Of a DNA stretch of 64,000 nt, positions 1-64,000 are shown one piece after another. The notes beneath the pieces are model-generated. The model had not been told where the DNA came from, made no database searches, and saw only the letters and a program-made list of their open reading frames with translations. Where the stretch lies: the NCBI GenBank assembly GCA_029964075.1, contig CM057135.1, positions 29,687,366-29,751,365 of the forward strand. Reading direction: 5' to 3'. Positions within the stretch are counted from its first letter, which is position 1. Each line of letters starts with the position of its first letter. The translations under genes were made by a program, and so were the position numbers. This stretch comes from Patiria pectinifera. Taxonomy: Eukaryota; Echinodermata; Asteroidea; Valvatida; Asterinidae.

Positions 1-620
1 CATTTGTAACTCAAGTTATCATCCGGAAACCATTTACCTTTAACTCACCATGGTGACCTTGACCTTTGACCTTTTGACCCCAAAACCAATCCCAACTTGC
101 CTACTCCCAAGGGCAACCCTCTACCAAAGTTAGACACCAAAATCTCATTTCTAGCTAAAGTTATCATCCGGAAACCATTTACCTTTAACTCACCAAGGTG
201 ACCTTGACCTTTGACCTTTTGACCCCAAAACCAATCCAAACTTGCCTACTCCTAAGGGCAACCCCCTACCAAAGTTACAACCCCAAACAACATTTCTAAC
301 TCAAGTTATCATCCGGAAACCATTTACCTTTAACTCACCATGGTGACCTTGACCTTTGACCTTTTGACCCCAAAACCAATCCCAACTTGCCTATTCCCAA
401 GGGCAACCCTCTACCAAAGTTAGACACCAAAATCTCATTTGTAACTCGAGTTATCATCCGGAAACCATTTACCTTTAACTCACCAGGGTGACCTTGACCT
501 TTGACCTTTTGACCTCAAAACCAATCCAAACTTGCCTATCCCTAAGGGCAACCCCTTACCGAAATTACAACCCCAAACAACATTTCTAACTGAAGTTATC
601 ATCCGGAAACGAAGCTACCC
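1..620. repeat. 145-bp tandem satellite in a 290-bp higher-order pattern
   Basis: Units start at 1, 146, 291, 436 and 581, so the period is exactly 145 bp; the last unit is partial and the array may continue off the left edge. Two subtypes alternate. Units 1 and 3 end in tagacaccaaaatct, while units 2 and 4 end in acaaccccaaacaa, giving a 290-bp higher-order repeat. Each full unit has a run of TGACCT-like half-sites (about 51-79, 197-225, 341-369 and 487-515). It lies downstream of the CBP exons, so it is probably inside a CBP intron. Confidence 0.93.
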
Positions 621-1513
621 GGACGTTCCAGCGGGCGGACACTTCTGGGGTAGGTGCATTGTTGTCCCTTTGTCCCTATTTCTAAAGATTTCACTTGCGG
701 GGTATCTCATTTTCTAAAGATTTTACTTGCGGGGTACCTCGAACAAAGGACAGGTACCCCACAAGTGGTCCCTGGTAAGAACGGACAGACATACATCCAG
801 ACGGACGCCCTAGGCGATGACAATACCCCTCGAGCCTCTCGGCTGAGGGGTAAAAATGGGATCAGCACAAACCAGTTTCTGGAAGGTCTTGGGATCCACA
901 GGCTGCTGGGAGAGAAGGTGCTCCGTGATTGACATCAATGGTTGCGAAAGCTCACTTGGTTTGAAAGCTATTTAGAAGCATGGAGGGAAATATGAAATGT
1001 GAAGTAATTTAACTTTAATGCATATATCCTAAAAGCAGACAGAGACAAGAACGATTGGAATGGTACGGAGCTAGTAGTGTGGATAACTTCCATATTCACA
1101 AGTAGAAGTCTGATGTCATTTCAGGCAGAAACCTCTGCCTTGTTACTTGTTACAATCCATATACTGCCCCAAAGTCTATGGTTAATGGATTTCAGGGAAA
1201 CATTCGAATGTTATACTGAGTGGTTAATATAATTGACCCATTAAGCCAGGTATCATGAATGAAATTCATTGGACCCAAGTCTGCAACATACCAAGAATTT
1301 GTGTTTAGTTGCTTCTTGAATTGTACATCTGAAAGAACTCCTACAAAAACAGCATTTGACCAAACCCAAAAATTTGAAGCATGACTAAACACAATGGGAT
1401 ACTTACTTACTATTGTGCATTGAGATATCTCCACTGACCGACCTATTGTGGGTATCATCATGAGTGGAATTCATGTTCATCAGAGCTTTCAATTCATGTC
1501 GTAATTCACTCAC
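621..1513. other. CBP intronic DNA with repeat-like segment
   Basis: No coding exon recognised. A short direct duplication (ctaaagatttcacttgcggg / ctaaagattttacttgcggg) lies at about 683-735. A GC-richer stretch follows at about 740-930, with small inverted matches around ggggtacc. It looks like an old dispersed repeat. No terminal repeats or target duplication could be fixed. Confidence 0.4.
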
Positions 1514-4500
1514 CCTGCTGCTGGCCTGTGGTTTCATGTGTGATCCAAGGGTTGCTAGTACTAGGCATAGTGGTGTCGATGTTGTGGCCGGCATTCAGAC
1601 CACTGCTACTGCTGGGTTCAGACTTCAGCATGGCATCCGTCTGCTGCTGGACACCAGCATTTATAGTCAGGGGAACTTTGAATGCACCTGTATCATCTAC
1701 ATGAAAGGAAATACAGGGCAAGTCAAAAAAAGTGGAACCCAAACCCCATAATACATATTTTTGTTAATCGAAATTCACTAAAATCAGTGTGCCGTGCAAA
1801 CGGAGCGGGATACCACGTTCATTTTGTCTTAATACACGCCACGAGTGTCGGTTACAAATTGCGACAACAAAATAAACCTACTTGTGTTCAATACTACTTA
1901 GGCATCCTGCATGCATGCGCATGGTATATCTGTGTGCAATAGCGCCCACACGTCTGGAAAGCGGAGTTGAGAGATCAATTTTTTTTCTACCAAAAACGAC
2001 CGCAATTTCTGAATAAACTTCATGAATAATGGGAGTCATAACACCTCTTTACGCCAAGACAAAAGTGTTTTTTTTTAGAGTGAGCTGATACTTATTATTA
2101 CCGTTTAGAATGGACTAGTTTTACGTGTTTCCAGGTGGATTCCCTTTACGTACGGGAATGCCCGTGGGCCGGGCCGTGTTGTTGGTAAGGTACTGTATAC
2201 GGACTGCAGCTGCATTCCGCCGTCACTGAACTGGACATTTGTTATGTGTTTTATCGAATGAAAATTAATATTTTAAGATCGAAAATTGGGGTGGGTGGGT
2301 GAGTAAAAACAATTTTGATAAAAAAAAATTGAAATTTAAAAACATCGAACATTTTGAATGGCCCCTAAATAGTCCGGTCAATTTAAGTTAAGACCTAGAA
2401 CATTTGCAATAGAAACCATTCAAGCGTCAAACGACTTTACATAAATACACAAACAACATGTGAAAAATCTAATTGTTTCTATGGAGTGGAAGGGTGTTTT
2501 TCAAGCATTTTTTCAGATAAAAAATTTGGGACATTTTGTCCTCGAACAATTCGTCTGGTGACTTGATGCGATTTAAATGTCTATATAAGCTAATGTTTAG
2601 GATTCATGACCACATGCGAGTGCAGCAGACGACTGTTTCCAATTATAATTTTATACAGGGCACTACGGATGGAGTGGACGATTTTCCGCCGAAACTTTGC
2701 GAAATAAGTCCACAGACGAGATACAATTATTTGCAAAAAGGGCCGGGGATGTCTAAACATCATTTTGATCATACACATATGGAAAACGGTGGGACAGTGC
2801 ATGTATGGACCGACTCCAATATTCAAAATTGGACTCTGGCCTATTGGCGTAGACACCTGAAAATTAAATTTAATGGATCTCTTTGTGTATATCATTTCCC
2901 GCCCTTTATTCAAGTAGCCCTGTTCAGTTAATACAAAGATTTTCTGTGAAACAAATGTTTTTGGGGGCACAAAGTGATTTATTTTAACCAATAAATATTT
3001 CGGGAAGCAAACAAATCTCAAATTTCTTGATTTTTTTCAAGAAAATATCCTATAGTATTATGCGCAGTGTAAATTACAATATATTTTAATAATTGGTGGA
3101 CATAAAAAAAGTTGTGTGCTGTGATCAGTCGTGTCTTGCGAAGTCTCATACTTGATGTGAACGGATTTTCTGACGAGTAACGGGCACAAAAGAAAACATG
3201 ACGCTCTCCACAGCTGTTTTACGTATGATGAAAAATTAGTAGCGAAAAAGTGAATAAAAACACTTTTCCACTCCTGTAATGAAATTAGATTTTCAGTATG
3301 TTAAATAGTGATATTTCTTTAGCGTGATAGCATTAAAATAAATTCTATTGCAATTTGTTCTAGGTCAGGCCCTGTTTTGTTCTAAATTGACCGGACTAAA
3401 AGTCTCACAATTCTACTTACTAAGAGTGTTGGGCATTCCCGGTGGCCTGGTCTGATTCTTGGTGTTGTACGGAATGCACAGTGCCTGGTAAGCCCGCTGC
3501 ATTGAGTTCTGATCAATGGTTGTGGTGATGGCAGTGGAGCCAGGCAAAGGGCTGGCCATGGCGCTGTGCAACAATTTCTCTGCTTGAAGATTGAATTGCA
3601 AAAAGAGTGCGTTTTAATTTAAAGGCATTTGAAATGTGTACCAACAAACTCCAATCAATGAACTCTAGAATTGTGTTCAAAATCCAGAAATACAAATAAG
3701 CAACATTCTAAACTTTAAATGGATTTTTTTGTCATACTCACATTGCAAATTGTTTCAGACTTGTATTAAAATCTAGCGTGCTAAATGTGTCATTCAATAT
3801 CTACAATCAGTTTTCTCTACTTTGGATATCCAATGGTTATTTTACTTAATAATGAAGGGTTTGTGGAAACACCATGTGTGAATAATTTCTCAACTAAGAG
3901 AATGGTTCTGAAGAGAACCAGAGGTATAAACGCGACGTTCCGAGTTACTTGATAGAATCCAATCCTGGACACTTGTTATGTAACTTACAATAGATTAATC
4001 CTTCAAATGATTCAAATATCCAAGATTTTTTACGATAGTTACCATGTCGTCGGTCGGACACATGCTTGAGTGGCAAGCACACTGGACAGTCACTACGTGT
4101 GCAGTTCTTCCAGTGAGTGATAATCTGCCTTGATGAGGCACAGTGGGCGACTACCGAGAGAGGAAGACAATACCAAAAGGAAGACAATGTACCAAAAATC
4201 AAAGATGTACTGCACATGCTTATAAACATATTCAATTTGCCTGCTGAAAAGATTTGAACTTGTAGATGTACGTTTTATTTAACCCCCCCCCCCCCCATTG
4301 TACTTTTGGGTCTGCATCCCTCTGAAATTTTATGCAAAAACAGGGATCTTGTCTGACTACTCCTCACCTTGGCAAGACTTTCCCTCTTGGCAATTGGTCA
4401 TGTGGTTGAGCACGTTCTTCATGGTGCGGCAGTGGGGCAGGCCGCACTGCTTGTTCTCCCCGTTGGCCTGGTTCTCCCGCCGCTGGCACTTGTGTGCGTG

Positions 4501-5884
4501 CAGCAGCAGCACCAACTGCTGCTGGATCAGCTTGCGCTTGCCCAGGTTGGCTTGGGAGGTCTGGGTCCCGACGGCCGCCCCAGGCTGGGTACCAGGCATG
4601 GCAGGCTGAGCACCTTGGCCGATGCCTCCCTGTGATTGAAAAAACAAATCCCAGACAACATTAGGAAATGTTCATTCAACAAGTTAATTCAAGTGCTGAC
4701 ATAAATGTAGAAACTATGATAAATACATGTGATGTAAACAGTCCAAAGCAGCAGTGGAAGAGAAAGTCATATGTTATATCAGCATCTGATCAAAACAACT
4801 GATTTGGCAACTTGAATGTTTAGATGAGTAGAGTTTTCTGACTGCACAAAATCTCGACACAGGCTTGATAGTGCACTGAAACTTGTGCCAAATTAAACTA
4901 AAGTCGTGAAATTAACTTTGAAACTCTGAATTTTTTTTTGAAGCTATGCACACATGAAAGCATGACGTTAGTAAAGCTTGAGTAGAAGTTTAGAGTAGCT
5001 GAGACAGGGTGGGCAGTTAAAGAAAGAACGGGAGAGAGAGAGAGGGAGGTAGGAAAGCAGAGCAACCCGCTTACCATAGAAATGCCACCTGAAATATTCA
5101 TATTGACATTGCTTGCCATGTTTCCAGCCATGTTGCCAGGCACATTGCTGGTGATGTTGGACGGCAGACTGGACGAGGGCAGGTTGCCGGCAAGATTGCC
5201 GCCCAGGCAAGGGCGGATCCAGAACACAATTTTGGGGGGGGCCAAAAAAAAATTTGGTCCCCTAAAAAAGTGGGTCAAAAAAATTACGGCGTGGGGTTCG
5301 GGGCCCGCTTAAGGGCCCCGAAAAAATTTGGATTCTAGATGCTCTGTGGTGCGATCGGAGGCAATTTCTGACCACTTTAACCAATGTTTTTTTGAGGAAA
5401 AGATGGTGGTGTACTCATTGCCTGCCTTTATTGCGATGTCACATAAAAAAAAAAAAAAATTGGTTTCGTTTTGGGGGGGGCCATGGCCCCCTTTGGCCCC
5501 CCCCTGGATCCGCCCTTGCGCCCAGGTTCCCCGAGGAGTTGAAGCCACCGACCATGTTGCCGTGCATGCCGCCGGCCATGTTGGGCAGGTTGGCGCCGGC
5601 TGCTGTCACACCAGTCAGATTACCCGGCAGGCTGGCCGCCAGGTTATTGGCCAGGTTGGGGGTCATGTTGACGTTGGGCATGTTCAGGCTGTCCAGGATA
5701 CTGCCGCCACCGCCGCTGCCACCTGAGAGAGTTGTGGTGGCGCTGGTGGGTGTGTATGTGGACATGGCGTTCAGTTGAAGGGAAGGAGTTGAGGCGGTGG
5801 AGCCCACTGAGGAGCCCAAAGAGCTGGCATTGTTAGAGCTGGATCCAATGAGTTCTTCGGACAGATCCAGTAAATCCAGCAACT
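1514..5884 (-). CDS. CREBBP: CBP/p300 histone acetyltransferase, N-terminal exons (partial, exon broken by a transposon)
   Basis: Transcriptional coactivator and lysine acetyltransferase of the nucleus; only the region up to and just past TAZ1 is here. Exons seen, 5' to 3': 5884-5075, 4629-4368, 4150-4043, 3579-3421, 1687-1514, with phases that agree at each junction. Exon 4629-4368 carries the [18 protein letters not shown] helix and the first zinc ligands of TAZ1. Exon 4150-4043 carries [17 protein letters not shown] and CPVCLPLK, completing TAZ1. Exon 3579-3421 has [11 protein letters not shown], matching the conserved segment after TAZ1 in p300. The initiator exon was not found; KIX, bromodomain and HAT lie to the left of the window. 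The first exon seen is rich in Asn/Gly/Met repeats and begins [11 protein letters not shown]. It is interrupted at 5208-5518 by a hAT-type element that adds stops and a frameshift (319 bp with the duplication). Removing the element and one 8-bp duplicate restores [11 protein letters not shown] in frame. The domain calls are secure; whether this allele is expressed is not. Confidence 0.9.
2372..3396. mobile_element. 1.0-kb inverted-repeat element in a CBP intron, TA target
   Basis: Terminal inverted repeats begin GTCCGGTCAATTTA at 2372 and end TAAATTGACCGGAC at 3396. The similarity continues inward as degenerate repeats (CTAGAACA.TTGCAATAGAA). A TA dinucleotide flanks both ends (2370-2371, 3397-3398), as in Tc1/mariner-type insertions, but two bases are weak evidence. 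Open frames inside (131 and 143 aa on opposite strands at 2536-3021) show no transposase motif that I recognise. Confidence 0.65.
5208..5518. mobile_element. 311-bp hAT-type MITE inserted in a CBP coding exon
   Basis: Perfect 15-bp terminal inverted repeats CAAGGGCGGATCCAG at both ends. The flanking 8-bp direct duplication CGCCCAGG is at 5200-5207 and 5519-5526. An 8-bp duplication with a CA(R)GGG-type end is the hAT pattern. The interior has no transposase. It contains a ~100-bp core (about 5287-5395) that also occurs, reverse-complemented and roughly 90% alike by eye, in the element at 18119-18904. The C/G homopolymer runs resemble other repeats in the window. Confidence 0.92.
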
Positions 5885-6056
5885 CTGTAAAATGAGGACG
5901 ACAATCATTTAGTATCACATTTTAAAATGCCTTTTTTTTATTATCAAGATTTCCATCATTGCTCAGCATAAAGCTTCAGTTTAACACATTACATGATTGA
6001 GCTATCGGGAAACAAGGGTTACAAATGTCAACTCAAATTCCAACAATTTCAGGAAG

Positions 6057-6137
6057 CTGGCACTTGTGTGCGTGCAGCAACAGCACCAACTGTTGCCTGA
6101 TCAGCTTGCGCTTGACCAGGTCAGCTTGGGAGATCTG
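6057..6137 (-). pseudogene. partial duplicate of the CBP TAZ1 exon
   Basis: These 81 bp align without gaps to 4483-4563 inside the TAZ1 exon, with roughly eight mismatches. The minus-strand frame is still open and reads [18 protein letters not shown], the first TAZ1 helix with one Gln-to-Arg change. An AG precedes the homologous block (aatcag|ATC). No splice donor follows the Cys, and the similarity stops before the next zinc ligand. It is therefore a fragment of an exon duplication, upstream of the repeat-rich exon in transcript order. An alternative exon cannot be ruled out but lacks a donor. Confidence 0.8.
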
Positions 6138-6888
6138 ATTATCTAAGAAATAAACACAGAGAACGTCAAAATACATACTATGGTAAAAATTTCATTTAAG
6201 TTTAAATAATGATTATTGGATATTACACATAAAATTATGGTCTTAATGTGGGGGCCTTGCCTTTCAAAAAGGAAATTACAGTTGGAGGCAGTCTGTCTAG
6301 GTCCAATTTGTACTTGTTTTGGAATTCATTTGAGAGCTGCCTGCATGTTGATATAGTCCTTGGTGTATTGACAGAGGGCACAATTTACTGATCATCAGCT
6401 TCTTGACCATGTTCTAGTAACGCCTTGGATATTACATGCATTAATTGAGTGAGGGACTACACTACATAAATCATGATCGACGCATACATTATTCATATCA
6501 CATTTTAAGGCACCATAGCCAAACTTGGGATTCAATTTAAGTGCAGGACTGCATCGGATTGATTAACATAAGATCATTATAATCAAGTCATTTAAATAAC
6601 GTTAACACGAGTAATATTCATATTAGGCCAAATAAAAAAAAACATGTTAAGCATCCCCACCCGTTTCCTTTTCGGAGGCCCCCTTCTTTTTTCTTTCTTT
6701 CATTAACTGAAAAAAATGATAATTTTAAACAGTAACATCATTTTGGCCTCTTTGTCTGTTGCATCTAGCCCATATAAAGCTGGTATAGCACAGTTGGGTA
6801 GCCATTTTGGAGCAAAAACAAAAGGGCCTCCTCCTTCCTTTTTTTCAAAAAGGCATGACGCTAAACATGTTTTTTTTTAAATTTGGCC

Positions 6889-8710
6889 TTAGTAACCTTC
6901 AGTATCCTTCTTTAATGGTGGTTGCATGCAATCATCTTCAGCAGAGTCAAGTTGTCTCTTTCCTGACCAAGTAAAGAATAGACAATTGTACATTTAAATA
7001 TTCAGTAGCTAAGCCAAAAAAAAAGTCTCCGGTTTCTGGTATGCGCGCGCGTCGTCGTAGCCATGGGCGTCGGCAAAATGAAAAAGTCTTTTTTTCAATG
7101 AAAGATGACGTCTCAAAACCACCAAACTCACTGGTTTGACTGGAATCCTGCTGCTGCACAATTTTAACGTGTTTTTAGATTGGGTTATGGTCGAGAATAA
7201 GGTTTATGTGACCTCTCTGGACTTCCATATAATTGCACTTAGTTTAGTCGGGCACCATTTGCAGTCATCAGCCGACATTTGAAGGAAAAAAAAATCAGGT
7301 AAAAAAAAAAAAAAAAAAGCCACGTCGATCGCCGCACCACTTTTTGGGCAAGCTCCATACCAGAATACCAGAAACCGGAGACTTTTTTTTTTGGCCTAAA
7401 AGTTAAAAGTCAAAATTGGGGCAGTTTAAAACATTTTATAACATGCATGTAGATCTAACATTAACTATTCTAGATAGAGATTTGCAGGATCTCCATAGAA
7501 CAAAATGCACTGAATTAACCTTAATTCTTAAGGAGATAAAGACCTTTTGTAAATTATATTAAGTATTGTAGAATTTTATTGGCTACAGATTGAGTTAAGT
7601 TGGCCTAAGTTTTTAATTGTTTAATTATTTTGATGTCTATTCACATAGTTTTTGTTAATTATCTGGATACCACTCTGAATGGAAGATTTCTTGAAATGAA
7701 ATTGATTCACTGAAATAAACTAATAGCTTTTTGTAGATTGTCAAAATCACCGAAATGGGTACTCTCTTTTGCTTGATATATAATTACATGTATATACTTT
7801 TGAACAGTAACTTACTTTTATTTTCCCTTATGCTTCTGCCAATATCAATGAGGGTTTGGAGAACTTCATCCATAGTGGGTCTGCTTCTGTATTCCGCTTG
7901 CCAGCATTTATTTAGAAGCTTGCTCATTTGTTGGTGTTCTGGGCAGGTACTTGGAATTTGAGGGCGTTCGTTTCTCTCAACTACTTCTTTGTAGATCTGA
8001 ATCTGTTGTTTCCCGGGATGGGGGGCCCGACCAGACATTATTTCCCACATGACAATGCTAAAAGAAAACACATCTGATTTGGTTGTCACCTTGCATGGTT
8101 TCCTCACGCTTTGGGGATCATATGCAACACTGCCGAAGGCCTCCGGGGCCATCCATGGCCAAGATCCCCTATTGCTGACTGTGCTGATGGTTAACTCACA
8201 TTTCCTGGATATGCCAAAGTCACATATCTTCAGTACGTTATCGCTGGTGACAAGGAAATTGGGGGATTTTACATCTCCATGCTGGTACTTGTTCTGATGA
8301 ATGAACTGCAGAGCGCTGGCACCATCCTGGGCCCATTTCATCCAACGGCTCTGCATATACTCATGCCAGTTTTCACGGTGTCGGCAAATCACATCATGTA
8401 AAGAACCTTCCTCTGCATATTCAGTCACAATGATGTGACTCTCCCCTATGGAAGTTGGCAGAACAACTCCAAAGAACTTAATGATATTTTTGTGATTTAA
8501 CCTTGCCAAAATCGCAGCTTCGTCCTCATGGAAATGATGGCAGCACTTTGCAGCAACTGTCTGTTCTCCTGAAGATTTTTTCCACTTTGTCAGGTACACT
8601 GGATTCTTGCTTTTGTTGGATATCACTCGAAAATCATTTGAAATGTGTCCTCGGTCAATAACCGTGTACGAAGATTTTTTCATATCTGGTGAAATATAGA
8701 GCACAGACAT
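6889..8710 (-). CDS. TKL/MLK-like (ZAK-like) protein kinase, two exons
   Basis: Predicted Ser/Thr kinase of 322 aa: exon 8710-7816, then exon 6962-6889 (donor A|GTAAGT, acceptor GGTCAG|GA, phase 1). Similarity is to mixed-lineage/ZAK MAP3Ks, for example NHKNIIKFFGVV and VTEYAEEGSLHDVI. Residues visible: VAAK Lys about 55; a Glu at 62-64 for helix C; HGDVKSPN at 144-151; DFG 164-166; MAPE 187-190; SDVFSF at 212-217; a late Arg about 277 in RSRP. Two oddities: there is no GxGxxG loop in the first 55 residues, and the catalytic HRD is HGD (a non-RD form). No leucine zipper, SAM or SH3 domain follows. The short second exon adds a basic/acidic tail (RKRQLDSAEDD ... LKKDTEGY) that could hold a nuclear signal. 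Start chosen as the first in-frame Met at 8710; upstream exons encoding a glycine loop are possible. Confidence 0.82.
7013..7396 (-). mobile_element. Harbinger-type MITE, copy A (kinase intron)
   Basis: Family end sequence GGCC-A(n)-GTCTCCGGTTTCTGGTA appears inverted at both ends. The left end has lost one G (GCC). A TAA target duplication is at 7010-7012 and 7397-7399. The body is reverse-oriented relative to the copies at 24312, 35831 and 53565. It lies in the intron between the two kinase exons. A 3-bp TWA duplication is the PIF/Harbinger signature; no transposase is present. Confidence 0.88.
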
Positions 8711-8839
8711 GATTACAAGGGTGAATCATTACAAGCACTATTACAAATGTATATATCACTGTAAAATAATATAAATTGTTTTTGCCTACTCCCTAACCCA
8801 CAGTCTGCCCATGCAAGTTCTTTTCCAATGTACAGTATA

Positions 8840-8983
8840 CAAATATTGAGTGGCTCTGAGTGAAATGGGAGGAATATTATCGTAAGGTAAAATCTGGACT
8901 TTTCCATTTCATGAGGCGAAGTCCAGATTTTACCGAGCTATAATATTCCTCCCATTTCACATTTTAAAGCCACTCAATATTTG
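8840..8983. repeat. 144-bp hairpin/foldback just upstream of the kinase
   Basis: Left arm CAAATATTGAGTGGCT... and right arm ...AGCCACTCAATATTTG are inverted copies. Both continue inward through GAAATGGGAGGAATATTAT and GTAAAATCTGGACTT, around a loop near 8904-8918. There are small mismatches in the arms. It could be a tiny MITE; no clear target duplication was seen. Confidence 0.75.
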
Positions 8984-9194
8984 TTTTATATAACTGACAT
9001 ATAGATCCTTGTCACTTGATATTTTGAACTTTTATTTCACTACAAAATTGATGGGAAATGTATTTCTCTTCCAAACCAAGCCTTCTTGAAAATGTTTGAA
9101 CCTCACTCTGTAGCGCTGGCTCTTTGGAACAATACGCGCAACGCTGAACGCGCACACCAGCATGCCCTTTACACAAATATGATCCTAACTGTTC

Positions 9195-9320
9195 AATACT
9201 ATTTCCCATTCCCCATGGGCGGATAGTACTTTTTGAGACCCGGCGTGAATGGGAGTATAAGAATGTCACATGATGCGAGTTCCACCAATCAAATGACAAG
9301 GATGTATGTCGGTTATATAT
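9195..9320. repeat. dispersed repeat, copy 1 (second copy near 28115-28250)
   Basis: Shares with 28115-28250 the order ATTTCCCATTCNCCATGGG, CCCGGCGTGAATGG, GAGTTCCACCAATCAAATG, ACAAGGAT and GGTCGGTTATATA. The type of repeat is unknown; no terminal repeats were found. Confidence 0.6.
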
Positions 9321-10659
9321 TGTATACTACAGGGTGAGTCAGAATAATCTGGACCCAAATTAAAGAAAATATTAAAAATATGTAGCCATTACCAAAATAA
9401 GTGCAAATGAGACATGTTATAGGCTGGTATTTAGGACATATTTGGTGAAAGTTTCATGTAGGCCTATATCCATTGTACCATTTTGAAGAAAAGCACTAGC
9501 AAAGAACACACGCTAATACAAAAAACACTGACCACTGTTCCATGGTTCAACAAATTTATTGAAATCGCACAACAAACCATGCTGAACATTTACATATCTG
9601 TCCAACATGTGCTGCAAAGTGCCAGAGAAACTAACTTGTATTAATTTACCGGGACTTAATTATTTTGTATTTGCAACAGAAAATGCCAAATAGACATTTT
9701 TGATGAATTCTGCCCTGAAAACGTTACTAAGTCCGGTTTTTTTTTTTGGGGGGGGTGCAACTATCTTTATTATATTTTATTATGTTTACTCATATACTGT
9801 ATACATAGCAATTTAAAACACAATGCAGTGTTTTGTTTTATTCATAGTTTTATTCATTTAAGGACTTGTTTTATTGTTTTATTTCTTTAAAATTTTTACA
9901 TTGTTATAATATATTAACATTGTTTTTAGTGTTTTGTATTTAATCAGTTGGAGAGCCCCTCGACAGAAACCATGTTCCTTTTGGGTAATCCAGCGGGACC
10001 TGGTTAAATATTATACTGTGTATGTTTTGTCTAAAATGTTCATGTGTATTTCTGAGTTTTTAATGTTATTATGTTTTTGTAACAAATGTATCCTGAAAAA
10101 TGAAATAAATTTATGTAAATGTAATGTTGTTCGAAAATGCAAAAAAAATACAATTTAACTGCCAACCCCATTTTTTCCTTTTGTTTAATATAGGCCTATA
10201 CACAAGTGGCCTTGCTAATTGTCGGTGTTCTGTTTGGCTGTTTGGTTTACAGTCTCACTCTCAGGCAATCTTAGACCCGTGAACGTCTCCAACCGGGATT
10301 TCGAACATGTCGAAAGTCCAGCAAATATAAATGAACCGTGGCTAAGTATACAACATAGCCACGTTAACGTGTCTAAGGCAATCTATTTATGCAAATTCTG
10401 CACTGCAGTGAGCATGGAAAGTTTAAGTTTTAAGCTTTTGTTACTTTCTAGCATATGGAGGAATTCTTTATTGCTCCATGCAACATATGTACCACTTTGG
10501 CCCCAGTACCTGGAGCACTAGAATTCAATTTTTGAAATGTTGGTTAAACCTCTCTACAGATCATAGAATACAACCAATGCCTCAAGAAACTCTGGGGTGT
10601 GCCTGAAAGTAGCAAAGAGTAAGCTGACTTTTTCAGGTGGGACGTGTGGCTGGGGCCTA
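9321..10659. other. intergenic, AT-rich, no gene recognised
   Basis: T-rich and A-rich low-complexity sequence with a poly-T/poly-G run at about 9738-9757. The only open frames are short and featureless. The stretch around 9900-10160 ends in an aataaa-like run and could be the tail of a retroelement, but nothing decisive is visible. Confidence 0.4.
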
Positions 10660-10840
10660 CCCCTAGAACTATGGGGCTTGCTACTCAAGCGAGCCCCATA
10701 GTTCTGGGTAGCTAGGGCCGGAATACATCGCAGGGATATCCCTAGCCCGACTGCGTCTGGCTGTACACTATCACAAGCTCACATGAGCTTGTGATAGTGT
10801 ACAGCCAGAGGCTGTACACTATCACAAGCAGTCATGGAGT
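10660..10840. repeat. two adjacent perfect-stem hairpins
   Basis: Hairpin 1 (about 10668-10716) pairs CCCTAGAACTATGGGGCT with AGCCCCATAGTTCTGGG. Hairpin 2 (about 10756-10807) has a perfect 25-bp stem beginning CTGGCTGTACACTATCAC. It is followed by a third partial copy of one arm at about 10810-10829. The first hairpin resembles the terminal hairpins of the foldback at 47378-48126. Confidence 0.75.
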
Positions 10841-10865
10841 TCTAGCGCCCCAGTTAGTGGGACTA

Positions 10866-11490
10866 GAAATAGCCCCATAATGTGGCCAATTTACTGGACT
10901 ACCACCGTAAATAAAGGCCACACTTCCATCATGTACAAAAACATGTAGAACTTCGTCAAATTTTGATTTTCACATTTAGGCTTAGTTTGCAGGATTTTTT
11001 TGCTTTAGAAGCATACTCACCCTCTTTATAGGCTAATCAGAAAGTGCTGCCTTTTTCAATTTCAGATGTCTAATTTTTGTGAAATTTTATGTTAAACTTT
11101 CGATACGCAAACGTGTGCAAATGAATCTGGAAATTTCACGAAAAATAGACATCTAAAAAAAGCAGCACTTTCTGATTATCCTATAAAGAGGGTGAGTATG
11201 CTTCTATTTCTAAAGCAAAAAAACGCCTACAAACTAAGCCTAAATGTGAAAATCAAAATTTGGCAAAGTGCGACACGTTTTTGTACATGTGGATGTGTGG
11301 CCTATGTTTACGGAGATAGTCCAGTGTACACATTTATGGGGCTACATGTACCTCTTTATAGGCTAATCAGAAATTTCCAGATTCGTTTGCACGCATTTGC
11401 GTATCAAAATTTCAACATGAAATTTCACGAAAATTAGACATCTGTAAAAGGCAGCACTTTCTGATTAGCCTATAAAGAGGGTGAGTATAC
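10866..11490. repeat. foldback element with an extra third arm
   Basis: A palindrome is centred near 11110. The left arm runs from TAGCCCCATAA at about 10870, and the right arm mirrors it to TTATGGGGCTA near 11345. Arms contain AGCATACTCACCCTCTTTAT and CAGAAAGTGCTGC. From about 11350 to 11490 part of the arm pair (TTTATAGGCTAATCAGAAA ... TTTCTGATTAGCCTATAAA) occurs again, so the structure is a palindrome followed by a second, shorter one. Confidence 0.75.
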
Positions 11491-13916
11491 TTCTAAAGCA
11501 AAAATAAAGGAACTTACCGGATAAAGGAAGTATGTAGTTTCAGCATGGACAATGATCGGGATGATGGAGCCTGGAGGTGTTCAGATCATGATTTCATTTC
11601 TGTAGATTCTCAATCTCATGCCGCCCAATTAAAGACGTTTGTGCGTACTTTAATTCACTGTGTATTACTTCCTACATATGACCATATGCCGAAAGATAGT
11701 TATTGGTACCTCTCCTTAAATCCAGTCCTATTCGGTCACTTTCTTTCGTTTAACATGTGTAAAAACTTTGCTTTTCGGGACTCCGGAAAAAAAAACCGCT
11801 TCACTTGCGCTTGCAAATTTCGCAAGGTAAGACGGGAATTCGGGTCATCCCCATGACATCATACGCTATAAATAGCCCGTGACTCGACTAGCGCTTGCTT
11901 GCTAGCTCGAGCGAGCCATAGAGGGAGCGAGCATAGTGCAGTGCGCCACCACTTTGGAAAAAAAATCACCACTTTGGGGAAAAAAATATTGTCAAGGGAG
12001 ACCTTCAGAACAATGTCTGATGCATGTGCAGCATTTTTGTCACACCACTCAAGTACCAGAGTTTGGGGAGGGCTCAAATTGTATACTTTGTTCATTTTTT
12101 TTCCCGACTGGCCCCAAGTTTCAGTTATTAATATAGCTGCATTACAAAGCACGGACAAGATCTACCAAGGAATTTTAAAAATCCACAGTTTCTGTGGAAA
12201 ATTGTCTGAAAAGATCGAGAGAAATTCCCACAGATTTATGATGTATTTTTTGATCATCGGAGGAATCATGTGTTTGCAAGATGGAGCGGGGACCGACCCC
12301 ATAATATTTAAGAGAAGTGTGCATATGGGGAGAGCAAGGGCGGAGGAAAGATTGAGCCAAATCCCTGATTTATTGAGAAAAAAAAGTTATAATTTTCGAA
12401 GCAATTTTTCTTTTAAATGCCGAATTTCAATCGGAATGTGCTCTACGGCATTTCAAGGCATCTTCTTAAGTTCACCTTACTGATGATTTATTTTTTTATT
12501 TGATCAAAATTCCTTTTCTCCAAGCAACCCAGACATGATTTTGAATGCAAGAGGAGTATAATTCAACCTTCAAACACCAAGAATATTGAACACGGTGGCC
12601 AAAATTACAGATTTATTGAGAAAAAATAATAATTTTGAGTAATTTGGCCCGAAATATTTCAAACAATTTTGCTTTTCAGTGCCGAGGCTGTCCAGAAATT
12701 TAGGTCAAGGTACTGTTTTTGTAGGGCCCTTCAGGCATGTTCCCTGCAAGTTTTCAAGCAATTTCATTTTGCGGCCAAAATTGGATAAAAAATAAAGTGG
12801 CAGGATTAACCTGACATTGTTATTAAAATTGTCACAAATATACTTTTCTTTATAAACAACCTATAATTAGGGCCTATGTTCCAACAAATTGGAAATTTTA
12901 AAAGATCATCTAAATTCTCGACAGTAACTTTCAACTGAGTGACTCAGTTTTTTCTCGGCCTGCTAAGAGACCGTGAATGTGCTCAAGATTCAAGCAGAAA
13001 TTTATAATTCGACCCTTCAAGCTGGAGTTCTCATCGTTTCACTCCATCCTGCCGTAGTTCCATCAGTTCTCATCGCTAGCCCCGCTCCAGACGTCCGTTG
13101 AAAGACAGTCTTCGCCTCCTTCAAGGAAAACAGCTCGCATCTCTTCCTGCTCTTGAAACTAGTTAAATATGGGGTGGGGAACAAACAACCCTATAGTTAC
13201 GTCAGCGCAACAATTTTGTGAAACATCTGAATTCAACTTTAATACAACATAAACTAAACTATTTCACGATTGTGCGCGCACGATTTTTCAAGAGAGATAC
13301 TGGTTGAATCGTGGTCAAAATTGGTCTGAATACTGAGCTAGATGTTTGCAAGAAGCGTATTTAATTTCGAGTGGAAATATCAAAATTCAAGCCAAATTTT
13401 TTTTTTTTGGGGGGGGGGGCTAAGAAGGGAGAGGGCAATTATATATCCAAACGTGACATCAGCTTTAAATTTAAAATTAAAAGGTAGTCAATGTCACGTG
13501 CGCACGATTTGTTTACGGAATATACCGGCTGCATTCGTCACCGTTTTCACGAAGAGCCACATTATGTCAAAAATTACCATTTCTTTCGATTTCGATTTTT
13601 TTCAATATTTTGCTTTAAAACAAATTGTACTTAACCATTTTGAAATGCCTCTGTAAGCAAAACTTAATTTTGCAAGGGGCAGAAATCTCGATAACTGCAT
13701 TTTGCGCTTTCACGAAGAGCCACATACATGTACATAATTCATGTGGCTCTTCGTGAAAACGGTGACGGTATTGTCCGTACTGATAGGAATCAATGTGTTG
13801 GAGGGCAAGTATTAAATGTCATGGCCAAAATAATAAAACACGAGATGTAAAGTGAGGTTTCCGGTATAACAGAAATGATGCACAATAATTCCCAAAGTAT
13901 ATCTCCAGTAGTACTT
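11491..13916. other. intergenic, no gene recognised
   Basis: The longest open frame (11899-12483, 194 codons) has no recognisable domain and a biased composition. An inverted repeat with TGTGGCTCTTCGTGAAAACG lies at about 13535-13775, with one extra internal arm near 13710. A poly-T/poly-G run is at about 13397-13420. Nothing else could be supported. Confidence 0.45.
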
Positions 13917-15043
13917 AAAATTCACTTTAACATTCAACAACAACAAAAATCCGAACAATTTCCAGAATACCAGTAATGTAATTACAACGGGGTTGTTAAT
14001 TGGTATTAAAAACAAGGTCATTTAATATGGAGTAGAAATGTTCGTCGAGATAGAAAAACAACTATAGAAACATAGTCAGTAAAATAACTTGAAAGATACA
14101 TATTGAATCACCTTTAACTCAATTGAACCCATTTACAAAACAAAATGGAAGAAAACTTCTAAATTTGGGTGGAAAAAACAATTCAATATGAATAATCATA
14201 CAGTGAAAACTACCACATCATTGAACGTGCTATTATTGTACAATTTATAGCATTACAAAATATCTTTTATTTGTTGCACCCGTTGCATTAGAAATGTACA
14301 AAAAAACTTCGCCAAAAATTTACACAACCTTACTGTTCTACCTGCAAATTATTTTTTTTCAAAATCAAGTCGGGTAAAATGATCTGTTTATAAGCTCTGG
14401 CTGAAGCGTATCCCTACATGTCACTTGGTGGTCGGTCGGTCAGTCCGATGGTCTGTCTGTCTGTCTGTCCCCGGAAAATCGACCAACGGTATGGTGTTCC
14501 ATGTGCTATCGGCGCCGCATTTTCCAGCTCCGGCAGGGATCATTTTGATCGATTTCATGCAAGACTTTCATGTAAGACTTCTTGCAACACGACCAGATCT
14601 TATTGTGCACTCGCACTTGTTTTAACTCAAAGCTATTAAAAACATGTTCAATACTGCAATGAAAAAAGTTACTTTCAAACGTATTGCATGACATCATCGA
14701 AAAAGGTTTACTTTTAATCTCATTGAAATGAAATTATCCAAACGAGAAAGTAAAAATGACTGGGGTGTGATAATCTTCCGGTACCACTGTGAGAGCCACA
14801 CTTTAACTCAAGTTAATTAATCGATGGACATTAAACGGAGGATTACTGTGGCATTTCATTAGTTCGTGTTACAAATAAGATATCAAAACTACTTTAAATT
14901 AAATAATATAGTCGCACAGCTTCCAAAATATCCATTAAATAGTCAACTGATAGCATTTATACGCCCTCCAACCCTATACAGCCCTCATCAACAAACCAAC
15001 TATAAACCAACGAATCCATTTCAACTTTTTTTCAGAGCCTTTT
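13917..15043. repeat. 3' flank of METTL27-like copy 1, paralogous to the flank of copy 2
   Basis: From CTTTAACATTCAACA (about 13924) onward this sequence aligns with 20243-21008 plus 21832-21999, downstream of copy 2. Shared landmarks include ACACCAGTAATGTAATTA, ATGACTGGGGTGTGATAA and CGATGGACATTAAACGGAGG. The duplicated block therefore covers gene plus about 1 kb of 3' flank. A GTCT microsatellite sits at about 14440-14468. Confidence 0.75.
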
Positions 15044-18000
15044 TTATTTTGGTAATACCCTGAGAACAGGCACCGTTGCCTTTTCACCCACAGCCTCGTT
15101 TAAGTAGTATTGGATCCGGCGATGGTCTACAACCTCCCATCTTCCCTGCTTGTTGAGCGCCGCAATGGCCGCTTCCAGCTTCGTTTCCCATTCATCTTTC
15201 ACCTTATCGGCTAACGTAAACATGATGTACCCACCTGATGGTAAAAAAGACAAAAACACCAATTAACACAATGTGCAATTTGAATATTTAAAACTTGGTT
15301 CCTCTCTGTGTCCATATTAATTGAATGAAAACCTCAATTCCCAGTCCCATGGGCCTTAATCACGAGTCGGCCATACTGGATTGAGAATGAGGTAAAAATC
15401 TTCATTTTTGAAACTTGTGCATAGAAATGAAAGCAATGACGTTACATTATTAATACCAGTCTGCTCTGATGAATAATGTAAAATTATTAAACATATTCTA
15501 ATGTTTTAAGCCACATTAAAAAAAAATGAAAGTGAGGCAATAGTGAATAAATAGTCTGGCAATATCCCATTGAACAGTTCTCAATTTGTGAAATACATTC
15601 AGGGAACAAGATAAAAATGACCAACTTGTGCATAAGGCCCACTGATCTCCATTAGTAAGAGGCCCACAATCCCCGCCATTGGTGGGCCCCGCCCGGCCCA
15701 ATGTGCAGGTGGGGAACAACACAGCCGCGCGCGTCATGCGCACTTGCACGCATGCCAGACATTAATTACGGCTGTGATTGGTCAAAACATTATAAGACGG
15801 GGTTTAATAATGGATCGGCCAATACCTGGCTTTGTGATACGGATGAGTTCTGGGAAGCACGAATCGGTCGTGTGGCCAGGTACACCAAGAGCTCCGCACA
15901 TAACCACTGCATTGTATTGATCTGAAACAAAAATATACGAAAAATTGAAATCGATCCATTTTAGAAAGCTGACGAATGGTCGAGAGTGCAATAAAGTAAA
16001 TAGGCAAAAGAATCTGTCTGCTGAGCTCATGAATAATAATTCATATATGTACATTCAAGTTATTCTATACATAATATCAGATATTTCTGAGACCCATGGA
16101 ATTGGGGAATTGAAGACATGTGCATATGGTACCTCAAGGCCTGGCATTGGCGCTTCCAATGCTGAGCATTTCGGATGCAATTAGGTCCGAAAGTGGCGCT
16201 ATTTAGGCAAGTTGTGTAGGGATCCTTTTGCTAATTTTCCAATTTGGGAAATATCATTCGTTTTAGGGGTTGTCTATTTTGGGTGAGAATTTCTCCAAAA
16301 AGTCAATGGCCAACCCACCAAAAATTGATGAAAAGAAAATGAAAGGCGACATGTTGATCATCATTTTTCAAAATTTTCAATTTCGCAATATTAATTTAAA
16401 ATTTGTTTTTGTTTTTGTTTTGTTAAATTTAACTTCTGTATTGCATTTCGTTAGTGTTTATATGTGTATATATCTTAGTGTTTATATATATGTTCTTATT
16501 TTGGTATTCACACCCCTAAATTTTTACATATTTGCATTTTTGTTTCTTCATTATAGTTTTTACTTGTGTTCAATGAATTCACATAATGTCTTCCTTTTTA
16601 TTTCATTTTATTCTGATCATTTTATACAGGGCCCTCAGTAATAACAGTTTCCAACCGATGAGGCTACCCTGTCTAAATAAAACTATAAATAAATGAATAC
16701 ATTTTTCTGTGCAGCCTGAACACACTGAAGTATGGGGATTATCACTAGTGTCTATTGGAACTTATATTTGCTTGGTTGCACCTTAGACCTCTACGCGACC
16801 TCTGATCTTGACCTTTGGAACGAAATTCATGCCTCACGTACTGGTACCTTATATTACAGAAACATTCTCCCAAGTAATACAAATGTTGTTGTGTTTAATA
16901 TATATTATGTAAATTGAACCAAGTAAATACTATCTTGGATTTTCGTCTGGTGCTCGTCTAGCGTATCGCAGATGTACTCGGTGTGAGACTTATGTTCTTT
17001 GCAGTAGTCCAAGGAATTCTGGGAAGGATCTAGCGCGTCAATACAAGTGAAGCCAAGATTTTTCATCTGTCGGCAAACAAAATCATGTCTGGTCATTAAC
17101 AGCAAAATAATCATTCCATCCATCACAAATAATGATCGACAGAGATTTTCAATCCATAGTTCAAAATGATTCATTAAATCATAGGTTTTAGTTTTTCACT
17201 CCCTTTCTAGATTTTGTGATTGCATTATGTTTTTCCTCATGTTCAGATTTCTTTTTCCGTTGCTCCGAACTTTTTAATAAATCCTGAAATGACAACATGG
17301 CTCCCATGACGATATTTTTTTTCACAGCAGAATTTACTTGCTTGGTTATAGCTCTGATTCAAAGTTACCCGACAGCTCTGCAGCAACAAAATACTAAATT
17401 GTAAGTGGTTGTCCCCAATGCGACACGTTTGTCTTTAGTTTTTGCACTATAGGGTGCAATTGGAGGGTGAAGTAACCTGCATATTGTACACGAGGTTGGT
17501 TTACATTTTGTTAAAAAAAGGAAATCAGATTTGTGACTTCCCTGATCGAGAATTCCACTTCTATGGACCATAATCACAATGTGCTGCTTATATATATATA
17601 CATATGTATATTTATATGAGCTTTGTAGAAAGGGTTAGAGCACAGATGTTGCGTCCCAATGTATCTCTATATAGTGTCTGTCGAAATTTGTTGAATTTTA
17701 GTTTAGCTAAATTAATCTAAACTAATATTTTTTTCCCAAGTATAGTAGACTAATCGTGTTCTTGTATACCTCTTGTCCAACCATCCCTGTTCCCGATGCT
17801 GCATCAAGGATCCTTGAAGATTTATCAGTGATGAACTCCGATGCAAGGGCTGCCAAATTGCGAGGAGCTAGATAGCCATAAGCAACATGCATCTGTAACA
17901 AAAAGAAGTAGCAAAAAAATCTAGTCTGGAGGCTGAATAATTAAGTGATAGGTTAATGGTGCTAAGATATACGGCTGGGTGATGGATTAAGCTTCTTTAC

Positions 18001-19112
18001 AGAACGCGCTCCTCATACTGGGATAATTCTTGAGGCAGTGGTAGGCCATGGGTACAGCACTGAGTATCTAGGCCCCCGCCCCCTTGCCACATATCCAGAT
18101 GAGCCACTGAGTATGACCCAGTGGCGTAGCCACCAGGGGGCGTGGGGGCGACCGCCCCCATGAAACCTTGTCGCCCCCCCCCCCCCAGTCGCCCCCATTG
18201 AGATTTTGAGTTTCTTAAAAAATTATCATTGATCTACATGACGCCATGGGCCCTATTATGTACTACAATGTATCTTTTGCTTAGAAAATATTGGTTAAAA
18301 GTGGTCAGAAATTGCCTCAGATAGCACCACAGAGCATTTAGAATCCAACATTTTTCGGGGCCCTTAAGCGGTCCCCGAACCCCACGCCTATAGCTCAGAA
18401 TTCTGGTAGCTGATTCAATGACTCCAACCTCGAAAACAATGTTCACGAAATTTTCTTATGTCTTTAGCTGAGAAAACCTCGAAAATTATGATTAAATTAA
18501 TATCTTTTGTGCTAAGATAATTATTGGTTAAAGTGGTAAGAAATTGCCTCAGATCACACCACAGAGCATCGAAAATCCAAAAGCTCAGAATACCAATAGC
18601 TGATTCAATGTCTCCAACCTCGAAAACGATGTTCAAATAATTATCTTTTGCCAAGAAAATATTAGTTAAAGCACGGAGGAAAGTCGTAAGAAATTGCTTC
18701 TAATCACACCACAGAACATCTAGAATCCCCGAACCCCACGCCGTAAGGGTTTCGCGCTTCGCGCTTGCATCAGTTATGAAGGTATGTCCCCCCCCCCCAC
18801 TTTTGAGAAGCGATTGACGCCCCTGCTTGACACCCCCATGAAATGTTCCAGCGCCCCCAGCGCCCCCCCCACCCCCTACTGAAAAATTCCTGGCAACGCC
18901 AGTGGTATGACCGAAGGAGACTACCCCATGTATATTTGTTTGATTACCTCTGTGTATCTTTCTGCCCAAGTGTCGTAAAAACTGGACAACTTTTCCCCGC
19001 CGGCTTTATCAGTATCAACAGCATGTCCCTTGACATAGGCTTCCTTCCGATAATCGGCAAATTCGTCTAAAGTGTTGAAATCTGCGCGTTCTCCACCGCT
19101 GACAGTCGCCAT
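15044..19112 (-). CDS. METTL27: METTL27-like methyltransferase, copy 1
   Basis: Predicted SAM-dependent methyltransferase of 236 aa, close to the human METTL27/WBSCR27 length; substrate unknown. Exons: 19112-18948, 17892-17770, 17066-16931, 15921-15826, 15234-15044. All introns are GT-AG and the phases agree. Exon 1 has LSSFYDTWAERY, matching HFYDRWAPDYD in METTL27. Exon 2 has motif I ILDAASGTGMVG (about 83-94). Exon 3 supplies IDALDPSQ with the acidic residue expected after strand 2. Exon 4 has VVMCGALG and CFPELIRITKPG, and exon 5 closes the fold (GGYIMFTLADKVK ... VLRVLPK stop). Start is the first Met of exon 1. Intron 1 holds a 786-bp hAT-type element. It is most similar to copy 2, and the two look like a recent tandem duplication. 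Confidence 0.9.
18119..18904. mobile_element. 786-bp hAT-type MITE in intron 1 of METTL27-like copy 1
   Basis: Left end CAGTGGCGTAGCCA and right end (inverted) CACTGGCGTTGCCA form imperfect terminal repeats. The 8-bp duplication GTATGACC is at 18111-18118 and 18905-18912. The inside holds two or three degenerate direct repeats of about 150 bp (landmarks GCTGATTCAATG.CTCCAACC and CACCACAGA.CAT) and long C runs. A core at about 18290-18388 is shared with the CBP-exon element. No transposase. Confidence 0.88.
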
Positions 19113-20242
19113 TTTCTTTTTTTGCCACTTTAGCGAGTTTCATTTTCATATCACCAGTTATCACATATGGCACGAAGCCTAGCCAAGTGCTCTTTGCCCG
19201 ATGGGGTCAGGCATAATAACTATGTCGAGAGGTCATGATAATCGGCTGACGTCAGGGGCGTGAATCCGGGGGAGATACCCCCCCCCCCTTTGAATGGGGG
19301 ATTAGACTTGACTCAAGTTCGAATTGCTTAAATCTTAAAAAGCAAGTTTAAAACCCACAAAATTCACTTAGTTTCCCTCTTTCCAGAAGCACAAGTAACA
19401 ATACTCGGCACACGTTCCACTTCGGTGCCGTATAATAATGCGCCCACACGTACATGTACATGTACATGTACATTTCACAACACGCACATATTATGCGTGT
19501 GCATGCGGGTATATAAATAAGGCTACCAGTGCATATTTTTATGCATAACTTTGTACATTAAGTATTTTCTGCACTCTTTGCAGTTTCAGTATGTGGTAAT
19601 GGTTGGTCCTTGTCACTCAAAACATGAATCGTAAAAATCAAATTTGTCTTCTTCATACATGATGAAAAACATTATTTCACGTTTCATATGAAAAACATCA
19701 CACCAAATTTCGTATCCCCATACACGTGAAATGACCGTCCTTTTTGTCATAAATATCTTGCAACATTACACTAAAAAACTCAGTCATTTAATTCATAAAC
19801 TAATTGGTATGAGTACATACTAAAAGAAATGGAGACATGTTGAATGAAATACTTCAGATTATATGGGGTGTATAGAAACTTATTTGCACTATATTTATTA
19901 AGCCTGCCGTTGAAAACTCAAATGTTCATAACAGACACAGGTATCCATGGGCGTCGCGAGGGGAAGGGGGAGGGGGCAAGGGCGCTTCCCGGAAAAAAGG
20001 GGGAGAAAAAAAACCTTATGAAGTCATATTTGCCATTGCACATTTCACAAAATGGGCGTCTGCAGGGGCGTCAATGGGGGTGGGGTGGGCAATGTCCCTC
20101 CGCGGACGCGCCCACCCTCGAAAAAAAATGATAAATTGAGAATATGCTAGCAAAAGTACGAGGATTGGGGGGGGGGGGAATGTGCTTTGTTCCCCCCCCC
20201 CCGAAAAAATCCTTGCGCCGCCCATGCAAATTCCTCCCACTT
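19113..20242. other. upstream region of copy 1 with a composite GGGCGTCGC-family repeat
   Basis: No gene recognised. At 19946-20226 sits a repeat starting CATGGGCGTCGCGAGG and ending in an inverted GCCGCCCATG, of the same family as 54984-55265. A second GGGCGTC start lies inside at about 20054, and the flanks do not match, so it is probably composite or truncated. A (TACATG)n tract is at about 19452-19475. A truncated piece near 19255-19305 has the same C-run style. Confidence 0.5.
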
Positions 20243-21008
20243 TAACTTCACTTTAACATTCAACACAAAAAAATCCGAAGAATTTCTCCAGAAACACCAG
20301 TAATGTAATTATGGGGTTGTTAATAGGTCTTGAAACCCGGACTACTTAATTTGTCGTAGAAAATTAATGTTCATCTAAGTAGAAAAACATTACGTACAAA
20401 AACATAGTCAGTACAGAATAACTTGAAAGATATATTGAAATCACCTATATAATTCAATTGAACCCATTTACTAAAATGTTAAGAAAAAATGGGGGGGGGG
20501 GACAAATTTAATATGAATAATCATACGGTGACAACCAAAAACATTATATTTGTTATTGTATAATTTCAAGTATTTTATTCATCAAATGATACAAAAGTAT
20601 CACATTTTTTATTGTATTATTTCAAGTATTACAAATATCTTTTATTTTTCAACCCGTTGCATTCGACTGTACAAATGAACTTCGCAAAAAATACACAACT
20701 CTTCTACCTGCAAATTATAATACTATTTTTTTTAATCAAGTCTTGTAAAATGGTATAATTATTTCCTCTTTTAAACTAAAAGCTAAAACGTGTTCGATAC
20801 TGCAATGAAAAAATGTTACTTTCAAACGTATTGCATGACAGCATCGAAATAGGTTAACTTTCAATCGCATTGAAATAAAATTATCGAAACGAGAAAGTAA
20901 AAATGACCGGGGTGTGATAACGTCCGGTTAACTGAAGTGTATTACTCGATGGACATTAAACGGAGGATAACTGCGACATTTCATTATTTTGTGTTAATAA
21001 TTAGATAT

Positions 21009-21827
21009 GGGTCATTCCACCGGGTTGGGAAGCAGTGGATGTTACATCCATATATTTGGTTATATTATGAAAAGTATCAATGCATTCTAAACAATTGCTC
21101 AACATAATATTTATCTTAGGGTGTTTCAATACTTGAGAAAGTTTGAAATCATTTGGAAGCACTTCGACCAAAATATGAGCAAAAATGTATTAATTCGGAT
21201 TTAACATCGACACCGTGTCATGGTTACATCCAAATATTCTTTTTTTTTGCCATTTTTTACACGTATGTAAAATATTACCCAAACTGACATAGCATATTTA
21301 CAACTGGACACCTAAGCACCAAGAAAAGCCTTTGTTTTGGTATAGTCAGGGTTCAAATATAGCAGAAACAAAACCTCAAGTGTGGATGTAACGGTGTAAA
21401 AATCATTCAATGGAAGTGTTACATTTGGGTTTCACACCGTGTCAATGTTATGTCAACACAACCAAGCTATCATTTCTGCTTCATTTGATACCTGACTACC
21501 ATAACAAAAGCTTTTCTTTTTGTGTTGCACATAATAGTAAGAAGTACGCAAAGTAAATTTGGGTAATGTTTCGCAGAAATCTATAAAAAAAAAAGGGTAC
21601 AAATGTCATATTTGGATGTAACACTGACACGGTGTCAATATTACATCCAAAATGACATTTTTTGCTCATATTTTTCGGCAAAATACATTGTAATGATTTC
21701 AAACTTTCTGCAATAGAGACACACCCAACAACAAATATTATGTAGAGCAACTGCTAGCAAGGCATTCATGCTTTTCTTAATATGGTCATAATGTCACACT
21801 TTGTTCCCCAACCCAGTGGAATGACCC
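21009..21827. mobile_element. 819-bp foldback MITE, ATAT target, 3' of METTL27-like copy 2
   Basis: Ends GGGTCATTCCACCGGGTTGGG / CCCAACCCAGTGGAATGACCC are inverted. The arms continue for several hundred bases as degenerate inverted copies (GAAAGTTTGAAATCATTT versus AATGATTTCAAACTTTC). The middle repeats gtgttacatcca-type words. ATAT flanks both sides (21005-21008, 21828-21831). The paralogous flank of copy 1 at about 14878-14885 has a single ATAT in the same context, so the insertion is seen against its empty site. Confidence 0.9.
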
Positions 21828-21999
21828 ATATGAAAACTATACCACAAATTAAACAATAGTCACACAGCTTCCAAAATAACCATTACAAATCTTCTGATAG
21901 CGTTTATACGCCCTCCAACCTTTATCATAAATGTTGTTCAACCTTCATCAACAAATCAACTACCGACGAATCATTTCAAGTTTTTCTTCAGAGCCTTCT

Positions 22000-24900
22000 T
22001 CATTTTGGTAATACCCTGAGAACAGGCACCGTTGCCTTTTCATCCACCGCCTCATTTAAGTAGTATTGGATTCGGCGAGAGTCTACAACCTCCCATCTTC
22101 CCTGCTTGTTGAGCGCCGCAATGGCCGCTTCCAGCTTCGTGTCCCATTCATCTTTCACCTTATCGCTTAACGTAAACATGATGTACCCACCTAATGGTCA
22201 AAAAAGACAAACTACCAATTAACACAATGTGTAATTCAAAATCTGCAATTTTAAAACTTGTTTTTTTTCTTCACTCTTTTGTATCAACATTAATTCAATG
22301 TAAATTCAATTCCCAGTCCAAATTCATGATTGGACCGATCCATTATAGGCCCCACCCACCCATTGCACACGTTGTAACAACACGTGCGCCTATACGCGCG
22401 CGCACCACTGATTACTAGCACCGATTGGCTAAACACGCCACCTTGACCTTGTACTACTTCCGGCTTCAATGCATCCGGTTCGTTAGTGGACGTCACTTCA
22501 GTTGAAAACCACGCCCACTGCACATTGGGTAGCGCTGGAACATTGGAGCCGGAAGTTTTAGTGTGTATTGTATGTAACCAGTGGCGCTTGTTGTACGTGT
22601 ATGGCGAAGTCACTAACGAATCGGAGACTCCACGCACGGTGCAGTGGGCGTGGGTTCTGTTGAAATGACGTCACACTTACGAACGGATAATCATGGTTGG
22701 CCAATGTAAATAATCCTTGGGTTGTTTTTTTTACCCGGCTTTGTAACGCGGATAAGTTCTGGAAAACACGAATCGCTCACGTGACCAGGTACACCAAAAG
22801 CTCCACCTATCACCACGGCATCGTATTGATCTGTAAAAGTTGGAGAAAAATATGAGTCGATCTATTTCAGTAACGAACGTCAAACCTCTGCGCGACCTCT
22901 GACCTTTGGAACCAAATCCTTACTTCAGATACTCTTGAGAAACATTATCGCAAGTAAAAAAAATGTTGTTTTAAAGTATATAATTTATGGAAATTAATTG
23001 AACTACGTCATTACTGTCTTGGATTTTCGTCTGGTGCTCGTCTAGCGTGTCGCAGAAGTACTCGGTGTGAGACTTTTGTTCCTTGCACTGGTCCAATGAT
23101 TTCTGGGAAGGATCCAAAGCGTCTATACAAGTGAAGCCAAGATTCTTCAACTGTTGGCAAAAAAAAACCCCACACAATCTTGTCTTATCATTAACCGCAG
23201 CAAATCATTCTATCCATCACAAATGTTCGATGTGTTTTACATCTCGAATGATTTTTAATCCATATTTCAAAAAGATTATAAGTTGTAGTGCCCTCACTAG
23301 ATTTTGTGATTGCATTACATGTACGTGTACATGTTTTTCCTCGTATTGTGGGTCCTTTTCCCGTTACTCCACACCGTCAAAAAAAAAATCCCAAAATGAT
23401 AACATGGCTCCCGTCATAGATTGTTTTTCCCCTGCAGACTTACTTGGTGATAGTTTTAATTCAAAAATACCTGAGAGGTCTTGCGGCCAAAAAGAATTAT
23501 GAATAAAATACTAAATTGTAGTTGGTTGTCCCTTATACTAGGGCGCGATGGAGGGTAGAGTTCCTCGAATACTGTAGACGAGGTCGGTTTACATTTTGTC
23601 TGAACAAAAAAAGTAAGCCAGATTTGTCGTGGGCGTCGTCGGAATTTTTTCTAGAGGGAACCGGAAGCAAAGCACATTCCCCCTCCCCCCAAAAAAATCC
23701 CTATATTTTCCAGTATTTTCCCGATTGGTCAGAAATTCGAGGGTGGGCAGGGACATTTGCCCCCCCATTAAATTAACAATATGATTTCTCGCCTCTTTTT
23801 CCCCCCTTTTTCTTTTTTCCTTTTTTTTTGCGACGCCCATGAGATTTGTGACATCCCTGATCGAGAATTTACACTCCACATACGGACCATAGTATCTCGA
23901 GTGTCTGCTGAATTACACTGAAATTCAATTTAGCTTAATTAATCTAAACTAATATTTTTTGCCAAGTATAGTAGACTAATCGTGTTCTTATATACCTCTT
24001 GTCCAACCATCCCTGTTCCCGATGCCGCATCAAGGATCCTTGAAGATTTATCAGTGATGAACTCCGATGCAAGGGCTGCCAAATTGCGAGGAGCTAGCCA
24101 GCCATATGTAACATGCATCTGTAACAAAGTTGCGAAAGAAATCTATAGTCTAATTATAAAGACAACATAAAGATGCATTAGAAATCCCTCTCAACCTTTC
24201 TGACAAGTTGAAATCACTGTGCGACACTCGGTTACAATTAATTCATCAAGCGATAACACAGTTAAGGGTCGTCTGCCCCTCACATAGTTATTGGCAACGT
24301 GATGCTGCTAAGGCCAAAAAAAAAAGTCTCCGGTTTCTGGTATGGAGCTTGCCCCAAAAGTGGTGCGGCGACGCGGCTTTTTTTTTTTGTTTACGTTTTT
24401 TTTTTTTTTTTTTGGCTTCAAATGTCGGCTGATGACTGCAAATGGTGCCCGACTAAACTTAGTGCAAATATATGGGAGTCCAGAGAGGCCACATAAATCT
24501 TATTCTCGATCATAACCCCTTCTAAAAACCCGTTAAAATTGTGCAGCAGCAGAATTCCAGTCAAACCAGTGAGTTTGGCGGTTTTGAAACATCATCTTGT
24601 ATTGAAAAAAAAACTTTTTCATTTTGCGGACGCGCATGGCTACGGCGACGCGCGCGCATACCAGAAACCGGAGACTTTTTTTTTTGGCCTGAATGTAGTA
24701 TGTGTTTGAAGGCAAAAAAACTGCCCACGGAAGATGAGCATTATAAGCATTAAACTTGAACTTTTATAAACATTTTAATAGTAGGTCGGTGGTTTTGAAA
24801 TTCGCATTCATCTAGGCCTAAACTAAACCATATCGAGAACTGGAGCTTGATGGAGGTTGAAGAGTAGGTGCTTGGAGAACGTGCATGGGCTTTTTTATAA

Positions 24901-25662
24901 TTAGGGTAATACTTGAGGCATGATGACAGCATAGCAGTATGCCTATCCATCCCAGGGGTAAAACCATAGTAGACCCCAAAATTCAAAAAAAAATTCAAAA
25001 AACTCTCAAAATACTCAACTCTCCAATCGTCACAAATCACACAACATCATCAAAGTTATTTCATCATCTTTCTTTTTCTTCATCTTCACACTTGGTCAAC
25101 TGAATTTTTAGAGAAATTTCCATCTTCCAGACGAAAATCCTGAAGAAGCCCATCGCCATTTTGAAAAAACGAAAATTACACTCCGCAAAGTAGGAGAGCT
25201 TTTTTTAGTCCCAAATTACAAAATTACACAATTACACAGCTCCAAGTCCTGTGCACGGTTTCCATCCATATTTTTGACAAACCCTCAAGTTCATGGCCCA
25301 CAGCATGCTCAAATACCGAAGATTTTGAGGGCATGCAAATCGTGATTTGGCCGGCGCAGGCAATTTCGGACCGATTTACTGGTCTGCACCCCTATAGTAT
25401 AGGCCCCGCCCCTCGCCAAATACAAAGATGCGTCTTGCATTACGCATGATTGCAAAGGAAGAAAATAGAAGGTACATGTAGGCCTATGTGTGTGTTCGAT
25501 TACCTCGTGGTATCGTTCCACCCACGTGTCGTAAAAGCTGGACAACCTTTCCCCACCGGCCCTATCAACAGAATGTCCCGTGACAGTCAGTTCCTCCCGA
25601 TAATCGGCAAATTCGTCTATGATGTTGGAATCTGCGCGTTGTCCGTCGTTGGTAGTCGCCAT
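22000..25662 (-). CDS. METTL27: METTL27-like methyltransferase, copy 2
   Basis: Predicted SAM-dependent methyltransferase of 234 aa. Exons: 25662-25504, 24118-23996, 23150-23015, 22830-22735, 22190-22000. Exons 2-5 have exactly the lengths of the other copies. Exon 1 (MATTNDGQRAD ...) is two codons shorter than in copy 1. Motif I ILDAASGTGMVG is intact. Exon 4 has VVIGGAFG where the other three copies read VVMCGA-G, a possible functional difference. The stop TGA at 22000-22002 falls exactly where copy 1 has TAA. Introns carry two MITEs (23628-23841 in intron 2, 24312-24689 in intron 1) and a foldback in intron 4. No disabling change was seen. Confidence 0.9.
22470..22690. repeat. foldback repeat in intron 4 of METTL27-like copy 2
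   Basis: The left arm (CGTTAGTGGACGTCACTTCA...CCACGCCCACTGCAC) is mirrored on the right (GTGCAGTGGGCGTGG...TGACGTCACACTTACGAAC). The spacer is about 110 bp. The corresponding intron of copy 1 has no such palindrome. The target duplication is not clear. Confidence 0.65.
23628..23841. mobile_element. 214-bp hAT-type MITE (GGGCGTCGC family) in intron 2 of copy 2
   Basis: Ends CGTGGGCGTCGTCGGAATTT and inverted CATGGGCGTCGCAAAAA. The 8-bp duplication AGATTTGT is at 23620-23627 and 23842-23849. Copy 1 carries a single AGATTTGT in the same context at 17527-17534 (...AGATTTGTGAC.TCCCTGATCGAGAA), the empty site. Same family as 54984-55265, and probably the fragments at 19946-20226 and 36461-36640. 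Confidence 0.92.
24312..24689 (+). mobile_element. Harbinger-type MITE, copy B (intron 1 of METTL27-like copy 2)
   Basis: 378 bp, GGCC ends with GTCTCCGGTTTCTGGTA inverted at the far end. The flanking triplets are TAA (24309-24311) and TGA (24690-24692), so the duplication now has one mismatch. The body matches copy C at 35831-36202 over nearly its whole length (ATGTCGGCTGATGACTGCAA, GAGTTTGGCGGTTTTGA). Confidence 0.88.
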
Positions 25663-27253
25663 TTTCTTCCACTTCAGGTCTGCCCCATTACCCTATGAGT
25701 TATGACACAGACTTCGACCCATCACGTACAGACCCACCCACAGTGCAGCACATAATATAACACAGATAATTAAAGAGGACAACACTTTTTTCATATTATT
25801 CAGGTATACTTTTATTTTAGACAGTTTGGAGATTCCAGGAACATGTGTGGAGATTTCTAAAACACTCCCGATAATTACTCTTTGTGGATGAAGTATAGGG
25901 TCTACGATAGGGGTCATTCTATTAATTTGGGGTCCACATTTTTCCTGTCCCTGATACATCTGACATCTATGATTTCATAATTCTGATGCACTACAAGAAT
26001 GATTATGAACAGTAAACCACCTCCCAACAAATGAAAAAGCGTTTGAAGTCATACGTTATGATACGTGAATGGCAAATTATCAAGTACATTGTGCACTATA
26101 CCAAAGTAACACTGGACAGGATAAATATCACACTTTGGACCTTTTATTTATAGAATGAGCTATATCAAAGCAACTGTTTGACGTTTCTCCATAGAAGGCT
26201 CTGAACAACCTTATACATGTAGTTATAGGCCTATGAAAATCTCAAGCCTGTTCAACTTGTATAGAACCATTTGCATTTATCCCAAAACTAACCTATCCAA
26301 ATATTATCAGAAAGCTTATACAGATCGTATGCTGGTACTAAGCACCGTTTGAAAGTATTCCATCGGGCTTGCTGTCATATCATTTAGAAGAAAATTAATC
26401 AAGAAATGTAGGTGATTTCCAATGATCCGTCAATAAATGCAACTTAAACGTGTATGTCTCTGAGTTGATAGAACATGATATTCAACTGTGTTCATTTCAT
26501 TTATTTGATGTTTTTCCAAAGTTTGTTTCTATACAGATAATGAAAATGATGCATTTTTAATGACACTGACATTCATTTCCCGGAACTGAAAGCTTATGGC
26601 AGGCGCGTGGTAATCCCCCAATATCGACCGCTGAACATTTCATTTAATTACAATACAATCACAAAGGCATTTCGTTTTGGATGTTAATTAATGCAAACTT
26701 TATCACCAAATTTTCCATGCAACGTATTTCTTTTAATGAGTTCTTCAAGACTTCAACCACAGAACCAAAGCCCACACAATGTGGCGGCTACAAATACCAC
26801 GGATAGTCCATTAGATGAGGTGAAGTCACCTGTCCGCCATCTTACTACTTGCATAACAATTCGAATTGAAACAAAACTATCCTTATTTAACCACAATTTT
26901 CACCTTTTTTATTGAATGGGTTCATTGTGTTACCGTGAAGTAAAATGACAATTTGACTTACATATTTTTTTCAAATCAAATTCTGTTAAGACAAAAATTG
27001 TTAGACATTATTTTATTCTCTTTTAATTTTATTATAATGTACGGTGGGGAGTTGTTATACATTGTGTATTGGTTCCCGTACTATATTCGAATTGAGAAAT
27101 TCGGAACCAGCGCGTAGCTTCAAAATGGTCACAGCACGCGCTATCCAAATTGTTTTACATCTGTGCTTAAACTCAAGTCATATGAAAATAAAAACCCGTC
27201 GATTGAATCCATCAACTCGACAGATTTTTTTTTCAAAAAAAGAGCATTGTGTT
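25663..27253. other. intergenic between METTL27-like copies 2 and 3
   Basis: Promoter side of copy 2 and 3' side of copy 3. AT-rich single-copy-looking sequence. No gene, clear repeat end or simple array found. Confidence 0.4.
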
Positions 27254-31417
<4,164 letters not shown>

Positions 31418-31600
31418 ATGTTTGCAGTGAGGTGTATCTGTTGATGTTGGCTGTCCCTCGATGTCGAGGAAGACTAACTTCCAGATACCGGTGTATCTGT
31501 AAGCGAAACTTATATTCAATTCCCCCGTCAGTCAATTCGAGTTGCCACGAATAGAAAAACGGCCCAGTGAATACTTTCAATTGCTGTTACGCCGGTGGTA

Positions 31601-33857
31601 CTGTCGAGCGCAATTTGAGTCCCCCGCGCAAGTTTAAACTTGCGCGAGGGACTCCCGAAGCACGCAAATTACACAGCGCCATTTTAATTTGCGTGCGCAC
31701 GTTACAACTTGCGCAAAGGCGATGTGCGGGCGGGATTTTCATTGATGAAGAAAAATAAATGTTTGAAACACAAGGAGAAATAAATTAATAAATAACAGAA
31801 TACATTATTGAACAAAGAAATTAATAAAAAGTGGAATTCAATTAGCGTCAATGAAAAAAAACATTGAGATTTAGAAGTGCATATCAGAGAAGTTTTTTAG
31901 GAGGCGAGGGCGGGAAGGGGACCAGGCAAGCGTACTGAAGTTGTTCGAAAATCAGAGTTGTAACGAGTCACTGATTTTTGTGACATTTTTTAGAAGTGAG
32001 GTCATTAGAAGTGACGAGTCGAGTCTCGAGGTCAGGTCGGAGTGAGGTCGAGTCGAGTCGTCAGAGTCGAGTCGAGTCGAGTCGAGAGTCGTCCGAGTCG
32101 TAGAGTCTTTAGCTCGAGTCAATCAGTAATATTTATATTTGATATAATAAATTACAATAAAAAACAACAACAAACACAAGAGAAGACATAGGCCAGTCTA
32201 TTACGAAAATAAAAAAACAAAAAGACATAAAGTATGCTGTATGCTACACAACCCCAACCAGCAGTTGCTCTCACGTCCAACAAAGAAGAAAGACTTCGGA
32301 CTTATAACTGGTTTGGCTGGTCGGATTTTGTTGTGTGTTGTTCGCTGCTCGCAAACAACAAAACCTAATTGCATATAACAAAACTGTTCTATTTTATTTA
32401 AAGGTGGGCCCGTCCGTATCCATTTGTTTTTGTGGAAAGACAATTTAGCCAGCGTTCCACCAAGAAGAACAAAAAAAACGAAACCAATGATGAAAAAACG
32501 GCGGATTGAGAAATGCGTTTTAAGTCTGGTTCCGGGTTTAGCACATGCTATAGAACCACAAAGGTGGGAGTCGCGACACGGTGTATGTTTGTTATATCAT
32601 TATGGAAAGAGGAAAACAGACGGCCGACGTGAACAAAAACTGGCAACGAACGGCGCGGCGCAAGTCATTGCAAATATTTTTTCTCAAGTTTTTTTTTTTT
32701 TTTTTTTTGGACTCGAGTCTTATTAGCCTTCCTCGAGTCGAGTCGGAGTCATCTGATGAGGGACTCGAGTCGAGTCGAGTCGAGTCATTTACCCGTCGGG
32801 ACTCGAGTCGAGTCGAGTCGCCAAAAAAAGTGACTCGAGTCGGACTCGAGTCGAGTCATTGACTCGAGTCATTACAACTCTGTCGAAAATGGAGACAACT
32901 TGCTTCAAGATTTTTTACCTTGCATATGTAAAACTAATTAGCATTTTATTTATATTCTTAAATGTAAATAAATCACAATTTCCTAGGGGTAACCCGTTGT
33001 TAACGTAAAAGAATGATTATCATCCCTTCAATTGTTCAAGATTTTTGACGTTAAAGTAATCATTTACATTATTTCTTAAATGCTTTAAATTATATTACAT
33101 GTACTGTACAACTGAATAAAGTACTTATTCTTAAAAAAAATACTAATTTTATTAATTTAGCAATTAATTAATTGGACGGTACAATATTTCATTTTGTTTT
33201 TAGAAATACTTTGCATAACATTTCGAGCGCTGTGTACACTTCAAAAATGCATAATTTGATTATTTTTTTTTAATGAACTCATTACTAATTTAATTAATTA
33301 ATTTAATTTATTACTTTAAACAATTATTTTACTTGCAGGCTCAATAATTCATATTAATGTTTACGTGCTTTAACTTAAAAACGCTATGCATATAAAATGG
33401 TAATTATTTTAAAAGTAAATAAATTTATTATTGATTTAATTAATTAATTTAATTTATTAATTTAATTAATTAATTCGAATTAATGAATAAATATGTTGTT
33501 CATTTAACAAAAATCCTAATGAGCCATAAACAATAATACATGTCATGAAAGTGCATAAATTGTTCGCATTACCACCCCTTATCTCTGAGCCCACACAGTC
33601 AACATCATTAGCATAATACTGTAAATAAAATGTTTCAAAAAAGGCATTAAGGCATTGTCTCACGAAAATCTGCTTTTAAAAATAATGTTACATATCTGCA
33701 TGAGTTTACCAGGAAAAAAATTAGTTTGGCGGCTTTGCATGCATGGGAAAAATCTATGTAGCGCGCAAGTTTGAACTTGCGTGCGCAATTTGTAGCTAGG
33801 AAATTAATGCACGCGCAGGTTTAAACTTGCGCGGAGGACTCAAATTGCCCTCGACAG
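31601..33857. mobile_element. 2.26-kb inverted-repeat element hosting a nested hAT-type element
   Basis: Left CTGTCGAGCGCAATTTGAGT is mirrored at the right end, after which both arms contain CCGCGCAAGTTTAAAC-type palindromes (31629-31655, 33760-33790, 33810-33835). No target duplication could be matched. The interior is AT-rich (TTAATTAA runs at 33280-33480). It lies between METTL27-like copies 3 and 4, immediately upstream of copy 3. Confidence 0.6.
31953..32882. mobile_element. 930-bp hAT-type element with GAGTC-repeat ends
   Basis: Terminal repeats CAGAGTTGTAACGAGTCA / inverted CAGAGTTGTAATGACTC. The 8-bp duplication TCGAAAAT is at 31945-31952 and 32883-32890. Both subterminal regions are arrays of GAGTC/GAGTCGAGTC (about 32010-32110 and 32710-32875). 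No transposase domain seen in the middle. Confidence 0.9.
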
Positions 33858-34168
33858 TGCAATGGGACTCGCATTCCAGCCTCGACTCCAGGGGCGCGTG
33901 CGCGTTCCTTACACTAACAACTAATATACTAATACAAAATTTAATTCAAGCAATGCATATCGGCTATAAAAGGAATGAAATATATTTTGTTAACTTAATG
34001 ATAATTATAGGTGAAAAAACACAGAATGGGACTCCATTTCAAGTTCGAAAGGGTATTTGGATGTTCAGTAGACGACTTTTCTGTTTTAGCTTTCTAATTG
34101 TAGCTAGGAAATTATTTTGACTGATTTTATGCTAAAACCAATTCTCCCTTAACCAACCGTATGAAAGA

Positions 34169-34494
34169 TACGGAAGACGGATAGTGCCACTCAATGAGTG
34201 TGAATATATTTTTTTGGTGCGTGTGAAAATATTTTTTTTGTACAGCGGCCGCCACTTATTATGTGGCGGCCGCCAGTTAATAAGTGGCGGCCGCCACATA
34301 AGTCGTCATAATAAGTGGCGGAAGCTGTACAAAAACAATATATTCACACTTTTTTATGTGGCGGCCGCCACTTATTATCTGGCGGCCGCCACATAAAAAA
34401 ATGTGAAAATATTTTTTGTGTACGTGTGAAAATATTTTTTTTGTACAGCGGCCGCCACTTATTATGACGACTTATGCACTATCCGTCTTCCGTA
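34169..34494. mobile_element. 326-bp foldback with multiple GCGGCCGC palindromes
   Basis: Ends TACGGAAGACGGATAGTGC and inverted GCACTATCCGTCTTCCGTA. Inside, GTGGCGGCCGCCAC-type palindromes alternate with TTATTA and with GTGTGAAAATATTTTTT segments, several of them inverted to one another. The flanks do not give a clean target duplication. Confidence 0.75.
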
Positions 34495-35319
34495 GAAATG
34501 ATCACAGCCACTTCCTAATTCCAACCATATCGATTTCAAACTCGAGTGTTTTAATCATGAATTGTTTTCAGTTGAGACTGTTTCGTTATGTTTTTGAATT
34601 TGACAAAAAGGGATGAAAATATCCATCAGTAAAACAGTCCACCAAAACTGACAACTTGTAACCATACAGCGCAGCGTATTCATCGCGCCAAAATGACGTA
34701 CATGTTATGTATTGCGCGATGCAAACATACAACCCCCCCCCTCCATCCCAAATGGTCGAGCCCAATGTACAGTTGACCTGCTGAGGTCACGCGAAGATCA
34801 GCACACGCGCAACGGACGTAAACACACACACACACATGAACTAGCCCAGGTGGACTCCCTTTCCTCCCTACGTTAGTCGTTATGCAATGAAGACTTGTCC
34901 AATCTAGGCCAACACATGAACATATTACATAACCTTGCATTCGTCAGATCGGAGACGCGAGGCTGGTGAGTAAAAAACTCAGATTTTCCACCCAAAAAAT
35001 TGTCCCATGATCCAAATGTCAATTGCGTGAAAATATTTCAGAGTTATGGATAAACAAGCTCAACTTTTTGGGTGGATTTGTGTTTCAAAAAGTGGAATTT
35101 CAGACAAAGGTATTTCGTCTATCAAAGGGCATTTCCAAAAGCCATAGAGTGCTGACCCCCGAATTTGAAGGCTCTCAGAAGGCTGACGGAGAGAAGCCTT
35201 CTGATTTCAGAAGTAGCTGGACACCTACTATCGTCAGACCATGTCCGAATGTTATGGCGATAAGTTGGGTCCAAGTTACTCGGACTGCCTAGTTGGATGA
35301 GTTGTCCAGCTGGGTTTTA

Positions 35320-35625
35320 TAGTCCAGCAATATTTTTTTATGCAAAATTCAAAGATTGGTGTGGCCCAGCTATAATTGGCCCCAACAATAGCTAATGTCA
35401 ATGGTCCCAAGTAAAGTCAGACGTGTATCAGAGCTGCAGGGAATGCTTTATAGTTGTACATCAATGTAAACTATAGTTGGGACACCGCAAAGTAAAAAGA
35501 TTGGAGTGGCCCAACTATAGACTGGCCCCCTTGATGACTCCCAACTATAGTTGGGCCAGCCCAACTGTGGAACTACAGTTGGGACCGTCCATCTATAGTT
35601 GGGACCGATACCATAGTTGGGGCGC
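35320..35625. repeat. degenerate AACTATAGTT repeat array
   Basis: At least seven spaced copies of CAACTATAGTTGGG-like words in both orientations, with GGCCC(A/C) spacers. No unit length is constant. Confidence 0.6.
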
Positions 35626-35830
35626 ACATGTAACAGTACAATCGCAAGCACTGTACGGCCAGAGGCAGTCGGACTAGTTTACAGGGTGACAAGCCATTGC
35701 CAGATACATGTATGGGAATCTTTCCAATGCATCAATATTTTCTCTGCTAAAGTTGACTTTTTATGACATGTTACCGCTTTCTGATGGCTGATAAGTCACT
35801 ACAGGGAGCAGAGGAACTTGGCCTACATTA

Positions 35831-36202
35831 GGCCCCCCCAAAAAAGTCTCCGGTTTCTGGTATGGAGCTTGCCCAAAAAGTGGTGCGGCGACGCGGCTTT
35901 TTTTTTTTTTACCTGTTTTTTTTGTTTCAAATGTCGGCTGATGACTGCAAATGGTGCCCGACTAAACTTAGTGCAAATATTATGGGAGACCAGAGAGGCC
36001 ACATAAAGCTTATTCTCGATCATAACCCCATCTTAAAACACGTTAAAATTGTGCAGCAGCAGGATTCCAGTCAAACCAGTGAGTTTGGCGGTTTTGAGAC
36101 ATCATCTTTCATTGAAAAAAAAACTTTTTCATTTTGCCGACGCGCATGGCTACGGCGACGCGAGCGCATACCAGAAACAGGACACTTTTTTTTTTTTTGG
36201 CC
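35831..36202 (+). mobile_element. Harbinger-type MITE, copy C (upstream of METTL27-like copy 4)
   Basis: 372 bp, GGCC ends and inverted GTCTCCGGTTTCTGGTA (right end mutated). Perfect TTA duplication at 35828-35830 and 36203-36205. It ends about 65 bp before the predicted start codon of METTL27-like copy 4, so it may lie in that promoter or 5' UTR. Confidence 0.9.
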
Positions 36203-36267
36203 TTACAAATGACAATTTTACTTAATCCTATAGTTTAGGCTTTTTTTCAACCAGACAAAATTCAACC

Positions 36268-39200
36268 ATGACTGAGTCGACGGATCAAGATGTGAATAGT
36301 TTCCATAATTTCCGGACGCAAATCTACGCAAATCCGTCAGGAGGAGAGAAGCTTTTTCGGGTTTACGATAATTGGGCGGAATACTATACAAAGGTAGGCC
36401 ACATTCTGGCTGGACATTTATGCCGTTTTTACATTGGTCACTACGCAGATGATTTGCTGTCATGGTGTCGCGAGGGGGAGGGGGCCAAGGAAAACGGAAA
36501 AAAAAAAGATGTGTGAAGCCATATTGCTATTAATTTGATGGGGGAGGGGTGATAAGGGCAAATGTTCCCCTGCTCACACTCAAAAAAAAGAAAGATAAAT
36601 TGTGAATATAATGTAAAAGTTAAGGAATTTTGGGGAAAAAATTGCTTCAGAGTCCTTAAAACGTAAACAAGAGTAAGATCTATCTAGCCAAGCTGGTCCC
36701 AAGCTTTAACCTCTATAGTGAAATTAGGGCCTAGACTTGTGCACCATTATGTAACAAACATCCAAGCCATGATGTTCTATGAACCACCATATTCTTTTAC
36801 AAGGCAGACAAGCTAATAGGACTCCGCATTTAAACCAATCAATAATGCAATGAAAGATCATATGAAAAGACTATAGAATACTGCCCACACGCAGTGTGTC
36901 CCATCCGCAGGGCTCTTGAAGGTGGTAAAAAAGCGCCCTCTCTTTTTTGCGCAGGGAGCCCGTAATAACACAACAGAAGTTCTTTCATGCCCAAATAATC
37001 AGGCTTCCTTCATGTGGGGGCTCTAGTAATTTGCTACATTAACCCTAACCGAACTCAACCCATCAAAGCCCAACGGCAGGTTTTGTTTAAATCTGCTGGG
37101 ATAGGTACAGTACCCCTAAACTGATGGTCTTTTACATTGGGTTTGGCATACCTCCAGAAACTAAGTCCAACAGTGTGTGTGTGTACGATTTCCCATGTGG
37201 GTGTTGGAATTTGCCTGAATGGGTACGGTTCCTAGTAAATTATGCTGGGGAGTTAGGGTAAATTTATAGAGTTATTACATTCTATAGCAACACCCTTTTA
37301 CTTGTTGCCTTTTCTAATTTTGCTGAAGCATGTTCATTAAAAGTTCCAAATTGACGCTACAGAAATGGATACAATTTGAAGTCGCAACCGAAAACGTTTG
37401 GAATTCCTTGGAGAAACTGTTGTTAAAGTGTTCTTACCTGGTTTATAAAAGCTATGTCCCATCAGCCAAATGCTAGCTCGTCCGAGATAAATTTACGATG
37501 GATTTTTCGTTGGCAGCAAGTTGGCAGTGTGGGCTACAGCGGTCCGGCCAACCTGGCCGCCCTGGCGTCTGATGTCATCCGGGATAAATCCTCCAGGATC
37601 CTTGATGCTGCATCTGGAACAGGAATGGTCGGCGAGGAGGTTAGATGAGACGGGAGGGGGGGGGGTTCGGGTCTTGGACTCGGGCAAATCATACCTACTA
37701 TCGATCCAGTGTGTGGAAAGTTAAGGTTCGGGTTTGGTGAGGTTCGGAGACGTTTGTCAGAACAATGGTTTGGTTCTGGTTCGGAAAGATTCTGAAATTT
37801 GTGTCTGACGGCAGCAAATTGAGACAACAAGGTTATTTTCTGAGTTCAGTACCAACGCATGTTAAAGATCAGTCACTTTAAAGTGGTGAACATAGTTTGA
37901 CTAAGGGTGAAGATTTTATTTGTTCTCTCTCAGCTCAAGAGGCATGGCTTCACCAACATCGACGCCCTCGATCCTTCCCAAGGTTCCCTTGATAAAAGTA
38001 AAGAGCATCAGTCTTACACCGAGTACATATGTGACACGTTGGATGAGCATCAGACCACCATTCCACACAGTAAGTCACAGCATGATTGTAGATAATTTTT
38101 AACAATATCAGCAGTACTATATATTATTCTTAAAAGAATGCATCAGGCAGAATTTTCCCAAATTTTGTTTCAAAGCCTTTACAATGTATATCTCACATGG
38201 TTAAATGCGTAACCATGTTTGAAATGCTGCTTAATTTTTGAACAGGTCACTACGATGCCGTTGTAATGTGCGGAGCCTTTGGTCTTCCTGGCCACGTGAG
38301 CGACACCTGTTTCCCAGAACTCATCCGAATTACGAAACCAGGTATTTACATCAAACTGTGACATTTCTGGTTATATGAAGAATCTTACTTCAACAGGGGA
38401 GAATCACACTCACAAATCTCCGTCATGTGGAGCCCAACTGGTTAGCTATTAAAAATATTCTGAAGTCAACAAATGGGGCTTTGTGTATTCTTACATTCAT
38501 GCATTGTCACGCAATGTGAGGGTTCACATGCTCTCAAGTTCATGCATTGTCACCTTAATTAACACAATATCAAGGTCACACATTGTCATTATCAGAGTGT
38601 TGCGTAATATCGAGCGAGGTCACTAGACTTATCCTAGTGATGGATCATGCCACACACTTGGCAGCTGATCCAGCCAGCTACTGCACCTGTCTTCAAAGGG
38701 AAGCAAAATTGTTAAAAAAGTCACGATGGTCAACTGTTTCACTGCAGACTGTAGTCATACAAATAAAAGTCACACCTGTAGATTTGTTTCCAGTTTCCTA
38801 ACGAAACAACACAAATATGCTCAGGAAATACGCACGTCTGTGGTGAGTGGTGGCCATGTTTGCATCGGCGTGATCCCGGTTTTGGCAATTCTTACGTTAT
38901 CGCTTCGATAGTGAATGTCACGTGTAGGAATAAAAACAAAAACCGTGCTATGCCCTCAGTGGTCGACTGCATCATTTTTTTCAGAATTTAACACACTGAC
39001 AAGTTTAAATGTATAAATATACAACATTTACAAACATCAAAAACAAAACTTCCAAATTATTATGAAATAGCTTACTTGACTGTAAATAAATAATAGTCTC
39101 AAGCATCCTGTGAAATCATGGCAACTGGTGTGTTGTCATTTTAAAAAAAAGTGGAATTTTTGAATCACTTTCCAACGATGGTCGGCTGACCATCATTGGA

Positions 39201-39725
39201 AAAAAGTGGGTTTTTTCCCCAAATACTAACCCCAATTCACCAAATTTAGTTACTCCATATTTTGTTTGCAATCGGGTACACATTCATAAATGGGTGCAAG
39301 CCAGCTAGTCTGTTTTCCTGACCCGACATTTCCCTGACGTGTATAAATTGCTCTGTTTCGTTTGAAGTAGGGTCAGGGAACCAGACTTCAAAAGCACTTT
39401 TTTCTTGGTTTTTCTAACACCTTTGAATACAAAACTTGAAACAGATCAATGTCTGTATCTGAAACTTACAGCAAAAGCAAATGTTGTATTTTACGTTAAT
39501 AAAGTAACTGTTTTGTTTCCATTTTCATCCGTAGGTGGTCACATCATGATCACAATGAGTATCAAGGTGTCGGAGGACTGGAACGACAAGTTAGAAGCGG
39601 CAATTCAGTCACACGTCCAGCAAGGATCGTGGGAAGTTGTAGACGACCGTTGGATCACGTACCATGAACACGATACCATCAGTGAAAAAGCAAAAGTGCC
39701 GATTCTCAGAGTCCTAAAAAAGTAG
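36268..39725 (+). CDS. METTL27: METTL27-like methyltransferase, copy 4 (plus strand)
   Basis: Predicted SAM-dependent methyltransferase of 223 aa. Exons: 36268-36393, 37517-37639, 37934-38069, 38246-38341, 39535-39725. All are GT-AG with phases matching the other copies. Exon 1 (MTESTDQDVNSF ... RVYDNWAEYYTK) is the shortest. Motif I is ILDAASGTGMVG and strand-2 acid IDALDPSQ; exon 4 has VVMCGAFG and CFPELIRITKPG. Exon 5 begins GGHIMITMSIKV and ends VLKK. It is on the opposite strand, head-to-head with copy 3, so an inversion accompanied the expansion. A Harbinger-type MITE precedes the start and a related element follows the stop by 44 bp. Confidence 0.92.
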
Positions 39726-39769
39726 CTGACAAAGCGATGCCGCACAATGAAGAAAAAAAACAATGATAA

Positions 39770-40133
39770 GGCCAAAAAAAATTTAAAATCAGTCTCTGGT
39801 CAGACCGAAGTTCCGGAATTGATGCGGCGACACGTTTTTTTTTGGGGGGGGGTTTCAAGCTTGAATTGTACAGACAAGGTGGGTACTATTTTGCTTTTTT
39901 GTGCCCTCATTATACATTGGTGTTCTCCATAATTTGCCTTGGTGCCCTTTATCATTTGCCTTGGTGCAATTTCCCCATTCCTTGGTGCTCCTTGGTACAA
40001 AAATGTGAGGAGTTGCGGCAATAGAGGGCGCTGTTGTAGCTTCCGTGTTAATTTGAAGGGAAAAAAAACGGTTGACGCACATGGTTAAAATCGACGCGCG
40101 CGCTGACCAGAGACCAGAGGGTTTTTTTTGGCC
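39770..40133. mobile_element. diverged Harbinger-type MITE 3' of METTL27-like copy 4
   Basis: GGCC-A(n) start and T(n)-GGCC end, with inner inverted words GTCTCTGGTCAGACC / GACCAGAGACC replacing the usual motif. The architecture (TGCGGCGACACG..., GACGCGCGCGC) parallels the other copies. Flanks are TAA and CAA, so the duplication is imperfect. Probably a sister subfamily. Confidence 0.7.
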
Positions 40134-40933
40134 CAAGTTTTATAATAACTATCAAAGTGACTTAATGTGACTTGTGTAATGTGACGAATTTAATGTCCTG
40201 ATTGTCTCTCATTTGAATAACCACAAAATGTTTTGGATGCAATGTGAACTATCACTGCTTGTTTGATTCTTGCATAGTTTTTGTGTTTAGCACTTTGCGA
40301 TTTAACGGTAAGATGGATTTTAGGTAAAGCACATTTTTATTTAGGTCATCAGCCTCGGTCCAAAATTTTGGCCACCGGTATCAAATGAGGGGAATAATCG
40401 TCATAGCGTTTTTTGGCAAGGTATACACCTCAAGAGTTGGAAAATATCTGATAGCATTGCAGCGGTGGCAGCCTTTTGGGTGTTATCACTTAAAAAAAAA
40501 AAAAATACAATGTATCCATTAAAATGCTTGTTACCACTCAATGGGAGGTATACCTTGCGCATGCGCACTATAATCATTTTTGCCCTGATTTGATACTGAC
40601 CAAACCCCTTAGGCTGAAGGCCTAATTAGCTTGCCTGATCTTTCAACAAGGAGTGGAGGCAGTAATGATACCGCAAAGTATTCAAGTTAAAAAGTATGGA
40701 CATTAAAATGGTTCTCATTGAGCGGTTATCAGGGAACACTTTAAGAAAGACAATAACATGTCTCTTATTTTATATGGAATAAACTTTATATTTATAACAA
40801 ATGCGTGTATTTTTAAAATGTTTTTCTTAAGCATGACTTTAAAATGAAGTGGTTTTAGTTTTTAATGGAGAGCAACAACATAACTGTACTTGAAGTGCGC
40901 CCTCTTTTATGAAGTTTCAGAAAATGTACTTAA

Positions 40934-41331
40934 CCCTAACCCCCCTAGGCGTTTTTGCTAGGATAGGAACCATCCTCGATCCTCCAAAATCCTCCAAAAT
41001 TTTATAACAGTGCCTAAATTCTTCAAAATTTTCAGACATTCCTGCCTCAAAATGCATTCATCCTCAATCCTCCAAAATCCTCCTCGTCCAAAAATGTTGC
41101 ACTTATGTTCAAATGAAGGGTACCCAGCCCCTCAATCCTTCAAAATCGTCAGATAGTCCTGCCTCAAAATGCCATTCAGCCTCCAAAGTCCTCCAAAGTC
41201 CTTTTCTGAAAAATACCATTCAGCCTCAATCTCCAAAATGCTTATCTAAAAAAATACCATTCAGCCTCAATCCTCCAAAATCCTCCAAAACCACAAGGAA
41301 GATTTTTTTAGAGGATTGAGGAGGGTTAGGG
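40934..41331. mobile_element. 398-bp TTAA-flanked element made of CCTCCAAAA repeats
   Basis: Ends CCCTAACCC and inverted GGGTTAGGG are each flanked by TTAA (40930-40933, 41332-41335). The body is mostly short tandem words (CCTCAATCCTCCAAAATCC). TTAA target choice is typical of piggyBac or Kolobok; no transposase. A second, more decayed member (CTAACCCCTTACCCCTAGGG to GGAGGATTAGGATTAA) is at about 41405-41585. Confidence 0.75.
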
Positions 41332-41599
41332 TTAATGAAGAATCTTACAGGTTAAGGGCAATCTGACGTTCTGGAACGAAGTTGGTTTGCAAAATTCATA
41401 TCTAACCCCTTACCCCTAGGGCCTTTTTTGCTAGGAACCATCCTCCAAATTGTGCACTTGTGTTCTAATTAACCAGTACTGGATGCCCATGTGCCCTCAA
41501 TCCTCCAAAAGTTTACGTTATATTCATCATCAATCCTCCAGAATCCTCCAAAACTGCACGGAGGATTGAGGAGGATTAGGATTAAGCTTCTTATTTGAA

Positions 41600-42447
41600 T
41601 CTGAAGATTGGTATCCCTTCACTAGTGTCTGGACATCTTTTACAGATCAGTTTCTAAAGATGAGTCGAGATGCTGGGGGTGTGGTTTTCCTCTTAACATA
41701 CTACTAGAACAAATCAATACGCAATCTGCACAAAAAGTGATAAGTAAGTCTTAAAAAAACTGCACACGTATTTATTGCACAGTACATGTATATGTACCTA
41801 CTTTTGTTTAATTCGGGTTGTAGCATTGCCATGGCTATGTAGTTTGACCAAATAAATAAAACCGGTAATTAACTGTAATTAAATCAACCTTGCAGCACAC
41901 ATTTGTGATTTTCTACCCCCCCCCCCAAAAAAACCACCTCATTTTTAATAACCCTCCTTTTGTTTGATCAGTCACAGACAGTCAAAATTTAATCCTGTTC
42001 TCTGCCATGCCTTTTACACAGGCTAGTCGCCAACAGTCAGATTATATTTCTTGTAGGCACTGATGTGACAGTCAAAAGCATCACCTGATTGACACAGATG
42101 GCTTATCAATCTACAGTCAAAGCACAGCCATATCACGTTTCATAACAATCACAGCCAGTCCATCCTGCGTTATGAAGGCAGGGAGCACTCAACTGTTAAA
42201 AACAGTCACTTGATTTATTTTGACTGCCGGGCTGGCCTTGTTGAAACTGCCAGCCAGAGAGGGAGGGTTAATCAAAATGGTAAATGGTGTAGTAGTAGAG
42301 CTCTTTAAATGCAATGATTTAAAACTACACAGTTGAATAGAAATTAATGAAAACAGTTTTAACTCAAAAGATGGCGATATAGTATTGTTACTTGTATTGA
42401 TCCCTGGTGGGTGTTTGATCTTTTGTGTTAAAAAAAGTATGGCAATT
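41600..42447. other. intergenic, no gene recognised
   Basis: AT-rich. Several spaced CAGTCA/CACAGTCA-like words occur at about 41970-42220 but with no constant period. No coding signal. Confidence 0.4.
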
Positions 42448-42802
42448 CGGGCGATTCACAATGTGTGCCACCAAGAGTTTGCCATGGAGAGTCTATTTTT
42501 CAAGTTTACAGTCGACAAAACATGGCCCATTTGAATGAGTGTCAGTAGACAACTTGAGCTAATTTGTTATAGATTGGGGCATAGCGTTCTGACGCCTTAC
42601 AAAAAATACCGTACTGATAAAAAGAAAAAGAAAAGGGCAAAAAGATACTCGAATCATACGCTTACAAAACCACTGACCGGAAAAACTAACAATTTCAAAT
42701 GTCCCGCGCTGCGAATTTGTCGACCATCTCCCACAATGCACTGGGAAAAAGGAACTCTCCAATGCAAACTCTTGGTGGCGCACTGCATTGTGAATCGTCC
42801 GA
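42448..42802. repeat. 355-bp inverted-repeat element
   Basis: Left arm CGGGCGATTCACAATG...CCACCAAGAGTTTGC...GGAGAGT and right arm ACTCTCCAATGCAAACTCTTGGTGGC...CATTGTGAATCGTCCG are inverted copies of about 50 bp. No matching target duplication was seen. Confidence 0.7.
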
Positions 42803-43861
42803 CTTGATTGATACCGCATTTCAACCTGTACCGGTATCTCACCACTGATAAATACACTGCAAACATGCCAAACACTTAAGTCACCTCAATATCACATACA
42901 TTGTACAGTTACAATCGCTTTGTAAATATAGCATTAAAATTTATGCCTAGTTTTGGTCATTTTTTACAATTCTTTCACAGCTTCCATAAAAAAAATCTTT
43001 CTTGTTGGTTCAACATTTCTATTAAAACAAATTTACAATGTAATACATTGTACATGTTTTTGTACATCTCAAGAAGTTACATCATTCTGTGGCAGGAAAA
43101 AGATCCTAACTATAGCATGGAAATTTAACGGGAACTGGGATCGTCATCTTTTTACCTACGCTTTTTCTGAACCCTGCCGTAATTCTCTTTCTACAACAGT
43201 TTCAAACTGTCATTGTGCACACAAAAGTTACCTTGGTCATCAATAAGACTCTCAGCCACTTGGTCTCATCAATAAAACACAAGACTCTCAGCCGCAGGCA
43301 ATGCAAATCGCACATCAGTGCTGTGCGTTTTCGAATAGTAAGTTTAGTATTTGATTATTGGAACTTGGATTTGATCAAATATTTGACTTGACATTGAGGT
43401 AATTTTTTTTAGGAAAATCATGTATTTATCAATTTATTTTTTGAGAAAGCCAACTATCTGATATTTGAAGATGCAAATGTGGGCCAACTCCTTGCAAAAA
43501 GCTCTCAATTCATATGTGTAAAGTGGCTGTCCACAAAAATGTGTCATTTCACAAACAATAAAACCGCTGAGTTTCATACCTCTCAAAGACAAGTTTCATC
43601 ATTGTGTCTCAACAGCTATCACTTTTGAATGTTCTATTTGGTAAAATATAGACATAAATAAATAGTAAACCAAAAATAATGTATAAATAGCAACAACAGC
43701 GCTTTCAACTGCTCTAGCACAAAACAACTGGAACTTTACAATAGGATCATTCCTTTGAAATGGGGAGAGACAAGAGTAGAAGTCTGCCACTGCGTAATTC
43801 ACACTCTGAGAATTGGAAACATGCTCAAACTGGTGAGAGGGGTGCGATCAAACCTCGAGCA

Positions 43862-45987
43862 TTAAGACTTGAACGCAAAATCTGCGACAAGCGACAAGTG
43901 ATCCGACGGGTATTGGTAAGATGGTAGTCTGTCCTTTCCGACGTCCTCCTCCGATGGCAATTGTAAAACCTTGACAGGTTGTAACTGGTTTCGGGAGAAC
44001 CACACATAGTCTATGGTGTGGCACACCTCTCCAGCTGGACGGATTTTCCAGGTTGTGTAAGGAGGCTCTGAGTTGCCATCCTCACTAAGACACTTGTAGG
44101 CACTATCCAGTGCCATCTTGCTAGCCTCAAAAGCCTTGTAGACATCCTCAGTCGGCTCGGCATTGAAATCTCCGCAGAGTATTACCGGGCAGCCGCCGGC
44201 TTGTTTCTCAAGGATCTCTAGGAGGTTCAAGCCTTGAAGATGTCTCAGCTTATGCCAACTTGACCTGGCTTTCAGGTGAGTGGTGCCGACGAGAAATTCC
44301 TTTCCATGATGCTCGGCGGGGGACTTGCATTTCAACCGCAGTAGGACTGCCACCTGATTTGTAGGCCAAATGCTTCCCCGGTCTTCTACCTCTAAGACGG
44401 GACACGTGCTACCGGCCAGAGTAAACTTCTCTGGTTTGAAGAAGACGGCGCATCCATCCGGGCCGTTGTTGTGGATGCAGTCCAGGCACGGGGAGTCCGG
44501 TTTGGGTTTGAAGATCCCCTGGTAACCCACTCTCTCCAGCTGCACTCGGAAAAAATCCTGGAAATGGTCCACTTCCTGGAGGCAGACGATGTCTGGGCCG
44601 TAGGTCAAGATCTCGCGGAGGCAAGAGATGCGTCTGGTGTCCCACTGTAGGGCCTCGCCGGGACACTTGATGAAATTGTCAGCTCCATCACTCAGTGCTG
44701 TTTTAAGACAATCGGGGAGTACAGGTAGTTATTATTAATCAGATTCAAGTTGTTGGAAGGAGAGGTCGTTCCAGTGACGGTAGCCATTGCTTGTGGAGCA
44801 TGTCATTTTCTTGCCTGTAGTCTGTAACTTTTCGCACTCTCCCAATATTATTTTTTGCGAAGATACTCACTTCATTTGCTTGTACCAGACCTGATACTGC
44901 CACTTCTAGGCAATTCTATCAGTATCATCATCAATTAATTTCAATCATTTTTATTATCAGCATCGTCGCCTGCAGACATCCAAGACACGCGCAGACAGTT
45001 CATACAATAGGAAACATTAAAGGTAGATATTCTTCACCTAACCACTGTTGCCACATGCGGCATTGCGATACATATATATGAACGGAATCCTGTACAGTCA
45101 AAAGTACACTACTTCTAGGTTGAGTAGGTAATTCTCTTTAGTCAAAGACTTTCATAAAGATACCATTTTATTATGTGATTTTAAAACTCCAATATTCCAC
45201 ATCAGACTGTTTACTTGTAAATACATTTTTGAATAATTGAAACAGCCTCGACCCAAAAATATGCCACATTCTAAAATGGGACATTCTCAAAGAAACATTT
45301 GAATTATTGGATCTCTCAAACATTACCCGTGCAAGTTAGAAAAGTGGGGAACTTACCATCGGCAAGAATATTCCATTGCATGACCCTGATGGTATTACTG
45401 TCCTGCCCCTCCACTCCGTCCACTGCCTCCCCCGATAGCAAATGGAAGCTTCTTTTCAACAAAGACGGCTTGTTGTTCTGCGCATCAATGCAGTGTTTTA
45501 GCAACTGTTGACTGGTCATCTTGCCTGAAGGGATTTGGTCTAGAATATCGGAGTGCGGCATTCTGCTTCGAGATGTCGTCCTTCCCATAACACTGAAATT
45601 AGAGGTCATATTCAATAGCTTTCAAAAATCCACTCGGGCAAAAAACATAAAACCAGACCTAGACTTGGCTTGTGCCTAGCTCAGTTGCGGACTGGATTTG
45701 GATTTTGAAGTATGTTTGAAATATTAGAAAAATTCTTCAATTTGCAATTTATCTATCATTACTTGAACTCGATTTCTTTTTCCATTTTGAATTTCAAGTA
45801 CCTGTAAGATTCAAATCTACTTTTGTTCCTGTTTTAGCTCGAGGACTCAAACCCGGTTTTGACAACAGAACTGCACTGTATGTCTCTCTGTTGCCCATCA
45901 ACTAACTTACATGTTAACCAGCCAGTAGAGTTGTCTTGCCACCACGAGGAACAAATTTCGATAGACACTCTTTAGAGCTACTTCCAT
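43862..45987 (-). CDS. NOCT: Nocturnin (circadian NADP(H) 2'-phosphatase, EEP fold)
   Basis: Member of the CCR4/EEP nuclease-phosphatase family. Known nocturnins remove the 2'-phosphate of NADP(H) and were earlier described as deadenylases. Coding exons: 45987-45911, 45592-45357, 44697-43862, giving 382 aa with consistent phases. Exon 2 has IRVMQWNILAD, and exon 3 has LQEVDHF, NNGPDGCAVFF, THLKAR, CGDFNAEPTEDVYK, SEPPYTTWKIR and the final SDHLSLVADF. All expected metal and catalytic residues (Glu of QEVD, His of THLKAR, Asp/Asn of GDFN, final His) are present. The N terminus (MEVALKSVYRNLFLVVARQL) is hydrophobic and basic, consistent with an organelle-targeting or signal-anchor role. The start rests on one splice model; an internal Met at 45588 is the alternative. 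Confidence 0.93.
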
Positions 45988-46189
45988 CTGTAGTCTGTAG
46001 AAAGAAAAAGAAGTGATTCTTAAATGATTTGAGTTGGACAGTCACTCACAGTTGACCATTCAATTAACGTGAAATTGTCAGCCCTCTTCAAATGAACATG
46101 ATGGATGCTTCAAATTTTGCTTCATTTAATGTTTAAAAAATGAGACTGTGAAAGTAACACTAGTGTAGGCCCACCATGTTTCACCCCAC

Positions 46190-46696
46190 CGGTCCTACTA
46201 AAATGCATCAACAAGCGTCAACTGGCGTCAACAAGCGTGAATGGTCATCAACCCAGCGTCAACAAATTTTGTATAAGTTTTGGAACATAAAAAAAAGGCT
46301 TTGTATGGTAGAAATAGCCACAAAGAACACATTCAGCAAATAAATCAAATTAAAAATTATTTCAAAAGTTTTTTTTTTTTCAACGCGAAACATACGAATT
46401 TGACGAGTTTGTTAAGTTAGTGTTGGCCGCCATCTTGTTTGGATTGACACTGTACACATAGATGGCGGCCAACACTAACTCGACAAACTCTTCTTACATT
46501 ACGTTTCGCGTTGAAAAAAACACAACTTTTTGAAATAATTTTAACTTAGTTTAGATTATATGCTGAAGAAGGTGTTCTTTGTTGCCTACCATAGCTTGTT
46601 TTTATGTTTCATTACGTTTTACAAAATATGTTGACGCTGGGTTGACGACCATTCACGCTTGTTGACGCCAGTTGGTGCATTTTAGTAGGACCCAGC
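46190..46696. mobile_element. 507-bp foldback element F1
   Basis: Left CGGTCCTACTAAAATGCATC is mirrored by right GGTGCATTTTAGTAGGACC. The arms meet near 46445 and contain GTCAACAAGCGTCAACTGG and AGTGTTGGCCGCCATC. The candidate 8-bp duplication CACCCCAC is at 46182-46189 and 46697-46704. Same terminal style as the larger element at 46747-48160. It lies upstream of Nocturnin. Confidence 0.82.
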
Positions 46697-46746
46697 CACC
46701 CCACAGCACAAGCCTGATTAATATTTATAACAGTACGACATGCAAT

Positions 46747-48160
46747 CGGTCATACTAAAAAGCGTCAACACAGCGTCGACACACTCCAAAGCGTCAACAC
46801 GGCGTCAACACAGCGTCAACACATCCAAAATGCATTAAAAGTGACAAAAGCAGTATGTAACCCATACGGTATGGACAGAAACAAGATTTTGACTCAAAAT
46901 CAATAGGTTAAACGTCTGAAAATTGCGATTTTCAGTTCAAGAAAATTGGCTCTCCGTGCCGCTCCGAGATCGGCTGCCATGTTGCCTCAGTGGCAGCGCG
47001 GACCATACCATTATGCTAAAGGGTGATAGCGTTGTACAATAAACCTCAGTCCCTCACAGATCAGAGAGCACTGGTGTCCCTCTCTGCAGCAAGACGCCCT
47101 CTGTTGTTTATGACAAGATTACGTGCACACCCCTACTTGAAATGGTGTAGTCCAAGCTTTGTGCGAAGTCAAAATGGTGGACAACGGCCGTGCAAGCGAA
47201 GGGTCATTTTTTTCGCGTGAAAATACTATATTTCTAACAACAAAATGGAAACTCAATCCAATGAAAATTCTCTTTTATTCTATGCTTTACAATTATATAC
47301 CTTTTCTGTTAATTCAGAATGTGTTTTGGATGTGTTGACGGTGTGTTGACGCTTCTGTCATGTGTTGACGCTGTGTACTCCTAGAACTATGAGGCTCCGC
47401 GTGAGCGGAGCCTCATAGATCAAGAAGCCCGCAAAATTGCCTGCAGCACAAAACACTAATAAAGTACAAAAACGTCCTTCAAAATGCAGAAAATGCAGCC
47501 ATTTCACACAGAACCGCTGCACAGTTTGCCCCTATACTCCGTACTTTATCTCTTGACATACTCACGTATCTTGTGCGGAACTAACATAGGTGGATTCTGT
47601 CGGTTTTTAGGCCATAATGATGAAAAATATGCCCTTTCCGCATTGAGCCAACCTGACACTTGAAACGTGCACGCATTATGCATATGTTCGAGCATGGTTC
47701 GAGCGATGATTTTCGGTTCGCTCGGAGCGCGCCGCGGGGGGTACGGTACATGCACTTGTACGCATGCACATCATTTCGCTTGTACCGTACCCCCCGCGGC
47801 GCGCTCCGAGCGAACCGAAAATCATCGCTCGATCATATGCGTGCACGTTTCAAGTGTCAGGTTGGCTCAATGCGGAAAGGGCATATTTTTCATCATTTTG
47901 GCCTAAAAACCGACAGAATCCACCTATGTTAGTTCCGCACAAGATACGTGAGTATGTCAAGAGATAAAGTACGGAGTATAGGGGCAAACTGTGCAGCGGT
48001 TCTGTGTGAAATGGCTGCATTTTGATGGACGTTTTTGTACTTTATTAGTGTTTTGTGCTGCAGGCAATTTTGCGGGCTTCTTGATCTATGAGGCTCCGCT
48101 CACGCGGAGCCTCATAGTTCTAGGAGTAGACGCTGTGTTGACGCTTTTTAGTGCGACCCG
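46747..48160. mobile_element. foldback element F2, GTCAACAC-rich, with F3 nested in its right arm
   Basis: Ends CGGTCATACTAAAAAGCGTC and inverted CGGGTCGCACTAAAAAGCGTC. The 8-bp duplication CATGCAAT is at 46739-46746 and 48161-48168. Both arms carry runs of AGCGTCAACAC. The right arm is split by element F3 (47378-48126). Without F3 it is about 665 bp. Confidence 0.88.
47378..48126. mobile_element. 749-bp near-perfect foldback element F3
   Basis: The two arms are almost identical inverted copies meeting near 47755. The outer ends CTCCTAGAACTATGAGGCTC are each followed by a small hairpin (GAGGCTCCGC GTGA GCGGAGCCTC). TA flanks both sides (47376-47377, 48127-48128). Mirror-image reading frames on the two strands are a result of the palindrome, not genes. 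Confidence 0.92.
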
Positions 48161-48740
48161 CATGCAATAGCCGTCGGGTCAATGGATGGTATGCGCGTGC
48201 GGGAGTCAGCGCGCGGGACGAAAACTCTTGTCAAAAGAAAATTCACCATGCTCACATTGGACTTTTGGTAAAATTGGTAAAATTTCTGTCCCGCCAAACT
48301 GTCCTAGGGGATTACAAACATCTGTCTTTTCTTAATTACGATATTTCACAACCTTAAACCTACCTGATTGATGACAAAAATTGAAACAAAATTCAACAAG
48401 AGACTGGACGTGACCGTAAACAGCGTGCACGTGCGCAATATCCGCTCAAAAGATACGGTGGCCGCGCCTAGCCTTCGGGTGGACATGCACAATCGAATTG
48501 TAGATTGATTTCACGAAATTCCAAAGTTTTTGTAATGGAAATGAAGAAGTCGACATAGTGACATTTTGATCCATATTACGTAAAAACTTCTACGCATACT
48601 CCAAAAAGGAGAGTTATTGACAAAATAGTGTTTTAATCTATAAAATAAATCGTGGCTTTATTTGTCCTTTTAAATGCACCATATTTCAAAAATAATCATT
48701 AAAAAAATTGTCACTGGAGGGCGCAATCGCTCAACTCAAG

Positions 48741-49975
48741 ATGACGCTCCCCGCGGTAAGGTGGCCGTATTTTGTTCAGCACAGAAAACAGATCTCAGAA
48801 AAAGCTCCGACCCTTTGTTTAGTTTGAATTGAATTCGTTTTATTTTATCTTCTAAGTGTAAACCATGTAGAAGTAGTTTGGTAGAATAAATGTTACATTT
48901 TTTCCAGAGATTTGGGGCCCTCTGTCTGTTGCTTTGGTCATGACTCATGTTCATGTTGGTGGCGGGAACTGGGGGGGGGGGGGTAAAATACAGAGGCAAA
49001 GATTTGATTCCTGGCCTTGATTATGTTTCAATTCGTCTTTCTGTCCAGGATGTAAAATTGCAGCTTGAACAAGCTGTGCTTGCCGGTAAAGAATTCCACA
49101 AGTTGTACTATGAAAAGTTTGACAAGAGAAGAAATGTAAGTACATGTACAATGCAGCTTTGTCGTGTTTGTTTCAAAGTTGTTGGAATAGCCATTTTTTC
49201 GTTCATAAAGATAACTTTGTTAATACGTTTAATAGGCTATGTAGCTTTATCTCTTTAAGACATTTGGGCCTTTTGCTGTTCAGCTGTTTGTTCCTGTTTT
49301 TATCGAACAGTACTTCTACTACTCTACTTCTAAATTAATGCTTGGCATTCAAACTTTCAAAGTCCCCGCATCAGGATATCACGCCAAGGTACAGTAGGAT
49401 AAGTCCGCCTTTCAATAGAACAAGTTACAGCCCAGTACGTGTATTATTTTAAGAGCAAGCTTCTTTTTCTTTGAATACATCATGATCAGCTTAGCCAATT
49501 TGAACTTCTTAAAATGTCAAGTTCGCGGTTTCTCTTCTAGTTGTTAAACAAGCTGTACATGGATTCAGCTACCATGGTTTGGAACGGCAACCCATTGCAG
49601 GGCTCAGAAGCTATCCTGAAGTTTCTTGATCAATTACCCACCAGCGATCACACCATTGACACCCTGGACTGCCAACCGATACCAGGTATCGCGCAAATCC
49701 TTGTTGATTTATTACATTTTCCTCTTAATTTGAATGTTCATATTTGTGATTAAAGTACAAACATTTTCAGGCTTCTCAGCTTCAACATTAATGTGTAAAT
49801 GTTTGTCTTTTCAGCTGTGGTCACACAAGGTCAAACGTCACTGATGGTCATTGTCGGTGGACGGGTCAAATTTGAAGGGACAAAAGAGACCTTCAGTTTC
49901 ACGGAAAACTTCATGCTGACGACGCAAGGCGGCGTTTGGAAGATTGCCAGCGATTGCTTCAGATACCAGGAATGA
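48741..49975 (+). CDS. NXT1: NTF2-related mRNA export factor (NXT1/NXT2, p15)
   Basis: Small NTF2-fold partner of NXF1/TAP in nuclear mRNA export. Exons: 48741-48755, 49049-49135, 49541-49685, 49815-49975; 135 aa. Exon 2 DVKLQLEQAVLAGKEF and YYEKFDKRRN matches KTYVDQACRAAEEF and YYETMDKRR of human NXT. Exon 3 has LYMDSATMVWNGNPLQG and LDCQPIPG. Exon 4 has VKFEGTKETFSFTENFML and VWKIASDCFRYQE, the last strand of the fold. Length and order fit the family (about 140 aa). Exon 1 is the weakest part: it supplies only ATGACGCTCCCCGCG before GTAAGG and was chosen because it is in phase and next to an intact donor. Human NXT1 and NXT2 cannot be told apart here. Confidence 0.9.
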
Positions 49976-52608
49976 AGGGATTATCGAGATGCCTCTGGAT
50001 GTGAACATCAGAGGGCGCCAGACTCTTAGCATGTGGACTAAATACTTCAGGTGTAAACAAGGGCCCACCTCAAACAGAATGGACAAGATTCAAAATCTAT
50101 ATTCCAGAGCAAAACTAAGAACCGAGGAAGCACAAGGCGTGTGGATTTGATCTGGGCTTGAGGGCACCAAACTATTACTGGAGATCAAGCATATGCACGA
50201 CCAGACTGGGACCGTGAGTGCATAAAAACGTGCAAAATTACTACTGACGTTTTTTACTCACCATTAGGCTAATTAATGCCCACACAACACATACATCAAA
50301 ATGATTAAGTTGCAAGCATGTCACCTGCAAAATTTGAGACCTTAAATCCAATTTTAAGGCAAGTTTTTGGCAGTTCAAAAACCATCCACGTCATTCTCCA
50401 TGCTTTAGAAATGGTGGTGTGATTCCCAAGGTATTCTGGGTAGGTGTAGGAGGAGCCTTGCAGCTTACTTGTTTTTTAATCGATGGCCACATAAACATAG
50501 CGCCCTCTGTTAAAAATTGAAACATTCTGCATTCACTCAGATCAACAAGAGGGCGCTGTTTTATCTACACGATGAAAATGTTTTAGCTGAGGAGTCTTTT
50601 TGCACAATGCATTGCAGTACACATTAACGTGATGTTTCGCATTTGGATTTCGATAACTCCCTGCAAAATTAGAATTAAACGCTGAATTTTTGGTGATGCA
50701 ATGCTCACAACAGCAACTTTGCAGGGCAGAAGTTTCGGGGATTATTGAAGAAACTGTAGTGAGTAAGAAGCTTGCACATTTGATTCACACTGGTTTTATT
50801 ATGCAGCACAAACTTTTGCACAATATGGGTACCTTAAGTTTTGGGACTCTCATACACAGTATTGAGAGTCCCAAATTTTCGGACTAATGCACGACCTGCA
50901 TGCTTGCAAAATGTGTCGGGGTCTTTAGTACAGCCTGTATTTCCCAAATGCACGTATTGATGTTTGCACATGTTAGAGGCTTTGAATTCAGCAACTGAGG
51001 TGTGGTTGTCACAAGCGGTGCCCACTTGACACCATGAAAATGTTCCGGCACATAGTTTTACAATTTTTTTCCCCAAACATTATTTAGTTTATTGTTTCAA
51101 GAAATACAAAGCAAAAAGTAAAGAAATCTTAAAGATTGGTTACATTCCTTGTTCTAAAAAGCTACACGTGGTGAACTGTTTTTGTTTTTTTTGTTTCAAT
51201 ACACAAATGGTTCTACATGCAACACGGTCGCAATTTGTTTTTTAAAGAATGCGGTAAGGAAATGACAATTTACATTTGAAGGTGGTAAGAGATGTTATGA
51301 TTTAATATGACCACAATGCACCTCTCTTGATTTTTTTATCAAATCGATATGAAATCTCAGATGAATGTAACACATACAAAGTTAGAATTCTATTTCAATT
51401 TATCTGAGTAAATGTTGTAGGAAAGAAGCCTAAGAAAATTCTGTAAAGCACATTCACCTTTCCAATTATTTTGATAGAATTATCCCAAGTACATTATTTT
51501 TAATTTCCTGATTATCTTGCGCCAACAAAAAGTAAGAACTGTACAGCATACGAAACAAGCCAGTACGGATTGACCGAGGATGAAAATAAACATTTTACAA
51601 TTTGCTTTTCTAAGAATTTGAGTGGAAATTTATCTTTGTTATTCCTCCCCACAGACTGGGAATATTCTTCTTATCTTTTGGCAGCCCTATAGAAAGTGAA
51701 GTGTTCACTTCAAATTTGATTGGTCAATTTTGAGGAGAAAATGAGTGTTGTCACAGTTTAACTGCAAAGATGTTGATGACCAAAGAGAAGAAAACAGCAA
51801 TTTGAGAAATGTAAAAGTATTGATTAAATTTAAAGAGAAAAGACTATACAAAATTTACACAGTACAAATTTATAAACCATATTGACAAGGAAATTTGGGG
51901 ATTCTTTCCTCAAAGGAATTAAAATCAAATAAATGAGATCACAGCAATGATGATATCACAAAGTTCATCTAAGAATATCTTTTTGGGGGGCCCTAGCAAT
52001 ATTGTTTACATCAAAAACAAAAATTCTCTTGAATGATTATTAACAGTACTACAAGCACTACTGGTTCCCACACAGATGTAAAACAGCTATAAGCTTGGGA
52101 CAGGGAACAACATAACGGCAACTTAAAAACCAACCAAGCGTGGAAATATAACTCTTAGCAGAACAAAAACTAAGTGAAACCTTTAAGAAAAGACCATGAC
52201 AGAGCTGCGTGGGATGAAATACATATACTGGACGGAGAATGTAGGTGTAATTGAAAAAAAATTGAACAGATTTGACCTGCTTTGACTGACAGATGAGGTT
52301 TGACGTGACGTGGGAGATTTGACCTTTTATGACCAGACTGAAAAGATTGGACATGATTCGGAGAATCTGCCCGTTATCTTAACCTACACCCAGGCATGCA
52401 ACTTTTCCTCGGATCCCCTGATTTCCTCGTTTTTCACTTCTCATGAATGCCATAACAAACTGAAAAATACAGTACGAAGTCTGGTGTGGTTGGGAGTTTC
52501 CCCTAAATTGCCAGTTGCATGCCTGTACACTGGAGAGGTTTTATCATTTCAATTTACTTGTCTCAACGTGGACCTGCTCCACTATGTACACTTCCCTCAC
52601 GCAGACCG
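49976..52608. other. intergenic between NXT and SUGT1, convergent 3' ends
   Basis: Holds the 3' UTRs of two converging genes and no further gene. A hairpin with GGGACTCTCA.. / ..TGAGAGTCCC is at about 50838-50872. A short MITE is at 52391-52525. The rest is AT-rich. Confidence 0.5.
52391..52525 (-). mobile_element. 135-bp CAGGCATGCAACT MITE, copy 1
   Basis: Inverted ends CAGGCATGCAACT / AGTTGCATGCCTG. Internal words (TCCTCGGATCCCCTGATTTC) are the reverse complement of the same region in the copy at 59416-59558. The duplication is unclear (TACAC on both sides, offset by one base). Confidence 0.75.
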
Positions 52609-55600
52609 CTAGGTGTCCCATTTTTTGTACTCCATTCCATCTGGTGGTTTAATTTCCGTTTTCTGAGGGCCGATTTCTTTCCAGTTGGTGCTGAGGACAG
52701 TGCCGCCTGATTCCGTCTGTAAGTGAAAAGAAATGGATTCTTAAAAAAATCGTTTAAACGTAAGGGCCCCGTCTCAATTCCTACCCGGGACGAGTTCCGG
52801 AGAAGTTGGGGGTAGAATCGTTCATTTTGTTCGGTAGAAGCTCCTGGACAAATTTGTATTAGCAACTGCTTGACACGCCAATACTGATAACTTCATTGCG
52901 GAAGATCGTAGGGAAGTTGTTCAGAATCCTGCAACTTATACCTGATACAATGTCGGCAACTTGTCCAGAACTCGTCCCGGATATGAATTCAGATGGGCCC
53001 TAAATTCATATTCAACAATTCCTTGTTGATAAAGTAAGATGACTGGCTTCATCAAACTGTTTTTCTTAAAGCAATGCTTGTTTTGATTAATTCGATGCGC
53101 ACTTTGAACGGCTCACTGGGGCTTACAAGTAATATGGTAACTTGAGTAAGACACTCAAATCAGAGACAGGAAAGCCTATGCTTTTGACTGAGGCACTATG
53201 CTGTAACTGTATATACCCGTGGACGTAAAGAGCTGATAAAGGCATGGCTGAGGCCTACATGTCAAATTGCATGCAGGGAGTAAAAAGAACGACTTCTTAC
53301 GAATGACTTGTTCATGGCCTTCTTGACGTCGTCCGAGGCATCTCCATAGATCTTTTGGAAGAGCTGGTTGAGGGCAGCCTCTCCCTCAGCCTTTTCCTTC
53401 TCCTCTTCCTCCGCTTCCTTGCCGATCTTGTCCCAGTTGCGTGTCACGTGGCTGGACGTCGGGTACTTGTGGACAATGTCTTGGGCATCTGACACCAGGA
53501 ACAAAAGAGAGCTGGCCGTAAGTGTTTACCTGAATGCTGTGGGGTTGTTGGGAAAGGTGGTTTAGGCCCCCCAAAAAAGGCTCCGGTTTCTGGTACGGAG
53601 CTTGCCCCAAAAGTGGTGCGGCGACCCGTTTTTTTTTTTCTTCGAATTTCGCCTGATGACTGCAAATGGTGCCCGACTAAATTAAGTGCAAAATGTATGG
53701 GAGCCAAGAGAGGCCACATAGAACTTATACTCGATCGTAACCCCCATCTAAAAACATGTTAAAATTATGCAGCAGCAGGATTCCAGTCAAACCAGTGAGT
53801 TTGGCGGTTTTGAGACATCATCTTACATTGAAAAAAACCTTTTTAATTTTGCCGACGGGCATGGCTACAGCGACGCGCGCACAGACTAGAAACCGGAACC
53901 TTTTTTTTGGCCTTAGCTGGTTTGTGGGTTGTAAAAAAAGAAATATTCCCCTCATTCAAACTACTCTCACGCAAATATCTTAAAAATCAGACCACTGAAA
54001 ACAGCTTTTATTAACATCCCTAAAAGAAAGAATTCTATTCAAGTCTGTTTCATCTAAGAGTGATCAAATCCCCAAGATTGTACTTGTATTGGGGAGAGGG
54101 AAGGGGGGGGGCAAAAGCCCCAAGCAAATCTCCTCCCATAAACAATCGGCAACACTTTGTTCAACTACAACGCACATGAAACAAGAGGCCAGTCTACCTT
54201 GATCTGTGGTTGCGTTGGTAGCTAGCGTATCCTCCCCTTCCAGCTTGTTCCACCTCAGTCCCTCTTCTTTGACTAACTTCAGCTCAATCTGGAAAAAAAA
54301 TAACCCAAATTTAATTCATACATTTGCAACAAATTTTACAAAAATATTGTCAATATATTGTCTTTTTACTTGTTTCCGCCAAATTGTAGCTATGTAGAAA
54401 GGGTGACAACTCCTTTGGACAAGACGAGAAACTATTTCCTTTTGTACTCAGCCTTGGGACACAATTTTGGACGTGATTTTTGTAGAAGCAAAGAGTCCAG
54501 AAAATGAAAAATCTGCCATCTTGGGGGGAAAAAAGGGGGAAGGTTGCTTCCTTCATTTTTTTTCCAAAAGGCAAGACAAAAAGCTTATTCTTTTTTCACT
54601 CAGACTAATTGAAACTTGTCTGAGGACTAACTAGAATAGAAGAACCTGAGAGATTCGGGTATTTTTCAACTAAACCTCAAAAAGTCACAAGGTGGCCCTT
54701 GACAAGGGAACTCCATGCGACCAAGAAGATACACTGACCAACCTTCATAGACATGATCTTGGTTGTGCACTTGGCAGGGACGACGTTGTGGGCCAGGTCC
54801 AACTCCAGGCTGAAGTCATTCCCAGAAGGTTGCTTGATTGTTGCGCTCACCTACAGAAGTCAGACATCACACAGTTAAGCCATCAGTCTGCCGGGACAGA
54901 GGGTGAAGTTAAAGTCGGACACAAACATTTCCCGACCGATTTTGTTGCAGAAAGCTGACAATTGTTCACTTTTTCAACATGGCCATGGGCGTCGCCAGGA
55001 TTTTTTCTAGAGGGGGGGCAAAACATTTTTTTTTCCCAAAAAATTCCTGTATTTCTCAACATATTCTCAATATATCAGTTTTAGAGGGGGCCGGGACATT
55101 TTGCCCCCCTCCCCCCAACCCATTAAATTTACACCACTATGACTTCGCGTCTCTTTTTCTTTTCTTTTTTCTCTTTTTTCTTCTTCCCTTTTTATTTTTT
55201 GGTGCTTTTCCAAGGGGGGGGGGGGCAAGCGCCCCCCTTTGCCTCCCCCCCTCGCGACGCCCATGAACATGGCCTCATTAATTAAAAAGATTTTGCAATA
55301 GGCCCTACCAAGATGCAATACTCACTGCTCTGTCCGTGTAATCCACTTGTACATCTTCTTTCTTGGCATTTTTGATCAAGAGAGTAATGACAACAGTAGA
55401 GTCTGTTTGGTACCAGTCATATCTGGAAAGAAAGATAATTTAAGCATGATATTCATCTAAGCACAAGTTTAAAAATCTACAAAACGTTTGTATGCATTGT
55501 ACTAAAAAAGCACATTTTTAATCTTTTTGAGATTTTTCTTTGACAAATACTTACAATATACCATAGAACATCTGTTCCTTGCGCTATCAATGTACATACA

Positions 55601-58600
55601 TACTTATTAATCACAGGCTCTGATCAAGGCTGGCTAGCTTAAGCCTGCTTGATTATGGGTGGCTGGGGCGAGGTTTAAAAACCTCCCTCCCAAAACGAGG
55701 AAAAACTTTTTCCCAGTGGCTATCGTTACATCATTTGACAATCTGGTTCCCTGACCTGACAATATTCAACGTCAGGCATGTCAGGATCGTTGGCTCTCTT
55801 TATAAAAATCCTCAAATTTGACCAACCCAAGCAGATCACTAAAAAAAAGAAATCCAATTTTACAAAAAGAGGCCTTAAAAAAAAATCGGTAGTCCTAAAA
55901 AAATGAAACCTTTTTTTTGTAGAACGTAGAATGTAGTATCCAGACACCACATCTTTAGGTTTTGTACAAAGTTATGGAGAGTTGTTTTTGTCATTGTAGT
56001 TAAGGGCATGTCTTTTGTTGCAATGATGTCTGATGACCTTCATTGAGATAATTAATATCACAGATGGAAAAGTGTTGTCAAGATGCATTCCTTCTGGGAA
56101 GAGGGCCCTACATTACACAATCACCGGATAGCCACACTACTTTTTTGGCAATCATGTATCTACGGGCCTAGTTCCTATAAGGGAACAAAATTTTAAATTA
56201 TTTGAGCTACCAAACTAGTTAGGGACATTAAGAACATACAGACAGGCCTACGGGAATGTCATGTATGTCACAGATAGGCCTAAAGGGCAGGGTTTTGAAT
56301 TTTCAATGGAAATTTGGGGGTAAAATGACGATGGCAACGACAAATTGCAACACGAAAAATACAGATGGTGATCACCGCATGATGTACCGTGAATGCACAA
56401 GTACAGTCGCACTGCACGGCACCAACTGGCCTGTAAACCCCATCATGCCCATAGGAAAATCATAATTTCTACGCCAAGAAACTTTTCAAAAATAATCAAA
56501 AAGGCGTCATTACATTGACAGACATGACAGAAGTCTGGTTTAGGTTGACAATGTCAGGTTTTAGTAATAAAAAAATTATTCTTGATTCTAATTTGATCGA
56601 AACAAAACAGAGGCCCTAGTACGGAAGCTTGAATTGCCTTCCGCGATACCGCTTTACCACGATAATTTATCGCAGAAATCAGGAATTCAAAGATAAATCC
56701 CTTCCGCGATACCGCGTTACTGTGATAATTTATCACAGAAATCCAGAATTCAAAGATAATTCCTTCCGCGATACCGCGTTATTGTGATAATTTATCACAG
56801 AAATCCGGAATTCAAAGATAAATCCTTCCGCGATACCGCGTTACTGTGATAATTTATCACAGAAATCCGGAATTCAAAGATAATTCCTTCCGTGATACCG
56901 CGTTATTGTGATAATTTATCACAGAAATCCGGAATTCAAAGATAATTCCTTCTGCGATACCGCGTTACTGTGATAATTTCCTCGATACCGCGTTACTGCG
57001 ATAATTTATAACAGAAATCCGGAATTCAAAGATCTACATCTACATCTACGCGGGTACTCAGCAAAGTCCACTTCTGGATGTTAACGCTGAAGATAATTCC
57101 TTCCGCGATACCGCGTTACTGCGATAATTTATCACGTATACGGAAGCTTTAAATTCATATGTCTCTCCTCTCTACAATCGATGAGTGCGCGGTGTCACGT
57201 GATAAATTATCACGGTAACGCGGTATCGAGGAAAAGGTATCTCTGAATTCCGGATTTCTGTGATAAATTATCGCAGTAACGCGGTATCGAGGAATACGTA
57301 TCTCTGATTTCTGGATTTCTGTGATAAATTATCGCAGTAACGCCGTATCGAGGAATAGGTATCTCTGATTTCTGGATTTCTGTGATAAATTATCGCAGTA
57401 ACGCTAGCTGGAGTTACCCAGCTCTGAGTTTTATCATTGGGTTGTCATCTAGAGCTGGAGCTCATTTTTCTCAAAAACGATAGTATAGGCCAAAAAAATT
57501 TGGAAAATGTTGAATTTTGTCCCCGTTACACACTAATTGCAACTGCAACTCACCCCAAACTTGCCTGGAATAACCATTACACAGGTCCTTGAAGTAAAAA
57601 ACGATCCAGGATGAAGATTCAGCCCACAATTGCAGTGAAAACAGGAGGAATAACCGCTAACCTGACAACCTTGCGACCATGTCCACGAACGCCAATGGTT
57701 TGTGCACACACAAAAATTGTGTACGATTGAATGGCGGTCGGTTACCGGTACCAGGCTGTCAACTAGTCGTTTTTGCCGGCTGGCGATTGGCTGTTGGCGC
57801 ATGACGTCGCGCGGAAGCGTAACACCCGATGACTGTTTCATGCACTATCGGTTGCGGTTCCAGTACCGCAGCTGTGATGCGAGTGGTAAACTTAATATGA
57901 GTACATGAAACAGTCATCGGGTGTTACGCTTCCGCGCGACGTCATGCGCCAACAGCCAATCGCCAGCCGGCAAAAACGACTAGTTGACAGCCTGGTACCG
58001 GTAACCGACCGCCATTCAATCGTACACAATTTTTGTGTGTGCACAAACCATTGGCGTTCGTGGACATGGTCGCAAGGTTGTCAGGTTAGCGGTTATTCCT
58101 CCTGTTTTCACTGCAATTGTGGGCTGAATCTTCATCCTGGATCGTTTTTTACTTCAAGGACCTGTGTAATGGTTATTCCAGGCAAGTTTGGGGTGAGTTG
58201 CAGTTGCAATTAGTGTGTAACGGGGACAAAATTCAACATTTTCCAAATTTTTTTGGCCTATACTATCGTTTTTGAGAAAAATGAGCTCCAGCTCTAGATG
58301 ACAACCCAATGATAAAACTCAGAGCTGGGTAACTCCAGCTACAGTAACGCGGTATCGCGGAATAGGTATCTTTGATTTCCTGATTTCTGCGATAAATTAT
58401 CGCGGTAACGCGGTATCGCGGAAGGCAATTCAAGCTTCCGTACCCTAGCTAGCTACTACATGATCACCCTTTTTTTACCATTTTGTTCACGAATTAAATG
58501 CAACTAAGAAGTCCATTGCATGTTATCAGGTTATGCCTGTTACTCCAAAATGTAAACTTACTTTTGCTTCAACTTCGGAGGTCCTGCTGATCCTTCTTTC

Positions 58601-58617
58601 TCTTTGTTTTCACTCAT
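52609..58617 (-). CDS. SUGT1: SGT1/SUGT1 co-chaperone without TPR (CS + SGS)
   Basis: HSP90 co-chaperone that in other eukaryotes works in kinetochore/SCF assembly and NLR immune-receptor stability. Exons: 58617-58562, 55422-55326, 54850-54743, 54288-54198, 53488-53301, 52716-52609; 215 aa with all phases consistent. Exon 1 is a short leader [12 protein letters not shown]. It is followed directly by the CS domain: [36 protein letters not shown] and [18 protein letters not shown]. The SGS domain has [38 protein letters not shown] and [12 protein letters not shown], closing at EYKKWDT. No TPR repeats are encoded, unlike the human protein (about 365 aa); a TPR-less form is known in insects. Introns carry three sets of transposable elements; intron 1 has the giant nested palindrome. 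Confidence 0.95.
53565..53912 (+). mobile_element. Harbinger-type MITE, copy D (SUGT1 intron)
   Basis: 348 bp, GGCC ends, inner CTCCGGTTTCTGGTA mirrored by a mutated copy at the far end. Perfect TTA duplication at 53562-53564 and 53913-53915. The body (GATGACTGCAAATGGTGCCC, GAGTTTGGCGGTTTTGAGAC) matches copies B and C. Confidence 0.9.
54984..55265. mobile_element. 282-bp hAT-type MITE (GGGCGTCGC family) in a SUGT1 intron
   Basis: Ends CATGGGCGTCGC at both sides (inverted). The 8-bp duplication AACATGGC is at 54976-54983 and 55266-55273. The interior is T- and C-rich with no coding capacity. Best-preserved family member in the window. Confidence 0.92.
56620..58442. mobile_element. 1.8-kb foldback element with CGCGATACCGCG arrays
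   Basis: Ends TACGGAAGCTTGAATTGCCT and its inverse at 58442. CCCTAG flanks both sides (56614-56619, 58443-58448). The left arm is about seven units of a ~58-60-bp tandem repeat (TTCCGCGATACCGCGTTACT..GATAATTTATC.CAGAAATC.GGAATTCAAAGATAA). The right arm has the same units inverted from 57190 on. A second palindromic element (57405-58341) is nested in it. All within SUGT1 intron 1. Confidence 0.88.
57405..58341. mobile_element. 937-bp giant palindrome nested in the 1.8-kb element, 9-bp duplication
   Basis: Two 439-bp arms, indel-free by coordinate symmetry about 57873, separated by about 59 bp. Ends are TAGCTGGAGTTACCCAGCTC. The 9-bp duplication CAGTAACGC is at 57396-57404 and 58342-58350. A long-TIR element with a 9-bp duplication fits the Mutator-like pattern. 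Identical 102-codon frames at 57533-57841 (-) and 57905-58213 (+) are mirror images, not evidence of genes. Confidence 0.92.
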
Positions 58618-58826
58618 ATTGGATGTCTTAATTCGTCATTTAAGCTTCCAATGTTCTCAATACCAAAAGAGAAAAACAGACACCCAAAAAAGTCTTGCGG
58701 ACTTCTCCACATAAGCCACACGATCCGATCATTATCCGATAAACTCTTTGACATGACGCGTCGACGAACAACGACATCGACAAGAACGTGCTAGAAAAAC
58801 AGGTATCGATTAGCTATTTTCGAGCA

Positions 58827-59068
58827 AAATTATCCTGGGTATCGATACTGAGTTTTCGGGGAATCGAGCGAAATCCGCGCTGTACATGTTGGCAATTTTT
58901 TTTCTTTTTTTTTTAATAATATGCATATTTAATTTGGAGACGAAATGAAATTATCCTGGGTATCGATACTGAGTTTTCGGGGAATCGAGCGAAATCCGCG
59001 CTGTACATGTTGGCAATTTTTTTTTTTTTTTTTTAATAATATGCATATTTAATTTGGAGTCGAAATGA
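58827..59068. repeat. recent 121-bp tandem duplication upstream of SUGT1
   Basis: AAATTATCCTGGGTATCGATA starts at 58827 and again at 58948. The two copies are nearly identical except in poly-T length and a few bases. It begins about 210 bp upstream of the SUGT1 start codon and so may overlap its promoter. Confidence 0.95.
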
Positions 59069-59415
59069 CAATGTTCAGTTCTGAACAACAATCAAAAACA
59101 AATGTTTTTCGGTGCAATTATTCGAGGAAAACCTGCCTTTCTTTAAAAAAAAATAAAGAACTCTGCACGATTTCTTCAGTAAAACCGGATTTTGGTCATG
59201 AAAGTTAGTGTCTGTGGGTTGATTCTTCTTAAAGTCTACGAGAAGCCTATTAAATTGGATCAAAATATGCTTATTTTTCAGACACAAAAAAACCGAGAAA
59301 ACTCAGGGCAATAACTGGTCATTGACCTTGGCCTTATTTCTTTATAAATACATATCAAATTATGGTCTGGAAAAGTCTGCATATTCTTATTATTTTAATA
59401 AACCAACTTCATTTG

Positions 59416-59558
59416 CAGGCATGCAACTAGGAAGTCACACAAAAAAGAGGAAATTCAGATTTTTCCAAGACTTTGTACAGTGTTTTGTATTTTCAATGGC
59501 ACACATGGGAAGTGAAAAAAGAGGAAATCAGCTGATCCGAGGAAAAGTTGCATGCCTG
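59416..59558 (+). mobile_element. 143-bp CAGGCATGCAACT MITE, copy 2
   Basis: Inverted ends CAGGCATGCAACT / AGTTGCATGCCTG. Shares GAGGAAATCAG and GATCCGAGGAAAAGTTG with the inverse of the element at 52391-52525. Flanks do not give a clear duplication. Confidence 0.75.
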
Positions 59559-59639
59559 AATTTGGAGTAGAAACGGTAAATGTCAACATAAAAACAACCA
59601 GATCAATAGAAGTGACAGTGGAAGAATTTCTTTGGGGGG

Positions 59640-62600
59640 GGGGGGGCCTTAAAAAAACCCTCTATTTCAACCCCTACTCCAAACGATTACTTCAGAGTGC
59701 ATTTATTCTTTCAATATTTTGTTTATTATAATCTTTCTTAACAAGCATATTGAATATGAAACAACAGTTCATGAAATAATGCATAAATACGCATTGTTTT
59801 AATCTCAAGAATTCTTTTTATTCTTTTCTTTCTTCAGTTTAATTTACTTACAGATTTTGGCTAATTTAAACACAATCAGTACTTTTTCCTCATTTTTTAT
59901 ATTTTACAATTTACAAATTGTGTACTTTGATTTTTTTTTTACTCGGATTAAAAGCTTTGTTCCTTACAACAACGTTTTTTTTTTCTTGAACAACATAACA
60001 CTTAAAAAGAAGCAAACAGTAATATTTCAAATTTAAAGATAATAAAAAAAAATTAAAAAGCACCAAAACTCGTAGGAAATTTCTTTCAAGGAACAAGATA
60101 CTTTGGGGCAATGCTAAGACTTGAACTGTCCAATTCTGTTTTAACAACTTTAACACTATCATCTACTCATAAAAACCCACTAGTTTCCAAGGGAACGCCA
60201 CATGAAACGCTAAGGAAACAAATGACAATTGTGCTCCGGTCCAATCAACTTGTTAAACAAATCTGAACGGAAATAAATACAGTTTAAGCGATAACAATAA
60301 ATATAACTTCAAAGTGCACAAGTATTATTTTAATCAGTGGAGTTGTCCTGATCTTTAAAACTTCCTAAAATATTTGGATATACAAAACACAATAATAAAA
60401 AAAAAATCAAGAAAGACAGTTAAAAATAACTACATTTATGTAAACAAGGGTTAGAACACACTTCAACTATTAAATCAACATTTGGTTCTCCCCAAAATTA
60501 TTGCCATTCATCACAACAAAAACAGAAAAAAAAACTGGTTCAAAACTTTTGCCCACTGGTTTATAAAAAAGAAATAAAATGAACTTAAACAATCAAATTC
60601 AACTTTTCCCACTTTTCAATAAATAAACGTGCAGTTTTGATGCCTGGTGAATGTGGGATATGGGACGGCACTCCATTAAAGCATGGAGCAAGGAAGAGAT
60701 ATAATCAGCTGTGAAATTGAAAAATGTGTACAATATCCGTGAGAAATATATGAAGGATTTGCCCAATGGGTGGTGTCAAACAGAGCTTGTGGTGGGGGGC
60801 TTTTTATTTAAATTTTCAGTGAGTGTGACTAGAGTTTCTCAATTCTTGAAAAACTCATTAGGAACATCATGAAAGAAGTTCATCAGGCTGGTGAATGTTC
60901 AACTTTGTAAATGAATTCTCTACTAACACAGCAAATTACTTACGTAGTTCCGTTTACGTTTTGACTAGTTTCACTAGGAACAGATACTTTTGCATTATTT
61001 TCAAAACAAACTATTGAGTGCTACAGAGAATAAAAAGGTAACTTTGTATGTCCTGAGCCTGGGAAAGCATTCCAAAAAAGAAAATGGAAGAACTGGAGTA
61101 AAATGAAGACACAAGCTTTTAATAAAACAAGGGTTGAGAATCAAGGCATATTCACGATTTAGAAGACAAAGACTTACGTGGGCAGAAAGCTTAAAATTCA
61201 TATATTCATATGCACCACTGGATATTCATAAGGCAGGAGGAAAATATTTGCATAACAAACATTTCTTACCTAACTGAAAGTAGGAAGTCACTCAAAAAAT
61301 TTGTAGCTTTTTATCTGCGTATTCTTTCTAAGAATCTTTCAAGTAGACTTTATCTAAAACACCACCACGATCCACAATTATTTTGTAATGATTATATGCA
61401 TTATTCATTATGGTTATGCATAATTTATGAGCATATACATGCATAAATTATAAGCATATACACGCAATGATATGTACACATGATGAATAAAAATGTCACG
61501 TTCAGCAGTAACAAACAAGACATAAAGTGACTAGTACAAAGTCTACATTAGGCCTACTATTACTTCTGCATATCAAAGCAACGTTACATATATACATCTT
61601 GTGCATTCGGTGCTCGCAATGTATTCAGTGCAAGTTCAATTGGTTATTTTGTTGCAAGAATTAATAATTTTTGGAAAAAGTGTGGTAAATTCACAATATT
61701 GCTACATTACTCATTTGCATTTTTGGACAATATTAAAAAAGTTAACAAGGATTTAAAAACAAAATTCAAGCCGTGGCAACTATTTTTAAGTAATGATAAA
61801 GTCAGACATTAAGCTTGTCTAATATTTGCATAAATGCATATTCAGTACTAATATTCAAATAGCAGTACTATAACAGTTTTATTGATGTCTCAACACTTTT
61901 TGAGTTTCTAGGGGAAAATTCAGCAAAAATATTCATAGCATTTTGCAGTATCAAATTTCGGAAGGGGATAAATTGCATATTAAAGAGGGAAGCCCACATG
62001 GTAAAAACATTCATTGTTGGAAAGAAACTTCAGTACTGCAAAGTCCATTTACCTGAGAGTGGGACCAATGATCTCCTATTTTGAAAGAAATATCTTAATA
62101 AGAATTGAAGAAAACAGACAGTAATTGACCTTTGAACATCTCGTAAAAAAAATAATTAAGTGCTGTTATGTAAGTACTGAGCACAATGATCGTACATTTT
62201 GAAGAACCAAAAAAGACTTAAAAATATGGTAAAATGTAGTCAAATAGTACTTTGATTGTTTACAGTGCATGATAGTTTGTATATCTGAACAATGGTGGTA
62301 ATTTGCAAGTAACAGTAAAAAGCATCAAAGTTAGAGCTTTAATTTCATTTTACAAATAATTAAAAACCCAAACGTGCAGATAAAGAAGTACATAAAATGC
62401 TTTTTTTACCGAAGAAATTGTGAAAATAAATGTTATTTTTACAAATATTTTCACAGATATGGAGGGATTTGATTGGTCAATTCTGGCAGTTTCTATGACG
62501 ACCACGATCACCTTGAAAGACAGTTGATCATGGTGGGTTACGATACAAAATGCTGAACTCATCGTCCAAATGATGGAAACGTTTTTGAATCTGAGAACAA

Positions 62601-63116
62601 TCATGATATATATCTTCATTGGCAATGAACCTGAAAACTCTGCTGCACCATTATTTCATATTTGAATATTTACAATCTGTTGATGTTACACAACAATCCT
62701 TTTTCCCAGCTGTCTACAGCCGAGATCCGCTGAGCTTATTTCTTTTACAATGAAAATATGTCTCTTATGAGATACATCAAGCCACGAAATATGATATATC
62801 ACTCAATATATACAGCTTAGAACATCTAGGAGGCTTGGCTGGGCTCTACTTGTACTGTATGTAGTAAGCAATGGAATCACTGATTACTGTTTAAGGGACG
62901 GTTCAATTTCATGGAGCCTGTGGGCAGAAAATACTGCTAAGTGAAATACCTCGCTCAGCATAACACAGATGGATACCAGTCGTTAGCAATTCACATTGCA
63001 AGTCATTTGGATGGTAAGCTGAATTTGCTTAGCATATAGTTTCTCTGCTTAGCAAATTTCTGTGTACTGATATCACTATCAGCTCCATGGAATCGAACTG
63101 AGGGGGTTGTAGGGGA
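59640..63116 (-). other. probable long 3' UTR / downstream region of the Fat-like gene
   Basis: Very AT-rich, free of coding frames longer than about 90 codons and poor in the transposons common elsewhere. It follows the stop codon of the Fat-like last exon on the minus strand, and several TTTATT (AATAAA on the minus strand) words occur. The polyadenylation point cannot be fixed from sequence alone. Confidence 0.45.
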
Positions 63117-63760
63117 TCAGACATCAGTGGTTAGGTTCTTGAGCTGTGCGTTCAGCTCTCTGTCATCGGGAAAGTCGTCCTCCTCGCTATCTTCCGTGTC
63201 ATCCACGCTGTCGTATTCACTTAGCCCCATCTCGCTGTCCGGATCGCACATCCCTGAGACGTCAGAACACGATGCGTTGGTGTCCGTGTACACCGACATG
63301 GACATGTTGTCCATGTTGGCGATGGCGCCCTCAAGGTCAAAGTTCAAGTCGCCGGTGGAGGCGGCCGACGCAGGGAACTGTCCGCGCTGCGGGTAGGGCA
63401 AGCCGTCTGATATGTCTTCCTCTGGGTCCGGTGGAGGCAAGGTAGAGTTGCTGACGGCATGCTTGGGCAAGTACTGGTTGGGATGCTGTCGGTAATGGGA
63501 GCTGAGCCCCACGTAGGGGGTGTCGTCCACCGGTGGGTAGCTAGCCAGCTGCTGCTGGAAGTCACTCATCGCCCCCCGGGGGTAGGGCATGTCTTCGTTC
63601 TCGGCTGGGTAGTCGGTATCCTCTCCGACGAACTCATCCTCGATGTCCTCGTCGGAGAGATTGGTGTTGGTGGGCGACTCGGGCGTCTCGTATTGCACTT
63701 CGGGGATGTTGCTGAGGGGTTCGCCGGCTGGCAACCAATCACTGCAGTCCCACTGGTATG
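63117..63760 (-). CDS. FAT1: Fat-like protocadherin (FAT1/2/3 type), last exon: cytoplasmic tail
   Basis: Giant atypical cadherin involved in planar polarity and cell-cell contact; only the C-terminal 214 residues are here. The exon starts at 63760 after the acceptor TTACAG and opens AYQWDCSDWLPAGEPL, matching YHWDTSDWMP of FAT1. Near the end, MSMSVYTDTNASCSDVSG and SEMGLSEYDSVDD match the conserved MSVYASTASCSDVS and SDYESGDD block of vertebrate FAT1/FAT3. NQYLPK also matches. The protein ends LTTDV, a class I PDZ-binding ligand like the C terminus of FAT1. The start of the exon is inferred from the acceptor and loss of similarity upstream; the rest of the gene lies to the right of the window. 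Confidence 0.93.
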
Positions 63761-64000
63761 CTGTAATGGTAACCAATGAAGATAAAGATGTTACAAAATA
63801 TGGATCAAACCTTTCTGTTGGGCTTGACTTGAGGGGTCTAGTTGAAAACACAATATCTGAAATCCAATATCAGAATATTAAGACAACATGCTCCGTTAAA
63901 AGTCTGGGAAATGAAATTGGAGGGAAAAATAAATCTAAAATGTGAACTTCAAATGCATGCTTTTCAAAGGGAAAATAAAACAATAAAATATCAATACACT

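Follow-up and report, generated by a model that had tools for sequence, protein, structure and literature searches.

A non-autonomous hAT-like miniature inverted repeat transposable element (MITE) has, in all probability, inserted recently and by ordinary cut-and-paste transposition into a partial CBP duplicate, rearranged and probably dispensable, in Patiria pectinifera. The window, i.e. the whole stretch of 64,000 nucleotides analysed here (C7:29687366-29751365), had been described in an earlier note as carrying a hAT-type MITE inside a coding exon of CBP/p300. The MITE, its target site duplication (TSD), its terminal inverted repeats (TIRs) and the break of the reading frame all stood; the exon of a working CBP gene did not, as comparison with the rest of the genome identifies the host as a partial duplicate in which exon 2 is fused to exon 3 and exon 1 is lacking, with no KIX or HAT match within 139 kb of the window. 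The apparent paradox of a transposon breaking an essential co-activator is removed in this way: the broken exon belongs to a partial paralogue, and a reading confined to the window can mistake a near-identical fragment for its parent gene. The features concerned are as follows (window coordinates unless marked C7).

5208-5518, minus strand (the strand of the host transcript): hAT-like MITE, non-coding, 311 bp; TIRs 15/15, TSD 8/8
5200-5207, no strand: TSD copy 1, CGCCCAGG; occurs once in the full gene, at C7:29457085-29457092
5519-5526, no strand: TSD copy 2, CGCCCAGG; 8/8 match to copy 1
5075-5884, minus strand: interrupted exon-like stretch, a fusion of exon 2 and exon 3, by sequence matches to the full gene
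4349-5814, minus strand: tract near-identical to the full CBP gene, by alignments of the exon 3 part, the intron and the TAZ1a exon
4369-4629, minus strand: first part of the TAZ1 exon (TAZ1a), open; Pfam zf-TAZ, p300/CBP TAZ1 structures, 98.5% to the full gene
4039-4148, minus strand: second part of the TAZ1 exon (TAZ1b), open; matches the full gene
3419-3580, minus strand: MQRAY exon, open; QALCIPY against QALGIPY in the full gene
1579-1688, minus strand: pre-KIX exon, one diverged piece (75%); in the full gene this exon closes with the KIX start, for which there is no match here
861-930, minus strand: first bromodomain exon, one diverged piece (86%)
6056-6137, minus strand: second partial copy of the TAZ1 exon, 82 bp, 91%
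7784-8725 and C7:29585514-29586440, C7:29614471-29615406, C7:29621413-29622312, C7:29632700-29633614, all minus strand: five kinase genes

Both ends of the element carry the same perfect 15-bp TIR, CAAGGGCGGATCCAG. A scan for 8-bp TSDs accompanied by ends matching in at least 11 of 12 bases returned five places in the 64-kb window, a single palindrome accounting for two nested hits, whereas 20 dinucleotide shuffles gave no hit; the arrangement at 5208-5518 is therefore no chance structure. When the scan was relaxed to 15-bp ends with at least 12 matching bases, 18111-18912 and two hits in a local repeat (32065-32818) were added. One TIR end and the element interior were scanned against viral contigs, with 0 matches each. 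The host transcript of the interrupted exon corresponds to the minus strand. Its CBP-like frame is open upstream of the element and then runs into a TGA at 5441-5439 within it; stops are present in all three host-strand frames of the element, and downstream of it the CBP frame is shifted, the added 319 nucleotides being 3x106+1. Without the element and one TSD copy the exon measures 491 nt and is open throughout, including the 11-residue stretch across the junction. The dimensions given in the earlier note (311 bp, 15-bp perfect ends, 8-bp duplication), the frame shift and stops brought by the 319-bp addition and the restoration of the frame upon removal are thus all borne out.

The genome of the same animal was searched for further copies (613,548,705 bp in 1020 contigs). 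First-look candidates numbered 3363. The 40 that were scored all matched, namely the window copy and 39 others at 94-98% identity. In 32 of these the match starts at query base 8-10 and stops at 319-320, so that it covers the element and leaves out the TSD, while the remaining eight, the window itself included, extend 1 to 8 bases too far at an end; the match limits of the other copies confirm the boundaries of the element. Eight copies (that of the window and seven others) were inspected. All have the identical 15 bases at both ends, and seven of the eight have a perfect 8-bp TSD, with one mismatch in the copy L004. Compared with the majority sequence of the other seven, the window copy deviates at 3 of 310 positions and in two gap columns, one difference being private to it. 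Judged by these copies, the MITE family of the element is young, high in copy number and hAT-like. Its placement with hAT is made from TSD length and from TIR form, by the hAT end consensus. TIRs of hAT-type MITEs are given as 10-25 bp in PMC3942097, and the 8-bp TSD, the short TIRs, the length of 311 bp, the stops and the high copy number are all shared with MITEs of this superfamily. In contrast to the usually AT-rich interiors of MITEs, the element is not AT-rich, its G+C content being 48.2% (window 39.6%); AT-richness is described as a usual, not a defining, trait (PMC3942097).

Three more hAT-like elements with TSDs were observed in the window. The MITE at 18111-18912 has different ends (CAGTGGCG...) and the TSD GTATGACC, and shares about 118 bp of interior, at about 90%, with the element in the CBP duplicate, part of it repeated three times; the likeness of the two sequences points to an exchange of interior between MITE families. 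The two others, at 31945-32890 (TCGAAAAT) and 54976-55273 (AACATGGC), have 8-bp TSDs.

The position occupied by the element is empty in a second locus. When window 4350-6160 was searched in the genome, the 42 matches listed comprised the window, copies of the element and one other locus, C7:29455722-29457929 on the opposite strand, which matches in three pieces at 97%, 99% and 87% and is without the element. At the insertion point two of these pieces adjoin, with an overlap of 8 bases (C7:29457085-29457092) that corresponds to one CGCCCAGG. The empty site was read directly as GGGAACCTGGGCGGCAATCTTGCC; the stretch of the full CBP gene around it is otherwise 97-99% identical. This gene occupies C7:29450484-29472816 on the plus strand, on the same contig as the window copy, inverted to it and about 235 kb away. 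It contains exon 1 (MADLEGPPNKRAKL..., with an apparent phase 1 end), exon 2, which includes KNKQLTKLLQ, then exon 3, TAZ1, KIX, bromodomain, HAT, ZZ, TAZ2 and NCBD. Seven of eight full-gene open reading frames (ORFs) gave Pfam matches (TAZ1, KIX, bromodomain, HAT twice, ZZ, and TAZ2 with Creb_binding); the eighth, another frame of the first bromodomain exon, was without a Pfam match. The gene is called complete by the parts found, rather than by a model of every exon or a frame covering the whole mRNA, and we infer that it is the working CBP. Since its flanks differ from those of the window copy and both lie on one contig, the sequences identify the full-gene locus as a paralogue of the window copy, not an allele.

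Genome-wide searches, in which every candidate was scored, agree with this. Exon 1 occurs once (C7:29450451-29450588), KIX at two loci (C7:29459k, plus strand, and 29548k, minus strand; 7/7 candidates), HAT at two loci (C7:29467-29469k and 29518-29520k, both plus strand; 16/16 candidates) and TAZ at five places, the window having the TAZ1a half only; such family searches can miss small, diverged or split pieces, and the TAZ1b halves of neither copy were listed. The earlier note had considered the insertion a heterozygous null of an essential gene. A heterozygous or very young null allele of CBP would account for the destroyed frame with a stop inside the element, for the open adjoining CBP exons and for the youth of the element. 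As an allele of the full gene, it is refuted by the empty site in that gene; exon 1 is missing from the window copy, KIX and HAT searches gave no match in its vicinity, and a CBP with all parts and an empty site stands elsewhere on the same contig, between different flanks. We therefore regard a null allele as very improbable, and readings built on the premise that CBP is essential lose that premise. No second haplotype of the window copy was found among the 42 listed matches, where an allele should rank near the top, or in the TAZ search. The insertion in the duplicate may still be polymorphic.

The interrupted exon of the window copy is itself rearranged. The first 66-70 bp or so of CBP exon 2 (5815-5884) are joined to the middle and end of exon 3 (5075-5814), the matching bases in the fused exon being 1-66 for exon 2 and 66-361 and 354-486 for exon 3; about 844 bp of the full gene are missing between the two parts. 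The TAZ1 domain is present, and the TAZ1a, TAZ1b, MQRAY and pre-KIX exons all read open. Motif searches for exon 1 in the window were negative (best 40-mer match 22/40) because the window copy has no exon 1. Neither KIX nor HAT_KAT11 was found within 139 kb of the window by the genome-wide searches, with all candidates scored; C7:29640001-29687365 was covered by these family searches only. Continuous homology to the full gene ends at window positions of about 3399 and 6048. The 82-bp TAZ1 copy at 6056-6137 has an AG just upstream (6144-6143) and is open, with a stop soon after.

Identity to the full gene is unevenly distributed. Around the element it amounts to 419/421 aligned bases (99.5%) in the exon 3 part, 425/430 (98.8%) in the next intron and 258/262 (98.5%) in the TAZ1a exon, a tract of about 1.15 kb, whereas the noncoding sequence on either side reaches only 87%, 73% and 82% of aligned bases. 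In bins of 100 aligned bases, identity is 96-100% over window positions of about 4423-5856 and 75-88% in the adjoining noncoding bins. The high identity of the tract between diverged flanks is best explained by an older copy whose centre was recently converted or duplicated again, gene conversion being the more plausible of the two. The same 1.15-kb tract, at 96-100% per 100 bases, could suggest an assembly artefact in which an alternative haplotype of the full gene was misplaced and now stands as the window copy. Such an artefact would not produce aligned introns of 73-82% outside the tract, a fusion of exon 2 with exon 3, or an end of continuous homology on both sides; moreover, the two copies stand in inverted orientation on one contig with some 235 kb between them, and the 200 kb read contain no run of N. 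We hold this explanation to be extremely improbable.

Just outside the tract, the TAZ1b and MQRAY exons are 95% and 97% identical to the full gene, against 73-82% of the aligned intron bases there. These conserved exons hint at past coding constraint or at patchy conversion, and before the insertion the duplicate may have made a short protein. Against constraint stand the pre-KIX and bromodomain pieces with only 75% and 86%. Codon changes relative to the full gene (2 synonymous and 0 replacement in the exon 3 part, 1 and 3 in TAZ1a, 4 synonymous and 2 amino-acid changes in the MQRAY exon) are too few to decide constraint.

The following course of events would reconcile these data. An older partial duplicate of CBP, without exon 1 and with exon 2 fused to exon 3, would have stood beside an array of CBP fragments. 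Its centre would then have taken on almost the sequence of the full gene, either by gene conversion or by being duplicated anew. The MITE, moved by a transposase made elsewhere, would most simply have landed in the duplicate after that refresh, the element being absent from the full gene. The insertion would destroy the frame of the duplicate, probably with little effect on the animal. The order of these events and the dispensability of the duplicate are our reading of the observed structure, family, empty site, architecture and identity profile, and the case appears mostly ordinary.

Removal of the element from RNA was considered in two forms. The spliceosome might remove it as a new, Introner-like intron, or an in-frame intron from 5442 to 5261 might leave an insert of 46 residues. 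An in-frame GT-AG pair does exist in the element, and one of its acceptors scores 7.5, compared with 9.5 and 10.2 for the two neighbouring inferred acceptors; the scores come from generic matrices, not trained on P. pectinifera. However, on the transcript strand no GT occurs in the first 76 nt (the first lies 76 nt in), no AG in the last 54 nt and neither in the TSD, so that the earlier remark on the absence of a clean GT-AG pair at the element ends was correct. The best in-frame pair (5442 to 5261) sums to 9.1; 298 of 500 shuffled elements are as good or better, and so is the element when flipped. Introners can recruit splice sites from the TSD or the flank, according to Gozashti et al. 2022 (PMC9860276), and that account describes a similar situation, a DNA element with short TIRs and TSD within exon-derived sequence; here, in contrast, no splice site is supplied by the ends or the TSD and the in-frame pair stays at chance level. 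The suggestion of a new intron, having lost its premise and failed its own test, is scarcely credible. That of an exon skipped or alternatively spliced has lost its premise as well, and skipping is rejected, as loss of the 491-nt exon (2 mod 3) would shift the frame. Read-through or frameshift at the poly-T run is also rejected, the later frame having a stop in the element. Downstream restart at the in-frame ATGs at 5131 and 5119 (A at -3, G at +4) is moot given the full gene.

In the second form, SOS splicing, paired terminal repeats would mark the element and RTCB would religate the mRNA, partly rescuing transcripts of the duplicate. Besides RTCB, SOS splicing depends on AKAP17A and CAAP1. 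As presented in PMC13247085 and PMC13155455, paired terminal repeats trigger a spliceosome-independent removal in animals, and the spliced mRNA depends on RTCB (PMC13247085). The terminal repeats studied here resemble those of the described system (Zhao et al. 2026, as cited in PMC13247085 and PMC13155455) in their ability to pair, in silico only: 14 of 15 TIR pairs form with probability 0.88-1.0 within the exon, and the element with its TSDs is predicted to fold to -130.7 kcal/mol (z -5.4). An open frame is regained with 208 of the 625 pairs of cuts lying no more than 12 nt from the ends. However, folding of this kind is to be expected of every element with ends like these, arithmetic alone leaves the frame intact in one third of cuts, and, as a difference from the described system, there is no need for rescue, survival being independent of it if the full gene works. 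SOS splicing would be compatible with a MITE insertion into a dispensable duplicate; we consider it quite unlikely.

Partial gene duplicates and pseudogene fragments collect transposon insertions, and the region shares with them truncated, rearranged copies near an all-parts parent and insertions in the exon-homologous sequence of two duplicates. It differs in the young, high-identity tract within an older diverged copy and in the mixing of the array with kinase genes. The second of the two duplicates is a plus-strand copy of the 3' half of CBP (C7:29501272-29536096, 92-97%), broken by a 1,710-bp insertion in the open stretch before the bromodomain (C7:29502118-29503827) and an 11,907-bp insertion in the TAZ2 exon (C7:29521968-29533874), with further insertions also outside exon-homologous sequence. 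The matches flanking the two insertions overlap by 7 and 4 bases, which suggests TSDs. Minus-strand CBP fragments at C7:29547-29612k (loci L027-L034; 74-95%) carry KIX, first-bromodomain, ZZ and TAZ2 exons. The whole minus-strand fragment array (C7:29547000-29612200 and window 861-6137) also has MQRAY and pre-KIX pieces. In two of its TAZ2 copies (C7:29556k and 29610k) the matched stretch is free of stops and the Cys/His residues are retained, the match of the copy at 29610k ending before the last Cys.

Each of the five kinase genes is open over 300-313 amino acids, with pairwise dN/dS of 0.45-0.63. In the window the kinase frame runs up to a donor, AGTAAGT, where the exon ends at 7816 in phase 1; splicing from there would stay in frame with the TAZ1 fragment at 6142 as well as with the exon at 5884. 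All five copies have AGTAAGT at this position, near the end of the gene and in phase 1. On these grounds kinase-CBP chimeras are possible. The window copy could even be, or have been until the insertion, a short gene in its own right. It would be a CBP decoy with TAZ1 but lacking KIX and HAT, perhaps in fusion with the upstream kinase, whose TAZ1 was refreshed by recent conversion from CBP and which the MITE then switched off or from whose RNA it is SOS-spliced. We consider such a gene unlikely. The remaining interest of the region lies in an all-parts CBP that has many rearranged fragments of itself and an array of kinases for neighbours, one of the CBP fragments having been renewed through recent conversion or re-duplication before a young MITE entered it.

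Elsewhere in the window, Rfam returned one tRNA only. A gene of the Exo_endo_phos family at 43862-45621 (Pfam match at 43862-44728) resembles nocturnin, and the ORF at 63117-63869, for which no Pfam match was obtained, resembles the tail of a FAT cadherin. A perfect-ended palindrome spans 57701-58045; the ORFs at 57533-57844 and 57896-58213 have nearly the same sequence on opposite strands and mirror each other.
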